Assembly: GCA_022508265.1 (NCBI GenBank)
Contig: JAFLVP010000002.1
Coordinates: forward strand, 32,540 to 96,539
DNA length: 64,000 nt
Reading direction: 5' to 3'
From: Clostridiales bacterium
Lineage (GTDB): Bacteria > Bacillota > Clostridia > Christensenellales > Borkfalkiaceae
In this document: positions 1 to 64,000 of the stretch, one piece after another
How the letters are laid out: the number at the start of each line of letters is the position of its first letter
Position numbering within the stretch: position 1 is the stretch's first letter
Position numbers and translations under genes: made by a program
Notes under the pieces: generated by a model
The model's input: only the letters and a program-made list of their open reading frames with translations
Database searches by the model: none
Told to the model about the DNA's origin: nothing

Positions 1-106
1 GCTTGGGAAGCCGACGCCATACGCGCTCAAGCGACACCTGCTTATTAAATTTTTGTGTCAATGCTATTATAATATAGCACACAATTCGTAAAAAGAAAAG
101 CAATAT
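1..106. other. Left edge without a gene
   Basis: The first 46 bases are clearly more GC-rich than the AT-rich bases that follow and look like the end of something that starts before the window, possibly an RNA. I cannot identify it and see no open frame or terminator that settles it. Confidence 0.3.
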
Positions 107-1126
107 TTATTTGTTTTTTCCTGTTTTCGGTTTTTTACTCCTCCCCTCCGTCACGGTTATCAGATTTTTGCCCGCAAATATATTAGCGACAACCAAAATC
201 ACGATAAATATGCTGTGCGCAAGAGCCTGCCACGCAGGGGTTACCGTATTCCCGAACAGCCTTAAATTATAGCCGAAATTGTCCGTCAAATCCTTAATAA
301 GCTGTGCAGAGTTTGAAATGTTGACACTTTCGGCTACGTATTCCGCGAGTTTATCTATCGGCGTTGACATAAAAGAATATCTCAAAAGCGAACACGAATA
401 GGTGCTCGGCAAAAATGCGCAGACGTTTTGCACCCACTCGGGCATAGTCGCAAACGGCATATACGCGCCGATCAGAAAGCCTATAACCGTTGAAAAAATC
501 GTGTTTACGCTCGCCATCGTGCCGTCGCGCGAGATGAACGAACAGATAAACACCGTCAAGAGCACCGAGAGCACAGACGAAAATACAATGGTTGCAAAAA
601 TCGTTAAAAAATCTGTAAAAGTCAATAAAAACTCGCCCTTACCCGCGATATATACAAGGCACACGAGAAAAAAGATAAAGCAAATTATTACGGTAACTAT
701 TACATTAAATACAAAATAACTGCCGATAAGGGCGTTGCGCTTTATGGGGGAAGATGCAAAATCGCGGTTAACGCCCGTTTCCTTATCGCTTATAATCATC
801 CAATTAGTCTGCAGGGAGACCGTAACCGTTGAAATTGCCAAAATTCCCGAGAGCATCCAACTGTCCACTACCGCACCGATAAGATTGTTTAATTTTTTAT
901 CGTCTGCAAGCGCTACCCCCTCACTTGCACCTATATCCGATAAAATGCCGTTGACGGTGGAAAATTCCAAATCGCGCAGAAGAAAAATATAGATTAGAAA
1001 TATAGTAAAGGGCACCATAAGGGTAAAGAATACCCTTATTTTATTTCTGAAAAATACGAGCAAATGTCGGCGCGTCAACTCAAAAAAGGGTGCTCCGAAA
1101 GCGCTTTGGGGGTTAACCGTTTTCAT
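107..1126 (-). CDS. ABC-2 type transporter permease
   Basis: Membrane half of an ABC-2 exporter of the DrrB type. A hydrophobic helix near residues 30-50 is followed by a long extracytoplasmic loop, then about five further helices (near 90-115, 140-165, 175-205, 215-235 and 305-325), the usual ABC-2 membrane layout. The substrate is unknown; the family exports drugs, polysaccharides or peptides. The gene overlaps the end of the upstream ATPase gene, so the two are translationally coupled. Two starts are possible, a GTG at 1135 and the ATG at 1126; the ATG is preferred because GGTGAG lies a normal distance before it. The Lys-rich C-terminal tail should be cytoplasmic. The class is firm, the substrate is not. 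Confidence 0.85.
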   Translation of the reverse strand: MKTVNPQSAFGAPFFELTRRHLLVFFRNKIRVFFTLMVPFTIFLIYIFLLRDLEFSTVNGILSDIGASEGVALADDKKLNNLIGAVVDSWMLSGILAISTVTVSLQTNWMIISDKETGVNRDFASSPIKRNALIGSYFVFNVIVTVIICFIFFLVCLVYIAGKGEFLLTFTDFLTIFATIVFSSVLSVLLTVFICSFISRDGTMASVNTIFSTVIGFLIGAYMPFATMPEWVQNVCAFLPSTYSCSLLRYSFMSTPIDKLAEYVAESVNISNSAQLIKDLTDNFGYNLRLFGNTVTPAWQALAHSIFIVILVVANIFAGKNLITVTEGRSKKPKTGKNK

Positions 1127-2060
1127 CGCTCTCACCCATTATTTTGATATCCTTTCCCGTAACGGACAAAAATACGTCGTCCATATTACCCTTGACGAGC
1201 TCGATATCGGTTAAATGTTTATCGAATTTTTTAATTAAGCTCTTTGCTTCGGCGGTATCTTTTACTTTTATCCGGTATGCCCCGCGGTCGGCAATGTACG
1301 AAAAGGTCAGGTATTTTTCCGTCAACGCTTTTTCAAATTCGGAATTCTCTTGCATATATGCGTACAGACTGTCGCTGCTGTATTTATTTTTCAGCTCGTT
1401 TGGCGTGCCGTGTGCAATTATTTTGCCCTTGTCCATAATTACTACGTCGGAAGCCTTATCCGCCTCTTCGAGGTAATGCGTCGTTAAGAACACCGTCATA
1501 CCCGCCTCCGTCCTTATCTTGTCTATAAGCGCCCAAACCTGTTGGCGCGTTCTGGGGTCAAGCCCCGTAGTTGGTTCGTCGAGAATAAGAAGTTTAGGCT
1601 TATGCACCATTGCGCGGGCAATATCTACCCGTCTTAACTGTCCGCCGCTTAAATTTCTTACCGTGCGGTTTAAAATGGGCTGCAGTTCCAAAAGGTCAAT
1701 AATATTAAGGATATTTTCCCTCTTTTCTGACTTTGAAAGCGAATAAAAAGATGTGCGCAAATCGAGGTTTTGTTTTACCGTGAGTTCTTTGTCGAGAACG
1801 CTCGTCTGAAAGACGATGCCCGTTCCGCGCTTTATTTCAAAAGGCTGTTCGTCCAAATCGTAGCCGTTTACAAGAACTTTACCGCTATCCTTTTTAAGTA
1901 TGGAGCAGATTATATTGATAGTCGTAGATTTTCCCGCACCGTTTATACCCAAAAATGCAAAGAGAGAACCCCTTTGCACCTCGAAGGAAATACCGTCCAC
2001 CGCCCGTACCTCGCCGTAGGACTTTGTTAAATTTTCTATTTTAACTGCCGATTCAAGCAT
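1113..2060 (-). CDS. ABC transporter ATP-binding protein (DrrA-like)
   Basis: ATPase of the exporter formed with the adjacent ABC-2 permease. Visible motifs are Walker A (GINGAGKST, near residue 40), the signature NLSGGQLRR, Walker B (LLILDEPTTGLDP) and the switch histidine in TTHYLEEA. About 80 residues follow the ATPase core, as in DrrA-type proteins that carry a C-terminal DUF4162-like domain. It starts within the last bases of the glycosyltransferase gene, so all three genes at 0.1-2.9 kb may be one transcript. The link with a glycosyltransferase leaves a role in exporting a glycosylated product possible but unproven. Confidence 0.9.
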   Translation of the reverse strand: MLESAVKIENLTKSYGEVRAVDGISFEVQRGSLFAFLGINGAGKSTTINIICSILKKDSGKVLVNGYDLDEQPFEIKRGTGIVFQTSVLDKELTVKQNLDLRTSFYSLSKSEKRENILNIIDLLELQPILNRTVRNLSGGQLRRVDIARAMVHKPKLLILDEPTTGLDPRTRQQVWALIDKIRTEAGMTVFLTTHYLEEADKASDVVIMDKGKIIAHGTPNELKNKYSSDSLYAYMQENSEFEKALTEKYLTFSYIADRGAYRIKVKDTAEAKSLIKKFDKHLTDIELVKGNMDDVFLSVTGKDIKIMGESDENG

Positions 2061-2892
2061 TGTTACCGACTAATATAAAATTGTATTTCTTGTCGAGTTC
2101 GTCGAAAATTTCGAATATATCGTCAAAGTCGAATATTTTGAGCTTTTTGTGTACCTTTTCCCTCTCCCACTGCTTATAGTTGTAGACCTTGAAAAAAGGT
2201 CCGTACCACTTCATACCCTGACAGAAATGTTTTATAACCGTATCGGGTTTTATTGCGCGCTGTTCGTTGAATTTGCAGGGCAATATCATCTTTTTGTTTG
2301 CAAGAAAATTTATTGCGCTTTGGTCGGGCATAATCATTCGTTTAGTGTTGACGCGCTCCCTTACTTTTACAAAGAGCCCCGACTCTTTGATTTCGTCAAG
2401 GTTCAAAAGGAGAACTCCCGAATTGCAGTAATCTCTGCGTACCCAGAACTTGCCCATAAAGTCCTTGGCCATTGCAAGCTCGAAGCCGTTTATATCCACT
2501 TCGAAAAGCTGTGATATATCCGAACAACACATTGTGTCGACGTCGAGATATATAATTTTGGAAGGCAAATCGAGAATGTCGCAAAGCACCCTTGTCAGAG
2601 CGTACGGGGTGTAACCCGTCTTTAAGTTTTTACATTTTGAGAACTCGGACAAAAACTCTTTGGTTACGTCCAAAAGAACTACTTTGTTTTCGGAGTTGTA
2701 CTCTTTGGCAATTTTGTCGAGAGCCTCCGCCTGTGCAGCGGATATCGGTTTGAATTTTTCATTTAACTCGGACAAGTCCATTGTCAGAAGATAAACAGTT
2801 ATGCTTTCCTTGGTATTTTTCAATATAGAAAGCGCCGAAAGAACTATTCCGTGAAAAATTTTGCTGTTAGAGCAATAGCAAATGGGTATCAT
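2053..2892 (-). CDS. Glycosyltransferase family 8
   Basis: Retaining sugar transferase of the GT8 fold, as used for lipopolysaccharide, teichoic-acid or surface glycan synthesis. The N-terminus (IPICYCSN) is the nucleotide-sugar binding strand. The metal-binding DxD is in YLDVDTMC near residue 115, and the NSGVLLLNLDEI and PDQSAINF motifs of the family follow. The histidine in KHFCQGMKWY corresponds to the C-terminal metal ligand. At 279 residues it is a single catalytic domain with no membrane segment. It overlaps the downstream ABC ATPase gene by 8 bases. Donor and acceptor cannot be told from sequence. Confidence 0.88.
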   Translation of the reverse strand: MIPICYCSNSKIFHGIVLSALSILKNTKESITVYLLTMDLSELNEKFKPISAAQAEALDKIAKEYNSENKVVLLDVTKEFLSEFSKCKNLKTGYTPYALTRVLCDILDLPSKIIYLDVDTMCCSDISQLFEVDINGFELAMAKDFMGKFWVRRDYCNSGVLLLNLDEIKESGLFVKVRERVNTKRMIMPDQSAINFLANKKMILPCKFNEQRAIKPDTVIKHFCQGMKWYGPFFKVYNYKQWEREKVHKKLKIFDFDDIFEIFDELDKKYNFILVGNNA

Positions 2893-3014
2893 ATGTTCAT
2901 TTTATAGTCAATATAAGTAAAAATTAAGTCAATTTTTAAAATTTTGATTAAATTTCTGTCGCAAAGACAAAAACTTAACCGAAGGATTTCAAATTATGTT
3001 ATTTGGAGGATAAT

Positions 3015-4268
3015 ATGAACCCTATTAAAGAAAAATCAAAATCACTTGAAAACAACTTTTTACCGCTGAAAAAGATGTATCCCAAAAGCTACAATAAGAG
3101 CAAGACCTCTCCCTATACCAAAACAAGAGTTATTCTTATGAACGGTACGGAGTTCGAATCGGCATGGTTTATGCATCAGTTTGCGAGGCATTGCGACAAT
3201 CAGGAAATTTTGGACACCCTTGCAATCGTTCGCCGTCAGGAACAGCAGCAACAAAAGCGCATAAGCTGTTTAAAGCCCTTGAACGAGAGCATTTTGGAGA
3301 CGACTATCGCGTACGAACAGCTTGCGGTTGATTTAACTGCCGTGCTTGCCCGTCACGATAAGAACGAGAACAATATAAAGGCTTTGAATTTTGCACTTTT
3401 GGAGGACTTCGACCACCTCTACCGCTACGCAAATCTTTTGAAAATGGATAAGGACGAGGACGCGGATATGCTCGTCGGGAAGTTCACGGAAATTATGCCC
3501 GGTCGCCCCACCGTTGCCGAACACCGCTATCCCTCCGACGACGTAAAGCCCCATATGGTTGCGGAAAACGCGGACTTGTACTCAAAGCTTGTTGCAAGCA
3601 CCATTACCGCTGCGGAACAGCAGACGATGAACTACTATATGAACATTGCGCAGTGGTATAAAAACGATTTAGGCAGAAAGCTTTACGCCGAAATTGCAAT
3701 GATTGAAGAGGCGCACGTAACGCAGTACGAAAGCCTTAAAGACCCCAATTTAAGCTGGCTTGAACAGTGGGTTATGCACGAATACTGCGAGTGCTGGCTC
3801 TACTACTCGGCAATGAACGACGAGAGCGACGCAAACATTAAAAAGATTTGGACCGAACACTTCAAAATGGAAGTTTCCCACCTTAAAGCGGCGGCAAAAC
3901 TCCTTAAAAAGTACGAAAACAAGACCTTTGAAAGCGTTTGCGGCACGGGCGAGTTCCCTCAACTTTTAAAGCTCGGCGGCAACAAGGACTATATACGAAA
4001 GGTGCTCGGAGATACGATAACGCTGACAGCCGACAATACGCACGAAAAACCCGACTATAAGGAAATTAAGAAAATTCCCGATAGCCACAGATATTTCGAC
4101 TATCAGAAGTTTATGTCGGGCGACCCCGAGAAAAACCCTTCGCACCTTGTCATTAAGAAGGCAATCGAAAGGCTCGGGCAGGACTACCGCTATCAGGACA
4201 GCGACCACCCCGTAAAAGAGCTTCGTAACAGAAAACAGGATAATACAAAGATTGCAAGAACAAAATAA
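3015..4268 (+). CDS. Tandem ferritin-like protein of unknown function
   Basis: Soluble, helix-rich protein of 417 residues that I do not recognise as a named family. Counting from the ATG at 3015, residues 200-290 show a full di-iron four-helix pattern: Glu201, Glu231-x-x-His234, Glu256 and Glu286-x-x-His289. Residues 45-135 show a weaker version: Glu48, Glu76-x-x-Gln79, Glu101 and Asp131-x-x-His134. It therefore looks like two ferritin-like bundles in tandem, the first degenerate. The remaining 120 residues are basic and unassigned. An in-frame TTG at 3003 exists, but GGAGG at 3005-3009 lies inside that extension and fits the ATG at 3015. It is monocistronic, followed by a strong hairpin. 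Iron or oxygen chemistry is an inference. Confidence 0.7.
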   Translation: MNPIKEKSKSLENNFLPLKKMYPKSYNKSKTSPYTKTRVILMNGTEFESAWFMHQFARHCDNQEILDTLAIVRRQEQQQQKRISCLKPLNESILETTIAYEQLAVDLTAVLARHDKNENNIKALNFALLEDFDHLYRYANLLKMDKDEDADMLVGKFTEIMPGRPTVAEHRYPSDDVKPHMVAENADLYSKLVASTITAAEQQTMNYYMNIAQWYKNDLGRKLYAEIAMIEEAHVTQYESLKDPNLSWLEQWVMHEYCECWLYYSAMNDESDANIKKIWTEHFKMEVSHLKAAAKLLKKYENKTFESVCGTGEFPQLLKLGGNKDYIRKVLGDTITLTADNTHEKPDYKEIKKIPDSHRYFDYQKFMSGDPEKNPSHLVIKKAIERLGQDYRYQDSDHPVKELRNRKQDNTKIARTK

Positions 4269-4278
4269 AATTAATCAA

Positions 4279-4306
4279 AAGCCCGACGGCGTACGCCGTC
4301 GGGCTT
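4279..4306. terminator. Palindromic hairpin after the ferritin-like gene
   Basis: A perfect 28-base palindrome (arms AGCCCGACGGC / GCCGTCGGGCT) sits 11 bases after the stop codon and before the convergent small gene. The T-run is weak, so it may work in both directions or only protect the 3' end. Confidence 0.6.
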
Positions 4307-4343
4307 AAATCATTTTATTATTAAATTGAAATTTATCTGTTAT

Positions 4344-4652
4344 TTATGGCGCGTAATCTATTGATATAAATTCAATCCTATCCCACATCTGCTTTAATGT
4401 AAATGTGCCTTTACGCCCCATATCGAATAATTTATATTTTTCATTAAATTTTTCAAGAAAGCCAACTCGTTCAGAATCTTTTGTCAATCTAATATCAATT
4501 CTAATCATAGAATTACCACTTGGAAAAACATCTATTATTCTTTCTATTGAGCAACATCTGTAATGGGCGTAATCTTTAATTTGAAATACCGCTTTAATTA
4601 TTTTCCCGTTATTTATTTCATCGATAAATTGCTGATAAGTTAATGTATTCAA
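4344..4652 (-). CDS. Hypothetical protein, 102 aa
   Basis: Small soluble protein that I do not recognise. It has alternating strands and helices, no signal peptide and no membrane segment. A Cys-Cys pair (YRCCSIERI) lies near residue 33. It follows the DUF5662 gene by 4 bases on the same strand, so the two are probably cotranscribed. Codon use resembles the neighbours but is slightly richer in AT, which may mark a recently acquired gene. No function can be proposed. Confidence 0.65.
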   Translation of the reverse strand: MNTLTYQQFIDEINNGKIIKAVFQIKDYAHYRCCSIERIIDVFPSGNSMIRIDIRLTKDSERVGFLEKFNEKYKLFDMGRKGTFTLKQMWDRIEFISIDYAP

Positions 4653-4656
4653 TAAA

Positions 4657-5199
4657 TTACTCCGCTAAATTACTGTTTTTGTGTTCTTTTACGAATTTTT
4701 TGAGTTCTTTTAAGGTGTGTTTTTCGCCTTTTTCTTTGAGCATTGTTAAGAAATAATGCAAGTCTTCGCAGGTTTTCGGGTTCATTCCCTCTTTGTCCGT
4801 ACTTCTTTCAAAGTATTCAAGCGGGTAAGCCTCGGTGTACTTGTCTTTTAAATAGACCTTGCTGGCGGCTATCCGGTCGCAGACCATTTCCGCAAGGTAT
4901 TTTGCGGGCATTTCCACGTAAACCCTTTTTCCGTGCAAATAGTCCACCCAATACTCGAAGTGGTGTTTGTTTCTGCCCTTGTGATGAAGCCAAGCTGCGG
5001 AGTATCCGAAAATTTCCCTCTCCTTTACCTGCGGGCTCTTATCGCCCTGATAGTATTTAGCCCCGGGACCGAATTCCGCACGGCTGAATTTTGACAGGTC
5101 GTGCGTCAAGCCCTGCCAAATAAGTCCGCATTTAAAGCACAGTTTTCTTACAAGCCGTCTGTGCTTTGTAACCGTTTTCAAGTGTTTAAAAAACGCCAT
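4657..5199 (-). CDS. DUF5662 family protein
   Basis: Protein of 180 residues matching the DUF5662 pattern: a basic N-terminal helix, then GLTHDLSKFSRAEF, AAWLHHKGRNKHHFEYW and a C-terminal segment ending in a Lys-rich helix. The many conserved His and Asp residues (THDLSK, HHKGRNKHH) resemble a metal-binding HD-like core, but no activity is established for the family. There is no signal peptide or membrane helix. It is followed after 4 bases by a 102-residue hypothetical gene. Such genes are common in gut Clostridia and also occur in phages; nothing else here is phage-like. Confidence 0.75.
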   Translation of the reverse strand: MAFFKHLKTVTKHRRLVRKLCFKCGLIWQGLTHDLSKFSRAEFGPGAKYYQGDKSPQVKEREIFGYSAAWLHHKGRNKHHFEYWVDYLHGKRVYVEMPAKYLAEMVCDRIAASKVYLKDKYTEAYPLEYFERSTDKEGMNPKTCEDLHYFLTMLKEKGEKHTLKELKKFVKEHKNSNLAE

Positions 5200-5257
5200 T
5201 GAATATCAGCACCTTGTTATTTTTATAAAAAATTCCCCCATTTCTCGGGGGAAGATT

Positions 5258-5695
5258 TTAAATTTCGTAAATTATCGATACGGGTCCGTCGTTGAACTGC
5301 TCTATCTTCATATCCGCTCCGAATACTCCCGTTTTTACCGTCAAGCCCCGCTCGCGCAATTTTTGAGCCGTAAGCTCGTACAGTTCGTTTGCGCGCTCCG
5401 GCTTTTCCGCATAAGAAAAGTTCGGACGGTTGCCCCGTGAGCAGTCGGCACACAGCGTAAATTGAGATACGAGAAGAATTTCTCCGCCGACGTCCTGCAC
5501 GGATAAATTCATCTTACCGTTTGCATCTTCAAAGATGCGAAGCTTTGAAACCTTGTTTGCAAACACTTCACATTTGTCTTCACTGTCGCCGATTTTTATT
5601 CCTATATAGACGACAAGCCCAAACGGTATTTCTGAAATTAACTTACCGTCAACTCTTAAAGTTGTGTGCCCTGCACGCTGTATGACAGCATACAT
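5258..5695 (-). CDS. dtd: D-aminoacyl-tRNA deacylase
   Basis: Removes D-amino acids wrongly attached to tRNA. The length (145 aa) is typical. The N-terminus (MYAVIQRA) and the SQFTLCAD motif, which holds the catalytic threonine, are both present. The second conserved motif, usually NxGPVT, reads NDGPVSI, a conservative Ser for Thr change. The gene begins 3 bases after the stop of efp, so it is the last gene of the efp transcript and probably of the long translation operon. No signal peptide; cytoplasmic. Confidence 0.93.
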   Translation of the reverse strand: MYAVIQRAGHTTLRVDGKLISEIPFGLVVYIGIKIGDSEDKCEVFANKVSKLRIFEDANGKMNLSVQDVGGEILLVSQFTLCADCSRGNRPNFSYAEKPERANELYELTAQKLRERGLTVKTGVFGADMKIEQFNDGPVSIIYEI

Positions 5696-5698
5696 TGC

Positions 5699-6274
5699 TT
5701 ATTTGCCTACCCTCGACATATACTCGCCCGTGCGGGTATCTATACGGATTGTTTCGCCCTCTTCGACGAACATAGGCACCTGAATCGTTGCGCCCGTTTC
5801 CACGACTGCGTTCTTCATTGCGTTGGTTGCGGTGTTGCCTCTTACTCCAGGTTCGCACTCGGTAATTTTGAGCTCAACGAAGTTTTCGGGTTCGACCGAG
5901 AACGCCGTGCCGTTCAAGGATTTAACGGTAACCGTGTCGTTTTCCTTGATGAATTTGAGCGCGTCTTCAACCTGATCGAGATTTAAAGTAATCATATCGA
6001 AACTTTCGGGATCCATGAAATAATAGAACTCGCCGTCGGTATAGGAATAGGTCATCTTCTTGGTCTCTACCTGCGCCGTTTCAAGTTTTGCGGTGGGGTT
6101 GAAGGTTATATCCGAAAGCACTTGACCCGTAACAACGTTTTTGAGGGTTGCTCTTACGAACGCCGCGCCCTTGCCGGGTTTAACGTGCTGGAACTCGGTA
6201 ACGGTGTAAACGCCCTTGCCGTTGTACTCGAAAGTCGAACCTTTTCTGATGTCGCCTGCTAAAATTGATGCCAT
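5699..6274 (-). CDS. efp: Elongation factor P
   Basis: Translation factor that binds between the P and E sites and rescues ribosomes stalled on proline runs. The protein has the usual three beta-barrel domains (KOW-like, about 1-65; OB, 66-128; C-terminal OB, 130-190) and the terminal motif [13 protein letters not shown]. The modification loop reads KPGKGAAF, with Lys at the place modified in many bacteria. Length 191 is slightly over the family norm of about 185. An AAGGAGAAA ribosome site lies just before the ATG. It sits between an M24 peptidase and dtd, a frequent Clostridia arrangement. Confidence 0.97.
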
Positions 6275-6311
6275 AAATTTTTCTCCTTGAATTTTTTGCG
6301 CTATTGCGCCT

Positions 6312-7355
6312 TTATAATATAATTAAATTTTTATCCGAATCCGTCAAGCTTACGACCTTTCCGCCCGAAAGCATTACGGTATCTTCTATTCTTATGCCGA
6401 ACTCGCCCGCAAAATATACGCCGGGTTCGTCCGAAAAAACCATATTGTTTAAAAGTATATCTTCACTTCTCGGGGAGAGCACGGGCTTTTCGTGGACGTT
6501 AATGCCTATGCCGTGACCCAGAGCGTGAGTGAAGAACTTATCAAGCCCGTTGGCTTTTAAGTAGTCGCGGGCGTACCCGTCCGCAATTTTTCCGCTGTCG
6601 CCCGCAACGAGCCTCTCCTTTACAAGCATATGGGCTTTTAATACGTGGCTGTAAGCAGTTTTGAAGTTGCCGTGCTTTTTATCGTCGCCGAAGAGGAAAG
6701 TTCTCGTGCAGTCCGAGCAGTAGCCGTTTACCCTGCAGCCGAAGTCAATCAGTACGATATCGCCGAATTTGAGTTTGTCGCTTCCCGTTTCGTGATGGGG
6801 AACGCTGGAATTTTTTTCAAACGCAACGATTGTGGAAAAGCTCGTTCCGCTTGCGCCGTTTTTCCGCATTAAATATTCAAGCTCTGCGGCGACGTCGTTT
6901 TCGCTCATCCCCTCTTTGATACGGGGAAGCAGGCTCACAAACGCATTATCTGCAGCGTTGCATGCAAGGCGGATATTTTCTATTTCGTAGCCGTGCTTTA
7001 CAGCCATAATTTCGTCGAACGCCTTTCCGCTGTCGACGATTTTAATGCCGAAGCCCGCAAGCTTTTCAAAGTCCGTGTGATAGGTCTTTGCAAGGGGAAT
7101 TGCAATCTCTTTATAACCTTTTAAAATTTTTTCAAGCGAGCCTTCGTAGAGCTTGACCTCTATATCCTTGCCCGCAAGCGCCTTTTTTGCGCCCTCGAAA
7201 TATCTTGAATCCGTATAAAAAACGGTTGCGTTTTTATCGGTCAATATGTAGCCGAACGAAGTTTCGAGCCCCGTTAAATACTGCCTTAAATCGGGCTGTT
7301 CGGTAAAGACCGCCTCCGCGCCGACCATTTCAAATAATGTCCTTGAATTATCCAT
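6312..7355 (-). CDS. M24 family Xaa-Pro aminopeptidase
   Basis: Metallopeptidase that removes an N-terminal residue preceding proline. Residues 1-115 form a short creatinase-type N-domain. The pita-bread catalytic domain follows, with metal ligands in [15 protein letters not shown] (two Asp), the [13 protein letters not shown] motif (His), and Glu residues in FSDEPGVYF and GIRIEDTV. At 347 residues it matches the short PepP/PepQ-like proteins of Firmicutes. It lies directly upstream of efp with a 37-base gap; pairing of this peptidase with efp is a common Firmicutes order. Cytoplasmic; exact dipeptide preference unknown. Confidence 0.92.
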
Positions 7356-7401
7356 ATATCCACCGTTCGGGTATTCAACCCGTATTTTAGCAAATATTTA
7401 C

Positions 7402-8265
7402 TTATATGTCAACTTTATTGTAAATATCTTTCATAGCTTTGGCATCGCGCGCCTGCGTTCCCGCCGATTCACTGACTATATACGGCTCTAATTTCAGCTT
7501 TTTGAGCGCATAGGCAAGCGGCTCGAACTCGGGGCCGTAGACGAAGTCGTCGAAAGTCAAATGCTTTATTTCGCCCTTGCCGCCGTACATAATCTTGGAA
7601 AAATGCGCGTGGAAATGCTTTACCCTGTCGTAGCCGAGCTCCGAAATCATATATTCGAGGCGATTGAGATAGTCCCCTTCACTCTTTAAGCTGCCCTGCT
7701 CCCTTGCGTTGATATGTCCGAAGTCTATCGTGGGAATAAAGCATTTGTCTATCTTGCAGAACCCGACTATTTCCTCAAGGGTGCCTATCTGCGCAAGCTT
7801 GCCCATCGTTTCGGGACAGAAAAGAAGATTTTCGTATCCGTTTAAATAGATATAATCCCGTAAAACCTTGAGCCTGTCAAAAGTTTTATCGACGGCTTCC
7901 TCTCTCGAGACCTTGCCCTGCGCCGCGGGGTGGAACACAACCCGCCGACCGCCCATAAGTTTAATAAATTTCGCGCTTTCCAAGACGTAGTTATACGATT
8001 TTTGCGCCGCCTCGTCGTCGGGATTTGCAAAATTTATGAAATAGGGAGCGTGTGCGCTGATTTCAATGTCTTGCTCGTTAAAAGCCTCGCCTATCTCGAT
8101 TGCCTTGCCCTCGGAGAGCATAATTCCCCTGCCGAAGGAGTATTCGTAGCAGTCAAGCCCGTAATTTTTTACAAATGCCGCAGCCTCTACGGTGTGTTTA
8201 TTGCCTGCGGCGTAAAACTCTTCACAGTTGCCGCTCGGTCCGAATTTAATCATTGTCTTCCGCAC
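7402..8265 (-). CDS. Endonuclease IV-like TIM-barrel enzyme
   Basis: AP endonuclease 2 family protein, probably deoxyribonuclease IV for base excision repair. The barrel shows SAHAPYFINFANP, the metal-binding VVFHPAAQGK, LLFCPETMGK, PTIDFGHINA and FHAHFSKI, which supply the His, Glu and Asp zinc ligands of the Nfo family. Length 287 agrees. The start may be the second Met (ATG at 8253) rather than the one at 8265; either overlaps the end of ribF. It is the last gene of the rimP-to-ribF run. Because xylose isomerase-type barrels share these motifs, a sugar-phosphate role is not fully excluded. Confidence 0.82.
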   Translation of the reverse strand: MRKTMIKFGPSGNCEEFYAAGNKHTVEAAAFVKNYGLDCYEYSFGRGIMLSEGKAIEIGEAFNEQDIEISAHAPYFINFANPDDEAAQKSYNYVLESAKFIKLMGGRRVVFHPAAQGKVSREEAVDKTFDRLKVLRDYIYLNGYENLLFCPETMGKLAQIGTLEEIVGFCKIDKCFIPTIDFGHINAREQGSLKSEGDYLNRLEYMISELGYDRVKHFHAHFSKIMYGGKGEIKHLTFDDFVYGPEFEPLAYALKKLKLEPYIVSESAGTQARDAKAMKDIYNKVDI

Positions 8266-9202
8266 ATCCTTCGTCGTCGGACACTTCGGTACTTACATTT
8301 ACGACGTCTTGGGCGAGCTGTGCCTTAAGCTCGTCGTCGGAGTCGAACTTGTGAATATCACGGATATATCTTAAAAATTCTACCGTTACCGTCTGACCGT
8401 ATAAATCCCCCGAAAAGCTGTCAAGGTAAACTTCAAGCTGTATATTTTCGTTGCCGTAGGTGGGCTTATTTCCGTAATTTGCAACCCCTTTATAGGTTTG
8501 TCCGTCCAAACTACACTCAACGCCGTAGACGCCGTGCTTTAACTGAACTTTATATTCGGGATAGTTGATATTCAGCGTGGGATAGCCGAGCGACTTGCCG
8601 CGCCCCTCGCCCTTTACCACTTCGCCCGTGACGCTGAAGGGTCTTCCGAGCATTTTAGCTACCTTTTTGACTCTGCCGTTTTCAATAAGCTCTTTTATCC
8701 GAGTTGTGGAAATCTTTTCTTCGCCGTATAAAACGTCCTTTACAGCGGTGTACCATACGCCGTTTTCCTCGTCCTCGGCGTACTTTTTAAGCGTAGAAGA
8801 TTTTCCGCTCGCTTTCTCGCCGAAACGGAAGTCTTTGCCGCTCATATATGCCTTTACGTTGAGCTTATCTTCAACGACTTTGATAAAATCAAGCGGTTTG
8901 GTCTTTTTAAATTCCTCGGTGAAGTCGATTTTAAATACGAATTTAACGTTGTACTGTTCGAGCAGACTGACCCTCTCTTCAAAAGAATAGATCTGCTTGT
9001 CGCCCTTGCCTTCCGTAAACATCATAACGCCCAAATCCAAGCCGTTTATTTTTGCCTGCAATTTGGCCTCTTTCAAGAGCTTATCGTGCCCGACGTGTAT
9101 GGCATCGAAACAGCCAAGCACCAAAAGGCATGGGTAATCGTACTCTTCTGTGTTGTAGGAAATAATGTCTAACATAATTTCGTCTTTATCCTTAATGAAC
9201 AT
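8246..9202 (-). CDS. ribF: Bifunctional riboflavin kinase / FAD synthetase
   Basis: Makes FMN and then FAD from riboflavin. The N-terminal nucleotidyltransferase domain has the LGCFDAIHVGHDKLL motif (HxGH) near residue 35 and the ISTTRIKELI segment near 170. The C-terminal kinase domain has GRPFSVTGEVVKGEGRGKSLGYPT split over its usual glycines, then GVYGVE and NYGNKPTYG. An acidic tail follows. The start is uncertain: the ATG at 9175 overlaps the truB stop as ATGTTAG and has an AAGGAT 15 bases upstream, while the first ATG at 9202 would add nine residues. In B. subtilis the homologue ribC occupies the same place after truB. Confidence 0.94.
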   Translation of the reverse strand: MFIKDKDEIMLDIISYNTEEYDYPCLLVLGCFDAIHVGHDKLLKEAKLQAKINGLDLGVMMFTEGKGDKQIYSFEERVSLLEQYNVKFVFKIDFTEEFKKTKPLDFIKVVEDKLNVKAYMSGKDFRFGEKASGKSSTLKKYAEDEENGVWYTAVKDVLYGEEKISTTRIKELIENGRVKKVAKMLGRPFSVTGEVVKGEGRGKSLGYPTLNINYPEYKVQLKHGVYGVECSLDGQTYKGVANYGNKPTYGNENIQLEVYLDSFSGDLYGQTVTVEFLRYIRDIHKFDSDDELKAQLAQDVVNVSTEVSDDEGCAEDND

Positions 9203-10017
9203 TTATTGACTTCGGCAAGTCCGTAAAATTCTCGCTCCGCCGTATAAATTTTATATATTCCGTCGGGAAGTCCGCATTTTACCGAAAGTCCGTTAAATAG
9301 CCTTTTCGCGTCTGACTCTTCGGGATATATCTCCCTATAAGGCAGAACGTCTTGCGTCGGAATAATATAATCTTTAATATTTTCGGCAGTGAGAATTTCG
9401 GTGCTTACTGCATCTTTCAGGTTGAATATTCCGCTCTCCTCTCTGATAAGCGCGCTCATTACCGCGCAGGTATTCAGCGCCGCGCCCAAATCGCGCGCAA
9501 TCGAACGGATATACGTGCCGCCCCCGCATTTAATTTCAAATTCAAACTCGTCGCAATTTACCCTTTTTAACAGTTTTATTGAATATATGTTGACTTTTTT
9601 GGGGGGCAGTTCGAACTCAACCCCCGCCCGCGCAAGCTCGTATCCGCGCTTGCCGCAGACGTTTTTTGCGCTGTATTTGGGGGGTATCTGCAATATTTCC
9701 CCTTCGAATCTGGAGAGCTGTGACTTAATTTCTTCCTCGGACGGAATATAGCCGCCCTCTTTTAAAATATTGCCCGTAGTATCCAGCGTGTCGCTGTCGA
9801 TTCCGAAACGGAAAACCGCAATATAAGTTTTATGCTTGTTTAAAAAATAGTCGAAAAGTCTTGCCGCGTTTCCTATAGCAACCGGCAACACCCCCGATGC
9901 CATCGGGTCGAGCGTGCCCATATGCCCGCACGGAGTACCCGTTAAACGCTTTATGATATTTACTTCGCGCGCAGAGCTCACCCCCGCCGCTTTATTGATA
10001 TTGATAAAACCCGTCAT
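9169..10017 (-). CDS. truB: tRNA pseudouridine55 synthase
   Basis: Converts U55 of the tRNA T-loop to pseudouridine. The catalytic aspartate is in the motif GHMGTLDPMASGVL near residue 40. Further TruB features are YIAVFRFGIDSDTLD, PPKYSAKNVCGKRGYELAR and GGGTYIRSIARDLG. Length 282 is typical of the short Firmicutes form without a PUA extension. It overlaps the nrnA stop by 4 bases and ends inside the ribF start region, so translation is coupled through the cluster. Confidence 0.96.
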   Translation of the reverse strand: MTGFININKAAGVSSAREVNIIKRLTGTPCGHMGTLDPMASGVLPVAIGNAARLFDYFLNKHKTYIAVFRFGIDSDTLDTTGNILKEGGYIPSEEEIKSQLSRFEGEILQIPPKYSAKNVCGKRGYELARAGVEFELPPKKVNIYSIKLLKRVNCDEFEFEIKCGGGTYIRSIARDLGAALNTCAVMSALIREESGIFNLKDAVSTEILTAENIKDYIIPTQDVLPYREIYPEESDAKRLFNGLSVKCGLPDGIYKIYTAEREFYGLAEVNKCSLRIKTKLC

Positions 10018-10973
10018 AAGTTCTGATAAACGGCGTAGGAAAGCTTATCTATTACCTCTTCCAAAGAGCCGAACAGCATACAGCCGCTTGCAAGTATGTG
10101 TCCGCCTCCGCCGAAAGTTGACGCCACGGCGTTTACGTTGACTTTTCCCTTACTCCGAAGCGAAGTTTTGTACTGTCCCTCTTTGAACTCTAAAAGCGAC
10201 GCCGCAACCTCTACCCCGTCTATCGTCAAAGGGAAGTCTACAAATCCCTCTGTCATACTTTTATCCGCTCCGCTTTCTTCAATATCGCGAGCGGAAATTA
10301 TAATATATGCAAATTTACCGTCGTGCGCGTAACGGATATTTCTCATTACTCTGCCGTAGAGCTCTGCCCTTACGCGGGGCTGATGCTGGAACATATAGTA
10401 GTTTATCGCCTGAACGTCCGCGCCCCTATCACGAAGCAGCGCCGCAGTTTGAAAGGATGCCGCAGTTACGTCGCTGTGAACGAAATTCCCAGTGTCGGTT
10501 ATGAGTCCGAGCATCAAAAGGTCGGCTATTTGCCTGTCAATTTCAAATTGCGCCCTATTTAAAATATCGACAAGTATCTGACAGCTTGCGGGGCACTCGA
10601 TTACAAAGTTATACTTTGCAAACCGCGTATTCGAAACGTGGTGGTCGATATTCAAGGTTGCGCCCCTGAATTTTGTAAATTCCTTTGCAAAACCGCCCAT
10701 CCTCGACGAGTCGGCGCAGTCCACGCTTACCAAAAGGTCGTATTCCGCTACTATAAAGGAGGTTTGCACCTCTTTCATAGCGGGTAAAAAGCAATATTTT
10801 TCGGGGGGTGCGTCCTCGCAGAACGCCACCGCTTGTTTTCCTGCGCTCCTTAATGCAAGAGTCAGCGCAAGCAGACCGCCGAGGGAGTCGCCGTCAGGTC
10901 TTGCATGGCAGAAAACCCCCACCTTTTTTGAATTTTTAAGTAATTTTACAACTTCGTCAATACTATTTATCAT
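10014..10973 (-). CDS. nrnA: DHH family nanoRNase / pAp phosphatase
   Basis: Degrades very short RNA oligomers and dephosphorylates 3'-phosphoadenosine 5'-phosphate. The N-terminal DHH domain shows CHARPDGDSLGG (metal Asp), the DCADSSRM motif and TLNIDHHVSNTRFA near residue 105. The DHHA1 domain ends with the nucleotide-binding FGGGGHILASGCML. Length 319 matches NrnA. It lies between rbfA and truB, as in many Firmicutes, and its start overlaps the last bases of rbfA. Confidence 0.93.
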   Translation of the reverse strand: MINSIDEVVKLLKNSKKVGVFCHARPDGDSLGGLLALTLALRSAGKQAVAFCEDAPPEKYCFLPAMKEVQTSFIVAEYDLLVSVDCADSSRMGGFAKEFTKFRGATLNIDHHVSNTRFAKYNFVIECPASCQILVDILNRAQFEIDRQIADLLMLGLITDTGNFVHSDVTAASFQTAALLRDRGADVQAINYYMFQHQPRVRAELYGRVMRNIRYAHDGKFAYIIISARDIEESGADKSMTEGFVDFPLTIDGVEVAASLLEFKEGQYKTSLRSKGKVNVNAVASTFGGGGHILASGCMLFGSLEEVIDKLSYAVYQNL

Positions 10974-11328
10974 CGTTTGTGTCGAGCTTTGACAATATCT
11001 TATCTATCTTTTCGCCGTACGCCATACTCTCGTCCTTTAAAAAGCGGAGCTCGGGCACCGTTCTGATGTGCATAACTTGCGCGAGTTCGTGTCTTATAAA
11101 GCCTGCGTTATCTTTTATTATTGTAAAGCTGTTTTCTGCGCGTGCCCCGTCGGGGTCGTATATGCTGATATATATTTTTGCGCTCTTTAAGTCTGGGGCT
11201 ACGTCGGCGGCGGTCACGCTTATAATAGCCGAAAGCTCGGGAAACTTAAATCTCAGTTTTCCCGAAATTACAGCTGATATTTCCTTTTGAAATTCGCCTG
11301 CAAGGCGTTCGCCTCTCATTCCTTTCAT
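10963..11328 (-). CDS. rbfA: Ribosome-binding factor A
   Basis: Small KH-like protein that assists late maturation of the 30S subunit and processing of 16S rRNA. The N-terminus (RGERLAGEFQKEISAVI) and the SVTAADVAPDLKSAKIYIS strand are family hallmarks, followed by the LRFLKDESMAYGEKIDKIL helix. Length 121 is normal. It directly follows infB with no spacer and overlaps nrnA, so it is part of the same operon. Confidence 0.95.
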   Translation of the reverse strand: MKGMRGERLAGEFQKEISAVISGKLRFKFPELSAIISVTAADVAPDLKSAKIYISIYDPDGARAENSFTIIKDNAGFIRHELAQVMHIRTVPELRFLKDESMAYGEKIDKILSKLDTNDDK

Positions 11329-13809
11329 TTAGTCCGCCTTTACCTCTTCTATGAGGTAGCACTCTATAATATCGCCGATTTTTATATCGTTGAAACCCTC
11401 TATCGCACAACCGCACTCAAAGCCCGCCGCAACTTCCTTTACGTCGTCTTTAAATCTCTTCAGCTGTTTTACGTTGCCTTCGACTATAAGTATATCGTCG
11501 CGGTAAATGCGGAGCTTTCCGCCGCGCTGAATTTTACCGTCAAGCACGTAGCAGCCTGCAATATTGCCCACGCCCGTGATTTTGAAAGTCTGACGTACCT
11601 CGCACTTGCCGAGCATAACTTCTCTGTACTTGGGTGCGCGCAAGCCTTTCATCGCAAGCTCGATATCGTCCAACAAATCGTAAATAATTCTGTAAGTTCT
11701 TACGTCCACCTTGCTGCGCTCGGCAAGCGTCTTTGCCTTTGCATCGGGACGGACGTTGAAACCTATTACAATCGCTTTGGACGATTCCGCAAGCATAATA
11801 TCGCTTTCGTTTATCGCGCCCGCCGCGCTGTGAATAACTTTGACCTGCACTTCTTCGTTGGTGAGCTTTACAACCGACTGCCTTATAGCCTCTACCGAGC
11901 CCTGAACGTCGCCCTTTATTATGAGGTTCAAGGTCTTGAGCTCCTGATCGGGAAGCATACCGAACGGGTCGGCTATATCTGCCTTGGAGTGAATCTTGGT
12001 CATATCCACCTTGGCTTTTGTCTTTCTCTCTTCGATGACCTGCTTCATAAGCTGTTGCGAAACGGCGTAAATTGCCTCGCCCGAATCGGGAACCGCCTCA
12101 AGTCCGAGCACGTTGACAGCCATTGAAGGACCTGCCTCCTTGACTATCCTGCCCTTGTCGTCGAGCATGGCGCGGACTCTGCCCGTTACCGTACCCGAAA
12201 TAAGGTTGTCGCCCGTGTGCAGAGTACCGTTTTGTATTAAAACGGTTGCAACGGGACCCTTACCCTTGTCGAGCTGAGCTTCGATAACTACACCCCTCGC
12301 CTCTCTTGCGGGGTTTGCAAGAAGTTCCTTCATCTCAGCCTCCAAAAGAAGGCTCTCCAAGAGATTATCTATACCCTCGCCCGTCTTGCAGGAGATAGGG
12401 CAGACTATCGTCTTGCCGCCCCACTCTTCGGGAACGAGGTCGTAGCGCATAAGCTCCTGCTTTACTTTATCTAAGTTTGCGCCCGTTTTATCCATTTTGT
12501 TGACGGCTACGATTATGGAAACGTTTTCAGCCGCTTTTGCGTGGTTGATTGCCTCCACCGTCTGGGGCATTATGCCGTCGTCCGCCGCAACGACAAGTAT
12601 TACTATATCCGTAATCTGTGCGCCGCGGGCGCGCATAGCCGTAAACGCCTCGTGTCCAGGGGTATCTATAAAGGTTATGCCCTTTCCGTCAACCGTGACG
12701 GTATAGGCGCCTATGTGCTGGGTAATTCCGCCCGCTTCGCCCGCCGCCTGATTGGTCTTTCTTATATAGTCCAAAAGTGAGGTCTTGCCGTGGTCTACGT
12801 GACCCATAACCGTAACTACGGGTGCGCGGGGAACGAGGCTTTCAATCTCTTCAACCGTATCAGCCTGCAATTCGAGCAGCGCCTCCTCCGCAGTTTTTTC
12901 GGGCTTGTATTCAAGCTCTATTCCGAGTCCCGCCGCAATGAGCGCCGCCGTGTCGTAGTCAATGGACTCGTTTACGGTCTTCATAATATTTTCTTTAAAG
13001 AGCCGTTTGGTAATTTCGCCCGCGGTAATGCCGAGTTTTTCGGAGAGGACCTTCAAAGGAATTTCGTCCGTTGTGACGACTGCGTGCTCAATCTTTATTG
13101 TCTGAACCTGCTTTTGTTTGTCCTTTTTAACCCTTAATTTTCTGTAACCGCTCTTGTTTTCGTCGAAATCCTCCACGCTGACGCCCTGCTGCTTTTGCAA
13201 AGCGCGCTTGGATAGGGTGTGTCTGTCCTTTTCGATATAAGTTTTATCGTAGTTCTTCTTTTTGTCGGGTCCGAAATTCTTGTTCTTGCCTGCCTGCGGC
13301 GCTACGGGTGCGGGCGGGGGAGCCGTGTTAAATCTCGGAGGCCTTGCACCCTGCGGTTGAGTTGCGCGGGGTGTGAAGCCTGTACCGCCTTGTCTTGCGG
13401 GGCGGGTACCGGGGGTGTTTATAAAGGTTTTGTTATCCGTGCGGGGAGCACCGTTTTTATGCTGGAACTCCGCAGGTTTTTTGTTTGTAGCTGCGGGCTG
13501 CTTTACGGGCGCGGGCTGCTCTGCGGGCTTTTCAGCCTCTTTCTTTGCCTCTTCCGCCTTGATTGCCGCCTCCGCCGCCTCTAAAGCCTTGAGCTCGGCT
13601 TCACGCCTTTTGGCTTCCTCTGCAGCAAGAGCCGCTGCCGCCGCCTGCTCTTCCTCTAACTTTTTCTGTCTTTTCGCGGTTTCGATATCGTTTAATTTCT
13701 TTAAAATATCAGACGCGGACTTTTCCGCACCCGCAACTTTTCTGGAAAGCTCGGTAACGAGTCCGCCCTTAATAAGCTCGCTTATTTTTTCTATGTTCTC
13801 ATATTTCAT
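11329..13809 (-). CDS. infB: Translation initiation factor IF-2
   Basis: GTPase that places initiator tRNA on the 30S subunit. Residues 1-240 form a low-complexity N-region: a Lys/Glu/Ala-rich coiled segment, then a Pro/Ala/Gln/Gly-rich linker. Residues 240-330 hold the IF2 N-domain. The G domain starts near 330 with G1 (GHVDHGKTS), G3 (DTPGHEAF), G4 (NKMD) and G5 (SCKTGEG). Domains II-IV and the C-terminal beta-barrel complete the protein. Length 826 is ordinary. It overlaps ylxQ by 4 bases. Transcription most likely starts at the rimP promoter near 16.08 kb. Confidence 0.98.
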
Positions 13810-14135
13810 ATATCAACACCTTCTTCGACGTAAAGCTCGAAATTGCTCTCCTCACAGTCTTTTATGGCTTGCGCCAGATTTTTGTCGCATATTGCTGCTA
13901 ACTTGCAAGATGGTTTATTTACTATTTCGTCAAACCCCGATTTACATATAATTAAGGGGCACGAAAACCTGTTTTTGAATTTCAGCGCCAGCCGTTTGGA
14001 GTTTTTAGCCGCCGTTCCGTCCAAAATTATGAGATAAACTCCGCTTTTTTTGACGGATATTGCGCCCGAACCCAAGGCAATTTTGCGCGATTTGATGCAA
14101 AATCCTATAAACGTTTCAATTTTGCTTTTTGCCAA
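13806..14135 (-). CDS. L7Ae-family ribosomal protein YlxQ
   Basis: RNA-binding protein of the L7Ae/L30e fold, probably recognising kink-turns. The segment ARKIALGSGAISVKKSG-like near residues 17-32 and YLIILDGTAAKNSKRLA match the YlxQ subgroup. Length 109 is typical. It overlaps ylxR by 20 bases and infB by 4, the canonical nusA-ylxR-ylxQ-infB order. The precise RNA target is not established. Confidence 0.9.
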   Translation of the reverse strand: MAKSKIETFIGFCIKSRKIALGSGAISVKKSGVYLIILDGTAAKNSKRLALKFKNRFSCPLIICKSGFDEIVNKPSCKLAAICDKNLAQAIKDCEESNFELYVEEGVDI

Positions 14136-14394
14136 AGTACTCCTCCGTTATGGCAGTGTACACTTCATCTTGAACCTGCCTCGAAAAAACTTTGTTCAAA
14201 AGGCGGCGGGAAGTAAGCTTTTTAATGCAATCGGGGTTATCGCAGATATACGCGCCGCGCCCCTGCGCTTTGGAAGAAAAATCTATGAAAATTTTTTCCT
14301 CTGCGTTCTTTACTATCCTTAACATTTCCCGCTTTTCTTTGAGTTCGCGGCAGACTATGCACATACGCATAGGAATTTTGTTGGTTTTAGGCAT
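14116..14394 (-). CDS. YlxR (DUF448) RNA-binding protein
   Basis: Small basic protein of the YlxR family, 92 residues. The hallmark MRMCIVCRELKEKREMLRI lies near the N-terminus, followed by GRGAYICDNPDCIKK with a second Cys pair. YlxR proteins bind nucleic acid and have been linked to RNase P regulation. Two bases separate it from nusA; it overlaps ylxQ. The order is exactly that of other Firmicutes. Confidence 0.92.
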   Translation of the reverse strand: MPKTNKIPMRMCIVCRELKEKREMLRIVKNAEEKIFIDFSSKAQGRGAYICDNPDCIKKLTSRRLLNKVFSRQVQDEVYTAITEEYFGKKQN

Positions 14395-14396
14395 CT

Positions 14397-15500
14397 TTAC
14401 TCTACTTTATCCGCCCCGTCGTTTTCCGTTGCAACGCCAACGCCCAGCTTTTCAGCCGCCGTTTTGCTCTTGACGTCGATTTTCCAATTTGTAAGCCTTA
14501 CCGCAAGGCGGGCGTTCTGTCCGTCCTTACCTATCGCAAGCGAAAGCTTGTCGTCGGGTACGACTGCCATTGCGTTTTTGTCACCGTCAAGCTGGGTTAC
14601 GGAAAGCACGGGAGCGGGAGATAACGCCTTTGCAATAAATTCGAGGGGATTTTCACTCCAAGGGATTATGTCTATCTTTTCGCCTTTGAGTTCCTCTACG
14701 ATTGCGTTTACGCGCGCACCTTTATTGCCCACGCACGAGCCGATTGCGTCGACTCTGTCATCGGTGGAATGGATAGCTATTTTCGTTCTTGCACCCGCTT
14801 CGCGGCTGATGCCCTTAATCTGAACCGTGCCCTGCTTGATTTCGGGCACTTCCTCTTCAAAGAGCTTTGCAACAAGTCCGGGGGCCGAGCGGCTTACGAG
14901 TACCTGCGCGCCGCGGAAGCCGTTTTTAACGCGCTTTACGTAGACTTTTATCCTGTCGTTTATGTTGTATTTTTCGCCGGGCACTTGGTCGGAGGGCAAC
15001 ATAAGCCCCTCTACCTGTCCCTTGCCGAGCTCGATATAGACGTTTTTGGCGTCTATCTTTCTGACAATTCCGACCAGGAGCTCTCCTTCTTTATCGGAAA
15101 ACTCGTTCATAGCGGCGTCGCGCTCGGTTTCGTGTATCTTCTGGAGAATTACTTGCTTCGCCGTCTGCGCAGCAATTCTGCTGAAATCCTTGGGTACGAA
15201 CTTTTTGGATACGGTATCGCCCACCTTATAGCTCTTTTTGATGGCTTGAGCATCTGCAAGGGAAATTTCCGTTTCCTCGTTCTCGACTTCCTCGACTACG
15301 GTTTTAACGATATAAAAATCTATTGTTTCCTTTTCGGGGCTTAATTTTATATCGACCACGCCCGTGCCGACCGAATACTGCTTTTTACAAGCCGAAACGA
15401 GCGCGTTTTTAAGCGCGTCCAAAAATACCTGCTGGGGTATGCCTCTTTCCTTTTCCAAATCCTGAAGAGCGAGGAAAAATTCTTTGTTTACCTTAACCAT
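14397..15500 (-). CDS. nusA: Transcription termination/antitermination factor NusA
   Basis: RNA polymerase-associated elongation factor. The N-terminal RNAP-binding domain covers residues 1-125 (FFLALQDLEKERGIPQ at the start). An S1 domain follows at about 130-200, and then two KH domains (about 205-345), with the KH motif VGNKGARVNAI and the second one around AIGKDGQNARLA. The protein stops after the KH domains with a short acidic tail, as in most Firmicutes; the acidic repeats of E. coli NusA are absent. Length 367. It is 42 bases from rimP. Confidence 0.97.
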   Translation of the reverse strand: MVKVNKEFFLALQDLEKERGIPQQVFLDALKNALVSACKKQYSVGTGVVDIKLSPEKETIDFYIVKTVVEEVENEETEISLADAQAIKKSYKVGDTVSKKFVPKDFSRIAAQTAKQVILQKIHETERDAAMNEFSDKEGELLVGIVRKIDAKNVYIELGKGQVEGLMLPSDQVPGEKYNINDRIKVYVKRVKNGFRGAQVLVSRSAPGLVAKLFEEEVPEIKQGTVQIKGISREAGARTKIAIHSTDDRVDAIGSCVGNKGARVNAIVEELKGEKIDIIPWSENPLEFIAKALSPAPVLSVTQLDGDKNAMAVVPDDKLSLAIGKDGQNARLAVRLTNWKIDVKSKTAAEKLGVGVATENDGADKVE

Positions 15501-15542
15501 ATCTATACTTCTCCGTTATTTAATCGAACTTTATTGCTTTGT

Positions 15543-16001
15543 TTAATCAAACTTTATTGCTTTGTTTATTTTTGCAATCTTGTTGCGGGCTATTTTGATT
15601 TCTTCTTTATCGGTCGTTACCGTAACGGTGTTTTCGTCGAAAGCCGTTAAAACTCCCTCCAAAAGCTTTTTGCCTTTTAGCGGAGCGAACAGCTTAACTT
15701 CGACTTCCTTGCCCGAATTCCTTTCAAAGTCGCGTTGGGTCTTAAAAGGTCTGTCAAGTCCGGGACTCGATACGTTGAGCGTGTAGGGTGCGTCGTAGGT
15801 CGGGTCGAATTCGTCGATTGGCAACATAATTGCATTATGGAATTTTTCGCAGGTGTCCAAATCGACTCCGCTTTCCGTTTCGATAAAGACTGTAAGCGCA
15901 CTGTCCTTTTCATTCCACTCTATATCCACTATTTCTATCTGCAATCCGTCCGCAAAGGGCTGCAAAAATGCGCGGATATCTTCTAAAGCTTTTATCTTCA
16001 T
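15543..16001 (-). CDS. rimP: Ribosome maturation factor RimP
   Basis: Needed for maturation of the 30S subunit. The N-domain contains DLDTCEKFHNAI and YTLNVSSPGLDRPF, the strongest RimP signature, and the C-terminal Sm-like barrel ends in the INKAIKF motif typical of the family. Length 152 is normal. It is the first gene behind a well-formed promoter at 16074-16102 and has a leader of about 65 bases that contains a 10-bp hairpin. AGGGAG lies before the ATG. Confidence 0.95.
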   Translation of the reverse strand: MKIKALEDIRAFLQPFADGLQIEIVDIEWNEKDSALTVFIETESGVDLDTCEKFHNAIMLPIDEFDPTYDAPYTLNVSSPGLDRPFKTQRDFERNSGKEVEVKLFAPLKGKKLLEGVLTAFDENTVTVTTDKEEIKIARNKIAKINKAIKFD

Positions 16002-16020
16002 AAACTCCCTTTAAATAAGT

Positions 16021-16046
16021 ATTGAGTGCCTCGCAAGGCACTCAAT
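16021..16046 (-). promoter_or_regulatory. Hairpin in the rimP-nusA leader
   Basis: Perfect 10-bp stem (ATTGAGTGCC / GGCACTCAAT) with a 6-base loop in the untranslated leader of the operon. No U-run follows, so it is not a plain terminator. It could be a NusA or ribosome-protein control site or an RNA-stabilising end. Confidence 0.5.
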
Positions 16047-16073
16047 CTTAACATTTCTATTAAGGTTGGTGTC

Positions 16074-16102
16074 ATTGTAGCATATTTAAATATAAAAAGC
16101 AA
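16074..16102 (-). promoter_or_regulatory. Sigma-A promoter of the rimP-nusA-infB operon
   Basis: Minus-strand TTGCTT, 17-base spacer, TACAAT. It lies in the gap between the PolC-like gene and rimP, giving a start near 16067. The large translation operon is thus independent of the genes upstream. Confidence 0.65.
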
Positions 16103-16108
16103 GCCTTT

Positions 16109-17641
16109 TTAGAATTTTGGCAGAGATTTTTTCATTTTAATAAGCTCAATGAATATTTTAGCCGTTGCAAGGGCGTCGTCTACCGCTCTGTGGTGGTTGA
16201 AGGTTATATTAAATGCGTCTGCAACCGTATTCAGCTTAAAGTTTGGTAAAGATAGCATGCCCTGCGCAAGGTGCAGAGTGTCTATAGTCCTTTTTTCCAA
16301 AATATAGCCGATCTTGCTGCAGTAATAATCTACGAATTTGAAGTCAAAGCCCACGATATTGTGCCCGACGAGCACGCTTCCCTCACAGAATTTATAAAAA
16401 TCGGGCATTACTTCCTCATACACGGGGGCGTCCGCTACCATATCCTGCGTTATGCCCGTAAGCTTTACAATCTCGTTGGACAGCTTTTTTTCGGGGTTTA
16501 TAAAGGTTGAAAAGCTCTCCGTAATTTCGCCGTTCACTATTTTAAAGGCGCCTATCTCTATGATTTTATCCATATTCCCCGACGTCGGCGAGGAGTTGAG
16601 CCCCGTAGTTTCAAGGTCGAAAACTACGAAGGTTTGTCCCTTTAAACACTCGGGAACTACTTTCTGTGTGAAAAAGTCGCCCTGCTCCATATCGACATAG
16701 GACTGCGGAAAGACGTAATGATAGTACATGGGAACGGGTTTGGACGTGCGGCGTTCGGGAACGAAGTTTGCGGGAATTGTTCCGAAATCTATCGTGTTGG
16801 CGGTATAGCGCAAATTGCCGTTGAAAGCTTCGTTAGTACCCGTGCAGACTATGCTGTCGCCCACTTTTAATGCCCTTATCTTGTCGGCGGTGCGCTGTCT
16901 TAAAAAGTAAGTTACGTATGCGCTCGAAGTGGTGTCGTTTATTGTGAAATTGAAATAATTCTTTTCCTGCCCCTTTTTTGTTGTGTAGGTGCGCTCGCGT
17001 ATATCGGTAATTTCGCCGCAGATAACGACCTCGCCCGTCACAAGGTTGAGGTCGGAAAGATATACGGCGGTATCCCGCTTTTTATCCCCTTCCAAGTATT
17101 CGAAGTTGGCGATATTGAAACGGCGGGCGGCAATTTCGAACTCTATTTCGTCCCTTCTCTCCTCTACTTTAAGCTCGTCGAGACTGACTTCCGAAAGTAT
17201 GCACTTGCCCGAAAATTCGCCGCAAAAGTTGCTTTTAAGGTATGCCGTTATCTGCTCGTCGAGAGCAAGATTGATGAAAGGTTTTGCGACTGCGACAGTG
17301 TATTTAAAGCCGTTTTCAGTCTTTTCAACCTTGATATCCCCGTCCGAAAGAGTGGAAAAAACGGGTTTTGAAAGAGCGCAAATCCCCTCCGCTATCTTGC
17401 GTTTTACCATTTCGCAGTCGGGGGTCAGTTTTGTAATTTGAAGCTTACAGTCAAAATAGGGCGGAACGTGCCTTTTTATTACTTTATAAACTTTTTGTTC
17501 GTCTTCGGAGGTAAAAGTCCTGTCGGTAACTACGTTGACGGTAACCTGCCTTTTCGCGCTGTCAAGCTCAACGCCTCGCAGTATTGCGTCTTTGAAATTT
17601 TCGCAGGCGGCACGCACTTCAATTAAAATATTTTCCGTCAT
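16109..17641 (-). CDS. PolC-like N-terminal plus 3'-5' exonuclease protein lacking polymerase
   Basis: The protein of 510 residues occupies the place of polC but holds only its front part. Residues 1-190 resemble the PolC N-terminal regions. Residues 200-300 are an OB-fold (EITDIRERTYTTKKGQEKNY split by a turn). Residues 335-505 are a DEDDh exonuclease: FDLETTGLN (Asp, Glu), GHNIVGFDFKF (Asp) and HHRAVDDALA (His, Asp). The PHP domain that normally surrounds the exonuclease and the roughly 800-residue polymerase are missing, and the short gap to rimP has no remnant. It starts in an ATGA overlap with ispG. A proofreading or repair nuclease is likely; a complete PolC may lie elsewhere. Start and stop look intact. 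Confidence 0.85.
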   Translation of the reverse strand: MTENILIEVRAACENFKDAILRGVELDSAKRQVTVNVVTDRTFTSEDEQKVYKVIKRHVPPYFDCKLQITKLTPDCEMVKRKIAEGICALSKPVFSTLSDGDIKVEKTENGFKYTVAVAKPFINLALDEQITAYLKSNFCGEFSGKCILSEVSLDELKVEERRDEIEFEIAARRFNIANFEYLEGDKKRDTAVYLSDLNLVTGEVVICGEITDIRERTYTTKKGQEKNYFNFTINDTTSSAYVTYFLRQRTADKIRALKVGDSIVCTGTNEAFNGNLRYTANTIDFGTIPANFVPERRTSKPVPMYYHYVFPQSYVDMEQGDFFTQKVVPECLKGQTFVVFDLETTGLNSSPTSGNMDKIIEIGAFKIVNGEITESFSTFINPEKKLSNEIVKLTGITQDMVADAPVYEEVMPDFYKFCEGSVLVGHNIVGFDFKFVDYYCSKIGYILEKRTIDTLHLAQGMLSLPNFKLNTVADAFNITFNHHRAVDDALATAKIFIELIKMKKSLPKF

Positions 17642-18690
17642 TTTAAATACGCGTCAATCTCCTTAAAAAACTCTGCCTCGGCGTCTTTTGCAGCCACTTT
17701 TCCGACTATCTCTCCGCCCTTGAATATTACACAGCTGTCCTGCGCGCCGGCTATACCTATGTCACAGTCTTTTGCTTCGCCCGGTCCGTTGACAACACAA
17801 CCCATAACCGCTATTTTTAAGGGAATTCTGTATTTTTCAACGTAGGAAGAAACTTTTTTGGCAAGCTCCATTGAATCCCACTCGCACCTGCCGCAGGTGG
17901 GGCAGGAAATTACGTTTACGAAGTCGTTATCAAGCCCGACGGCGCGCAACAGCCTTAAAGCGGCGTACACTTCCTTTACGGGGTCGTCGGTTATGGAAAC
18001 GCGGACTGTATCTCCTATCCCGTCAAGAAGGAGCGCACCGAGCGCCGCGCTCGACTTGACGACCGCCATCTCATACGTCCCCGCCTCCGTAACGCCTATA
18101 TGCAGGGGATACTCCGTGCGCTTTGACAGAAGTCTGTATGCGCCCACCGTGAGGGGCACCGACGACGCCTTTACGGAAATAACGATATCGTTTACGCCGT
18201 ATTTTTCGAGAAGGCTTACGCTGTGCAAAGCACTTTCTACCAAAGCCGCGTCGGTTTTGCCGTATTTTGCAAGTATTTCTTTTTCTATACTGCCCGTATT
18301 TACGCCCACCCGCACGGGAATTTTATGGGCTTTAATGCAGTCGGCAACGAGCTTTACCTTGTCCTCGCCGCCGATGTTGCCGGGGTTGATACGCACCTTG
18401 TCGGCTCCGTTTTCGATAGATAAAACCGCGAGCTTCGACGAAAAGTGAATATCCGCGACGAGGGGAATATTTATTTTGTTTTTTATGTTTTTAACGGCGC
18501 GGGCGTCCTCTTCGTCCAGCACGGAGACGCGGATAATTTCACAGCCTGCGTCTTCAAGTCCCTTTATCTGTGCAACGGTTGAGGGGATATCCGAGGTTTT
18601 AGTCGTGCACATCGACTGAATTTTAACGCTTTCGCCTCCGCCGATATACAGCCCGCCTATTTTTATTTTTTTTGTGGTTTTATTGCCCAT
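17638..18690 (-). CDS. ispG: 4-hydroxy-3-methylbut-2-enyl diphosphate synthase
   Basis: Iron-sulfur enzyme of the MEP isoprenoid pathway. The N-terminal TIM barrel shows PLVADIHFSSKLA, VRINPGNIGG and VRVGVNTGS. The C-terminal cluster domain has the three cysteine ligands in SCPTCGRCEWD and MGCVVNGPGEA. Length 350 is typical. Other Clostridia have ispG directly before polC; here it overlaps the PolC-like gene by 4 bases. The usual upstream partners dxr and rseP are absent and nrdR takes their place. Confidence 0.96.
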   Translation of the reverse strand: MGNKTTKKIKIGGLYIGGGESVKIQSMCTTKTSDIPSTVAQIKGLEDAGCEIIRVSVLDEEDARAVKNIKNKINIPLVADIHFSSKLAVLSIENGADKVRINPGNIGGEDKVKLVADCIKAHKIPVRVGVNTGSIEKEILAKYGKTDAALVESALHSVSLLEKYGVNDIVISVKASSVPLTVGAYRLLSKRTEYPLHIGVTEAGTYEMAVVKSSAALGALLLDGIGDTVRVSITDDPVKEVYAALRLLRAVGLDNDFVNVISCPTCGRCEWDSMELAKKVSSYVEKYRIPLKIAVMGCVVNGPGEAKDCDIGIAGAQDSCVIFKGGEIVGKVAAKDAEAEFFKEIDAYLK

Positions 18691-18746
18691 AATTTCTATT
18701 CAAAATAAAACTTATACGCATTGACAAAGCAATGCGCCTAGTAAAG

Positions 18747-19208
18747 TTAATTTTTATTGTTTTCCATAAGCTTTTGAAGCTCTTCCATAAAGCTTGAAAT
18801 ATCCTTGAACGAACGGTACACACTTGCGTAGCGCACGTAGGCAACCTCGTCCACCTTTTTGAGTTCGTCCATAACGAGCTCACCTATCTTCTTGGAGGAG
18901 ACCTCCTGCTCCATGGAGTTATACACCTTTTTCGTGATGTTTGACACCATTTCGTCTATTATATTGAGCGAAACGGGGCGCTTTTCGCAGGATTTTATTA
19001 TGCCGTTTCTTACCTTTTGAGCGTCATATGCCTGCCTTATCCCGCTCGCTTTGACTACGAGCACGGGGGTATCTTCAATAGTTTCGTAGGTGGTGTACCT
19101 CTTGCCGCAATTTACACACTCGCGACGGCGGCGGATTGTCCTGCCCTCGTCAGCCGAACGGCTGTCTATTACCTTGCTGTCCTCACAACCGCAGTACATA
19201 CATTTCAT
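18747..19208 (-). CDS. nrdR: Transcriptional repressor NrdR
   Basis: ATP/dATP-sensing repressor of ribonucleotide reductase genes. A zinc ribbon is formed by MKCMYCGC and RRRECVNCGKRYTTYE, followed by the ATP-cone domain (VVKASGIRQAYDAQKVRNGI) that binds adenine nucleotides. Length 153 is standard. No reductase gene is in the window, so its targets lie elsewhere. It is 56 bases upstream of ispG. Confidence 0.96.
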   Translation of the reverse strand: MKCMYCGCEDSKVIDSRSADEGRTIRRRRECVNCGKRYTTYETIEDTPVLVVKASGIRQAYDAQKVRNGIIKSCEKRPVSLNIIDEMVSNITKKVYNSMEQEVSSKKIGELVMDELKKVDEVAYVRYASVYRSFKDISSFMEELQKLMENNKN

Positions 19209-19323
19209 AATTTTTTCCTCGCTTATTTTTTAAAGTGCTTCACGGCGGTTTCGAAATTTAATATCGAAACTTCCGATGATGTGAATTTAGTATTAAACTT
19301 TGATTTTGCGGCATACTTTTTTT

Positions 19324-19620
19324 ATGATTTTACTGTATATCATCTTTTCCGTGTATATACTTGCAATCAATTTTTACGCCGTTATGCTTTTGAAGTCACA
19401 ACGGGACGAGTACGGCGAAGATAACAAAATATCCGGCGACGGCAAGCTCATATTGGCCGCAATTTTGGGCGGCGCACTCGCCATTTACGTCAGTATGTTC
19501 ATAATGCGGTACAGGCTGAAAAATCTGCTGTTTATGATTTTAATGCCCGTAATTGCCGTTTTGAACATTTACTTTTTTTATCTTGCCTTCCGTTCGGGCT
19601 TCACTTTTATCGTGCTGTAA
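19324..19620 (+). CDS. DUF1294 family small membrane protein
   Basis: Protein of 98 residues with three hydrophobic helices (about 1-20, 42-60, 70-92) and a short basic loop. The pattern of KSQRDEYGEDNK followed by LILAAILGGALA and YRLKNLLFM fits DUF1294, a family of unknown function. An earlier in-frame TTG (19300) exists, but no ribosome site precedes either start. A CATACT box ends 7 bases before the ATG at 19324, which suggests a leaderless transcript. It is divergent from nrdR and followed by a hairpin with a T-rich tail. Confidence 0.7.
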   Translation: MILLYIIFSVYILAINFYAVMLLKSQRDEYGEDNKISGDGKLILAAILGGALAIYVSMFIMRYRLKNLLFMILMPVIAVLNIYFFYLAFRSGFTFIVL

Positions 19621-19717
19621 TACAACATTTATAAATTTACACTTATTATAACACAATATATTGCAAAAAGTGAAATATTTGAAATACTTTTTTCAACAAT
19701 TTAAAATTAAATATTTT

Positions 19718-19752
19718 AGAGCAACGGTTATACTCCGATGCTCTTGTTTTTT
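19718..19752 (+). terminator. Terminator after the DUF1294 gene
   Basis: Stem AGAGCA/TGCTCT with three further CGG/CCG pairs across a mismatch, followed by TGTTTTTT. It lies about 100 bases past the DUF1294 stop codon. Confidence 0.55.
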
Positions 19753-19772
19753 ATATCGATTTCTGTTATAAT
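19744..19772 (+). promoter_or_regulatory. Sigma-A promoter in a gene-free gap
   Basis: TTGTTT, 17-base spacer, TATAAT. It overlaps the tail of the preceding terminator and points to a short transcript that ends at the hairpin at 19847. Confidence 0.55.
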
Positions 19773-19778
19773 CGAAAA

Positions 19779-19871
19779 TAATAAACAGATTTATATTTTA
19801 AGTGAGACAGAATATAGTTAATGTTTTAAAATAAATTTTAATTTTGCTCTCCTTTAAATGGAGAGTTTTTT
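19779..19871 (+). ncRNA. Candidate small RNA, about 90 nt
   Basis: A promoter at 19744-19772 and an intrinsic terminator at 19847-19871 enclose about 90 bases with no open frame or ribosome site. The internal sequence is AT-rich and I cannot match it to a known RNA family. Together with the terminator before it this explains the 327-base gap between the DUF1294 gene and the XRE regulator. Confidence 0.4.
19847..19871 (+). terminator. Intrinsic terminator
   Basis: CTCTCC, seven-base loop, GGAGAG, then TTTTTT. It lies before the regulator gene that starts at 19948 and ends no known gene. Confidence 0.65.
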
Positions 19872-19947
19872 ATATAAACTCTACGGAGCGTAGGTGTTTT
19901 TTCGGACAAAATAATGCTATGATGTTCTCAAAAGGAGGTCTGCTTTT

Positions 19948-20559
19948 ATGGATCAAGTCAAAATAGGACAGTTTATCAAGGCAATCAGAAAGGAGAAAAA
20001 CTTGACCCAACGGGAGGTTGCGGAAAGATTGGGTATCTCCGAAAAAACTGTTTCAAAGTGGGAAACGGGGAACGGACTTCCCGAAGTCAGCCTTATGCTA
20101 CCGCTTTGCGAATTACTCGGAATTAGCGTAAATGAACTGTTATCGGGCGAAAGACTTGACGAAAAAAAATACTTTGAAAAAGCGGAGCAAAACATTATGA
20201 CATTGATGGAAGAAAAGGCTGAGGCAAAAAAGAAAATCATTATAGCCCTTATCGTAGCATTCGTAACGATTGCGGCAGGGCTGACGATTGTCATTCTTGC
20301 AGGCTCGTTGGAAATGCAAGTTTGGCTGAAAATAGTGCTGATTGTAGCCGGAAGCGTCATTATTTTGGTAGGCATCGGAATAGCCTGCGTACTCGAAAGA
20401 GATGCCGGCGTGTATGAATGCAAACATTGCGGCGAGAGATTTGTCCCTACGATGAAGGCGTACATTTTTGCGCCGCATACGCCCACAAGTCGAAAGCTGA
20501 AATGCCCCAAATGCGGCAAAAAGAGCTATTGCAAAAAGCGGTTGAGCAAATCCGAATAA
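19948..20559 (+). CDS. XRE-family regulator with membrane helices and zinc ribbon
   Basis: Residues 1-65 are a helix-turn-helix of the Cro/CI type (TQREVAERLGISEKTVSKWE). A charged helix follows (75-95), then two membrane helices (about 95-118 and 125-148). The C-terminus, 157-203, is a zinc-ribbon with two Cys pairs (YECKHCGERF and LKCPKCGKKS). It is probably a membrane-anchored DNA-binding protein that senses an envelope or metal signal; the ligand is unknown. AAAGGAGG lies 13 bases before the ATG and a TATGAT box at 19918. It is monocistronic, closed by the hairpin at 20611. Confidence 0.88.
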   Translation: MDQVKIGQFIKAIRKEKNLTQREVAERLGISEKTVSKWETGNGLPEVSLMLPLCELLGISVNELLSGERLDEKKYFEKAEQNIMTLMEEKAEAKKKIIIALIVAFVTIAAGLTIVILAGSLEMQVWLKIVLIVAGSVIILVGIGIACVLERDAGVYECKHCGERFVPTMKAYIFAPHTPTSRKLKCPKCGKKSYCKKRLSKSE

Positions 20560-20610
20560 AAAAGAGATTAAAATATTCATTTAATCCTCACGGAATTCAT
20601 TCAAAAAATT

Positions 20611-20641
20611 AAGTCCGACTGCAGTTGCAGTCGGACTTTTT
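20611..20641. terminator. Bidirectional terminator between XRE gene and mscL
   Basis: AAGTCCGACTGCA / TGCAGTCGGACTT palindrome followed by T residues on the plus strand, between two convergent genes. Confidence 0.75.
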
Positions 20642-20673
20642 AGTAATTATTTAATGCGCAGAAATACGGATAA

Positions 20674-21204
20674 TTATTCTGCCTTTTTATCTTCTGGTGC
20701 GGCGTTCTGAGCTTTCAAAAGGTCGCGGATTTCCGCAAGAATCTGTTCGCTTGTCTCTGGAGCGGGCGCTGCGGGAACTACCTCCGCGGGAACTTCTTCG
20801 ACAACCTCTTCCGCCTTCTTTCTCTTTTCGGCTGCCTGTTTGCCCTTTTCGTGAACGTGGTTTATAGCCTTAACTATGCAGAAAAGAATTAAAGCAACTA
20901 ACAGGAAGTTGATAATTGCCGTTATAAACGCGCCCCAATTTATGTAGATTGAATTAGCCAAATCAACAACTTTAACCCCGTCTGCTCCTTCGGTATAAGC
21001 GGGTTTAAGCATTGTTACGGCAGCCTCAAGTCCGTTGCCGCCTACGATAGACGCTATCAGCCAGTTGACAAGGGGTTGTAAAATCTGACTTGTAAGTGCG
21101 GTAACTATTGCCGTAAACGCGCCGCCGACGATAACGCCGACTGCCATATCCAAAACGTTGCCGCGAGTTATAAATGCTTTAAATTCCGAAAAAAACTTCT
21201 TCAT
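20674..21204 (-). CDS. mscL: Large-conductance mechanosensitive channel
   Basis: Homopentameric pressure-release channel of the cytoplasmic membrane. The N-terminal FKAFITRGNVLDMAVGVIVGGAF segment (first helix, residues 8-40) is diagnostic, and the second membrane helix lies at about 88-110 (NWGAFITAIINFLLVALIL). The family is usually 130-150 residues. This protein has 176, owing to a C-terminal tail rich in Glu, Pro and Ala before the conserved helix (EQILAEIRDLLKAQ). A long periplasmic loop lies between the helices. GGAGGA precedes the ATG. Monocistronic. Confidence 0.95.
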   Translation of the reverse strand: MKKFFSEFKAFITRGNVLDMAVGVIVGGAFTAIVTALTSQILQPLVNWLIASIVGGNGLEAAVTMLKPAYTEGADGVKVVDLANSIYINWGAFITAIINFLLVALILFCIVKAINHVHEKGKQAAEKRKKAEEVVEEVPAEVVPAAPAPETSEQILAEIRDLLKAQNAAPEDKKAE

Positions 21205-21270
21205 TTCGTCCTCCTAACGGGTATTATAAATGTACAAGCTTATTCAAGTCAAGTAAAATGAAGTAATTTA

Positions 21271-21915
21271 TTATTCGCTCATTAAAACTTGCATTAGTTT
21301 TTTGCGCAGGTCGTCCTCTTTACCCGTATCTTTGGGTATATCTTCATAAGCGCCGCTCTTTTTCAGAACTATTATTCTGTCGGCAACTTTAAGCGCCTCC
21401 TCTATATCGTGCGTTACGAACAGCGCCGTTATGTTTCTTTCTCTCTGCAGAGACAAAAACAGATCGCAAACCGAAAATTTAAGCTTTAAATCGAGGGAGG
21501 AAAAAGGTTCGTCCAAAAGAAGAATATCTCCGCCGAACACGAACGCCCGCGCAAGGGATACGCGCTGCGCCTCTCCGCCCGACAGCGTTGCCGGGTATTT
21601 GTCGGCTTTGTCCGACAGCCCCACTCTTTCAAGTATATTTTCGATTTTCCCGCCGTCCTTGCAGACAAGCTCAAGATTTTGTCTGACCGTAAGACAGGGC
21701 ACGAGGCGGGGCGTTTGAAATGCATAGGTTGCTTCAAGCTTTGGAATTTCCCCCTCGTAGTCGACGAGATTTGCAATACAGTTCAAAAGGGTTGTCTTGC
21801 CGCACCCGCTCTCGCCCAAAATGCAGGTTATTTTGCCCTCTTCGAAGGAGATATTGAAATTCTCGTATACGGTATCTTTTCCGTAGCGCTTTGTGAGGTT
21901 GGTAATTTGTATCAT
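21271..21915 (-). CDS. ABC importer ATP-binding protein (SsuB/TauB type)
   Basis: Energises uptake through the adjacent permease. Motifs: Walker A GESGCGKTT, Q-loop AFQTPRLVP, signature LSGGEAQRVSLARA, Walker B LLLDEPFSSLD and switch VTHDIEEA. This arrangement is that of nitrate/sulfonate/taurine and thiamine-precursor importers. The ATG at 21915 is chosen over 21939 because AGGAGG sits just before it and it overlaps the permease stop as ATGA. It is the last gene of a four-gene operon. The substrate is unknown. Confidence 0.92.
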   Translation of the reverse strand: MIQITNLTKRYGKDTVYENFNISFEEGKITCILGESGCGKTTLLNCIANLVDYEGEIPKLEATYAFQTPRLVPCLTVRQNLELVCKDGGKIENILERVGLSDKADKYPATLSGGEAQRVSLARAFVFGGDILLLDEPFSSLDLKLKFSVCDLFLSLQRERNITALFVTHDIEEALKVADRIIVLKKSGAYEDIPKDTGKEDDLRKKLMQVLMSE

Positions 21916-22700
21916 TTGCCCCCCTCCTTTTTGTTCCACCTGCAGGCAAAGCGGGAGATAAACGAAATTGAAAATTCTATAATCAGCCCGATTGCTACCG
22001 CCGCAAGCGTGAGCGCCGCAAGGTTTGCGACCTCCGCCGCTATACTGTTGAACTGCATCATACCGCCGAGCCCGTCTACCGTGTTTGCGAGAACTTCGGC
22101 GGAAATCATAATTTTCAAGCCCAAAGAGATGTTAGCGCCCGTCTGCGAAATTATATTCGGTGCAACAAGAGGCAGATAAATCTTGAAAAGTCTGTCCCTC
22201 TTGCCGATTTTGTACACCTTCGCCATTTCGACAAGCCCCGAATCTATTCCGTCAGCCGCCGCAAGCATCTGCGAAAAAATCATGGGAAAGAGCACCAAAA
22301 TTGTGACGATTACGGGGGAAAAGCTTCTGTTATTTGAAGTGAGCTTTAAAATTATGAGTATTACCGCAAGGGTAGGGAGCGTTCTTACGAACACGATTAC
22401 GGGATTTAAAAACGCCTTTGCGCATCTGTTGAGCTTTGCAAGTACGGCACACGCCGTAGCTAAAATAAACGAAATTATAAAGGAAAGCAAGGTTCGCAAA
22501 AAGGTGTTTAAAAGGGCGCTCCAAAATTCCCCGCTTATAAGGTAATTAAAAAAGCTTTGCGCCGTGTCCGAAAATGCGGGAACTATCAGCTTGTTGCCCG
22601 TGACGTAGTATGCGACTATCCATATAAGCCACATAAATATTACGGCAAGCAACGAAAAAATTATATTGAGTTTTCTTTGTGTAAAAAACTTTTTTATCAT
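21912..22700 (-). CDS. ABC importer permease (SsuC/TauC type)
   Basis: Inner-membrane component of the same importer, 262 residues with six predicted helices. The coupling loop (EAA motif) reads near MAKVYKIGKRDRLFKIYLPL, followed by VAPNIISQTGANISLGLK, which is typical of the nitrate/sulfonate/taurine permeases. It overlaps the ATPase gene by 4 bases and begins in a TAATG overlap with the binding-protein gene, so the three are translated together. Confidence 0.92.
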   Translation of the reverse strand: MIKKFFTQRKLNIIFSLLAVIFMWLIWIVAYYVTGNKLIVPAFSDTAQSFFNYLISGEFWSALLNTFLRTLLSFIISFILATACAVLAKLNRCAKAFLNPVIVFVRTLPTLAVILIILKLTSNNRSFSPVIVTILVLFPMIFSQMLAAADGIDSGLVEMAKVYKIGKRDRLFKIYLPLVAPNIISQTGANISLGLKIMISAEVLANTVDGLGGMMQFNSIAAEVANLAALTLAAVAIGLIIEFSISFISRFACRWNKKEGGK

Positions 22701-23677
22701 TAAGGTATATAAAAGAAGTCGTCGGAAACGGCTGTTGCCGCGCCGTCGCCCGCTGTTTTGAGCTCATCGAGAATTTTAATTACTTCGTTTTTGCAGTCGG
22801 CGCTTTTTGTAAAATATACCGCGCTGTTGGCTATTACCGATTTTGTAAGGTTTTGGGCGTTGAACGAAGTCGAGGGATAGAGCGACGAGACCGCCGAAAG
22901 TATGGTTGACGACTCGACGCTTTCGTCTGAAAGCCATTTTGCGTTTTCGTCCATAGCATTCATAAAGTCTGAAATAAATCGAGGCTCGCTTTCAATTAGG
23001 CTGTTTTTTGCAACGAGCACCGCCTGCGGATAGCCGTTTTCGCCGTACAGCTCCTGCAAACTTCCCACAACTTTTAAATTGAGGTTTGCGTTGTTCACTC
23101 TCACGCTTGCGGCGGGTTCGGGAATTACGAAGTAGTCGTATTCCGTCTGCGTTCCGTCCACCTGACCCGCAAGTACGGCTTCAAGAGTTACGTTTTCGGC
23201 ATTAAGTTTTGAAATCAAGAGCTTGAAAATCGCGCCGGGGAAGGCGGGAAGATTTACAACCCCCACCTTTTTGCCCGATAGTGCCGACTTGAAATTTTCG
23301 GTTGTTATATCCTCTTTGTCCTTATTTGCAACTAAAAATAAATTGCCGTGCGTGACCGTGCCGAGCATTTTATATCTCGTGCCCTTACCCAAAAGCTTGC
23401 TCGCCGCATTTACGGGCAGTATGCACAAATCGGCATTTTTTGCGTCGTTTTCATAGGTTACACAGCTTGTAATCTCGTCCGAACCGACTATGTGATAGCT
23501 CATTTCCTTGCCCAATTCGGTATTTTCCGAAATTAAGCGGGCAATCGAAAGAGCGGGCGCACCGTCGGGGGCGTACACGCTGATTTTGCCTTCGTCGCCG
23601 TCCTTGCAGGCGGTAAAGCCTACGAGTGTAAGAGCGATAAAAAGCGCTCCTATCAGTGCTGATAAAAACTTTTTCAT
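22700..23677 (-). CDS. NMT1/ThiY-like substrate-binding lipoprotein
   Basis: Extracellular binding protein of the importer, tethered by lipid. The signal peptide ends at a lipobox with Cys24 (LVGFTAC). The mature protein starts with a beta strand (ISVYAPDGAPALSIARLI) and contains KKVGVVNLPAFPGAIFK, a pattern of the NMT1/SsuA-like periplasmic proteins (thiamine precursors, sulfonates, other small molecules). 325 residues. Upstream, 40 bases away, is the ACT-type regulator gene. I cannot name the ligand. Confidence 0.88.
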   Translation of the reverse strand: MKKFLSALIGALFIALTLVGFTACKDGDEGKISVYAPDGAPALSIARLISENTELGKEMSYHIVGSDEITSCVTYENDAKNADLCILPVNAASKLLGKGTRYKMLGTVTHGNLFLVANKDKEDITTENFKSALSGKKVGVVNLPAFPGAIFKLLISKLNAENVTLEAVLAGQVDGTQTEYDYFVIPEPAASVRVNNANLNLKVVGSLQELYGENGYPQAVLVAKNSLIESEPRFISDFMNAMDENAKWLSDESVESSTILSAVSSLYPSTSFNAQNLTKSVIANSAVYFTKSADCKNEVIKILDELKTAGDGAATAVSDDFFYIP

Positions 23678-23717
23678 ATATTCTCCTTTCCGCGTCAGAA
23701 TTCTTCCGCGTCAAAAT

Positions 23718-23966
23718 TTATTGACTTTTTGTCATAAGCGTCTTTGCCGAAACGCCTTCAAGCATACCTATCTTGCCCGTGAGCTTATTTATAATTTCGG
23801 CGGGAGCGTCAACAACAACGCACATAACGGATAAATTTCTCTCCTTATACGGTATTCCCATCCTGCCGACTATAAATTCCCCGAACTCGGACAAAAGGGC
23901 GTTGATTTGAGCGCTTTTGCCTCTGTCCTCTACGACGATACTTATAATTGCAAGTCTGTCAGACAT
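23718..23966 (-). CDS. TM1266-type ACT-like regulator
   Basis: Compact 82-residue protein with the beta-alpha-beta-beta-alpha-beta pattern of an ACT fold. It resembles the TM1266 family, annotated as iron-only hydrogenase system regulator (LAIISIVVEDRGKSAQINALLSEFGEFIVGRMG and later LSVMCVVVDAP, in which the long strands are split by turns). Such proteins usually sit among hydrogenase maturation genes. Here it heads an ABC importer operon and is preceded by a promoter and a structured leader of about 100 bases. It probably senses a small molecule, perhaps the cargo. Confidence 0.8.
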   Translation of the reverse strand: MSDRLAIISIVVEDRGKSAQINALLSEFGEFIVGRMGIPYKERNLSVMCVVVDAPAEIINKLTGKIGMLEGVSAKTLMTKSQ

Positions 23967-24068
23967 AAAAAATCCCCCTAAAACTATAGAGGGCGCGAAA
24001 AAATAATATAAAAATAATACTTATTCGCCTTTGCCCTCAGGAAAACCTTTGAGTTTAGGTCATTGATT
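23967..24068 (-). promoter_or_regulatory. Structured leader with sequestered ribosome site
   Basis: In the minus-strand transcript CCCUCUA pairs with UAGGGGG (7 bp, loop UAGUUU) and so hides the ribosome site of the first gene. The same GCCCUC can instead pair with an upstream GAGGGC, supported by GCGAA/UUCGC inside it, which would free the ribosome site. A small hairpin in CUCAAAGGUUUUCCUGAG competes in turn. This is the layout of a translational riboswitch or protein-controlled leader. I cannot assign it to a known class. Confidence 0.5.
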
Positions 24069-24074
24069 ATAGCA

Positions 24075-24103
24075 ATTATACAATAAAAAATTAAATTTTT
24101 CAA
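24075..24103 (-). promoter_or_regulatory. Sigma-A promoter of the ACT regulator / ABC importer operon
   Basis: Minus-strand TTGAAA, 17-base spacer, TATAAT; start near 24068. It is back to back with the lipoprotein promoter at 24107. Confidence 0.7.
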
Positions 24104-24106
24104 GCG

Positions 24107-24136
24107 TTGAATAAGATTTTTTTAATGAAACATACT
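24107..24136 (+). promoter_or_regulatory. Promoter of the small lipoprotein gene, leaderless
   Basis: TTGAAT, 18-base spacer, CATACT. The predicted start, 7 bases after the -10 box, is base 24143, the A of the ATG. Confidence 0.5.
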
Positions 24137-24142
24137 GTTTGT

Positions 24143-24499
24143 ATGAAAAAGTTACAAATTTTAGCGGCCATATTGGCTATCGGAACAATGTGCATTACAG
24201 GTTGCAACATGGGAGGCACGGCTACCTCCGATAAGGCGCAAACTCAAACACGCAATATCGTTGCGCAGGAAGACAGCGTTGAAGAAACGCCCACCCCTAC
24301 ACCCGACGATAACTGCGGAAAGGACGGAAACTGCAACCATGACAAGATGCCCCACGCAAAACCCAATTTCAAATTTAAGGCACCTCACGGTAAGCACCAC
24401 GGAAGCGGGAGAGACAAATTCCGCCGTCCTCACAAAAGACCGGCACCCAAACCCGAGGAGCCCGAAGTACCCGCAGAAGAAGAAAATACAAACAATTAA
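24143..24499 (+). CDS. Small His/Pro-rich lipoprotein
   Basis: Lipoprotein of 118 residues with a clean signal peptide ending at Cys21 (MCITGC). The mature part is low-complexity: a Thr/Ser/Gln-rich stretch, an Asp/Cys/His segment (CGKDGNCNHDK), then a His/Lys/Arg/Pro-rich tail and an acidic end. The Cys, His and Asp residues might bind metal, but I recognise no family. Two upstream in-frame starts exist (24107, 24125). The ATG at 24143 gives the correct signal peptide and coincides with the predicted transcription start. No ribosome site precedes any of them. Confidence 0.72.
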   Translation: MKKLQILAAILAIGTMCITGCNMGGTATSDKAQTQTRNIVAQEDSVEETPTPTPDDNCGKDGNCNHDKMPHAKPNFKFKAPHGKHHGSGRDKFRRPHKRPAPKPEEPEVPAEEENTNN

Positions 24500-24501
24500 C
24501 T

Positions 24502-24525
24502 AATGCGCCCGACGGGCGCATTTTT
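24502..24525 (+). terminator. Terminator of the small lipoprotein gene
   Basis: AATGCGCCC, GAC loop, GGGCGCATT, then TTT; 3 bases after the stop codon. Confidence 0.75.
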
Positions 24526-24542
24526 ACTTATATTTATTGATT

Positions 24543-24605
24543 TTTAGGCATTTATGTCACGCATAGTACTTTGCAAATAGTTAAATTTGCCTTAAATTGC
24601 TCATA
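24543..24605 (+). repeat. Dispersed intergenic element, copy A
   Basis: Shares CATAGTACTTTGCAA (24562-24576) and several blocks on both sides (TTTATTG, TAGGC, TTATG, GTCAC, TTTGCC) in the same order with a segment at 35624-35690. About 60 bases of similarity in otherwise unrelated AT-rich gaps; function unknown. Confidence 0.45.
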
Positions 24606-24678
24606 TTTTGGCAATTTTATTAAATTTGACGACCGTTTGTATTCTTTGCCCGCTAAAAAATAATTGCCTGGTTTTATC

Positions 24679-24707
24679 TTGATTTTTTCGGATTTAAAAT
24701 GTATAAT
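24679..24707 (+). promoter_or_regulatory. Promoter of the 24714 gene, leaderless
   Basis: TTGATT, 17-base spacer, TATAAT. The predicted start, 7 bases later, is 24714, the A of the ATG. Confidence 0.6.
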
Positions 24708-24713
24708 ATGGGT

Positions 24714-25208
24714 ATGAAAAAGTTTAAATACAAGTTTACAACTACTACCCTTGTGTTCATTTATCTCGGACTTCTTCTTTCGGTTGCGGGAATTGCGCTG
24801 AATACCTATAATATTTTTGCCGAGACTGTTTGGACGTATGCAAACAATAGCTTTGACATTATACGCTACGTAATCGTCTATTTCGTTTCGGTCGCGCTTG
24901 CGGTTATACTTATTAGCCTTTTGCTCTCGTCCTACTACTCACTCGACGAAAATCATTTCAAGACGAGCTTCGGAATTATTAAAAGTACTTACGACATTAA
25001 GACCATCAGGCTTATACACCTTGACAGAGCGACCAATAAGCTGACCGTTTATTTCGAAGAAGATAAATATATAGTCGTGGTTGTCAAAAAAGAGTGGCAC
25101 AACGAATTTATAGATACTCTATTGAAGTTCAGCCCCGAAGTTGAATTCTCTATCGGCTCCAAAGAAAACAATATAGATAATGACGATAATAACCGCCGAC
25201 ATCCCTAA
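24714..25208 (+). CDS. Two-helix membrane protein with PH-like C-domain
   Basis: Protein of 164 residues with two membrane helices (about 12-35 and 52-75) and a cytoplasmic beta-rich domain (80-150). The pattern of FKTSFGIIKSTYDIKTIRLI and YFEEDKYIVVVVKKEW resembles bacterial PH (YdbT/YcxB-like) domains. The C-terminus is Asn/Asp-rich. Earlier in-frame ATGs at 24699 and 24708 overlap the -10 box and are excluded by the promoter position. The transcript is probably leaderless. It ends before the plsY terminator. Function unknown. Confidence 0.75.
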   Translation: MKKFKYKFTTTTLVFIYLGLLLSVAGIALNTYNIFAETVWTYANNSFDIIRYVIVYFVSVALAVILISLLLSSYYSLDENHFKTSFGIIKSTYDIKTIRLIHLDRATNKLTVYFEEDKYIVVVVKKEWHNEFIDTLLKFSPEVEFSIGSKENNIDNDDNNRRHP

Positions 25209-25274
25209 CAGAACGCAATTTTATGAGGAAATTTCGGCTTGTACGGCGTTATATTAGGGTTGTCGGCGGTTAAA

Positions 25275-25304
25275 AAAAAGCGTAACTTTGAAGTTACGCT
25301 TTTT
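25275..25304. terminator. Bidirectional terminator at the plsY end
   Basis: AAAAAGCGTAACTT, TG, AAGTTACGCTTTTT. One arm covers the last codons and stop of plsY; it also closes the convergent plus-strand gene. Confidence 0.8.
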
Positions 25305-26016
25305 TCTTGTGCTTTCTTACTGCCGTATGATGTTCCTCTCCGGCAACGAGCTTGTAAATGTTTTTTCGGTGGGCGAACCAAGTCAGGAAGTTTATTAAAA
25401 GAAGTATCATAAATATCGAGATAACCCAAGCGTTCAGCAGATTGCCCGAATATCTCAATATAAAAAGTATCATTTGGAAGACCGTCAGTCCCGATACGCC
25501 GAGGAGTGAACCCATGCTACCCCACTCGGTAAAGATTATATACAAAAGCACGCCGACGAGCATTGCAACTGCTATAAAGAAATACCACCAGCCGTTCGGC
25601 TCGCAAGGGATTGCAAATGCGAACAATCCCATTGTGGAAGCTATGCCCTTGCCCCCTTTGAACTTCATAGTTACGGGGAAGATGTGACCTATAATTACGA
25701 ACACTCCGCAAAAGTAACGCATAAAATCGGATACGATAACCGAAGTCCCCTCAAAGCAGTAGTCTTTAAAGATTATCCAGACGATTACTGCGGGAAGTCC
25801 TCCCTTTATAACGTCGCAAAAGAAGTTTATTGCACCGATTTTAAGCCCGAAAGTGCGGGTCATATTCATTGTGCCCGGATTTCCGCTTCCCTCGGAGCGG
25901 ATGTCCTTTTTCTTTATGTGAGAGATGAGTACCGCGAAGTTGAAACAGCCTATAAGATAGCTTACGACCGCAACGATTGCAAGACACCACAAATCTGAAT
26001 TGAGTAAAACTTTCAT
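25294..26016 (-). CDS. plsY: Glycerol-3-phosphate acyltransferase PlsY
   Basis: Integral membrane enzyme that acylates glycerol-3-phosphate with acyl-phosphate, the first step of phospholipid synthesis in Firmicutes. The three PlsY motifs are visible: SEGSGNPGTMNMTRTFG, the GHIFPVTMKFKGGKGIAST region (in two pieces) and the later WGSMGSLLG segment. About six or seven membrane helices. Length 240 is somewhat over the usual 200. It directly follows der with 12 bases between them, so the two are probably cotranscribed, as in many Clostridia. Confidence 0.94.
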   Translation of the reverse strand: MKVLLNSDLWCLAIVAVVSYLIGCFNFAVLISHIKKKDIRSEGSGNPGTMNMTRTFGLKIGAINFFCDVIKGGLPAVIVWIIFKDYCFEGTSVIVSDFMRYFCGVFVIIGHIFPVTMKFKGGKGIASTMGLFAFAIPCEPNGWWYFFIAVAMLVGVLLYIIFTEWGSMGSLLGVSGLTVFQMILFILRYSGNLLNAWVISIFMILLLINFLTWFAHRKNIYKLVAGEEHHTAVRKHKKKA

Positions 26017-26028
26017 AATATTAACCCG

Positions 26029-27351
26029 TTATTCCTCGCCGTTTTCCCTCGTTATAATCTTTACGGGAGTACCCGAGAAATCGAAATTCTTTCTTATAGT
26101 GTTTTCCAAAAATCTTTCGTAGGAAAAGTGCATTAAATCGTTTGAATTGACTTTAAGAACGAAAGTCGGCGGCGCCACAGCAACCTGCGACGAATAGTAA
26201 ACCTTTAGCCTTCTTCCGTTGTAGGAGGGCGGTTCGTTCGTGCGGATTACGTCCGAAATTATATCGTTTAAAACGCCCGTGGGAACGCGGAAGTTGGAGT
26301 GCTCGTAGACCTCGTCTATGATTGAAAAGATTTTCTCCGCCCTCTGCCCCGTCTTTGCCGAAATGTATATAGACTTGAAATAGTCCATAAATTTCAAATC
26401 TTCTTTGAGCTTTTTTTCGAACTCGTTTATCGTGTGGGTGTCCTTTTCAACCAAATCCCACTTGTTCATAACTATTACCGAGGGCTTGCCCTGCTCGTGA
26501 ACGTAGCCGATAATTTTGGTGTCCTGCTCGGTCAGCCCTTGAGTGCAGTCAACGACAAGTAGGCACACGTCGGCACGGCGTACCGCGTCGAAGGCGCGGA
26601 GCACGGAGTAATATTCTACGTCGTCCTCTACCTTGCTCTTTTTGCGAATACCCGCGGTGTCTATGAGCACGTAGTCTTTGCCGCCGTAGGTAAACTCGGT
26701 ATCGATGGCGTCGCGCGTGGTGCCCGCAATATCGGTAACTATCGAACGCTCGAAGCCGAGAAGCTTATTTACAAGACTGCTCTTGCCCGCGTTTGGCTTG
26801 CCGACAACGGCAATTTTTATGCCCTTGCTCTCGGTTGCAGCCCCCTTATCGAGCCAGCTTACAGCCTCGTCTAAAACGTCGCCCACGCCCGTGCCGTGTT
26901 CTGCGGAGACGGGATAGGGTTCGCCGAGCCCCAATGAGTAGAACTCGAACAGCTTGTCCTCGGAATATTCGTCTATCTTATTTACGACGAGAATTACGGG
27001 CTTTTTCGAGCGGCGAAGCATTTCCGCAACGTCGTAGTCGGAAGCTGTCAGCCCCTCCTTGCCGTCGGTAAAAAAGAGAATTACCTGCGCCGTTTCGATT
27101 GCCACTTCCGCCTGCTTTTTAATCTCTTTCCACATAGTGTCTTCCGACCGCATCTCTATGCCGCCGGTGTCCACTACCGAAAAGGACTTTCCCCGCCATT
27201 CGCCGTCGGCGTAAAGCCTGTCGCGAGTGACGCCCGGTCTGTCCTCGGTAATTGAAATTTTTCTGCCGACAATTCTGTTGAAAAAGGTGCTTTTACCTAC
27301 GTTGGGTCTGCCGACAATCGCTATCAATCCGTTACTCATAAAACTATTCAC
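26029..27351 (-). CDS. der: Ribosome-associated GTPase Der
   Basis: Double GTPase needed for assembly of the 50S subunit. Two G domains in tandem each show a P-loop (GRPNVGKST near residue 15 and GKPNAGKSS near 185) and G3 DTGG / DTAG, with NKID and NKWD as G4. The C-terminal KH-like domain covers 355-440. The start is not settled: GTG at 27351 or ATG at 27339, which gives the normal N-terminus (MSNGLIAIVGRP). Neither has a ribosome site, and both sit at the edge of a structured leader, so control of translation is likely. plsY follows. Confidence 0.96.
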   Translation of the reverse strand: MNSFMSNGLIAIVGRPNVGKSTFFNRIVGRKISITEDRPGVTRDRLYADGEWRGKSFSVVDTGGIEMRSEDTMWKEIKKQAEVAIETAQVILFFTDGKEGLTASDYDVAEMLRRSKKPVILVVNKIDEYSEDKLFEFYSLGLGEPYPVSAEHGTGVGDVLDEAVSWLDKGAATESKGIKIAVVGKPNAGKSSLVNKLLGFERSIVTDIAGTTRDAIDTEFTYGGKDYVLIDTAGIRKKSKVEDDVEYYSVLRAFDAVRRADVCLLVVDCTQGLTEQDTKIIGYVHEQGKPSVIVMNKWDLVEKDTHTINEFEKKLKEDLKFMDYFKSIYISAKTGQRAEKIFSIIDEVYEHSNFRVPTGVLNDIISDVIRTNEPPSYNGRRLKVYYSSQVAVAPPTFVLKVNSNDLMHFSYERFLENTIRKNFDFSGTPVKIITRENGEE

Positions 27352-27564
27352 AAAATTTATTTGCTATTCTGCGCAAGCAAATTTTCGTGAGTTTGGGGAA
27401 CTATGTTCCCCTTGCCGAGATATTTAAGGGCAAACTATAATAAAATCTCGGCAATTCCCTTCCAGTGAGCCGCAGGTTTGCGCAAATTGGGTGCACGAGG
27501 AAAAAGCGTGGTTTTTCCTCGCGCTGTTAAAAATTCAAGAATACTCACAAAATTTGTTTGCTAC
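27349..27564 (-). promoter_or_regulatory. Structured leader or RNA element upstream of der
   Basis: Near-identical 20-base direct repeats (27349-27368 and 27545-27564, TCACAAAATTTrTTTGCT) flank the region. Both can pair with one inverted copy at 27376-27392, so the two pairings exclude each other. Inside are three perfect hairpins: 27395-27411 (GGGGAAC/GTTCCCC), 27412-27454 (TTGCCGAGAT/ATCTCGGCAA) and 27496-27521 (CGAGGAAAAA/TTTTTCCTCG). It fills the 290-base gap before der. It could be a switch for der or a small mobile repeat; I know no matching RNA family. Confidence 0.5.
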
Positions 27565-27602
27565 TTTCTAATTATATCTTATGCGGAGAAATTTGTAAAG
27601 AA

Positions 27603-27628
27603 AAAACCCCGACTCCCGTCGGGGTTTT
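27603..27628 (-). terminator. Terminator of the 105-aa membrane protein gene
   Basis: CCCCGAC, TCCC, GTCGGGG flanked by A and T runs, 15 bases after the stop codon at 27643. Confidence 0.85.
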
Positions 27629-27642
27629 GAAAATTGTTAAAA

Positions 27643-27960
27643 TCAGAAATGGAAAATGCCGAGAATTCCGAGGATGTAGAGCACGAAAGCTACCCAGAAA
27701 ACGATTTTCCAGCCCTTTGACTTGCCCCTTACGTACATCCATGCCGCAAGTCCCACGCCGACGAGCATGCCGAGCATCGAGAGAAGATTGCAGATACTTA
27801 TTACCGTTCCCGACCAGGAAATTTCAACGCCCATTTTTACGAGCAACCAGAAGAAGAAGGAAACAATTCCCGCTGCAGCCGAGAAAACCAAGCCCCAAAA
27901 CGCACAGAATTTAGCGGCTGCGTTCGTATCGCTCGAGTGTGTAGTATTCTTGTTTGACAT
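27643..27960 (-). CDS. Hypothetical three-helix membrane protein
   Basis: 105 residues with three hydrophobic helices (about 17-40, 48-70, 84-103) and an Asn/Thr/Ser-rich N-terminus. I do not recognise the family. AGGAGA lies before the ATG, and a sigma-A promoter (TTGCAA, 17, TATAAT at 27993-28021) gives a short leader. It is monocistronic with its own terminator. Confidence 0.75.
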   Translation of the reverse strand: MSNKNTTHSSDTNAAAKFCAFWGLVFSAAAGIVSFFFWLLVKMGVEISWSGTVISICNLLSMLGMLVGVGLAAWMYVRGKSKGWKIVFWVAFVLYILGILGIFHF

Positions 27961-27992
27961 AATTTCTATCTCCTAAAAATTTATTTTTAATT

Positions 27993-28021
27993 ATTATAAC
28001 AACCCCGATTTCAATTTGCAA
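27993..28021 (-). promoter_or_regulatory. Sigma-A promoter of the 105-aa gene
   Basis: Minus-strand TTGCAA, 17-base spacer, TATAAT, 33 bases before the ATG at 27960. Confidence 0.6.
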
Positions 28022-28039
28022 GTAAAAATTTGTCGATTT

Positions 28040-28954
28040 TCAGCGCAAATGCAGTTTTGAAAGTATTTGCGTAAAATACTCGGGTAGGGGCGCTTCAAAG
28101 GTCATTTCCTTACCCGTCACGGGATGAGTGAAAGTGAGTCTTTGGGCGTGAAGAAGCTGACCGTTTAAGTTGAATTTCTGCTTTTTTATTCCGTAGACGG
28201 GGTCGCCCACCACCGGATAGCCCATATATTTGGCGTGAACGCGTATCTGGTGCGTTCTGCCCGTATGCAAATCGAACCGACAGAGCGTGTAGCCCTCCGA
28301 AAACCTTTTCTCAACGCAGAAATCTGTCACTGCAATTTTGCCCTTTTCGGGGGGAACGACTGCCATTTTAACTCTGTCGCGCGGGTCGCGCCCTATATAG
28401 GTTGTGATGGTTCCGCTGTCATCCTTGACAATGCCCTCCAAGAGCGCAAGATAGCTTCTGCGGCAGGTTTTGTTTGCAATTTGTTCGGAGAGATTGACGT
28501 GCGCGGCGTCGTTTTTTGCTACGACCAACAGCCCCGAAGTATCCTTATCTATTCTGTGAACTATGCCCGGTCTTATGACGCCGTTTATTCCGCTTAAACT
28601 GTCAAGTTTGTACAAGAGGGCGTTGACGAGGGTGCCGTCGGCATTTCCGTTGCCGATATGCACCGTCATGCCCTGCGGCTTGTTGACTACGGCGAGACTT
28701 TCGTCCTCGTATATAATTTCTATGGGAATATCCTCGGGTTTTGCCGAATATTCCACGGGGGGCGGAAGGGTCACTGCCAAAATATCGCCGAAATTTACGC
28801 TCTGGGACGCCTTCGCCTTTTTGCCGTTTACCGTAATGAATCCGCCGTCAAAGAGCTTTTTTAACGCCGAACGGCTGTACTCCGTTAAATTTTCGCTTAA
28901 AAACAGGTCGGCGCGGGTGTAACTTTCCTGCGCCGTGAAACTTTCAGTTCTCAT
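28040..28954 (-). CDS. rluD: 23S rRNA pseudouridine synthase (RluD type)
   Basis: Modifies uridines of 23S rRNA. An S4 domain covers residues 12-75 (RADLFLSENLTEYSRSALKK in two pieces). The RluA-type catalytic core has the aspartate in HRIDKDTSGLLVVAK near residue 135 and the conserved RTHQIRVHAKYMG and GDPVYG segments. 304 residues, standard for the Firmicutes YlyB/RluD subgroup. It overlaps the lspA stop region by 11 bases; lspA-rluD pairs are the rule in Firmicutes. The specific uridine target is inferred from the family. Confidence 0.93.
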   Translation of the reverse strand: MRTESFTAQESYTRADLFLSENLTEYSRSALKKLFDGGFITVNGKKAKASQSVNFGDILAVTLPPPVEYSAKPEDIPIEIIYEDESLAVVNKPQGMTVHIGNGNADGTLVNALLYKLDSLSGINGVIRPGIVHRIDKDTSGLLVVAKNDAAHVNLSEQIANKTCRRSYLALLEGIVKDDSGTITTYIGRDPRDRVKMAVVPPEKGKIAVTDFCVEKRFSEGYTLCRFDLHTGRTHQIRVHAKYMGYPVVGDPVYGIKKQKFNLNGQLLHAQRLTFTHPVTGKEMTFEAPLPEYFTQILSKLHLR

Positions 28955-29546
28955 TGTTATCTTCAGTTACATCTTCACTCTTTGTCGCATTTTCTTCGGA
29001 AAGCTTTTTTTGTGCCTGGACCTCTTTTGCCTTCTTCGTAAGCGGGAAAACCGCCCACTCGTTGAGGAAAAGCAGGTCTACTATCGCCAAAATTGCGCCT
29101 ATTACTATGAAAAAATCGGCAAAATTGCAGGAGGTCATACTGCCGAACATATTCAGTCCGAACCAGTCGCGAACTTCCCGAAGCATAAGTCTGTCAACGA
29201 GGTTGCCTATCGCGCCTGAAATAACAAGCGATGAGGCAATCTTCAAAATTACGAAACGCTCGGGCAATACCACGAACATAAACGCAACGACTGCAAGCAT
29301 TATAAAGGTTACGGTAATGAGTATGGGCTGCCCCACTTCGGGATTTTCGTTTAAAAGGCTGAACGCACAGCCCGGGTTGCGCTTGCAACAGTTGATTTCT
29401 ATGAAATTGGGGATAATGACTTTATTCCAATGATAGGTCTCTTCCAAATGCTTGGTCACTAAATCCGAAGCAATGAGCAGCGCTATTACGCCTATCAGAA
29501 TAAGGCTCAATACCCCTATATGCGGTTTAATCTTGTTTTTGAACAT
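28944..29546 (-). CDS. lspA: Lipoprotein signal peptidase
   Basis: Membrane aspartyl protease that removes lipoprotein signal peptides. Four membrane helices are visible. The catalytic aspartates are in GAIGNLVDRL and NFADFFIVIG, the two most conserved LspA motifs. The protein has an N-terminal DLVTKHLEE segment as expected. The C-terminal 40 residues are a charged extension rich in Lys, Glu and Asn, not needed for activity in other species. Length 200 against about 160. Its substrates would include the surface lipoproteins at 40-47 kb. Confidence 0.93.
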   Translation of the reverse strand: MFKNKIKPHIGVLSLILIGVIALLIASDLVTKHLEETYHWNKVIIPNFIEINCCKRNPGCAFSLLNENPEVGQPILITVTFIMLAVVAFMFVVLPERFVILKIASSLVISGAIGNLVDRLMLREVRDWFGLNMFGSMTSCNFADFFIVIGAILAIVDLLFLNEWAVFPLTKKAKEVQAQKKLSEENATKSEDVTEDNNEN

Positions 29547-29640
29547 ATAATTATGATAAACGAAAAAATTTTTTGTGTCAATGAAAGGCGAGTGAAATTA
29601 AAATTTTTGACATTAAATGTTTGTCGAAAAGCAAATAGTC

Positions 29641-29666
29641 GCGGCGGCGCATTTATGCGCCGCCGC
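29641..29666. terminator. Strong GC-rich hairpin after mazF
   Basis: GCGGCGGCGCA, TTTA, TGCGCCGCCGC, 5 bases past the mazF stop. There is no strong U-run on the minus strand, so it may mainly separate mazF from lspA. Confidence 0.6.
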
Positions 29667-29671
29667 TCTTT

Positions 29672-30019
29672 TCATTTTGCAAACCCTAAACTTATTAAAA
29701 TAGCCTTATCCACCTTCGACATAGTGACTTCACTCAATTCGCCTATCCGCTCCTTTAATCTGCGCTTGTCGAGCGTTCTAATCTGTTCGAGAAGTATTAC
29801 CGAGTCCCTCTGCAAGCCGTACGCCGAACACGGAAGCTCTATATGCGTAGGAAGCTTGGCTTTGTTTATCTTGCTTGTCACCGCCGCGGCAATTACCGTC
29901 GGGGAATATTTGTTGCCCACGTCGTTCTGTACCACAAGCACGGGGCGTATTCCCCCCTGTTCACTGCCCACCACAGGCGACAAGTCGGCATAGTAGAGTT
30001 CACCGCGCTTTATTGTCAT
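29672..30019 (-). CDS. mazF: MazF/PemK-type mRNA interferase
   Basis: Sequence-specific endoribonuclease toxin, 115 residues. The N-terminus [19 protein letters not shown], the catalytic Arg in [12 protein letters not shown] and the Thr/Ser of AAAVTSK agree with EndoA of Bacillus. No MazE gene precedes it: a cation antiporter gene ends 119 bases upstream. A ribosome site (ACGAGGT) lies just before the ATG. Firmicutes often keep mazF near alr without a visible partner, so the antitoxin may be elsewhere or unrecognised. Confidence 0.93.
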
Positions 30020-30138
30020 ATTAAACCTCGTTAAACAGATAATTTAAAATTATCCGATTGGTGTGGCTGTACTTTATTATATGTACTGCCTTACCAATAT
30101 TGTTGACATAAAGGCGCCTAATTATACCCGTTTGAGAA

Positions 30139-31206
30139 TCAATAAATATGCAAAATATAGAAATTAAGGAAGATAAATACGTAATAGACTGCAAGACAGA
30201 CAAGCATAATTATGCCCGCGATTTTACCGAGGCTCTTATCCTTGTTAAGGCTGCAAGCCAATATCAATATTGCGGCAAACAGAGCGACAATTCCGCTGAT
30301 TAACCCCTCGGTAGAGAAAGGCAGGCTTGCGCTGCCTGTGCAGACCGCGCCGACGCCGCCTATGAGAAGAATATTTGCTATATTGCTTCCTATGACGTTG
30401 CCGGTGGCAATTCCAACGTCCCCCTTTTTAGCCGCCGAGACCGAGGTTACAAGCTCGGGCAGAGAGGTTCCGAAGGCAACTACCGTAAGTGCGACTATTT
30501 CTGCGGGAATTCCTATTAAATCCCTTGCTATAAACTGTGCGGAATTTACGACAAGCTGTGCACCGCCGACAACCATGCCGAGCCCTACTACGGTAATTAC
30601 AATCAAAAACCATACCTTGGACTGTAAATTTTCATAGCCCGATTTGATTTTTTCTATAAAGCCGACATTTTCGGTGTTTACAGTATTGTCGCCGTCGAAG
30701 GTCGCCGCTGCCGCCGTTGCCTGCTCTGACTGCGCCTTAGACTGTTTTTTGGCAAGAATTACGTTGTAAACCATAAAGCCTATATAGAGCATCAGAAGTA
30801 TAAGCCCTTCCCACCAGGTAAACGACCAGCCGAGATAGCCCAAAAGTACGAAAAGTCCGCTTGTTAGAATTAAAAAGGGCAAATCTATATAGCGGGTCGT
30901 CTTTTCAACGGGCAATTTACAGACGATTGCGGAAAGACCTAAAATGAGGAAAATATTGAGTATATTACTTCCCAAAATGTTGCCGACGATAAGCTCGCCC
31001 GTTCCGCCCACCGCGTCGGTTATAGTCACGGCAAGCTCGGGGGCGCTCGTTCCGAAAGCAACGACGGTTGCGCCTATGATAAACGTGGATACCTTCAGTT
31101 TTTTGGCTATGCCCGAGGCTCCGTCCACGAAAAAATCGGCACCTTTGACTAAAAGCACGAAACCGAGTGCAAGTAAAATTATTTGCAGTATTGCTTTCAA
31201 GACCAT
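30139..31206 (-). CDS. Na+/Ca2+-type cation antiporter (CaCA family)
   Basis: Ten-helix exchanger of 355 residues with the two alpha repeats, each bearing a signature: VVAFGTSAPELAVT near residue 50 and VVAFGTSLPELVTS near 245. A charged cytoplasmic loop (about 155-200) separates the halves. CaCA proteins exchange Ca2+ for H+ or Na+; several bacterial members export manganese. The gene is preceded by a manganese riboswitch that ends in an attenuator, so manganese efflux is the likely job. AGGGAG lies before the ATG. Confidence 0.93.
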   Translation of the reverse strand: MVLKAILQIILLALGFVLLVKGADFFVDGASGIAKKLKVSTFIIGATVVAFGTSAPELAVTITDAVGGTGELIVGNILGSNILNIFLILGLSAIVCKLPVEKTTRYIDLPFLILTSGLFVLLGYLGWSFTWWEGLILLMLYIGFMVYNVILAKKQSKAQSEQATAAAATFDGDNTVNTENVGFIEKIKSGYENLQSKVWFLIVITVVGLGMVVGGAQLVVNSAQFIARDLIGIPAEIVALTVVAFGTSLPELVTSVSAAKKGDVGIATGNVIGSNIANILLIGGVGAVCTGSASLPFSTEGLISGIVALFAAILILACSLNKDKSLGKIAGIIMLVCLAVYYVFIFLNFYILHIY

Positions 31207-31277
31207 AAGTCTACTCCCTAACTTATTTTACCCACATTGTAACAAATTAGAACGTGGCTACTCCTAAAAATAAAATA

Positions 31278-31317
31278 AAGACCCCCGACTTAAAATTTCT
31301 TTTAAGTCAAAAGTCTT
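31278..31317 (-). terminator. Riboswitch-controlled terminator
   Basis: Stem of about 18 pairs (AAGACUUUUGACUUAAAA / UUUUAAGUCGGGGGUCUU, with four U-G pairs, GAAA loop), followed by UAUUUUAUUUUU. Its 5' arm includes the 3' strand of aptamer helix P1 (31307-31313), so forming P1 and terminating exclude each other. Confidence 0.8.
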
Positions 31318-31396
31318 GTAACCGCATTTAATCGGCGGTAAACCCCGAGCTTATAGCCGTGATGACGAAGTTTACCTTTAAACTACTCCCTTTCAA
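31307..31396 (-). ncRNA. Manganese riboswitch (yybP-ykoY)
   Basis: Minus-strand RNA of about 90 bases with the class signatures: GGGAGUAG right after the 5' strand of P1, an internal GGGGUUUACCGCC segment, and ACAAGACUUUU at the 3' side. P1 is UUGAAAG (31390-31396) paired with CUUUUGA (31307-31313). Metal binding would hold P1 closed and prevent the overlapping terminator, giving an ON switch for the cation antiporter downstream. yybP-ykoY RNAs regulate manganese exporters in many bacteria. The 347-base gap between birA and the antiporter is mostly explained by this element. Confidence 0.8.
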
Positions 31397-31403
31397 CGGT
31401 TAA

Positions 31404-31432
31404 ACATTACCAAATATTTACTGCTATGTCAA
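31404..31432 (-). promoter_or_regulatory. Sigma-A promoter of the riboswitch and antiporter
   Basis: Minus-strand TTGACA, 17-base spacer, TAATGT; transcription starts a few bases before the aptamer. Confidence 0.75.
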
Positions 31433-31553
31433 GCGTTTAACCGAAATATGTAAATTTTTAATCTGCTCCCGTCGAGGATTTTCACGCTGTCGTCTATCGG
31501 CACGGATATACCCGATTCTTTTAATTTAAGCGTCAGCCCACCCGTTTCAGCTT

Positions 31554-32237
31554 TTATTTTAACCTCAAAGACACTTCCGCACTGCTTATTTCAAGCATAT
31601 TCCCGCCCCAATTGACTTTTAATAGCCCGTTCGAAGTGATATCAAGAGCCTCTGCTTCTACCTCTTTATCATCGGTTTTTATTAAAACTTTACTGCCGAG
31701 CCAGCCCATATAGCTCTTATAATCATCAATTGAGAACTCTTTTTCAAGGTTTTTTACAAGCACGTCAAAAACCTCTTCAATCGGTGTATATTTGCCTGTG
31801 ATTTCTGCAATTGCCCCCGCAATATGCCTCAAATACGAGGGTATTTGATTATTGATATTTATACCTATTCCGACGATTGAACGGGTAACCTTTCCGCCCG
31901 AGAAGGTGTTCTCTATCAGCGTTCCGCAGATTTTTTTGCCATCTGCGAGCACGTCGTTTGCCCAACGGATTTGCGGACGAACACCAAAACTTTCAAGCGT
32001 CTTACAGACGGCTACGCAGGAGTTCACCATAATTTTAAAGGCGTTTTCCGCCTTGAAATTTTCGTAGTGGCGCATTACGGAAAGGTACAGTCCGCCTTTA
32101 TCCGATACAAAGCTTCTGCCCTTGGTCCCCTTCCCTTTCGACTGTCTTTTTGCTACGACAATTATATCTTCGCCACAGTCAACGCGCTTGCAGTATTCGT
32201 TGGTGGAGTCGACTTCTTCAAGCTCAATAATCTTCAT
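31554..32237 (-). CDS. birA: Biotin--acetyl-CoA-carboxylase ligase
   Basis: Attaches biotin to carboxylase carrier proteins. The adenylation motif reads GKGTKGRSFVS near residue 36, followed by GGLYLSVM, WANDVLADGKKICGTL and VGIGININN. The C-terminal beta domain ends in SSAEVSLR. At 227 residues it lacks the N-terminal DNA-binding domain of E. coli BirA, so it is the mono-functional ligase without repressor role. It overlaps the end of recX. No carboxylase gene is nearby. Confidence 0.94.
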   Translation of the reverse strand: MKIIELEEVDSTNEYCKRVDCGEDIIVVAKRQSKGKGTKGRSFVSDKGGLYLSVMRHYENFKAENAFKIMVNSCVAVCKTLESFGVRPQIRWANDVLADGKKICGTLIENTFSGGKVTRSIVGIGININNQIPSYLRHIAGAIAEITGKYTPIEEVFDVLVKNLEKEFSIDDYKSYMGWLGSKVLIKTDDKEVEAEALDITSNGLLKVNWGGNMLEISSAEVSLRLK

Positions 32238-32841
32238 CGTCCACCCCGAAAGCCGAAATCGCGTCCTTTACGGTGTCGTAGCCGTAACCCTTGGACAACA
32301 GATATTTAAAGCCCTTATTAAGGGTTTCCTTTGTGACCTCTTTCCCGCGCATATATTTTTGAAGGAGCGCTTTTGCCTCGTCCCCGTCCTCTTCAAAGTC
32401 GGACAGCACATCATCTATCGCCTCTTTGTCCGCACCCCTTTTATATAGGTCGGCTTCGAGTGCGCGCTTGCCCTTTCCCGAGACGCTGTTTACGTATGCA
32501 CGACAGTAGGCGTAATCGTCTATCAATTTATAATATTCGAGTTTTTCCAAAACGTACTCTGCAACCGCCTGCGTGTAGCCCTTTTTTAAGAGAAAATCGT
32601 TCATTTGCTTGCGGGTTTTCATCGATGCGGAAAGGTGAGTCATAGCTTTGTCAACCGCTTGACTTTTTTCCGTTTCGAGCTGAATTTCGTCGAGCCTTGA
32701 TTTGTCGACTTGCGTCCCCGCTTTAAGTCCGTACTTTATAGCGACCTCTAATTTTATGCCGCAGTAGAATTTGCCGTCCACGTAAACGTTACAGCGTTCT
32801 TTGTCCTTTTTCTGCGGTTCGATTAGCGTAATTTCCGACAT
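32224..32841 (-). CDS. recX: Regulatory protein RecX
   Basis: Modulator of RecA filaments. Residues 65-205 hold the three-helix RecX repeats (ARNIAL-like segments are replaced here by AVDKAMTHLSASMKTRKQM, then YKLIDDYAYCRAYV and a third repeat). The N-terminal 60 residues form a beta-rich domain found in Firmicutes RecX. Length 205. It begins 1 base after the yigZ stop and overlaps birA, so the three genes form a small operon. recA is not in the window. Confidence 0.85.
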   Translation of the reverse strand: MSEITLIEPQKKDKERCNVYVDGKFYCGIKLEVAIKYGLKAGTQVDKSRLDEIQLETEKSQAVDKAMTHLSASMKTRKQMNDFLLKKGYTQAVAEYVLEKLEYYKLIDDYAYCRAYVNSVSGKGKRALEADLYKRGADKEAIDDVLSDFEEDGDEAKALLQKYMRGKEVTKETLNKGFKYLLSKGYGYDTVKDAISAFGVDDEDY

Positions 32842-32842
32842 T

Positions 32843-33475
32843 TTACACCTTGAACGGGAAAAAATATTCCCGCATTTTCTGAATTTTTACCCTGCCGTTC
32901 AAGCGGTTATTCAAATTGCTTGTAAACGCCTCTTCCTCCGCTTTTTTTACGGCAACGGTAATATCGACCTCGTCCTTGTACTCGCTTTCGATAAGGTCGG
33001 CGCCACTCTCGCCTATAAAGCGCAAGGCGCTATCGACAAAGGAATAGCCGACGGTGCACTTTAACAGCGAACAGGTTTCGTACATAACTTTATTCGCCGA
33101 AGCAAGATTTTCCGACACACAGCCCGAGTATGCGCGCAGAAGTCCGCCCGCGCCGAGCTTTATTCCGCCGAAATATCTTGTAACTACTACGCAGATTTCA
33201 AAAATTTTGTTGGCTTTTATGACCTCGAGCATGGGCATACCCGCCGTGCCCTGCGGTTCGCCGTCGTCCGAAAAGCGCAGAAAATTGCCCGCGCTGTCGC
33301 AGATATACGCATAGCAGTTGTGGGTTGCGTCGGGATATTTTTTGCGTATTTTATCTATTAACGCGCGCGCTTCCTCCTCCCCGCAGGCGTGCGCGGAAGT
33401 GGTTATAAAGCGCGATTTTTCTATAATTTTTTGTGTTGTACACTCGCCCTGTACCGACAAATATTTTTCCGCCAT
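32843..33475 (-). CDS. yigZ: YigZ/IMPACT family protein
   Basis: UPF0029 (IMPACT N-terminal) domain at residues 15-120 with the signatures FITTSAHACGEEEA, DGEPQGTAGMPML and TRYFGGIKLGAGGLLRAY, then a C-terminal DUF1949-type domain. The family is widespread and linked to translation control in eukaryotes; the bacterial role is not established. 210 residues, soluble. First gene of the yigZ-recX-birA run, closed on the upstream side by the tyrS hairpin. Confidence 0.92.
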   Translation of the reverse strand: MAEKYLSVQGECTTQKIIEKSRFITTSAHACGEEEARALIDKIRKKYPDATHNCYAYICDSAGNFLRFSDDGEPQGTAGMPMLEVIKANKIFEICVVVTRYFGGIKLGAGGLLRAYSGCVSENLASANKVMYETCSLLKCTVGYSFVDSALRFIGESGADLIESEYKDEVDITVAVKKAEEEAFTSNLNNRLNGRVKIQKMREYFFPFKV

Positions 33476-33483
33476 ATTCCAAA

Positions 33484-33504
33484 AAAGCGGCTTAAAGCCG
33501 CTTT
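33484..33504 (-). terminator. Hairpin after tyrS
   Basis: AAAGCGGC, TTAAA, GCCGCTTT directly after the tyrS stop codon at 33507, before yigZ. Confidence 0.6.
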
Positions 33505-33506
33505 AA

Positions 33507-34691
33507 TTATACTAAATTTATCTTAACGTGAACCTTTTTGCCCTTGTGCAAAACGTCGCCGCTTGTTACGGTTTCGTTTATGTCCTCGACTTTTTTATCG
33601 TTTAAGCTGACGCCGCCCTGCTGTATGAGCCTGCGCGCCTCGCCGTTGGACTGACAAATTCCCGCCGCTACCAACACGTTGATTACGGTAGGCGTTTCAA
33701 CCTTTATGTCCTTTTGGGGAAGCTCGCCGCCACCCCCGAAGGCTGCGCGGGCTTCGGACTGCGCCTTATTCGCCTTTTCTTCGCCGTGAACGAGTTTTGT
33801 GAGCTCGTACGCAAGAATTTCCTTCTTTTCGTTTATACGGCTCTCTTCCCAAGTTTCCATTTTTGAAATTTCCTCTACGGGAATAAACGTGAGCATTTTT
33901 ATGCACTTCATTACGTCGTTGTCGTCGACGTTGCGCCAATACTGATAGAATTCGTAGGGGGAAGTGCGGTTTTCGTCCAGCCAGACTGCGCCCTTTGCCG
34001 TCTTGCCCATCTTCTTGCCCTCGCTGTTAAGAAGCAGGGTTATTGTCATTGCATAGGCGTCCTTGCCCGTCTTTTTTCTGATGAGCTCGGTGCCGGCAAG
34101 CATATTGCTCCACTGGTCGTCGCCGCCGAACTGCATATTGCAGCCGTACTTGTTGTTCAGATACATAAAGTCGTACGCCTGCATAATCATATAGTTGAAT
34201 TCAAGGAAGGAAAGGCCCTTCTCCATGCGCTGTTTGTAGCACTCGGCGCGAAGCATATTGTTGACGGTAAAGCACGCGCCCACTTCGCGCAAGAGCTGAA
34301 TATAGTTCAAATCGAGAAGCCAATCGGCGTTGTTTACGATGAGCGCCTTGTCCTCGCCGAATTCGATAAATCTCTCCATCTGCTTTTTGAAGCACTCGCA
34401 GTTGTGGCGGATAGTTTCGGGCGTGAGCATCGACCTTAAATCCGTTCTGCCGCTGGGGTCGCCGATATAGCCCGTACCGCCGCCGAGAAGTACTACGGGC
34501 TTGTTGCCCGCCTCCTGCAATCTCTTCATAAGGCAGAGCGCCATAAAGTGCCCTACGTGCAAGCTGTCCGCCGTGGGGTCGAAGCCTATATAAAACCGTG
34601 CGCCGCCCTTGTTTATGAGCGTGCGAATCTCTTCCTCGTCCGTAACCTGCGCTATGAGTCCTCTCGCTTTGAGTTCTTCGTAAATTTGCAT
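33507..34691 (-). CDS. tyrS: Tyrosyl-tRNA synthetase
   Basis: Class I synthetase that charges tRNA-Tyr. The HIGH-like motif is HVGH in ADSLHVGHFMALC near residue 47 and the KMSKS-like motif is KMGKT near 235. An S4 RNA-binding domain closes the protein (about 330-394). 394 residues, the longer TyrRS form. Its own sigma-A promoter lies at 34722-34750. Firmicutes tyrS genes usually carry a T-box leader; the 31 bases between promoter and ATG leave no room for one. Confidence 0.96.
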   Translation of the reverse strand: MQIYEELKARGLIAQVTDEEEIRTLINKGGARFYIGFDPTADSLHVGHFMALCLMKRLQEAGNKPVVLLGGGTGYIGDPSGRTDLRSMLTPETIRHNCECFKKQMERFIEFGEDKALIVNNADWLLDLNYIQLLREVGACFTVNNMLRAECYKQRMEKGLSFLEFNYMIMQAYDFMYLNNKYGCNMQFGGDDQWSNMLAGTELIRKKTGKDAYAMTITLLLNSEGKKMGKTAKGAVWLDENRTSPYEFYQYWRNVDDNDVMKCIKMLTFIPVEEISKMETWEESRINEKKEILAYELTKLVHGEEKANKAQSEARAAFGGGGELPQKDIKVETPTVINVLVAAGICQSNGEARRLIQQGGVSLNDKKVEDINETVTSGDVLHKGKKVHVKINLV

Positions 34692-34721
34692 ATTGCGCCT
34701 CTTGAAACCGTATTTAATAAA

Positions 34722-34750
34722 AGTATAGCAAAGTCTGACGCAATTTGCAA
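34722..34750 (-). promoter_or_regulatory. Sigma-A promoter of tyrS
   Basis: Minus-strand TTGCAA, 17-base spacer, TATACT, with a start near 34715. Confidence 0.6.
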
Positions 34751-34752
34751 TT

Positions 34753-34792
34753 AAAAAAAGCAGTGTTGCCGTAAATTAGCAAAAACTGCTTT
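34753..34792 (-). terminator. Terminator of sigK
   Basis: AAAGCAGT with TTGC / GCAA with ACTGC and a nine-base loop, then TTTTTTT on the minus strand, just past the sigK stop. Confidence 0.75.
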
Positions 34793-34799
34793 CAAAATT

Positions 34800-35504
34800 T
34801 CAGTCGGTAAAAAAATCGTCCTTTTTCATAAACTCGCGCGCCTTTTCTATTGCGCGTTTTTCAATCCGCGATATGTACGAACGGGAAATCCCAAGCTTTT
34901 TCGCCACCTCTCTTTGGGGGTAGGCAATACCGTCCTCAAGCCCGTACCGCATAGAGATTATGGCGTACTCCCGCTCGCTTAAAATCTGCTTTAAAAGCGC
35001 TACGAATTTTTCGCGCTGAATACTCTTTTCAACCTGCTCGAAAACGCTGTCCTCCTTTTCGGACAGAAGGTCGATAATCGTGAGCTCGTTGCCGTCCTTA
35101 TCCGTGCCGACGGGGTCGGTCAAAGACACGTTGTTTTTGTGCCTTTTACCCGCGCGGAGAAGCATTAAAATTTCGTTCTCTATGCACCGCGCGGTGTAGG
35201 TTGCAAGCTGGGTTCCCTTGCCGTCCTGATAGGTGTTTATGGCCTTTATGAGCCCTATCGAACCGACCGATAAAAGGTCGTCCGTTTCCGCCGAGCCCGT
35301 GTACTTTTTTACTATGTGGGCAACCAGTCTCATATTGTGCCTGATGAGTATTTCCTTCGCCTCCTTATCCCCCTGACGGGCGAGTGCAAGATACTTTTTT
35401 TCCTCCTCGGGAGATAGAGGTTCGGGGAAGGTACTGCTCTGGCGGACCATCCCCGTAAACAAAAAAATCTTATTAAAAAGTAATCCCAAAAAATCGAAAA
35501 TCAT
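34800..35504 (-). CDS. sigK: Sporulation sigma factor SigK
   Basis: Late mother-cell sigma factor for spore coat and cortex genes. Region 2 shows IRHNMRLVAHIVKKY, DDLLSVGSIGLIKAI and the DNA-melting ATYTARCIENEIL; region 4 ends with YPQREVAKKLGISRSYISRIEKRA in two pieces. The N-terminus carries the hydrophobic pro-sequence and FPEPLSPEEE seen in sigma-K. The gene is one continuous frame of 234 residues with no interrupting element. Upstream lies a box pair that fits a sigma-E promoter. It suggests the organism makes spores or did recently. Confidence 0.92.
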   Translation of the reverse strand: MIFDFLGLLFNKIFLFTGMVRQSSTFPEPLSPEEEKKYLALARQGDKEAKEILIRHNMRLVAHIVKKYTGSAETDDLLSVGSIGLIKAINTYQDGKGTQLATYTARCIENEILMLLRAGKRHKNNVSLTDPVGTDKDGNELTIIDLLSEKEDSVFEQVEKSIQREKFVALLKQILSEREYAIISMRYGLEDGIAYPQREVAKKLGISRSYISRIEKRAIEKAREFMKKDDFFTD

Positions 35505-35534
35505 ATAATAATCACCTCGTCGATTAGTAAAATT

Positions 35535-35562
35535 ATCATATGTTTTTTACAGTTTGTACTAT
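35535..35562 (-). promoter_or_regulatory. Possible sigma-E promoter of sigK
   Basis: Minus-strand ATA, 17-base spacer, CATATGAT, close to the sigma-E consensus (ATA, 16-18, CATAcaaT). Sigma-E drives sigK in Bacillus. GAGGTGAT gives the ribosome site just before the ATG. Confidence 0.4.
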
Positions 35563-35623
35563 TCTGAAAATAAAAATATCGAAGTGGATTTTTGCCGCTC
35601 CGATATTTAAAAAATTGACCGAT

Positions 35624-35690
35624 TTTATTGCAAAAATAGGCTATTATGCGTCACATAGTACTTTGCAAGTGCTTATTTTTGCCGTTTTTG
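35624..35690 (+). repeat. Dispersed intergenic element, copy B
   Basis: Second copy of the element at 24543-24605; the shared core CATAGTACTTTGCAA lies at 35654-35668, with TTTATTG, TAGGC, TTATG, GTCAC and TTTGCC around it. It sits between sigK and the ABC exporter genes. Confidence 0.45.
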
Positions 35691-35709
35691 GGCGCAAAAT
35701 CGGCTGTTT

Positions 35710-37617
35710 TTACTCCAATTCGAACGCACCCGTGTATAACTGATAATATTTGCCTTTTTCGGCAATAAGCTGTTCGTGGTTGCCTCTTTCTATGATTTCG
35801 CCGTGCTCTAAAACCATAATTGCGTGGCTGTTTCTGACTGTTGAAAGGCGGTGTGCAATTACGAATACCGTCCTGCCCTCCATGAGCTTATCCATACCCT
35901 CTTCGATGAGTTTTTCGGTGCGTGTATCTATGGACGAGGTAGCCTCGTCGAGAATGAGTACGGGGCACTCGGAGACCATTGCGCGGGCAATTGCAAGCAG
36001 CTGTCTTTGCCCCTGCGAGAGGTTGGCTCCGTCGCGCGTTAATTGGGTATTGTAGCCCTCGGGAAGGTGGGTTATGAAGAAGTGCGCATTGGCAAGTTTT
36101 GCCGCCTTTATGCACTCCTCGTCCGTGGCGCTCAATCTGCCGTAACGGATGTTGTCTATGACCGAGCCCGTGAACAGATGAGTGTCCTGCAAAACCACGC
36201 CGAGACTTCTTCTTAAATCGTCCTTTTTGATGCTCTTGATATCGAGTCCGTCGTAGGTTATCGTGCCCGACTGAATATCGTAAAATCTGTTTATAAGATT
36301 GGTTATCGTGGTCTTTCCCGCGCCCGTGGAGCCCACGAAAGCAATCTTCTGTCCGGGCTTTGCGTACAGCGTTATATTTTTGAGAATTACTTTCTCTTTA
36401 GTGTAGCCGAACACGACGTCGTTGAAGCGGATATCTCCCTTTAAAGGGATATATTCAAAGCTGTCGCCCACGGGCTTTTTCCAAGCCCACGCCCCCTCCT
36501 CGTGCTCGCCGTAGGTCAAGGTAATTTCGCCTCCCCTGTCCTCGGGCGAAGTGTCCACCATTTCGAAAATTCTCTCTGCGCCGGCAAGCGCCATAACTAT
36601 TGCGCTCAATTGTTGGGAAACCTGCATGACGGGCATATTGAACTGCCTCGAAGCCATCAAAAAGGCAATTATCATACCGACGACACCTTCGCCGAATACC
36701 GAGCAACAAATAGAGAGCAGTCCCGCCTCGCCGCCGAGAGCGATAGCCAAGACGCCCACGAGTGCAACCAATACGTACTGAATATAGCCGAGGTTGTTGT
36801 TTATGGGTCCCAAAATAAAGGCGTACTGGTTTGCCGTTCTGCCCGCCTCGTTGAGCTCGTCGTTGACGATTTTAAACTGACGGCGCGCCCTGTCCTCGTG
36901 ACAGAAAACTTTTATTACCTTCTGCCCTTCGGTCATCTCCTCCACGAAGCCGTTTAAATTTCCGAGTGCGCGCTGGTGCGTCAGATAGTATTTTGCCGAT
37001 TTTCCCGCAACGAATTTGGTGGTAAGGATTATTGCAGTCAGCACTGCGAGCACCACAAGCAGCAGAGTTACACTATAATATACCATAAACGCGAATACCG
37101 CAACGAGAGTTAAGCACGAGGATATGAGCTGCGGTATGGTCTGCGACAATAGCTGGCGCATCGTGTCCACGTCGTTGGTGTAAAGGCTCATCAAATCGCC
37201 GTGCGTGTGACCGTCGAAATACTGCAGGGGCAAGTTCTGCATTTTTGCAAACATTTCGTCGCGCATCTTTTTGAGCGTGTTCTGCGCTATGTACATCATT
37301 ATGAGGTTATACGCAAAGTCCGAAACAGAGCCTACGAGATAAATTATGGCTATTAAGATTATGTTGGGATAAATTACACCTGTTAAATCCGACTCGACGC
37401 CTTTTGCCGTAAGTTCGTTTATTATATTTTTAACGAAGTTGGTTGCCGAAATTTTGGTGACGGAAGAAAACAGGACGAATATTACCATGAATACCGTTAA
37501 AAGCTTGTTGCGCGAAAAGGCGTAAGCGAGCAGTCTTTTCAAGGTTTTCATTGGGTTTTTAGCCCGTTTACCGCCTGCACCTCTTGCGGGCATCGACATT
37601 CTACTCATTTTCTTCAC
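35710..37617 (-). CDS. Heterodimeric ABC exporter, subunit B
   Basis: Fused membrane and ATPase protein of the multidrug/lipid exporter type, 635 residues. Six membrane helices at about 35-330, then the ATPase with Walker A GSTGAGKTT, signature LSQGQRQLLAIARA, Walker B PVLILDEATSSID and the switch AHRLS. Its signature Gln replaces the second Gly (LSQGQ), which is common in many exporters. It overlaps the partner gene by 17 bases. Together with marR this forms a drug-resistance-like operon. The substrate is unknown. An Arg/Lys-rich N-terminal tail precedes the first helix. Confidence 0.93.
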   Translation of the reverse strand: MKKMSRMSMPARGAGGKRAKNPMKTLKRLLAYAFSRNKLLTVFMVIFVLFSSVTKISATNFVKNIINELTAKGVESDLTGVIYPNIILIAIIYLVGSVSDFAYNLIMMYIAQNTLKKMRDEMFAKMQNLPLQYFDGHTHGDLMSLYTNDVDTMRQLLSQTIPQLISSCLTLVAVFAFMVYYSVTLLLVVLAVLTAIILTTKFVAGKSAKYYLTHQRALGNLNGFVEEMTEGQKVIKVFCHEDRARRQFKIVNDELNEAGRTANQYAFILGPINNNLGYIQYVLVALVGVLAIALGGEAGLLSICCSVFGEGVVGMIIAFLMASRQFNMPVMQVSQQLSAIVMALAGAERIFEMVDTSPEDRGGEITLTYGEHEEGAWAWKKPVGDSFEYIPLKGDIRFNDVVFGYTKEKVILKNITLYAKPGQKIAFVGSTGAGKTTITNLINRFYDIQSGTITYDGLDIKSIKKDDLRRSLGVVLQDTHLFTGSVIDNIRYGRLSATDEECIKAAKLANAHFFITHLPEGYNTQLTRDGANLSQGQRQLLAIARAMVSECPVLILDEATSSIDTRTEKLIEEGMDKLMEGRTVFVIAHRLSTVRNSHAIMVLEHGEIIERGNHEQLIAEKGKYYQLYTGAFELE

Positions 37618-39376
37618 CCCCCTTAATCTGCGATTCGTAAACTTCCCTGTAAATTGCGTTGGACTTGACGAGCTCTGCGTGCGCGCCTATTCCCGATATT
37701 TTGCCTTCGTCCAAAACTATAATTCGGTCCGCATCCTGAACGGAGGCGATACGCTGGGCGATAATTATTTTTGTTACTTCGGGTGCGTAAATTTTGAGCG
37801 ACTCGCGAATATTTGCGTCAGTCTTTGTGTCGACTGCCGAGGTTGAGTCGTCGAAAATGATAACTTTCGGCTTTTTAAGAAGGGCGCGGGCTATGCACAG
37901 CCTCTGCTTCTGTCCGCCCGAGACGTTTACGCCGCCCTGACCCAAGTCGTAATTGTATCCACCCGGTAGGCGCTCTATAAACTCGTCGGCGCAAGCCTGC
38001 TTTGCGGCGAGCTTAATTTCCTCGTCTGTGGCGTGTTCGTCGCCCCAACGCAGATTTTCGGCAACCGTACCCGAAAAGAGCACGTTTTTCTGCAAGACCA
38101 TTGCAACCTTTGAGCGCAGAGCGTCCAAGCTGTAATTTCGGACGTCCACTCCGCCGACCTCTACGCTTCCCGATGATACGTCGTAGAGCCTCGGAATTAA
38201 GGACACGAGCGAGGTCTTGCCCGAACCCGTTGCGCCTATTATTCCTATCGTTTCGCCCGAGGCTATTCGGATATTTATATCTTTAAGTACCTGCAGGTCT
38301 GCCTTCTGCGAATATGCAAAGCTGACGTTTTTAAAGGAAATACTGCCGTCTTTTACTTCGTCTACGGGCTGTTCGGGTCTGGGAAGGGTGGTTTTTTCGT
38401 TTAAAACTTCGCAAATTCTGTCCATGCTGCCCCTTGAAAGCGAGATGAAGTTCAGGCACATAGCAACCGACATAACGCCCGAAAGTATCTGCGCGGAGTA
38501 CTGGATAAGCGTCTGAATATCGGTAGCCTTTACGTTGCCGACTATATTCCCGAGCACCATATTCGAGCCGACGGTTAAATTTATTACGTTTACGATGAAG
38601 AGCGTCAAGGTTACGCAGGGCATCATTACGGTCAGAATGCGCTCCGCCTTGACGGCGTACTCGTAGACCTCGCCCGAGGCTTTTTTCATCTTGGATATTT
38701 CCCTGTCCTCGCGCACGTAGGACTTGACTACGCGGATTGCCGTCAGATCCTCCTGCACGACAGAGTTGAGCTTGTCGTACTTTTTAAACATCGTTCTGAA
38801 ATAGGGCACGACCTTTATCATACAGATTGAAACGACAATTCCGAGAAGTATCGCGGCTCCCGCAAAGATTGCCGCCATTTTTGGCTCTATGAGGATTGTC
38901 ATAACAATCGAAGTTATAAAAAGTACGGGCGCGCGCACCAACATTCGTATTGACATCTGGTAGGCGTTTTGAACGTTGGCAACGTCGGTGGTTATTCGCG
39001 TTATCAAGCTCGAAGTCGAAAAGTTGTCAATGTTTGCGAACGAATAGGTCTGAAGTCTGTCGTACATATCCTCCCTTAAATTGTGCGCAAAGCCGCAGCT
39101 TGCCTTCGCCGCAAGCTTTCCGCCCCATACGCCGCAGATTAGTGCAAAAGTTGCACACACTATCATTATGACCGCACGGATGATTATGTAGGTTAAGTCC
39201 CAATCGGTCGCGGATACCTGATTGACGTAATTCAGATGTACGTTGAACTGCCCCAATATGTCTGCCATAAAATATGGAATTAAAATTTCCATAACGGCTT
39301 CGCCAACCATTACAATGGGGCAGAGTATAGAGGGCTTTTTATACTCTCTCACGCTCTTTAAAAGTGTCTTTATCAT
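37601..39376 (-). CDS. Heterodimeric ABC exporter, subunit A
   Basis: Partner of the downstream exporter gene, 591 residues with six membrane helices then an ATPase domain: Walker A GATGSGKTS, signature VSGGQKQRLCIARA, Walker B KVIIFDDSTSAVD. The catalytic Glu after Walker B is Asp (FDDS) and the switch His is replaced (AQRIAS), so this half carries the degenerate site, as in LmrCD/TM287-288 pairs. It starts 2 bases after marR. Such pairs export drugs, peptides or lipids. Confidence 0.93.
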   Translation of the reverse strand: MIKTLLKSVREYKKPSILCPIVMVGEAVMEILIPYFMADILGQFNVHLNYVNQVSATDWDLTYIIIRAVIMIVCATFALICGVWGGKLAAKASCGFAHNLREDMYDRLQTYSFANIDNFSTSSLITRITTDVANVQNAYQMSIRMLVRAPVLFITSIVMTILIEPKMAAIFAGAAILLGIVVSICMIKVVPYFRTMFKKYDKLNSVVQEDLTAIRVVKSYVREDREISKMKKASGEVYEYAVKAERILTVMMPCVTLTLFIVNVINLTVGSNMVLGNIVGNVKATDIQTLIQYSAQILSGVMSVAMCLNFISLSRGSMDRICEVLNEKTTLPRPEQPVDEVKDGSISFKNVSFAYSQKADLQVLKDINIRIASGETIGIIGATGSGKTSLVSLIPRLYDVSSGSVEVGGVDVRNYSLDALRSKVAMVLQKNVLFSGTVAENLRWGDEHATDEEIKLAAKQACADEFIERLPGGYNYDLGQGGVNVSGGQKQRLCIARALLKKPKVIIFDDSTSAVDTKTDANIRESLKIYAPEVTKIIIAQRIASVQDADRIIVLDEGKISGIGAHAELVKSNAIYREVYESQIKGGEENE

Positions 39377-39378
39377 AC

Positions 39379-39810
39379 TTACTCCGATATTTTAGCGATA
39401 ATTTTTTCAAGCAATTTCTGAAGTTCGTCCTGCTCATTGTCGGAAAGCGCAGACTGAACGGTTTCGTCGCACTTTTCCATAAAGAGTTTGTTGTCTTTGC
39501 AAAGCTTTCTGCCCTTTTCCGTGAGTTCGAGATACTTCGTCCGCGCGTCTCCGTCCCGAAAGGTCCTGATTAAATATCCCTCCCTTTCAAGCGATTTCAA
39601 AAGCGCAGATACCGACGAGGGACGCAGGTTCAGCTCCCTTTCGATATCCCGCTGGCAGACCTCGTTTTTGACACGCTCGTTTTTGATTAAATATATGAGC
39701 GTTTGAAGCTTTACGGGCGTTATTCCCTGCTCGGCAAGCTCCCTGTTGATTTCCCTGTACATCTGCCTTTGCAGATAGCAGATTTTTCCGAAAAGTCTTT
39801 TGTTCTCCAA
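39379..39810 (-). CDS. MarR-family transcriptional regulator
   Basis: Winged-helix repressor of about 143 residues. The recognition helix region reads QRDIERELNLRPSSVSALLKSLEREGYL, followed by the wing FRDGDARTKYLELTEKG; long helices at both ends form the dimer. The start at TTG 39810 is preferred because GGGGG lies 5 bases upstream; an alternative TTG at 39825 would add five residues. The promoter at 39863-39891 is followed by a 20-base perfect palindrome, probably its own operator, so it should control itself and the exporter. The ligand is unknown. Confidence 0.88.
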   Translation of the reverse strand: MENKRLFGKICYLQRQMYREINRELAEQGITPVKLQTLIYLIKNERVKNEVCQRDIERELNLRPSSVSALLKSLEREGYLIRTFRDGDARTKYLELTEKGRKLCKDNKLFMEKCDETVQSALSDNEQDELQKLLEKIIAKISE

Positions 39811-39828
39811 TTTTACCCCCAACAAATA

Positions 39829-39848
39829 ACAGTTCGATATCGAACTGT
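39829..39848. promoter_or_regulatory. Palindromic operator of the marR-ABC operon
   Basis: Perfect palindrome ACAGTTCGATATCGAACTGT, about 10-30 bases after the predicted transcription start and just before the gene. Confidence 0.65.
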
Positions 39849-39862
39849 TCGATTTCTAAACG

Positions 39863-39891
39863 ATTATACCCGAATAAAAATTGCAAGTCAA
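39863..39891 (-). promoter_or_regulatory. Sigma-A promoter of the marR-ABC operon
   Basis: Minus-strand TTGACT, 17-base spacer, TATAAT. Confidence 0.75.
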
Positions 39892-39996
39892 CTGTTTTTT
39901 TGTATTTTGTTTTTTGAAAAATCAGTGAATAAATTTATAAAAATAAGTGAAATCTGTCCGTTTATAAATTTTTTTTAATAATTCTTAAAATTTTAG

Positions 39997-40025
39997 TTGC
40001 TTTTACACTATATATAAATTATAAT
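39997..40025 (+). promoter_or_regulatory. Sigma-A promoter of lipoprotein gene 1
   Basis: TTGCTT, 17-base spacer, TATAAT. The leader of about 54 bases ends in GGAAAGGAGACC before the ATG at 40086. Confidence 0.65.
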
Positions 40026-40085
40026 AAAATTAAGCTATTATCGGCTACATAAAATTATGCACATTTTGGAAAGGAGACCAAATAA

Positions 40086-43010
40086 ATGAAAGGCAAATTA
40101 AAAACGTTTATAACTTCATTTTTAGCCGCTTTATTTATGGCTACCCTTATTGTTCCGATTGCTGCCTGCACGGAGGACAACGGCAACACCGACCCGGTTG
40201 TGACCGTAGTTTCCATGGGCAACAAAGGGCTTGAGGGCGTTACCGTAAGGGCAACCAACGGCGCAAACACCGTTGCAGGAAAGACCGACAAGAACGGCAA
40301 AACTTCTCTTGCAATCGATAAGTCGCTTACCTATCAGGTAACTTTTGAAGATCTGCCCAAGGGCTATTATGCCGACCCTTCAACAAGCTACACGATTAAG
40401 GCTAATTCTACGGAGGAGACAAAGTTCTATCTTCCTTCAAAGGTAATCGAGGGCGAAAGCGTCGACCCCAAATACGTATATAGGACGGGCGACGTTATGT
40501 ATGATTTCTCGTTTACTACGACGACAAATTCTTCAAGACCTGCTACGGTTGTCACTCTTTCCGAAGAGCTTAAGACAAAGAAAGCAGTTTTAATTAACTT
40601 CTGGGGTTCACGCTGCCCTAACTGCGAGATAGAATTCCCTGCGATAGAAAAGACCTATAAGATGTTTGAAGAAGATTTTTCGGTATTGGCTCTCGACCCC
40701 CCCGGAGCTTACGGCGATACCGATATAACAATAATGAGCACCTTACGTCAGTGGGGATTAGACCTCTCGTTCTACTACGGAATGGATGCGGCGGGCGAGG
40801 CAGGCATCTATAAAAACTTCTATGCTCCCGTTCAAAGCGGAGGAAGTTTCACTCTTCCCATCTCGGCTATAATCGACAGATACGGCGTTGTCTGCGAGAT
40901 TATAGTCGGTTCCGAGTCGGATGAAGAAATTTGGAAAGAGTCGATTGCTCACTACGTTTCCGACGACTACGTACCCGATATAAAAGAAGGTCAGACCTCG
41001 GATGACGTTGAAAACTTCGTGCCCGATAAGCCCGCAGATTTCCAAGCGAAGATGTCCGACCCCGTCGATATTGACAGAGCGATAAACAAGACGGGAACGG
41101 ATATACTGTTCTACGCAGACGACGGAGAATATTCATGGCCTTGGGCGCTTTCTTCGGACGGCAAATCCATCGTTCCTCTCGGTTCGGGACACGGCCTCTC
41201 CTATTCGATAATTTACGCCGATATAACTATTCCCGAGGGCAAGGCTCTGCTCGTAGACTATAAGGTTTCTACCTATGAATATTACGACCTGTTTGAGATA
41301 GTAGTTGACAACAACGATTTGGGAAGAGTTTCCTTCACCGATTCGGGCAACAAGGACTGGGCTACGGCTTTGGCGTATATCCCCCTTGAAGCGGGCGAAC
41401 ATCAGATTGCTTTCGTATATTATAAAGGTACACAAAAAGGACAGTACGAGGATACCGTTTACCTGAATAACCTCCGCTTTGTGGATATTTCGAGCGAGCA
41501 AATCCCCTCGATGGACGTCTCATATTACGCGGCACGCAGCTTCGACTCAAGAAACAGCATTTACAGAATTTACGAGGATGTTTATTTAGACAATACGGAC
41601 GGCTACTATCACGTCAGAGGGCGCAAAAGCGGCGGCACGGATCCCTACCTCCTCCTTGATATGACCCATATGATACCTTACACGCGCGGCGCTTCGCTCT
41701 ATTCGCAGTTCATAAACGAAAAGAGCTGCACGTTCGGCGGTAAGAACTATTACAACGAACTTATGTCCTATTCATACGTTGCCGCAAACAGTGCAGTAGA
41801 GGGCGCAGTGCCCGTAACCAAGGAGCTTCACGATATCCTGATTGAACTATGCAAGCATGACGCCGGTGCGGAAGCATATGCGGAAAATCCCAACCTTTGG
41901 CTTGAGTTCTGCATATTCTATATGCACTACGGCAAGGGAAGCGCGATGGACGACCCCGCAAAGGGCTATGCATACTTCTCGGCATACGAGGCAAAGGTTA
42001 CCGACGAGTACGATACCGCGACTGCGATGGAGCAGATCAACACGATATACAACGCTTACGACGAAATTGCCAACAACCCCGACGCTGACGTCGCTGCATT
42101 ACAGGCACTGATAAAGTTCACACAGGACGAATACGAAGCTAATCTTGCAACGTACAACTCCGTAGACTTCGATACGGTTATAGTGCCTCGCGGCAAGGTT
42201 GTTAAATTTACTGCTCCCTCTGCCGGTGTATATCACTTCTACTCGGTAGGTCGCGAAGATAATCCCGAATACATTTGCCAGGCTGAGTTATTTACTTCCG
42301 ACCTTAAACTTCACACGACGCTTGCCAAACCCGTTGCAGTCCACGACAACGACACACTGTTCAGGGACGGAAGCCCTACGCAGTTCCACCTCTATCATTA
42401 TCTTAAAGAAGGCGAGTCGTGCTATCTGAACTTAATGTTCTACAGCTCCGAAACTCTTGGCACAATGTACTATGCGGTAAACAAGGTTTCGGATACGGAG
42501 TATAAATCTCTTAAAACGGTAACTGCGGGCTTCCTTACCACAAGCCTTGAACCCGGTGCTATGAATAAGATTTACCGCCCGTTATTCACCAAAGTTACGT
42601 TTAACTCCGAAGACAGCAAATATTATGCTTCAAACGGCAGCAATATTTATGTAGACTTTACGGGAGTTACGAGATTCTCCACCTCGCACACACTTGAACA
42701 GGTTATAAAGGCGGCAGCTTCGGGTCATCCCCTTAAATCGGGCAACATTGACGTAACTTTCGATTTGCGTGGCGTAACGGTAACCGTCGGCGAAGAAACT
42801 CTTGTCGGTCAGGATTATACTCAAAAGATCCAAGAATATCTCAAGAATGCTACGGCAAATCCGGACGACCCCGAATACGGACTTGTAGAGGCCAAGAAGG
42901 AATTGAGGGATATACTCCTCCTGTTCATACACAAGTACGATGAAATAATCGATGATAACGAGTGGCTGACGTTCTGCTACTTCTACGAATATTTCGGAGC
43001 AAATTATTAA
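40086..43010 (+). CDS. Large surface lipoprotein with thioredoxin-like domain
   Basis: 974 residues. The signal peptide ends at lipobox Cys28 (PIAAC). Residues 35-115 are an Ig-like carboxypeptidase-regulatory/Cna-B-type module (GVTVRATNG, TDKNGKTSL, LPKGYYA). Residues 150-305 are a TlpA/redoxin domain with the active site FWGSRCPNC (Cys177, Cys180) and the cis-Pro segment FTLPISAI. The rest is beta-rich and contains two copies of an unnamed module, each ending in a helix plus an aromatic/Cys motif (LWLEFCIFYMHYG near 630 and EWLTFCYFYEYFG at the C-terminus). It is exported, lipid-anchored and possibly redox active. Lipoprotein gene 2 follows after a hairpin. I know no characterised relative. 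Confidence 0.85.
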   Translation: MKGKLKTFITSFLAALFMATLIVPIAACTEDNGNTDPVVTVVSMGNKGLEGVTVRATNGANTVAGKTDKNGKTSLAIDKSLTYQVTFEDLPKGYYADPSTSYTIKANSTEETKFYLPSKVIEGESVDPKYVYRTGDVMYDFSFTTTTNSSRPATVVTLSEELKTKKAVLINFWGSRCPNCEIEFPAIEKTYKMFEEDFSVLALDPPGAYGDTDITIMSTLRQWGLDLSFYYGMDAAGEAGIYKNFYAPVQSGGSFTLPISAIIDRYGVVCEIIVGSESDEEIWKESIAHYVSDDYVPDIKEGQTSDDVENFVPDKPADFQAKMSDPVDIDRAINKTGTDILFYADDGEYSWPWALSSDGKSIVPLGSGHGLSYSIIYADITIPEGKALLVDYKVSTYEYYDLFEIVVDNNDLGRVSFTDSGNKDWATALAYIPLEAGEHQIAFVYYKGTQKGQYEDTVYLNNLRFVDISSEQIPSMDVSYYAARSFDSRNSIYRIYEDVYLDNTDGYYHVRGRKSGGTDPYLLLDMTHMIPYTRGASLYSQFINEKSCTFGGKNYYNELMSYSYVAANSAVEGAVPVTKELHDILIELCKHDAGAEAYAENPNLWLEFCIFYMHYGKGSAMDDPAKGYAYFSAYEAKVTDEYDTATAMEQINTIYNAYDEIANNPDADVAALQALIKFTQDEYEANLATYNSVDFDTVIVPRGKVVKFTAPSAGVYHFYSVGREDNPEYICQAELFTSDLKLHTTLAKPVAVHDNDTLFRDGSPTQFHLYHYLKEGESCYLNLMFYSSETLGTMYYAVNKVSDTEYKSLKTVTAGFLTTSLEPGAMNKIYRPLFTKVTFNSEDSKYYASNGSNIYVDFTGVTRFSTSHTLEQVIKAAASGHPLKSGNIDVTFDLRGVTVTVGEETLVGQDYTQKIQEYLKNATANPDDPEYGLVEAKKELRDILLLFIHKYDEIIDDNEWLTFCYFYEYFGANY

Positions 43011-43016
43011 AAACCG

Positions 43017-43044
43017 TTTATCGCGGCTATCAAGCCGCGATAAA
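43017..43044 (+). terminator. Hairpin between lipoprotein genes 1 and 2
   Basis: TTTATCGCGGC, six-base loop, GCCGCGATAAA, without a strong T-run. It may partly terminate or stabilise the first message, lowering expression of the second gene, which has no promoter of its own that I can see. Confidence 0.6.
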
Positions 43045-43078
43045 TACTTAAAAGACAGTTTATAAAAAAGGAGAAATT

Positions 43079-45139
43079 ATGAAGAATTTTTTCAAAAGGT
43101 TTATTACCTGTGCGTTGGCAGCTTGTCTGATTGCTGCCACAATGCTTGCAGGCGCCTGCACACCTGACAACGACAACGGCAAGGGCGAAGTCCATACCGA
43201 CCCCACTAAATACGGATATACTATAACCGTTCTCTATCCCGACGGCACGCCCGTAAAGGGTTCGGACGGCCCCTCCATCAAAGCGCAGGTCAGCGTTGAG
43301 CTTATGAATGGTCCAGACGACGCCATAGCCGGAGCTCGCTCGGTTGTCAATGACTACGGCAAGGCTACCATAAATTACAGGGTGTCGGGCAAGTTCCTTA
43401 TCGACGTTTATAATTGCCCTAACGGCTTTGAGTACGCCGATAAAGTTTATACGGTTGAGGGCAGAGGCGATTATACCGTAAAGCTTTCCCCTAAACCCGT
43501 GAGCTACACTATTAACCTTAAGCTCCCCGACGATACCCCCGCTATCGGCGTAACTGTCAATATTAAAAAGGACAGTGCTTTAGTTAAATCGGCAACGACA
43601 AACGCGAACGGAACTGCCGTATTGGAAAACGTCACTGCGGATACGTACGATTTAGAGCTTTTAAACCTGCCCGAAAACGTTTCGTATCTGCCTGTTCAGG
43701 TAACGGCAAAGCAACCTGTTTTGACCATAGAGCTTATTTCTTTAAAAGAGTTAAAACTTGACGAAGTAATGTCTGCGGAAAAGCTTGACGAGTGGGATAG
43801 GTTGGCCAATTCCTACTCAGACGAAGCACCCGTAACCCGATTTGACCGCACCGCCGACTGCTATGATTTTACAACCGATTTTATTCCCGAAGGCAAAAAG
43901 ATTTACTATTACTTTACGGCTGACAAAGAGGGTACCTATAACTTTATTTCCAGAGGTCAATATTATACCGTGGAATTCTTCGGTAATAGTCTTGGTAATG
44001 AAGCACTGTTGACTACCAATAGTACTCACGAAAGCTCTAACACCTGCGAGATGGTAGAGCTGCCGCTCAAAGAGGGAGAAAGATATTACTTCTCCTATTC
44101 GATTCCCGCGCGTTCAAACGATCCTTCGGCAGATGACCCTGACGAGCACCCTCTTTCGGGAACGCGTGAATTCATGATTGCAAAACCCGTTGCGGGCACG
44201 AGACGACACGAAGTAACCGAGCCCGGCAATTATGACATCACGTTTGAAACGGATACGGCATTACTCATATTCATTACTCCAATGTCTGCCACTCCTGAAA
44301 GACCTTCGCCTACGGACGGCGGTATATTTGAAATCTGCTCACATACAAGCGAGTACGACATAGAGATTATACATTATGCACGCTTGGCAGACAACTCGGA
44401 AATCGAAGGCTCTGACGACGACGGCGGCGAGGGTAAGAACTTTAAATATACTCTCGAAGTACCTCCCTCTTACACCGGCAATTACTATTACTTTAGGATA
44501 AAAATAAAGTCAAAGATCGGCGGTGGCGAGGTTGAATATCCTACGCAGGTTCCCATTTCCATTACCCGCATCGGCAACGCAGAGGAGAATTTCAGTCCTG
44601 TTGAAAACCAAGTTGCTACTGCTACGGAAAAATATGCCGAGCAGAGCGGAGAATTCCACTTCCTTATAGGCGACAACAATTCTATCAGTGAAAGCGATTT
44701 TACAATCATTGAAATGAACGGCGGATATTACGTAAATATTGACGGCACGGAACGCGAGCTTGTTGTTGCAATAAAGAAGAATTTAAAAGGACTTCCCTAC
44801 TCCTACGCTACGATAGAATATATGGGTGCAGGTTCGGTAGAGCCCGGTGGCTCGAACGGCGACGAAATGCCGAGTGCTCCCTCCGAGACAAGGCAGAACA
44901 GTTACCTTACACTCTACACCGACCCCTCAAAGGGCGAAGATAGGAATAACCCCAGACTCAACTATACGCCTTTTATCGAACAATACGCCACCCTTTGCAA
45001 CAGCGACGGTGTGTATAAGCTTAACTCAGAGCTAAAAGCGTTCATTGAAAGATATTATGCAAGTCATGCTCAAGACTTTATCTTCAGTCTTAATCTCGAA
45101 GAGTGCTGCTGGTTAATATCCTGTGGTTATTACGCTTAA
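43079..45139 (+). CDS. Large surface lipoprotein with repeated Ig-like modules
   Basis: 686 residues. Lipobox Cys27 (MLAGAC). Two Cna-B-like modules follow: residues 40-145 (VLYPDGTPVKG, then CPNGFEYADKVYTV) and 146-225 (LKLPDDTPAIGVTVNI, then LPENVSYLP). The central part is beta-rich. The C-terminal 150 residues resemble the repeated module of lipoprotein 1: an NGGYYVNIDG strand, then LKAFIERYYASH and ECCWLISCGYY. There is no thioredoxin motif. AAAGGAG precedes the ATG. Probably cotranscribed with gene 1. Function unknown; adhesion, sensing or partner binding are possible. Confidence 0.82.
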   Translation: MKNFFKRFITCALAACLIAATMLAGACTPDNDNGKGEVHTDPTKYGYTITVLYPDGTPVKGSDGPSIKAQVSVELMNGPDDAIAGARSVVNDYGKATINYRVSGKFLIDVYNCPNGFEYADKVYTVEGRGDYTVKLSPKPVSYTINLKLPDDTPAIGVTVNIKKDSALVKSATTNANGTAVLENVTADTYDLELLNLPENVSYLPVQVTAKQPVLTIELISLKELKLDEVMSAEKLDEWDRLANSYSDEAPVTRFDRTADCYDFTTDFIPEGKKIYYYFTADKEGTYNFISRGQYYTVEFFGNSLGNEALLTTNSTHESSNTCEMVELPLKEGERYYFSYSIPARSNDPSADDPDEHPLSGTREFMIAKPVAGTRRHEVTEPGNYDITFETDTALLIFITPMSATPERPSPTDGGIFEICSHTSEYDIEIIHYARLADNSEIEGSDDDGGEGKNFKYTLEVPPSYTGNYYYFRIKIKSKIGGGEVEYPTQVPISITRIGNAEENFSPVENQVATATEKYAEQSGEFHFLIGDNNSISESDFTIIEMNGGYYVNIDGTERELVVAIKKNLKGLPYSYATIEYMGAGSVEPGGSNGDEMPSAPSETRQNSYLTLYTDPSKGEDRNNPRLNYTPFIEQYATLCNSDGVYKLNSELKAFIERYYASHAQDFIFSLNLEECCWLISCGYYA

Positions 45140-45153
45140 AATTTCAAAATCAC

Positions 45154-45190
45154 TCCTCCTTCTGCAATTATGCGGAAGGAGGATTTTTTT
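45154..45190 (+). terminator. Terminator of lipoprotein genes 1-2
   Basis: TCCTCCTTC, 12-base loop, GAAGGAGGA, then TTTTTTT, shortly after the stop codon at 45139. Confidence 0.85.
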
Positions 45191-45301
45191 ATCGGTTTGC
45201 AGTACGTGATTAAAAGTTACGCCGTACACAAGTTTTAAGACCTGACATATATTATTCAATAAAATGAATAAAAGCCTGAATTTTATAAAAAAATTATTTT
45301 T

Positions 45302-45343
45302 ATATGCAAATTATTTGCATATTTTGGAATTATTTGCTAAAAT
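45302..45343 (+). promoter_or_regulatory. Promoter and palindromic operator of lipoprotein gene 3
   Basis: TTGCAT (45315-45320), 17-base spacer, TAAAAT (45338-45343). A palindrome ATGCAAAT-T-ATTTGCAT (core 45304-45320, 21 bases when extended) overlaps the -35 box. The half TATATGCAAAT recurs inside the promoter at 49525-49554. Both could be sites for one regulator. Confidence 0.6.
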
Positions 45344-45374
45344 AATGAAAAATTAAATTTTAAAGGAGTTTAAA

Positions 45375-46700
45375 ATGAAAAAGCACATCAAATTTTTATT
45401 AACTATTATCCTTGCTCTGTGCATGGTTTTCGGCTTGGGTGCTACAGTTGCTTGCCAACCCAACAACAGCGGCGACAACAAAAACACCTTTACGATTACC
45501 GTAAAAAACGAAGACGGCACCGACGCAGCAGGAGCTTGGGTTCAGTATTGCAGTGACGGCGCAGGCGCTCAATGCCATACCACACAGACAGATAGCAAAG
45601 GTAAGGTTACTGTAGATATATCTACGGAAGAATGGCAAACTTCCGAAACCATGCACGTTCTGCTTTTTAATATTCCCGCCGGCTACAGCGTGTATGACGA
45701 GGACGGTAATGCATGCAATTACAATGCAGATGATGACGAGTATGAGATTTTTATCGACCATCACGAAGTAAAGAGCGTAACGCTTACGATTAAACAAGAC
45801 CCCACTTTCATTACTGAAAGCTACGAATACGAAGAAAGCTTTTTAGGCGGCGAATCAAAGAAATATTTTACCGTTATCCGCAACGCCTCTGAAGCAGTAT
45901 TCGAAGCAGATATTCAGGACGGTGAATTCGAATTGTCCGTCGTCGTAAATTCCAACGCACCTATAACCGAAACATTGAGTTCCTCCAAGAAATCAGTGGT
46001 TTTGGATTTAGGCGAGGCAAGCTTTTTCGGCAACAACATTTCGTTCACTCTGAAACCCACGACTAATGCGGCGGCTACTATTAAATTTGCAGTTTGCCCC
46101 GTGTTACAGCTTGGAGATACAGTCAATATCTATGGCACCGACTTATACAAGGTATATTTTAACCTTCCCAACGCAAATACGGAGCTTGCGTTTGAAATGC
46201 CCGGCGAAGATCCCTTTGGCGGTTTCCCCATAACCGTTAAAATCGGCAGCCAGACGGTCACTTGGTCAAATACAAATGACATTGCACCTGTCAGCACTAC
46301 CGAAACGGGTTACGTACCCTTTACTTTTACGTTCGCTGACGCCGACACAGCAAATTTATACCTGACTATTAAGGACGCAAACGCTCCCTCCACGGACGGC
46401 GACGTCATAGTACTTGGCGAAACAATTGAAATAGAGTTGCCCAACATGTATGACGGTAAAGAGTTTAAGTTTACTGCCGACGAAACAGAAACTTATATTA
46501 TTACGATTACCGGCGGTACTGATGCAAAAGTTTCCTATACAGATAACATCAGCACTTGGTCTGAACCGTACTATGCTTCCGAGAGTAACGGCGTAATTGA
46601 AATAGAGCTTGTAGCCGGTGTTGAATATACCATAACTTTCGGTACTGATAATGAAAGCGGCGATTCCTATTCGGTTGTCGTTAGCAAAAAAGCAAAATAA
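45375..46700 (+). CDS. Surface lipoprotein with N-terminal Ig-like module
   Basis: 441 residues. Lipobox Cys27 (LGATVAC). Residues 35-140 are an Ig-like module related to those of lipoproteins 1 and 2 (TVKNEDGTDAAGAWVQY, IPAGYSVYDEDG). It is followed by three beta-rich segments of about 90 residues resembling pre-peptidase or CARDB-like sandwiches (for example IELPNMYDGKEFKFTADETET in two parts). There is no catalytic motif. Acidic, low in Cys after the lipobox. AAAGGAG precedes the ATG and the gene has its own promoter with a palindrome. Function unknown. Confidence 0.82.
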   Translation: MKKHIKFLLTIILALCMVFGLGATVACQPNNSGDNKNTFTITVKNEDGTDAAGAWVQYCSDGAGAQCHTTQTDSKGKVTVDISTEEWQTSETMHVLLFNIPAGYSVYDEDGNACNYNADDDEYEIFIDHHEVKSVTLTIKQDPTFITESYEYEESFLGGESKKYFTVIRNASEAVFEADIQDGEFELSVVVNSNAPITETLSSSKKSVVLDLGEASFFGNNISFTLKPTTNAAATIKFAVCPVLQLGDTVNIYGTDLYKVYFNLPNANTELAFEMPGEDPFGGFPITVKIGSQTVTWSNTNDIAPVSTTETGYVPFTFTFADADTANLYLTIKDANAPSTDGDVIVLGETIEIELPNMYDGKEFKFTADETETYIITITGGTDAKVSYTDNISTWSEPYYASESNGVIEIELVAGVEYTITFGTDNESGDSYSVVVSKKAK

Positions 46701-46705
46701 TAATT

Positions 46706-46735
46706 ATCTCCCGCAAAATTGCGGGAGATTTTTTT
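46706..46735 (+). terminator. Terminator of lipoprotein gene 3
   Basis: ATCTCCCGC, AAAATT, GCGGGAGAT, then TTTTTT. Confidence 0.85.
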
Positions 46736-46748
46736 GCTTAAATTAAAT

Positions 46749-46779
46749 ACCCCGTGCCAAGCACGGGGTTATTTATTTT
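46749..46779 (+). terminator. Second terminator hairpin after lipoprotein gene 3
   Basis: ACCCCGTGC, CAA, GCACGGGGT, then a T-rich tail; a backup to the one 15 bases earlier. The following 90 bases up to 46870 hold no gene or clear signal. Confidence 0.6.
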
Positions 46780-46869
46780 ATTGATAACATCGCAGTTTGT
46801 TCATCGGCAAAGCCTTTTTGCTCCTCACATTCTTCGCTATGAAAGCAGGCTATACAAGGATTATATTTA

Positions 46870-46895
46870 AAGCCGCCGATTTATCGGCGGCTTTG
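46870..46895 (-). terminator. Terminator of the redox operon
   Basis: AAAGCCGCCGA, TTTA, TCGGCGGCTTT, directly past the stop of the Fe-S/thioredoxin gene on the minus strand. Confidence 0.75.
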
Positions 46896-46900
46896 GTTAT

Positions 46901-48634
46901 TTAAGAGTTTTTAGCCTCTAAGAATGCTTTTTCCAAAATGTCATAGGTCATAGAACCGGTCCAGCTGTAAGTAAACACTCCACTTGCATTTATTATTGCC
47001 GTTACAGGGTAGGCATCCTTACCTCCGAATGCCTCGTATGCCGTAAGTGTCTGCCCGTTGTATTCGATTACTTTTGCATCCTGTGCGAAGATTATTTCGA
47101 AAGTCGACCAATCCTCGGTACGTTTCGGACTGCTGTTTATGAAGTTCTGAACATTATGTATTATATTTACCGAGTGAATTGCGACTACCTCTACCTCATC
47201 GCCATACTCTTTCTTTAACTGGTTAAAATGCGGAAGTTCTTTAATGCAAGGGTCACAAGTTGTTCCCCAGAAGTTGAGTACTACTACTTTGCCCTCTGTA
47301 AGGCTGTCTTCAAGCGAATACAGTTTTTCGCTGTTTAGCCCGTTGCCGTCGTATATTTCAAGCTTTAAGCCTTCGATAACTTCTGCGGGCAATTCATTTC
47401 CAACGCCTAAACTATCTACTTTATTTTCGGGAACAAAGAAATTGTAGAATACTAATACAAACGCAAGCAGTAATCCCGCAAGCGACCAGGCAACTATTTC
47501 AAGTATCTTGTTGCGCTTTGCTAAATTTACGGGCTTGCTCTTTTTTTCCTTCTTTACTTCTTCTTTGACTTTGACGTCCGCAGTAGCTACGACTTCCTCC
47601 CTTGCGATTGCGGGAGCTGCAACTGCCTCGGATGTGTTTACGTTTACCGCCACAACCTCCATAGGCTTTATTTGCTCTTGCGGTTGTACCGTCGTGCCTG
47701 CGTCGAGAACAGATGCAAGCGAGGGAACTGCTTCGGGAATATCCGTTTGATTCTCGTGTACGAATATCTGCGAGCCCTTCCAACTGATTGCCTTCGTGGG
47801 GCATACGGAGATGCACTCTCCGCAGTTTATGCACTCGTGGTCGCCGACGTGGCGAATATCCATCTTACAGTGGGATACGCACAGTCCGCACTCGGTACAC
47901 TTATCTTTATCGAGTCTAACACCCAAAAGCGCAAATTTGTTAAAGAAACCGTATATAGCGCCGAGCGGGCAGATAAATCTGCAAAAGAATCTGTATATGA
48001 ATATGCACAGCACGATTACCGCTACGAGGACTGAAAACTTCCAGGTAAATATACTGCCGAGCTGGGGAAGATAATTTTCGTTGTTAGGATTGGATAAAAG
48101 ACCAATTCCCCCCTCGAAAGTTCCCACAGGACATATGTATTTACAGAAAGTCGGCGAACTGATAAATATCGGAATTACTATTACCAGCGCCAACAAAATT
48201 ACGTACTTCGTATATGAGAAAACCCGGGTGTAGCTGTTCTTTTTCAGCTTGGGCGTCTTTATCTTGTACAGCAGCTCCTGAAGGAGTCCTGCGGGGCACA
48301 AAAAGCCGCAAATCGTTCTGCCGAGTATTATTCCGAATAGCACCAAAATGCCGATTACGTAGTACGGGGTGCGTGTATCGGAGGCCTCTAACGCGTTCTG
48401 CAATGCACCTAACGGGCACGCGCCTATCGCGCCGGGGCAGGAATAGCAGTTCATGCCGGGAACACACAGATTTTTCGAAGAACCGACGTTAGTAGCAGTC
48501 GAATAAATTCTTCCGCTCACAAAACCTTTTATATTCGCATTGTACAGAAGCGCAGAGTAAATTTGAATTATTCGGCGCCGCGTCGGCACGTGGTTTTTAA
48601 ACCAATTACCAATTTTAGAGAAAAATGCTTTCAT
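46901..48634 (-). CDS. NapH-like membrane Fe-S protein fused to a TlpA-type thioredoxin domain
   Basis: 577 residues from the ATG at 48634. Residues 55-230 are a polyferredoxin membrane region of the NapH/NosR type, with CGFLCPAG (109-113), CKYICPVG (164-168) and CRFICPLG (218-222). Two 4Fe-4S motifs follow (Cys246-249-252-256 and Cys268-271-274-278), presumably cytoplasmic. A Val/Ala/Glu/Lys-rich linker (295-370) leads to a further membrane helix (378-400) and then a TlpA-like domain with FWGTTCDPC (Cys460, Cys463), presumably outside. The fusion suggests electron flow from a cytoplasmic donor through Fe-S centres to extracytoplasmic thiols. It begins 2 bases after the upstream CxxC-tail gene, with which it must be cotranscribed. 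An earlier ATG at 48664 lies within that gene. Confidence 0.88.
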   Translation of the reverse strand: MKAFFSKIGNWFKNHVPTRRRIIQIYSALLYNANIKGFVSGRIYSTATNVGSSKNLCVPGMNCYSCPGAIGACPLGALQNALEASDTRTPYYVIGILVLFGIILGRTICGFLCPAGLLQELLYKIKTPKLKKNSYTRVFSYTKYVILLALVIVIPIFISSPTFCKYICPVGTFEGGIGLLSNPNNENYLPQLGSIFTWKFSVLVAVIVLCIFIYRFFCRFICPLGAIYGFFNKFALLGVRLDKDKCTECGLCVSHCKMDIRHVGDHECINCGECISVCPTKAISWKGSQIFVHENQTDIPEAVPSLASVLDAGTTVQPQEQIKPMEVVAVNVNTSEAVAAPAIAREEVVATADVKVKEEVKKEKKSKPVNLAKRNKILEIVAWSLAGLLLAFVLVFYNFFVPENKVDSLGVGNELPAEVIEGLKLEIYDGNGLNSEKLYSLEDSLTEGKVVVLNFWGTTCDPCIKELPHFNQLKKEYGDEVEVVAIHSVNIIHNVQNFINSSPKRTEDWSTFEIIFAQDAKVIEYNGQTLTAYEAFGGKDAYPVTAIINASGVFTYSWTGSMTYDILEKAFLEAKNS

Positions 48635-48636
48635 AA

Positions 48637-49485
48637 TTATCCGAGTCCTATACACTCCGTGCAAATTTCTTTTGCCTTAAGCCATACGGCATAAATTCCA
48701 CCGTTGAACACGCCTAAAATTATAAAAGTTACGGCAAGCACTCCGAGAGCGGATACAACGCATATCCGTATTATATTCGAAGTCTTTTTATTCGTAAGTA
48801 CCGCTGCTTTTGCGCGAACTTTGTCGGTAATTTTGTCTACGGGATTGCGCATATCAGTACGCACGGGCGCGCCCTTGCCGTTTGCAATAAGGCTTTTTAC
48901 TGCGTTAAGTTCCTTGTTGATACTTAATTTGGTAATTACCACGGCAATTACGGCACAAGCAAGTGACGCAAGCACAAACGGTCCAACGAATTTGAACATG
49001 TTGAACATTGCATCGTGAGCAGGTATACCTTTAAAATTGCTTTTATTAAAGAGATATATGCAACTTATAATTATGCATACAATCAATATTACAGTCAGCG
49101 CAATAGCCGTTATAAAACGCGTAAGGCGCTCCTTTTTCACTGTTTTTAAATTGGCGTCGTAACCCTCTCCACTGCCTTCGGGAATTTTAGAGGTAAGCCG
49201 TTTGAGCGCCAATGGATTGTTGCTTAAAGCCGATTTTTTGGGCTGGACGGGATAGACAAGGGAAAGCACAAACCCCGCAATTATAGCGGCAATCCATATA
49301 AAAAACGGCGCACATATGTATAAAAAACGGGTGCCGATTGTTTCGGGCGTGTATCCGCCCTGTACGTATCCCGCATCGGCAAAAATTCCGCACGCCTGAA
49401 CAATGAAAAGTATGCCCACAGTCAATGTCAATAAGCTTAAGAATATTCCGAAATATAGCCGTACAAGCTTTGCTTTGTTTTGCAC
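48637..49485 (-). CDS. Five-helix membrane protein with CD1871A-like CxxC tail
   Basis: 282 residues from a GTG at 49485 preceded by AAAGGAGGAG. Longer readings start upstream of that ribosome site and overlap the promoter, so they are excluded. Membrane helices lie at about 9-32, 57-78, 127-149, 165-187 and 245-262. The last helix and tail (KAKEICTECIGLG) match the small CD1871A-family CXXC proteins, which end in a closely similar ICxECIGxG motif. Here that motif is fused to a larger protein. The Fe-S/thioredoxin gene follows after 2 bases, so the tail cysteines may serve in thiol or electron transfer. The function of CD1871A proteins is not established. Confidence 0.75.
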   Translation of the reverse strand: MQNKAKLVRLYFGIFLSLLTLTVGILFIVQACGIFADAGYVQGGYTPETIGTRFLYICAPFFIWIAAIIAGFVLSLVYPVQPKKSALSNNPLALKRLTSKIPEGSGEGYDANLKTVKKERLTRFITAIALTVILIVCIIISCIYLFNKSNFKGIPAHDAMFNMFKFVGPFVLASLACAVIAVVITKLSINKELNAVKSLIANGKGAPVRTDMRNPVDKITDKVRAKAAVLTNKKTSNIIRICVVSALGVLAVTFIILGVFNGGIYAVWLKAKEICTECIGLG

Positions 49486-49524
49486 CGTTCTCCTCCTTTT
49501 ATAATTTATATTTATATATACATT

Positions 49525-49554
49525 ATTATATATGCAAATATACATTAAAGTCAA
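49525..49554 (-). promoter_or_regulatory. Sigma-A promoter of the redox operon
   Basis: Minus-strand TTGACT, 18-base spacer, TATAAT. The plus-strand sequence TATATGCAAAT (49529-49539), half of the palindrome at 45304, lies in the spacer. Confidence 0.65.
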
Positions 49555-49659
49555 GTGTTTTATGCAACGAGCAAATACTAAATAAAGGAAATACCCCCTC
49601 TCACCTTTTGCCGGAAATACGCACAGCGTTAAAAAATTGAAAAGACGGCTTATTTTTGC

Positions 49660-49688
49660 TTGCATTGCAGTTAAGTTTATGATATAAT
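49660..49688 (+). promoter_or_regulatory. Promoter of tRNA-Glu
   Basis: TTGCAT, 17-base spacer, TATAAT, about 20 bases before the mature tRNA. Confidence 0.65.
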
Positions 49689-49707
49689 CACTTCGCAATT
49701 GAATAAA

Positions 49708-49782
49708 GGCCCTGTGGTCAAGCGGTTAAGACGGAGCCCTCTCAAGGCTCAATCCCGGGTTCGATTCCCGGCAGGGTCACCA
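49708..49782 (+). tRNA. tRNA-Glu (anticodon CUC)
   Basis: Full cloverleaf with encoded CCA: acceptor GGCCCTG / CAGGGTC, anticodon stem GAGCC/GGCTC with loop CTCTCAA (anticodon CTC), and T-arm CCGGG-TTCGATT-CCCGG. The overall sequence is that of bacterial tRNA-Glu. It is a single gene with its own promoter and a terminator whose stem begins at the last base of CCA. The CUC species reads GAG codons only, so a UUC isoacceptor must exist elsewhere. Confidence 0.97.
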
Positions 49783-49817
49783 AAAAGAACGACACGCTGT
49801 TGCGTGTCGTTCTTTTT
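49782..49817. terminator. Terminator of tRNA-Glu
   Basis: AAAAAGAACGACACGC, TGTT, GCGTGTCGTTCTTTTT: a 16-bp stem directly abutting the tRNA 3' end; usable on both strands. Confidence 0.9.
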
Positions 49818-49930
49818 GTATGTTCCCCGCGCATGGGAACGAACCCACCGGTTCGCGCGAGCACCGATGGTGCGACGCTCTGCGGAGGCTCCCGAAGGGA
49901 AACCGCAGATTCCCGTACATAATTTACTGC

Positions 49931-50560
49931 CTATATTTTAAGTTCTTTAATTATTTCGGCACGCTTTTCGTCATATTCGCTATCCGTCAAGACGCCTTGA
50001 TTTTTTAACTCGTCTAACACTTCAATTCTTTTTCTTAAAATATCAATTTTTGAATTCTGAGATGCTTGTTGTGTTTGTTCGGGTTCTGATTTTAATTCTT
50101 TATGCTTCATAATTAAATATATTACCAATGCGCCGATGACCGCAAGAGCCAACAAAACCAATGTAATTATGTATAAGTAGTATCCATATTCAAATGAATA
50201 TTCATAATTGCTATTAGTATTACCTTTAATACTTTTTGACAAAGTTAATATTGTAAAAAAGCAATTGATCATATAGGTAGCACTAAATCCAAAGAAAAAT
50301 AGCCTGCTACTTTTAAATTTCGCAAAAAGAAATACTATCGCTATAATAGGCAAAAGTAGGCTTGTAGTGTATGCAAAATAATATGAAAGATAAAGTGAAC
50401 TAGAATTCGTATAAAAATAGACCAAGGTGGTTTCTGGTGAATCATCACGATACGTATAAATGCTTTTATAAATCGGCAGTAGATACGTTATAATATGTGC
50501 AATAGCAATACCTAAAATGATCCACTTAAAAATCTTTTCTGTTTTCTTTACAGTTTCCAT
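49931..50560 (-). CDS. Four-helix membrane protein with SHOCT tail
   Basis: 209 residues. Four membrane helices (about 12-30, 55-77, 83-107, 130-152) are followed by a Gln/Ser-rich linker and a C-terminal SHOCT-like helical segment (ILRKRIEVLDELKNQGVLTD and EYDEKRAEIIKEL). SHOCT segments occur on many unrelated membrane proteins and are thought to mediate oligomerisation. GGAGAC precedes the ATG and a promoter (TTGACA, 17, TAAAAT) lies at 50597-50625. Its AT-rich codon use stands out from its neighbours and may mark acquired DNA. No function known. Confidence 0.8.
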   Translation of the reverse strand: METVKKTEKIFKWIILGIAIAHIITYLLPIYKSIYTYRDDSPETTLVYFYTNSSSLYLSYYFAYTTSLLLPIIAIVFLFAKFKSSRLFFFGFSATYMINCFFTILTLSKSIKGNTNSNYEYSFEYGYYLYIITLVLLALAVIGALVIYLIMKHKELKSEPEQTQQASQNSKIDILRKRIEVLDELKNQGVLTDSEYDEKRAEIIKELKI

Positions 50561-50596
50561 TATAGTCTCCTTTTCTTCTGTTTATAGATATAACTA

Positions 50597-50625
50597 ATTT
50601 TAATAAAATTTTAAGATATTGTCAA
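50597..50625 (-). promoter_or_regulatory. Promoter of the SHOCT membrane protein gene
   Basis: Minus-strand TTGACA, 17-base spacer, TAAAAT. Confidence 0.65.
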
Positions 50626-50668
50626 ATGTTTATTCGATTAAGACGGAATACGGGTCACCAGACAAGTT

Positions 50669-50708
50669 AAAGGCGAACCCGTTTCCATTAGGAGACGGCT
50701 TCGCCTTT
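50669..50708 (-). terminator. Hairpin after the acetyltransferase gene
   Basis: AAAGGCGAA and CCGT / ACGG and TTCGCCTTT with two mismatched spots, between the convergent ends of regulatory regions; probably ends the acetyltransferase transcript. Confidence 0.5.
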
Positions 50709-50747
50709 ATCGTTTATTCAAATCAAATAACGGTTTTGATTACCTAT

Positions 50748-51371
50748 TTATTCCCCTCGGTTTTTAATCTGACGGGCGGGAACTCCCGCAACGACCGCGT
50801 AGGGCGGCACGTCCTTCGTGACTACGCTGCCGGCAGCCACTACCGCCCCCTTACCGATATGCACTCCCTTTAAAATTACCGAATTGGCCGCTATCCAGAC
50901 ATCGTCCTCTATCACTATTTCCTTGGCGGTATGTCCTTGTGTTGTTATAGGCTTATCTCTGTCTACAAACAGGTGGTTGCCGTCGTTTATAACAACGTTC
51001 GGGCCCAAAAGCACGTCGTTGCCCAAGCTGACTTTGCTCCGTGCAGTTATGCTTACGTTGCGGTTTATAATAATGTTATTTCCGAGCCTCACGTTTTCGG
51101 GGAAATTTATGACCAGTCCCGGATGCAAAAACTGAAAATCAACGCTATCAGGCATGGTAAATTTATAGAAGATTTTGCGCTTTTTCGGTCCGATTCCCGC
51201 TGACGGCAACGAGTTGACTATATCCTGCTCTTTATACCATTTTTCCGAGGACAGCTTTATTTTCTTACAGCGCCTCGCATAAAAGTAAAGGCCGATACGC
51301 TCTCTTAAGCTCGGCTTATTTCTCTTTTTACCTACAATTCCTATGCGCTCTCTGAAAGTAATGTGTTCCAT
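50748..51371 (-). CDS. Hexapeptide-repeat O-acetyltransferase
   Basis: 207 residues; residues 75-200 form a left-handed beta helix with hexapeptide repeats (for example [30 protein letters not shown]) and the sugar-acetyltransferase ending [24 protein letters not shown] in pieces. The catalytic His is in NDGNHLFVD. Such enzymes acetylate sugars or antibiotics (maltose/galactoside acetyltransferase, VatD). The N-terminal 70 residues are basic and unusual for the family. No ribosome site precedes the ATG; the small gene at 51398 lies 26 bases upstream on the same strand and may be cotranscribed. Confidence 0.88.
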
Positions 51372-51397
51372 AATGTACTAAATAAACGAAAATAATT

Positions 51398-51529
51398 TTA
51401 AAGTTTATCTTGAATAAATTTAACTATTGATTCTCTATTTGATAAATTGTTAAGACCTGAACCTGTTACCTGTTTGCCGTAGCTTGATTTATTGGCTTGC
51501 TCGAGTAAGGTAATTTTCATTTTTGTCAT
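51398..51529 (-). CDS. Small protein of 43 aa, leaderless
   Basis: Starts MTKMKITLLEQANKSS and ends in a Lys/Leu helix. A longer reading from 51604 is excluded because the promoter TTGACA-17-TACAAT (51536-51564) puts the transcription start exactly on the ATG at 51529. No ribosome site is present, as expected for a leaderless message. I recognise no family. It may form an operon with the acetyltransferase 26 bases downstream. Real expression is inferred only from the promoter and the intact frame. Confidence 0.5.
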   Translation of the reverse strand: MTKMKITLLEQANKSSYGKQVTGSGLNNLSNRESIVKFIQDKL

Positions 51530-51535
51530 AACTAA

Positions 51536-51564
51536 ATTGTAGCAACGCAAAATAAAAATGTCAA
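51536..51564 (-). promoter_or_regulatory. Strong leaderless promoter
   Basis: Minus-strand TTGACA, 17-base spacer, TACAAT; predicted start at 51529, the A of an ATG. Confidence 0.7.
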
Positions 51565-51652
51565 TGTCTTTGCATATTTTAAATGGTGTTCGAATAATTA
51601 ACATCGAGGTTACAAATAAATATTAGCCCGCCTATCGGAGGTATTTCATGCC

Positions 51653-51686
51653 AAAAAAAGCATATCCGTTGCGGATATGCTTTTTT
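51653..51686 (-). terminator. Terminator of the glycine cleavage operon
   Basis: GCATATCCG, TTG, CGGATATGC between A and T runs, 21 bases past the gcvPB stop. Confidence 0.85.
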
Positions 51687-51706
51687 GTTGGTTGTTGTTA
51701 ATTGTT

Positions 51707-53137
51707 TTAAGGCTTGTATCTGACGACGGGTTGGCGGGCGGCTTTGACCTCGTCGGGTCTGCCGATTTGCGCGTGATGGGGCGCCGCTTTCATATACTCG
51801 GGGTCTTTGAACGCCTCTTCGTAGATTTCGCGGAGGGCTGCAATTACCTCGTCAAGCGTGCGCTTGTTCTCCGTTTCGGTGGGCTCGAACATAAGAGCCT
51901 CGTGGATAATCAACGGGAAGTACATTGTGGGCGGATGATAGCCCCTGTCAATCATAGTCTTTGCAATATCCATTGCGGAAACGCCCGTCTTGTCCTTCAA
52001 GTCCTGCATACTTACTACAAATTCGTGCATGCAGTGCCTGCCCTTTTCGGTGGGATATAAATCCTCTATGTTGACTTTAAGATAGTTGGCGTTGAGCACG
52101 GCATGTTCTGCCGCGGACTTGATTCCCTCTGCGCCGAGCGCGGTTATATAGGCGAGTGCGCGCACGTACACGCCGAAATTGCCGTAGAACGAGGCAACCT
52201 TGCCTATGCTGTTCTTGCCGTAATCAAACTTATAGCCTTTATCCGTTTTTACCACTGAAGGGTTAGGCAGGAAAGGCACAAGCTCCTTCTTGCAACCGAC
52301 GGGACCCGAACCGGGACCGCCGCCTCCGTGAGGGGTTGAGAAGGTCTTATGCAGGTTGAGATGAACTACGTCGAAGCCCATATCGCCGGGGCGCACAATG
52401 CCCATTACGGCGTTCAGGTTGGCTCCGTCGTAGTAGAGAAGTCCGCCCGCGTCGTGAATGATTTTGCTGATTTCTTTGATGTTCTTTTCAAAGAGTCCGA
52501 GCGTGGTGGGATTTGTAAGCATTAAAGCGGCGGTATCCTCGCCGACTACCCCTTTGAGGGCTTCAAGGTCCACTCCCTTTTCTTCGTCGGAAGGAACGTT
52601 GATTATTTCAAAGCCAGCCATGACCGCACTTGCGGGGTTGGTGCCGTGCGCGCTGTCGGGAACGATGACTTTCGTCCTCTTGGTATCGCCCCTTGCGGCG
52701 TGATATGCTTTAATCAACAAGAGTCCCGTATATTCGCCGTGCGCGCCCGCGTTGGGCTGCAGGGTTACCCCCTCCATACCCGTAATTTCGGCAAGGTAGC
52801 CGCCGAGCGTTTGCATTACTTCGAGTGCGCCCTGAACGCTGTCTTCGGGCTGAAGCGGATGAATTTGCGTAAAGCCTTCAAGCGCGGCAACCTCTTCGTT
52901 GATTTTGGGGTTGTACTTCATTGTACAGGAGCCGAGGGGATAGAAGCCCGTATCCACGCCGAACGCCCTGCGGCTTAAAGCCGTGTAGTGCCTTGCAAAG
53001 TCTACTTCGCTGACCTCGGGCAATTCGGGCTTTTCCGCGCGAGCGTATTTTTTATTTATTTTCGCGCTCTTTACGTCTGGCTTTCTGATGGTTGCGCACC
53101 TTGCGCCTTTATTGGAAATTTCAAAAATCAAATTCAT
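51707..53137 (-). CDS. gcvPB: Glycine dehydrogenase (decarboxylating) subunit 2
   Basis: PLP-binding half of the split P-protein, which decarboxylates glycine and hands the aminomethyl group to GcvH. The PLP lysine is in [19 protein letters not shown] near residue 265. Other family segments are [25 protein letters not shown] and [10 protein letters not shown]. Length 476. It begins in an ATGA overlap with gcvPA and ends the operon before a terminator. Confidence 0.97.
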
Positions 53138-54444
53138 TTTACCCTCCTTATTGCCTCGACAGCCTCGTCGATTTTAGCTTTGGAGAGCTTTTCGGTAGCG
53201 CACCAAAGAATTTCGTTCTTGGAGAGTTTAAGACCGCCTAAAATTCCCGCTTTGTCGAGCGCCTTTAAAATTTTATCGGCGGGAATTTCGCTTACGGTAA
53301 CGAATTCGTGGAAAAATTCGCCGCTGTATTTGACTTTCAAGCCGACGCTTTCAAGACTTTCGGCAAGGTAGTGCGCGTAGGATACGCAAGCCTCCGCGAC
53401 CTCCGCCATACCGTCTGCGCCCATTGCGGACATATACATAGACGCAATCAGAGCACAGTAAGCCTGATTGGAGCAGATATTGGAATAAGCCTTTTCGCGG
53501 CGGATATGCTGTTCGCGAGCCTGTAAAGTCAGAACATATGCGCGGTTTCCGTCGTGGTCGCTCGTTTCCCCGACAATTCTGCCGGGTATTTTGCGCATTT
53601 CCTTTGAAGTGCAAGCCATAAAGCCTACGTAGGGTCCGCCGAACGACATCGGAAGTCCCAAGGGCTGCGCGTCGCCGACTGCTATGTCAGCACCGCACTC
53701 TGCGGGGGATTTAAGCACGGCAAGTGAAATAGGGTTACAGCCCATTACGAATTTTGCCTTGGCTTCGTGCGCAACTTCGCCTATTTTCTGTGCGTCCTCG
53801 ATAAGTCCGAAGTAGTTAGGCTGTTCGATATAGACGCATGCCGTGTTGTCGTTAAGCTCGGCTTTTAAAGCGGATAAGTCGCACACGCCCTCCTTTGCGG
53901 GCAAAACCAGAACGGTAATTCCGCGGGGCGAGGCGTAGGTTTTTAAAACCTTTAAGGTGTCGGGGCGGATATTGTCGAAGGTTATCAGCGTTTTGCGGTT
54001 CTTTTCGGCGCACATAAGCATTGCCTCCGCCGCCGCGTTTGCACCGTTGTACACCGACGCGTTGCTGACTTCCATACCCGTGAGGTTGCATATCATACTC
54101 TGATATTCGAAAATAGCCTGCAAAATGCCCTGACTCATCTCCGCCTGATAGGGGGTGTAAGCCGTGATAAATTCCGAACGGGAAGAAAGATTTTTGACCA
54201 TTGAAGGTATGTAATGGTCGTAGCTGCCCGCACCGCGTAAGATGACGTCGTACACCTTGTTCTTCTTTGAAAGCGCCGACATTATCTCCATCGTCTCCTG
54301 CTGGCTCTTGCCCTTGGGAAGCTTTAATTTTTTGACCTTTAAATCGGCGGGAATATCCTCGAAAAGCTCGTCAATCGTACTTACGCCGATTTTTTCGAGC
54401 ATTTCCTCTCTCTCCCGCTCGGTCGTTGACAGATAGTCCGACAT
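53134..54444 (-). CDS. gcvPA: Glycine dehydrogenase (decarboxylating) subunit 1
   Basis: Partner subunit of the split P-protein, 436 residues. Family segments [42 protein letters not shown] and [16 protein letters not shown] are present. It follows gcvH with 1 base and overlaps gcvPB. The split form is the rule in Firmicutes, whereas proteobacteria have a single GcvP. Confidence 0.97.
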
Positions 54445-54445
54445 C

Positions 54446-54802
54446 TTATTTTATAAACTCCTCGTAAGCGGTCTCGTCCATTAAATCTTCGGGAACTTCC
54501 GTAACCTCGATTTCGCAAATCCATGCGCCCATTGCATCCTGATTGATGAGCTCGGGCGAGCTTTCAAGCTCCTCGTTTACCTTGACAATTTTGCCGGAAA
54601 CGGGTGCGTAGAGGTCGGAAACTGCCTTTACCGATTCAACGTCGCAAAGAACTTCGCCTGCGGTAACTTCCGTGCCGACTTCGGGAAGGTTGACAAATAC
54701 GAGATCGCCGAGCTCACTCTGCGCGTGGTCGGAAATACCTACTTTTGCCGTGTTGCCTTCGATTGCTGCCCACTCGTGGGACTCTCTGTATAAAATTTTC
54801 AT
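54446..54802 (-). CDS. gcvH: Glycine cleavage H protein
   Basis: Lipoyl carrier of the glycine cleavage system, 118 residues (slightly short). The lipoylated Lys is in DVESVKAVSDLYAPVSG, with HEWAAIEG and VGISDHAQSELGDLVFV before it. It accepts lipoate from the LplA encoded upstream. GGAGGT precedes the ATG. Confidence 0.96.
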   Translation of the reverse strand: MKILYRESHEWAAIEGNTAKVGISDHAQSELGDLVFVNLPEVGTEVTAGEVLCDVESVKAVSDLYAPVSGKIVKVNEELESSPELINQDAMGAWICEIEVTEVPEDLMDETAYEEFIK

Positions 54803-54858
54803 GATTTTACCTCCAAATAGTAATATATGTTAAGTTTTTTGTATTTTTACGTTTGATT

Positions 54859-55932
54859 TTACTTTTTAAAGAAAGGAATGGGAATGATTTCAAGCTTTAA
54901 TCTTCTGCCGCGGACGTCTGCCTCGAGGGGTTTATCCAAGTATTCCTTTTTAATGCGGAGCATTGCAATAGGATAGCCTACATAGGGTGCGTGAGTGCCC
55001 GAAGTAACCATGCCGACTAATTCGTTGCCGCTATACACGGGGGAGTGCTCTCTTGCTATTCCTCTGTCCACTACCTTTGCGCCTACCCTTGCGTATTCGG
55101 GAGCGTGCGCCTCCAATGCCTTTTTGCCTATGAAGTCGTCCTTGCCCATCTTGATTGCAAAGCCCAAATCTACCTCGTTTACGGGAATATCCTCGCCGAG
55201 CTCGTGTCCGTACAGGGGCATACCCGCTTCAAGTCTTAAAGTGTCGCGTGCGCCGAGTCCGCAGGGGAGTATTCCCTCTTCCTGCCCTTCCTTCAATAAG
55301 AGCTCGAAAAGAGCGGGAACATCTGCATTCGCACAGTACAGCTCATAGCCTTTTTCGCCCGTATAGCCCGTGCGCGAGATGAGGCACTTTATTCCCTTGA
55401 CATCTGCCTTTTTGATGAAAGAATAATATTTCTTGGGGATAAATTCCTCGGCGGCTACCTTTTTTAACACCGTCTCTGCCAAAGGCCCCTGCAAAGCTAC
55501 CTGCGAAACGGTATTTGAAATATTTTCAAAGTGCACGCCCTTGGGCAGGTGGGAAGATATCCACGCCGCGTCCTTGTCGGCGTTGCTGGCGTTTACTACG
55601 ATAAAATAACATTGTCCGTTTATGCGGTATATTAAAATATCGTCAATCGCGCCGCCCTGCTCGTTGGGCAGAACGGAATATCTTACCTGTCCGTCGTACA
55701 TACCTCTTACGTCGTTAGTGACGATTGCATTGAGCGCCTCTTCGGCATTCTCGCCCTTAACGATAAGCTCGCCCATATGCGATACGTCAAAAAGACCTAC
55801 CTTGTTGCGCACCGCAAGGTGTTCGTTCATAAGTCCGGCTGTATATTGCACGGGAAGCTCGTATCCCGCAAATTCCACAATCTTGCCGCCGTGTGCAACG
55901 TGATTGTCGTAAAGTGCCGTTCTCTTTGCCAT
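54859..55932 (-). CDS. gcvT: Aminomethyltransferase (T protein)
   Basis: Transfers the methylene carbon from GcvH to tetrahydrofolate, releasing ammonia. Family motifs: HLAVRNKVGLFDVSHMGE, NEQGGAIDDILIYR, ISRTGYTGEKGYELY and CGLGARDTLRLEAGMPLYGHEL (all in the expected order). 357 residues. A strong AGGAGGAG ribosome site precedes the ATG. It is 64 bases after lpdA and 56 before gcvH. Confidence 0.97.
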   Translation of the reverse strand: MAKRTALYDNHVAHGGKIVEFAGYELPVQYTAGLMNEHLAVRNKVGLFDVSHMGELIVKGENAEEALNAIVTNDVRGMYDGQVRYSVLPNEQGGAIDDILIYRINGQCYFIVVNASNADKDAAWISSHLPKGVHFENISNTVSQVALQGPLAETVLKKVAAEEFIPKKYYSFIKKADVKGIKCLISRTGYTGEKGYELYCANADVPALFELLLKEGQEEGILPCGLGARDTLRLEAGMPLYGHELGEDIPVNEVDLGFAIKMGKDDFIGKKALEAHAPEYARVGAKVVDRGIAREHSPVYSGNELVGMVTSGTHAPYVGYPIAMLRIKKEYLDKPLEADVRGRRLKLEIIPIPFFKK

Positions 55933-55996
55933 TAAAAATCTCCTCCTGAAAAATTATAAATTTATATTTTAAATTGTTGTGCCTAATTGAGCAAAA

Positions 55997-57361
55997 TTAT
56001 TTCTTCGGTGACATATGGGTGGCGAGCCCCTCGATATCTTCGTATGCCTCGCCCACACTCTCCATAACCGTGGGGTGGGGATGAATTACCGCCGAAACCT
56101 CGCTTATCTTCAAGCCGCGGGAGACGGCAAGGGCAAGCTCGCCTATCATATCCGTTGCGCGAACGCAGAAGAGCTCTGCTCCGACGACGGTGTCGTTTTG
56201 GTCTGCTATGACCTTGATAAAGCCCCGTCCTACTCCCTCTATCTGGGATTTTCCGTTTGCCGCCATCAGGAATTTGCCGACCTTGGCGTTTTCGACCTCG
56301 CTTTCCTTTTTGCCGACGGAGGCAATTTCGGGCTGGGTGTAGATGCAGGAGGGAACGACGTTTAAATTGACGGAGTGAGGTTTTTTGAGCATACTCTCGA
56401 CAGCCGTTATTGCCGATGCCGACGCAAAGTGCGCAAGCTGAATTTTACCTATCGCGTCGCCGCAGGCATAAATTCCCGCAACGCCCGTGTACATATTTTC
56501 GTCGACCTCGATTCTTCTGCCCGCCGAAATGCCCACGCTTTCAAGCCCGAGGCTTGAAAAGTTTGCCTGTCTTCCTATGGAAACTATGACGTTGTCGAAC
56601 TTCTCTTCAAAGTCGCCCTTTACAGTGGAGTATCTGACGGTAAAATCGGGCAGAATTTCGTTTACCTTTGCGCCCGTGATGATTTTTACGCCCTTTTTCT
56701 TTAAAATCGAGGCGAGCTGCACGCCCGTTTCCTTGCCCGTCATAGGGATAATTCTGTCCATCGGTTCGATGAGCGTGACCTCTCTTCCCGTGTTGGAGAG
56801 ATAGTCGCAGAATTCAACGCCTATAACGCCTGCGCCGACTACGGCAATGCGATTTCCTTCAACCTTTTTCGAAAGCACGTCGTCGGAGTTGAGGGCGTAC
56901 TGCATACCCTTTATGGGGCGCACGGCGGGGTCGCTTCCTATGGGTATAGAGCCCGTGGCAATGAGGATATACTGCGTTTCAAGCTGCTGCCCGCCCGCAT
57001 CCACGGTGTGTTCGCCCGTTATTCTGCCGTGCGTTTCGTACAAATCTATTTTATTCGCCTTGATAAGCGATTTCACGCCGTTACGCAAATTCTGCACTAT
57101 GGCTTCCTTGCGGGTATAGACCGCATCCTCGTCAAAACTGACGCTTTCGGCGTTTATGCCGAGAGAAGCCCAGCTCTCACGCGAGGCATACGTCTCGCCG
57201 CTGTGCAAAAGCGCCTTGGTGGGAATACATCCCCTGTTCAGGCAGGTGCCGCCGAGCTCGCGCTCTTCGATGAGCGCAGTCTTCATGCCCAGCTTTGCCG
57301 CCCTTATCGCCCCGACGTATCCGCCCGGGCCGCCGCCTATAACTACTAAATCGTATTTCAT
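55997..57361 (-). CDS. lpdA: Dihydrolipoyl dehydrogenase (L protein)
   Basis: Reoxidises dihydrolipoyl-GcvH with NAD+. FAD-binding GGGPGGYVGAIRAA, the redox-active disulfide GGTCLNRGCIPTKA, a second dinucleotide fold VVGAGVIGVEFC, and the catalytic His-Glu in HPHPTVMESVGE are all present. 454 residues, without an N-terminal lipoyl domain. It overlaps lplA by 4 bases. In this operon it serves glycine cleavage; no 2-oxoacid dehydrogenase genes are nearby. Confidence 0.96.
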   Translation of the reverse strand: MKYDLVVIGGGPGGYVGAIRAAKLGMKTALIEERELGGTCLNRGCIPTKALLHSGETYASRESWASLGINAESVSFDEDAVYTRKEAIVQNLRNGVKSLIKANKIDLYETHGRITGEHTVDAGGQQLETQYILIATGSIPIGSDPAVRPIKGMQYALNSDDVLSKKVEGNRIAVVGAGVIGVEFCDYLSNTGREVTLIEPMDRIIPMTGKETGVQLASILKKKGVKIITGAKVNEILPDFTVRYSTVKGDFEEKFDNVIVSIGRQANFSSLGLESVGISAGRRIEVDENMYTGVAGIYACGDAIGKIQLAHFASASAITAVESMLKKPHSVNLNVVPSCIYTQPEIASVGKKESEVENAKVGKFLMAANGKSQIEGVGRGFIKVIADQNDTVVGAELFCVRATDMIGELALAVSRGLKISEVSAVIHPHPTVMESVGEAYEDIEGLATHMSPKK

Positions 57362-58314
57362 TTATTCTCCGCCTTTAAGAAGTCTATTATATCTTTTATG
57401 CGAGGGTCCGCAGGCTTATTTAAGTCAAGACCCGTCAACAGCTTTTCCTTAAGCTCTACCGCCTCGGTATCGAGTGCGTCGGAATATATTTTAGCTTTCT
57501 CTATTATATCTCCGTTAAATTCCAGCCGTATATCGGCAACGCCCCACTCGTAGCGGTTCTCAAACTCCGCGCCGTAATGAATATCGTCGCCGAGAATATA
57601 GTTCCGGTCGGCAAACTGCACGGTAAGAATTTTCAATTTATCTTCGGGCAGGTCGCTCTCTTTAAGAAAGCTACGCTCCGCATTTGGAAATCTGTTTATA
57701 AATGCCGTTTGCAGTGCGCTTGCCACCTCACGCGCGGTAATATTCCAACGGTAATCGCTGAGGTTGCATACCCGACTTGCTACACTTTTAACGCCCTTTG
57801 CATTTAGCTTAAACCTGCTTACTTTAAGATACTTTGAAATCTTGTGCTTGTTAGAACAGATTAAAATAGTGCCGTGGTGCAGACAGACGGTTCGGCTCTT
57901 ATAAAAGGCGTTGCCCGAAAACTTTTTTCCGTCTATTACCAAATCGTTTCTGCCGTTTATTTCGGCATTGAAACCAAGCGCGCGCATAGCATCCAAAATT
58001 ACGGCAAACTGATTGGAAATATCGTAGTCCTCACGGCAGGTTATGAAAGTGAAATTTAAGTTACCCTTGTCGTGGTACACCGCACCGCCGCCCGTGAATC
58101 TTCGCGCCAAATAGCCCATATTATCAGCAAGGCTCTCGATATCGCACTCGGTGTATGCGTTCTGATTTTTGCCGATGAAAACCGTCTTATCGTTCGCCCA
58201 AAGATATAATATCATCTCACCCTCTTTGCAGGTGTCAAGAAGATATTTTTCGATAGCCTGGTTGCGGTAGGGATACAGCCCCTCGGCACGGATTATTTTA
58301 AGTTTATTTATCAT
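57358..58314 (-). CDS. lplA: Lipoate--protein ligase
   Basis: Attaches free lipoate to GcvH. The ligase domain has RRFTGGGAVYHDKGNLNFTF (Arg-Arg-x-Thr-Gly-Gly-Gly) near residue 70, NGRNDLVIDGKKFSGNAF in two parts and HHGTILICSN; a C-terminal accessory domain follows (250-318). 318 residues, the full LplA form. First gene of the operon with its own promoter at 58354-58383. It implies that the cell scavenges lipoate. Confidence 0.94.
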   Translation of the reverse strand: MINKLKIIRAEGLYPYRNQAIEKYLLDTCKEGEMILYLWANDKTVFIGKNQNAYTECDIESLADNMGYLARRFTGGGAVYHDKGNLNFTFITCREDYDISNQFAVILDAMRALGFNAEINGRNDLVIDGKKFSGNAFYKSRTVCLHHGTILICSNKHKISKYLKVSRFKLNAKGVKSVASRVCNLSDYRWNITAREVASALQTAFINRFPNAERSFLKESDLPEDKLKILTVQFADRNYILGDDIHYGAEFENRYEWGVADIRLEFNGDIIEKAKIYSDALDTEAVELKEKLLTGLDLNKPADPRIKDIIDFLKAENK

Positions 58315-58353
58315 TTAACTATTCGTATTTCAGGATAAAATCAAATCTTAATC

Positions 58354-58383
58354 ATTATAACACATAAGGAAAAAAAATGTAAA
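58354..58383 (-). promoter_or_regulatory. Sigma-A promoter of the glycine cleavage operon
   Basis: Minus-strand TTTACA, 18-base spacer, TATAAT, 40 bases before the lplA ATG. No glycine riboswitch fits in this leader. Confidence 0.65.
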
Positions 58384-58446
58384 GAACTTTATTGAAATTA
58401 CTTTAAAATCATTTGCATCATAAAAATCTTAATGCGCGCTCAACAA

Positions 58447-58480
58447 ATAGCGGACGGCACTTAAAAGTGCCGTCCGCTAT
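58447..58480 (-). terminator. Terminator hairpin after the amidase gene
   Basis: ATAGCGGACGGCACTT, AA, AAGTGCCGTCCGCTAT: a 16-bp perfect stem 15 bases past the stop codon. Confidence 0.7.
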
Positions 58481-58494
58481 CGAATGTCCTGCTT

Positions 58495-58977
58495 TCAGTA
58501 TCTGACTTTAATAATATGTATGCCGCGTGAACGCTCGAAAGTGTAGCTTGAAAGCCGCTTGCCGTAAGTATCGAAAGTGTGGGCGGCGACGAGAATTTCG
58601 CCCCTCGAAAAGCCCACCACTACGGGGGAGTGGTAAAAGTCGCCCGTGGCTCTGCCGAGCTGTACGATATCGCCTACCTGAAGCCCGGAAAGAGGAACCT
58701 CCTCGGCATACGGTCCTATTCCTTGATTTTGGGTAAGAAAGTTGTACAGATACTCCACTCCCGTCCAGGATGCCGTTCTATCGTTTGCCGAACGGTAAAA
58801 CCAGCCCGTTACGGGAGTAAAATTCATAATGCCTGCCCCTGCATAAATGCACTGCGACGCAAAATTGGTGCAATCTCCCCCGATTCTCGAGAAATCGTAA
58901 AATGCGGGATTTCTGCCGTACGCCCACTTTTTTGCGTATGCTACCGTCGCCTCTCTGTCATATTCACGCTCGCTCAT
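58495..58977 (-). CDS. Amidase-like (Amidase_6) cysteine hydrolase
   Basis: 160 residues matching the putative amidase domain found at the C-terminus of many Firmicutes proteins. The catalytic Cys is in GGDCTNFASQCIYAG near residue 36 and the His in FYHSPVVVGFS near 117, with AAHTFDTYGK after it. Such domains are papain/CHAP-like and probably cut peptide or cell-wall amides. There is no signal peptide, so the protein may act inside the cell, for example in the forespore or mother cell. The start is probably leaderless: a -10 box (CATAAT) ends 8 bases before the ATG. Confidence 0.85.
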   Translation of the reverse strand: MSEREYDREATVAYAKKWAYGRNPAFYDFSRIGGDCTNFASQCIYAGAGIMNFTPVTGWFYRSANDRTASWTGVEYLYNFLTQNQGIGPYAEEVPLSGLQVGDIVQLGRATGDFYHSPVVVGFSRGEILVAAHTFDTYGKRLSSYTFERSRGIHIIKVRY

Positions 58978-58985
58978 ACCACCAT

Positions 58986-59013
58986 ATTATGCCGTCAGAA
59001 AAAAATGTGTAAA
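58986..59013 (-). promoter_or_regulatory. Promoter of the amidase gene, near-leaderless
   Basis: Minus-strand TTTACA, 16-base spacer, CATAAT. The predicted start falls within 2 bases of the ATG at 58977. Confidence 0.45.
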
Positions 59014-59019
59014 CAAAAA

Positions 59020-59093
59020 CGGCAATCCGAGCGAGCGGATTGCCGATATATGCGGATTTCAAAAACACAAGCTTTTGCGCTTTTGAAATCCGC
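59020..59093. other. Two perfect hairpins in a gene-free stretch
   Basis: CGGCAATCCG, AGCGAG, CGGATTGCCG (59020-59044) and GCGGATTTCAAAA, 16-base loop, TTTTGAAATCCGC (59052-59093). They open the 830-base stretch without a gene between the amidase and zinc-ribbon genes. They may be terminators or part of a larger RNA. Confidence 0.6.
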
Positions 59094-59116
59094 CTGTGCC
59101 GTGATATGAAAAAGTA

Positions 59117-59680
59117 TTAACCCGCATCTCGCAGGTGGGTGCGCCGAGGCGGAACGTCGGACTTTCCGAAAACCAGACCTTGCCTATTTCCGCGAACGCT
59201 TCGCTCCCTTATTTACTTTGTGGATTACGAATTTCCCATACCACGAACACCGCAGACCTTACGTTTATTCAACCCCAACAGATACATTTTTACGGGCAAT
59301 ACTTGCGGTCTATACCCCCAAACCGCCGCTTGACGTGTGTCCAACACGACTACGCGTCGTTTCGCGCGTCTATCCTCGCCATTTTGCTCCGTAAAAACGC
59401 TTCGCGCCTGAAACGGTTTGTTTTATATGAATTTGCAAAGCTAACAAGCAAAATATTAGTACTTGTAAATCAACAAGTCTATATATTAAAGCCCAAAACA
59501 ATCCGTTATCAGGTGTGTCGGTTGGGGTTGAATAAACGTATGTTATTTATATTATATTCATATTATACATCTTATATTTTGAAAACGCAAGCGGGAAAAT
59601 ATACCATATTTTTTGAAAAATTTATTATGTCGGAGCAAAAAACAACCGCCGGACTTTCGTCCGACGGCTACCTTTTCCCC
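59117..59680 (+). ncRNA. Candidate structured RNA, plus strand
   Basis: No convincing protein is encoded here. A 20-base inverted repeat, TACGTTTATTCAACCCCAAC at 59260-59279 and its complement at 59521-59540, encloses 241 bases. Beyond one mismatch the helix continues for 8 pairs (59281-59288 with 59512-59519), three of them U-G pairs valid only in a plus-strand RNA. Inside lie CGTTTCGCGCG...CGCGCctGAAACG (59358-59414) and AACGG-TTTGTTTT / AAAACAAT-CCGTT (59412-59508). A weak promoter (TTGAAA, 16, TATGAA, 59083-59110) precedes it. I cannot assign a family. Confidence 0.45.
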
Positions 59681-59810
59681 TATATCTTACAGTTTTTCCA
59701 CCGCTTGAAATAGCGTACCAGTCAATGGTTATTATATGCTAACACTTTATTTTACGTTTGTCAACCCAAAATATGAATTTTTGTGCAAAAAACACAAAAA
59801 ATGTTACAAA

Positions 59811-60512
59811 TTATCCTTTATATAAAAATCTGTGACAGTTGTCGCACTCCGTAACCCTTCCGACTGCAATTTTTTCTTTTCCGGCAAGCGAAAGCTCCGT
59901 TCCGCATTTAGAGCATCTGCCGTTGACAACTCCGCACAGTATAGGGAATATTCTCTCGCTGCGCTTTATCTGATAGTTCTTCATAACTTCGCCGTCTATG
60001 CCTTTTGCAAGCTTGTCAAGCTCCGTTTGTACTGTCTTCATTTCCGCCATTTTCTGCTCTTTGTACTGCGAATATACCTTGCGGTATTCCTCATACTGCT
60101 TCTGTACCGAAATGGTCTTCTTTTTCATTGCCTGATATTCTTCGTCAGCGTCCTTAACTGCCTTAGTAATGGCATTTATCTCGGCTTTTATGGCTTTAAG
60201 GCGCTCGCTTATCTGCAAAACGTTCTTTTTATAGAAGGAAATATCCGCGCCGCCGTCTATGAGCTCGTCCACGTTGTCGAAATCGTTTAAGGTTTCGGCA
60301 ATTTCCTTGTATTTTTCTTCAAGCTCCTTGGCAAGAGAGCCTATCTCGCGCGCCTTTGCGTCGAGAGCTTCGAGCTTTTCGGGAGCTTTAGTGAGGAAAT
60401 TCTTTGCAATGGAATAATTTTTGCGCTCCTCCGAGTTTGCCGCCTCGCGCTCGATTTGCAAAAGTTTAGCGTCCTCTTCCTGATATTTGAGAAGTTGTTC
60501 TACCTGTGACAT
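59811..60512 (-). CDS. Coiled-coil protein with C4 zinc ribbon
   Basis: 233 residues. About 175 residues of heptad-rich coiled coil (many Lys, Glu, Leu) are followed by a zinc ribbon with GRCSKCGTE and TECDNCHRFLYKG as the two Cys pairs. This is the C4-type zinc-ribbon family widespread in bacteria and often next to Nif3-like genes, as here. It is thought to bind nucleic acid; the role is not established. GGAGAAC precedes the ATG; the Nif3-like gene is 16 bases upstream. Confidence 0.9.
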   Translation of the reverse strand: MSQVEQLLKYQEEDAKLLQIEREAANSEERKNYSIAKNFLTKAPEKLEALDAKAREIGSLAKELEEKYKEIAETLNDFDNVDELIDGGADISFYKKNVLQISERLKAIKAEINAITKAVKDADEEYQAMKKKTISVQKQYEEYRKVYSQYKEQKMAEMKTVQTELDKLAKGIDGEVMKNYQIKRSERIFPILCGVVNGRCSKCGTELSLAGKEKIAVGRVTECDNCHRFLYKG

Positions 60513-60528
60513 TATGTTCTCCTTTTAG

Positions 60529-61311
60529 TTAAAGCAATTCGTCGTCGCAAAAATACTCCGACGGTAGCTTAAGCTTTTCTTTTATGCTTTGATAAATTTT
60601 ATTGAAACCGTAATTTTCCGACGCATAGTGCGTAAGAACGATTACGTTGATTCCGTTTGCCGTGAGTGCGGCAATTTCGTGCTCGCGCAGCTCCGAGCTG
60701 ACGAATACATCTACGTTGTTTTTATACGCAAACGCTATCGACTTGTCGTCGCAGCCCGCGCCACAGAAGGACGCAACGCGCTGTATAAGCCTGTCCTTGC
60801 CGAAGCAAATTGCACGCTCGGTTGAAAATGTCTGTTTTACGTTATTGAAATATTCTTTAAAATTCTGCGGCCTGATATCGTAAATTCTGCCGTAGCCGCC
60901 TCCGTTCAACTCGATAAGAATTTGAGCGTCCTGCCCGCCGAGCCCCTTCATAAGATGATAGTCTATGCCCTGCGGTGCCGTATCGAAATTGAGGTGCATG
61001 GAAATTACCGAAATTCCCTCTTTTATGCACTCGGGTATCGCCGAGGCGTTGGGGTCGGTTACCGCGTCAAGCCTTCTTACGGCGTGATAAATTGCGGGGT
61101 GGTGGGTCACTATGAGGTTGTAGCCCAAAGACTTGGCTCTTGCTACCGCTTTGTGCGATAAATCGAGAGAGAAAAGAGCGCCGTTTACCTCCTCGCTGCT
61201 CTTTATTATAATTCCGCTGTTGTCGTATGCGTTCAATTTTCTGCAGAACTCGTCGGAAAGGGACAAGGGCCCCACTTCTTCGAGTACCGATAAAATATCA
61301 TTTATTTTCAC
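60529..61311 (-). CDS. Nif3-like dinuclear metal protein
   Basis: 260 residues of the Nif3/YqfO family. Metal-binding motifs: NLIVTHHPAIYHAVRR, SMHLNFDTAPQG and VLTHYASENYGF. The shorter form is present, without the PII-like insert seen in B. subtilis YqfO. The activity is unproven; a GTP cyclohydrolase-like role was once proposed for relatives. It overlaps trmK by 14 bases. The order rpoD-trmK-Nif3 is canonical for Firmicutes. Confidence 0.93.
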   Translation of the reverse strand: MKINDILSVLEEVGPLSLSDEFCRKLNAYDNSGIIIKSSEEVNGALFSLDLSHKAVARAKSLGYNLIVTHHPAIYHAVRRLDAVTDPNASAIPECIKEGISVISMHLNFDTAPQGIDYHLMKGLGGQDAQILIELNGGGYGRIYDIRPQNFKEYFNNVKQTFSTERAICFGKDRLIQRVASFCGAGCDDKSIAFAYKNNVDVFVSSELREHEIAALTANGINVIVLTHYASENYGFNKIYQSIKEKLKLPSEYFCDDELL

Positions 61312-61945
61312 TTGCCAATACCTCTTCCATAAATTTTATCTGCCGTAAGATATCTTCCCGAGCCTTTTTCCCGAGATTTCTTTCAAGATAGCCCCGCTTT
61401 TTGTCGAGCTCCCGGGCTATATATCCCCTCGTTCCTTCGCAGGTAAGATTGATGCCGAATTCGAGCGTAACTGCGGCATAGTCGGGGGTCTTTCCCTCTT
61501 TTTTACCCTTTATAACCGAGTAAAATTTGCCGCCGCTTTCAAAGTATTCGTCGGTGGAAATCTCCGCGCCGCAGCTTATGAGATATTCGCGCACGAGACG
61601 GACGTTTTTCATGGGCTGAAGCACAAAGCTTTTGGGGATGAAGGCATTTTTTAAGATAGCGATAATTTCTTCGCCGCCCATACCGGCGATAAGTACTTGT
61701 TCGGTGTTTTCGTCAATTTGAGAAAGACCGTTACAGCAAACCGCCTTTACCCTGTTCTGCGAAATATATGCAGAAAGCAGCTTTTTGGCTTTTTCGAGGC
61801 ATTTTTCGCTTATGTCCGAAATAACCGTGCTCTTGCACATATTGTTTTCGAGCATATACCGCGTGCAGTAGCCGTGGTCGCAACCGATATCGGCAAAGCT
61901 TTCGCAAGGGTCCAAATAGGCGCACAGCTTATAAATTCTGTCCAT
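61298..61945 (-). CDS. trmK: tRNA (adenine22-N1)-methyltransferase
   Basis: SAM-dependent enzyme that methylates A22 of tRNA. The SAM motif is FADIGCDHGYCTRYML near residue 18, and further signatures are VLIAGMGGEEI and QPMKNVRLVREYL. 215 residues. It overlaps Nif3-like and begins 1 base after rpoD. The neighbouring Fe-independent genes give the usual sigma-A cluster. Confidence 0.94.
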   Translation of the reverse strand: MDRIYKLCAYLDPCESFADIGCDHGYCTRYMLENNMCKSTVISDISEKCLEKAKKLLSAYISQNRVKAVCCNGLSQIDENTEQVLIAGMGGEEIIAILKNAFIPKSFVLQPMKNVRLVREYLISCGAEISTDEYFESGGKFYSVIKGKKEGKTPDYAAVTLEFGINLTCEGTRGYIARELDKKRGYLERNLGKKAREDILRQIKFMEEVLASENK

Positions 61946-63003
61946 CAGGTATCAAGGAAATCCTTAAGGTGCTTTGAGCGCGAGGGATGACGAAGCTTTC
62001 TTAAAGCCTTTGCCTCTATCTGACGGATTCTCTCACGGGTTACATTGAATTCCTTGCCGACCTCTTCGAGCGTTCTGGGTCTGCCGTCGTCCACGCCGTA
62101 GCGAAGGCGCAAAACCTTCTCTTCGCGGGGGGTAAGGCTGTTGAGAACGGATAAAAGCGTTTCTTTGAGCATTGTCGTGGATACGCTGTCCGAGGGGGTT
62201 GCCGAAGCTTCGTCCTCGATAAAGTCGCCCAGGTGACTGTCCTCCTCCTCGCCTATGGGAGTTTCCAAGGACACGGGGTCCTGAGCAATTTTCTGAATTT
62301 CGCGCACGCGCTCTTCGCTTATGTTCATTTCCTTTGCAATTTCCGCGGGAGTGGGTTCCCTGCCGTATTTTTGCAAAAGTATTCTCGAAACACGGGTCAG
62401 CTTATTTATCGTTTCGACCATATGCACGGGTATGCGGATAGTGCGCGCCTGGTCGGCAATTGCTCTCGTTATAGCCTGCCTTATCCACCAGGTTGCGTAG
62501 GTTGAGAATTTAAAGCCCTTCTGATAGTCGAATTTTTCAACCGCCTTCATAAGCCCCAAATTGCCTTCCTGAATTAAATCGAGGAAGAGCATTCCGCGCC
62601 CGACGTAGCGCTTTGCAATCGACACTACGAGGCGCAGGTTTGCTTCCGAAAGCTTTTTCTTTGCCTCTTCGTCGCCCTCCTGCATTCTGCGGGCAAGCTC
62701 TATCTCGTCGTCCGCCGAAAGAAGGGGCACTCTGCCTATGTCTTTTAAATACATTTTGACGGGGTCGTCAAGACCGATATCCGAGAGCGCCTGCTCATAA
62801 AGCTCTCTGTCGCGCTCCGCCTCGTCAATAATCTGAATACCAGCTTCGGCAATGGATTTGTACACGAAGTCCATCTGGGCGGGCGTCGTTTCGTACTTTT
62901 CCATTATGTCGCAGAGGGCGTTCGTGGTTATCGAGCCCTTGGAAGAATAACTGTCCACAATCTGCTTTAAGATATCCGTCAATTTCTGTTCTGATAAATT
63001 CAT
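61945..63003 (-). CDS. rpoD: Primary sigma factor RpoD/SigA
   Basis: Housekeeping sigma factor, 352 residues from the ATG at 63003. Region 1.2 ([17 protein letters not shown]), region 2 ([25 protein letters not shown] in two parts, [18 protein letters not shown]), region 3 and region 4 ([25 protein letters not shown]) are all present. Longer readings upstream overlap dnaG and lack a ribosome site; AAGGAGATAC precedes this ATG. Region 1.1 is short, as in other Firmicutes. Its promoters should be of the TTGACA/TATAAT kind seen in this window. Confidence 0.96.
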
Positions 63004-63029
63004 TTTTTCCGTATCTCCTTTTACCGTAT

Positions 63030-64000
63030 TCAACCTTCTTGGCTTTTGATTTTGCTTCGTTTTTTCAAAAGCTCCTGAAGTGCCGCGGCAAGCGTTTTTC
63101 GTGTATTTAAATCTTCTTCTTTTTGAACCTGCTGCTTTAGAAGGCTTATTTTTCCGTCTATTTCGTTGAGCTGTAATTTCTTGATGCAATCAAAGAAAAA
63201 TTTCTTTGAAATCTCGTCCGAAAAGGCATCCTCGGAATAGTCTAAAATGCGCGTAAGTTCGGCATATTCGGGGGTGTTTTGCTCAAAGAACTCGAAAATT
63301 TCACTCTTTGAAATTGCCTCGTCAAACAGCTTTTTCGACTTGACGTACCTCGCGATTATCCTATGTACCTGATTGCTGAACGGAATATTGTTTATGTCTG
63401 CGCCGTCCGTGAATTGAGCCTTGGAAAGATACGCCGCAATCACGAAGCGGGACGCCTTGTCTATGTTTGACGACGTGTCTTTTCGGCGCGACGGCGCTTT
63501 TGTTTCGGCTTTTGGCGTCTGCGGTTGGGCGTTCAAATCACGGCTCAAGGACTCGTAGGTTAATCCCGTTTCGTCCCTCAAAGCTTTCAATAAATCTTCC
63601 TGCTCCGCCGCGCTGTCCGCCGTCTTTATTATCTTTACCGCGTCTTTCACGTATTTGTACTTGTCTTCGCTCTTGTTGATATCGTAATTCTTTTTTGCCG
63701 CATTCAGCTTGAAATCTATGAGCGACTGTGCGCTGTCAAGACAGTTTTGGTAGCCCTGCGGACCGAGCTGTTTTATTACGTCGTCGGGATCCAGCCCGTC
63801 GGGCAACGGAACGACTTTTACATTCAGTCCCTCTCCTTTTAAGATATCCAATCCGCGCATATTGGCTTTCTGCCCCGCCGCGTCGCCGTCGTAGCTTATG
63901 AGTACGTTGTCGGAGTATCTCTTTAAAAGCCGCGCCTGGTCCTGCGTAAGTGACGTTCCCATACTTGCAACGACGTTGGTAAAACCCGCGCTGTACAGGG
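63030..64000 (-). CDS. dnaG: DNA primase, 3' part (runs past the window edge)
   Basis: C-terminal 323 residues of DnaG. The TOPRIM domain is seen at the start ([34 protein letters not shown]), followed by a linker and the helical C-terminal helicase-interaction domain (about 185-310). The frame stays open through the right edge, so the zinc-finger and RNAP domains are outside. It is 26 bases upstream of rpoD, the usual dnaG-rpoD pair of the macromolecular synthesis operon. Confidence 0.95.

Follow-up and report, generated by a model that had tools for sequence, protein, structure and literature searches.

The well-known route by which electrons reach thiols outside the cell is thiol exchange through CcdA or DsbD, fed by cytosolic thioredoxin. 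DipZ has a CcdA-like membrane part of its own, and its thioredoxin domain is paired with a carbohydrate-binding-like module. In Streptococcus pneumoniae, surface TlpA lipoproteins have been described together with CcdA and MsrAB2 (PMC3914529), and modular NapH-like systems with FMN domains have also been described (PMC8238504). A preprint of November 2025 presents an unfused 4Fe-4S/TlpA/CxxC operon of Clostridia as a 'novel three-protein operon' and associates it with immunotherapy side effects (PMC12637426). The locus analysed here may encode a quinone-free reductive relay from ferredoxin to surface cysteine pairs or disulfides, a function whose chances are put at about even.

All coordinates are positions within the window, i.e. 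the whole 64,000-nt stretch of Clostridiales bacterium contig JAFLVP010000002.1 that was analysed. Three lipoprotein genes on the plus strand, LipA (40086..43010, 974 aa), LipB (43079..45139, 686 aa) and LipC (45375..46700, 441 aa), converge on a two-gene operon on the minus strand. The latter encodes TM5-CxxC (48637..49485, 282 aa), with five TM helices and a predicted outward tail of the CD1871A type, and a NapH-TlpA fusion (46901..48634, 577 aa), a membrane Fe-S protein with an outside TlpA domain. It is apparent that the five-gene layout of the initial annotation is correct in both positions and orientation. The operon is tight, the TAA of TM5-CxxC and the ATG of the fusion being 2 nt apart. 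The TM5-CxxC start is a GTG at 49485, preceded by a clear Shine-Dalgarno site (AAAAGGAGGAGAACG) and in agreement with the earlier placement, and the fusion starts at the ATG at 48634, the mechanical ORF start being a TTG at 48664. Shine-Dalgarno-like sites also precede the three lipoprotein genes.

Further expression signals come from consensus scans only. Promoter-like sites were found upstream of TM5-CxxC (TTGACT-18-TATAAT, 11/12, 49525..49554, minus strand) and of LipA (TTTACA-17-TAAAAT, 10/12, 40002..40030, plus strand). Terminator-like hairpins follow LipB (13 pairs and a T run, 45154..45183, plus strand) and lie between the convergent units (46706..46729, reported on both strands). The scans gave a modest excess over shuffled sequences, with 27 promoter-like sites versus 18.6 and 12 terminator-like sites versus 10.0.

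The fusion consists of three Fer4_5 regions and one Fer4 region, and, beyond a hydrophobic segment, a ResA/TlpA-like domain on the outside, whose cysteines are C460 and C463. The motifs that define NapH/MauN proteins, two inner CxxxCP motifs (cysteines 109, 113, 218 and 222) and eight ferredoxin cysteines, are present and are kept relative to Escherichia coli NapH (23% identity), in comparison with which six outer-face cysteines (57, 63, 66, 73, 164 and 168) are additional. The score against the NapH/MauN model TIGR02163 is 76.3 bits, below the curated 213 bits. In an alignment of 78 fusions (that of the window plus 77 of the best 80 of at least 547 relatives), five of the six outer-face cysteines were found in all 78 sequences and C168 in 77. 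All six occur in 35/35 relatives from the class sample, two of which are fusions. The ferredoxin-domain cysteines are present in 69–75 of the 78 rows of the large alignment, a shortfall that probably stems from trimming, and in 19/19 rows of another. The six cysteines, placed at the outer face by prediction, are a new feature found here. The cysteine set would suffice for two putative clusters, an inner and an outer one, and would leave a CxxxC pair. In four relatives the fusion has two tandem TlpA domains, one of them without its cysteines.

TM5-CxxC has five hydrophobic segments, and the numbers of Lys plus Arg in its successive loops (3/1/7/3/7/2) indicate that the N-terminus is inside and the C-terminus outside, so that the CxxC tail (C275/C278) would be outside. 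Across 69 aligned rows the only invariant residues are K270, A271, C275, C278, G280 and G282, which correspond to the CD1871A tail. Against the CD1871A model NF040920 (cut-off 32 bits, tail KA..IC.ECIGLG), the tail scored 29.6 bits on the 353-aa ORF and 34.3 bits in the genome search. A structure model (mean pLDDT 84.8) places the tail on the C-terminal helix. It gave no significant Foldseek match, so the role of TM5-CxxC finds no support among known proteins.

Neighbourhoods were counted in the best 80 loci of at least 547 fusion relatives, and in all 80 of these named loci a TM5-CxxC homologue adjoins the fusion. A genus sample of 37 genomes, the window's own included, was also searched, with the fusion called at an E value below 1e-70. 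The fusion and TM5-CxxC occur in the same 21 of these genomes and LipA in 23, the two extra occurrences being at contig ends; such counts are without correction for shared descent. All parts (TM5-CxxC, the fusion, LipA, HpL and the desulfidase described below) are present in Pumilibacter muris CLA-AA-M08 (locus L101). Conservation within the genus and across loci from named records shows that the arrangement exceeds chance. The initial annotation would have been refuted had relatives not kept these genes side by side, and they do keep them so.

Of the 243 genomes in the class sample, 38 have the CD1871A tail protein; its open frame is 276–362 aa long in three members from the window's family and 40–133 aa elsewhere. 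Among the flanks of 39 of the 40 CD1871A matches (the window's own left out), a gene labelled NapH-like is present in 36 and a thioredoxin-like gene in 24, which points to the unfused operon as the parent kind. One genome of another family (G134) carries, on one strand, an HpL lipoprotein (see below), a CxxC protein (46 aa), NapH and a TlpA protein (173 aa) with an N-terminal TM segment. The start of its TlpA gene lies within the end of NapH, and the TM segment resembles the linker TM of the fusion; judged from these sequences, this arrangement may therefore be an intermediate toward the fusion.

LipA, with lipobox cysteine C28, comprises a prealbumin-like N-terminal region, a ResA/TlpA-like domain (approximately residues 131–293), a beta sandwich (322–470) and a C-terminal half that carries a near-invariant C609. 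The second of these matches Redoxin (PF08534, E value 2e-8) and contains the motif FWGSRCPNC (C177/C180). Its Redoxin fold, active site of the W-x-x-x-C-x-x-C type and outer-face location are those of TlpA/ResA-like proteins. The best Foldseek match of LipA is the solved C-terminal domain of DipZ from Mycobacterium tuberculosis (2hyx, E value 3.3e-10). In both proteins a beta sandwich comes after the thioredoxin domain, but identity is 15%, with an rmsd of 16.8 across both domains and a TMt of 0.34.

LipB and LipC have lipoprotein-type signals, with lipobox C27 in each. LipC is the window's member of HpL, a family of lipoproteins recognised in this analysis, in which a hairpin carries a conserved Cys pair; its hairpin domain lies at approximately 45474–45791 and contains the pair C59/C67 (VQYCSDGAGAQC). 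LipB contains prealbumin-like regions, which in a near-identical relative (L086) match the HpL profile and lack the Cys pair. An HpL gene faces the fusion in 48 of the best 80 loci of the at least 547 fusion relatives. The HpL domain is rare in the class (9/391), and its seven strongest matches adjoin the core or LipA, which points to a dedicated partner; HpL is a likely redox client of the relay. Alternatively, the HpL cysteines might bind a metal or another ligand, or act in sensing, with the relay serving other surface proteins. The loop that separates them is highly variable in length, a property compatible with a ligand loop and with a disulfide alike, and in 14 of 56 well-flanked loci the core occurs with neither LipA nor a counted HpL pair, although one of these loci (L150) has an HpL domain with a variant motif. 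Given the rarity of the domain and the position of its strongest matches, this alternative is considered rather unlikely. It could also be that shared descent alone has retained unrelated surface lipoproteins beside the core in one lineage, since most of the loci come from one family and the counts are not phylogenetically corrected. However, the lipoproteins are paired again, either with the core or among themselves, in G134 and in a second genome (G381), both from other families and with different gene orders, and in three genomes (G012, G018 and G019) LipA and HpL lie together on a contig separate from that of the fusion. An explanation by descent only is therefore held to be unlikely.

In the proposed relay, electrons from reduced cytosolic ferredoxin, the putative donor, would enter the fusion through its 2[4Fe-4S] domain. 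The membrane would be crossed from an inner cluster (C109/C113/C218/C222) to the outer set (C57/C63/C66/C73 plus C164/C168), whence electrons would move to the CxxC tail of TM5-CxxC and/or the fused TlpA domain. Either or both might then reduce the TlpA domain of LipA, which in turn would reduce the hairpin Cys pair of LipC or another HpL protein at the cell surface. No UbiA-family match was found in any of the 37 genus genomes, while all 14 controls gave matches. This makes a quinol donor unlikely and leaves cytosolic ferredoxin as the natural donor. The route from ferredoxin to outside thiols suggested in the initial annotation fits this result, the cysteine map and the predicted topology. 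The loci that have the core alone, the fusions with one cysteine-less TlpA domain, the missing structural match of TM5-CxxC and the distant position of the desulfidase gene in the window's own genome (see below) count against the relay.

The order and direction of transfer given above are putative, and thioredoxin-fold proteins can work either way. Disulfides in surface lipoproteins could instead be made by the CxxC and TlpA domains on the outside, with electrons passing inward via the Fe-S protein and the HpL hairpin holding a structural disulfide; MauM/MauN-type ferredoxin proteins are found near disulfide-forming proteins. In a genus with no UbiA match, however, only ferredoxin would be left to accept the electrons, and its potential is far below that of thiols; moreover, most TlpA/ResA/Etrx relatives of LipA act as reductants. 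Oxidative transfer is accordingly regarded as improbable.

The Fe-S membrane protein had also been suggested as a possible replacement for CcdA. No match to CcdA/DsbD (PF02683) was found among those of the five proteins or in any of the 37 genus genomes, in comparison with 4 of 24 other genomes and 126 of 243 in the class sample. In that sample a smaller share of the CD1871A carriers (12/38) than of the other genomes (114/205) has CcdA (Fisher p 0.008, lists compared by hand and phylogeny ignored). The two thus complement each other in part and are able to coexist. The suggestion is weakly supported by this difference, but CcdA is also missing from the 16 genus genomes that lack the fusion. 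If the Fe-S protein did take the place of CcdA, the system could serve cytochrome c or envelope maturation, and ResA and StoA are indeed the proteins that the TlpA domains most resemble in both sequence and fold. The genus has no quinone prenyltransferase match, which would make a cytochrome chain unlikely. Reading of the loci, not aimed at such genes, brought no cytochrome or spore gene to light, and such a role is judged very improbable. Supply of a secreted methionine sulfoxide reductase by the TlpA proteins, as in the pneumococcal CcdA-Etrx-MsrAB2 system, would be another use. Etrx2 is a good structural match to the thioredoxin-like domain of LipA, and in one genome (G191, locus L210) a secreted MsrA/MsrB protein adjoins an unfused CxxC/TlpA locus. 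MsrA (PF01625), by contrast, was found in none of the 37 genus genomes (6/24 others and 12/14 controls were positive), and Msr motifs occurred in 1 of 39 class stretches, that of G191. These counts point away from an Msr client, which makes the repair function extremely doubtful; within the genus an MsrA client is ruled out, barring an unrelated reductase.

The final substrate of the relay favoured here is suggested by its neighbours. In many relatives a PF03313 protein of 420–450 aa (E value 1.4e-62) is encoded divergently from TM5-CxxC. Its only PDB matches at E values of 0.001 or below are L-cysteine desulfidases (9he0, 3.9e-33; 9fsl, 1.3e-32), and in an alignment to 9he0, read by eye (chain offset 2), it keeps all five residues reported for MmCyuA, the Cys/Glu dyad and three cluster cysteines (PMC12647591). 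E. coli ferments cysteine by means of its desulfidase (PMC9040844). The desulfidase lies in the fetched flanks of 23, and OppB in those of 17, of the best 80 loci of the at least 547 relatives. Within the genus, 16 of the 21 fusion genomes have the desulfidase (11 adjacent) versus 2 of the 16 others (Fisher p 0.0002, phylogeny ignored); the window's own genome carries it on a different contig, away from the locus. The repeated presence of a desulfidase and of an oligopeptide importer next to the core in relatives makes cystine or disulfide-bonded peptides the favoured candidates. A more speculative extension, thought possible though doubtful, is that extracellular disulfides (cystine, disulfide peptides, perhaps mucin) are an outlet for ferredoxin electrons in small-genome gut Clostridia. 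HpL would then be a surface disulfide reductase, and the freed cysteine would be imported and split by the desulfidase to pyruvate, ammonia and sulfide, i.e. disulfide respiration coupled with cysteine fermentation.

If the relay is real, its Fe-S wire, fed by ferredoxin, would differ in coupling from CcdA/DsbD exchange and start from a donor of much lower potential, and this in organisms in which no quinone genes were detected. It would also suggest a function for an operon that, by its tail protein, is present in 38/243 sampled genomes of the class Clostridia and that the preprint links to immunotherapy side effects (PMC12637426). If the cysteine link is right, reduction of surface disulfides would be tied to sulfide production in the gut. 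HpL offers a concrete candidate client, and P. muris CLA-AA-M08 is a named carrier strain.

The combination had been thought to be undescribed. This does not hold for the core, which in its unfused form is the operon of PMC12637426; for LipA, HpL and the five-helix tail protein together, no description was found in the open-licence literature, nor was the name 'CD1871A' found there. The locus shares with CcdA-Etrx-MsrAB2 (PMC3914529) a membrane electron donor, surface TlpA lipoproteins and a surface client, but the proposed donor is an Fe-S protein and the genus has neither CcdA nor MsrA (each 0/37). With NapH/MauN and the flavinylated NapH-like systems (PMC8238504) it shares the inner CxxxCP motifs, the eight ferredoxin cysteines and an outside redox domain on the NapH-like part. 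In contrast to the flavinylated systems, it has TlpA in place of an FMN-binding domain, for which the five proteins gave no Pfam match, and its genus gave no UbiA match. A NapH-like Fe-S membrane protein, a TlpA protein and a CxxC tail protein are common to the window and the three-protein operon as outlined in PMC12637426, whereas in the window TlpA is fused, the tail protein has five TM helices and both face LipA and HpL. Taken together, the fusion, the enlarged tail protein and the dedicated lipoproteins, partners that appear to be undescribed, represent a variant of this little-known operon.

An open frame of 449 aa on contig C20 of genome G046 (about 1396-2250) matches the profile of HpL, the lipoprotein family with the Cys-pair hairpin, with an E value of 1.1e-10, and also gives a weak match to TlpA. 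Because both matches fall in the same frame, the sequence suggests that hairpin and TlpA domain may be combined in a single protein outside the genus.

The fusions of the Fe-S membrane protein with TlpA (NapH-TlpA) also vary. Those of loci L046, L047, L049 and L050 (genomes G006, G017, G014 and G028, respectively), and likewise that of L154, carry two TlpA-like domains in tandem, the first of which has lost its CxxC cysteines.

Other lipoproteins were found at some core loci. Thioredoxin lipoproteins with InlB-type B repeats replace LipA, the lipoprotein with a ResA/TlpA-like domain, in the partner blocks of L132 (13216-18070) and L150 (9691-10632). At some of the core loci that lack both LipA and HpL (L094, L115 and similar loci), a protease-like lipoprotein, presumably HtrA-like, is encoded immediately upstream of the five-helix protein TM5-CxxC.

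In the window, LipA is preceded by an ABC-exporter pair (35710-39825), itself adjoined by a MarR-like regulator; copies of the pair, 71-76% identical, adjoin LipA in G004 and G036 (L034 and L065). A short distance upstream of the TM5-fusion operon, a tRNA-Glu (CTC) gene (49708-49782) is encoded on the other strand.

The unfused operons of L200, L209 and L218 adjoin predicted two-component regulator genes. The unfused CxxC/TlpA locus L210 (G191) has a neighbour (1435-2616) that encodes a secreted lipoprotein carrying the motifs of both MsrA and MsrB, and the unfused operon of L204 (G286) adjoins a lipoprotein (4323-5093) that, from the appearance of its sequence, we take to be rhodanese-like.
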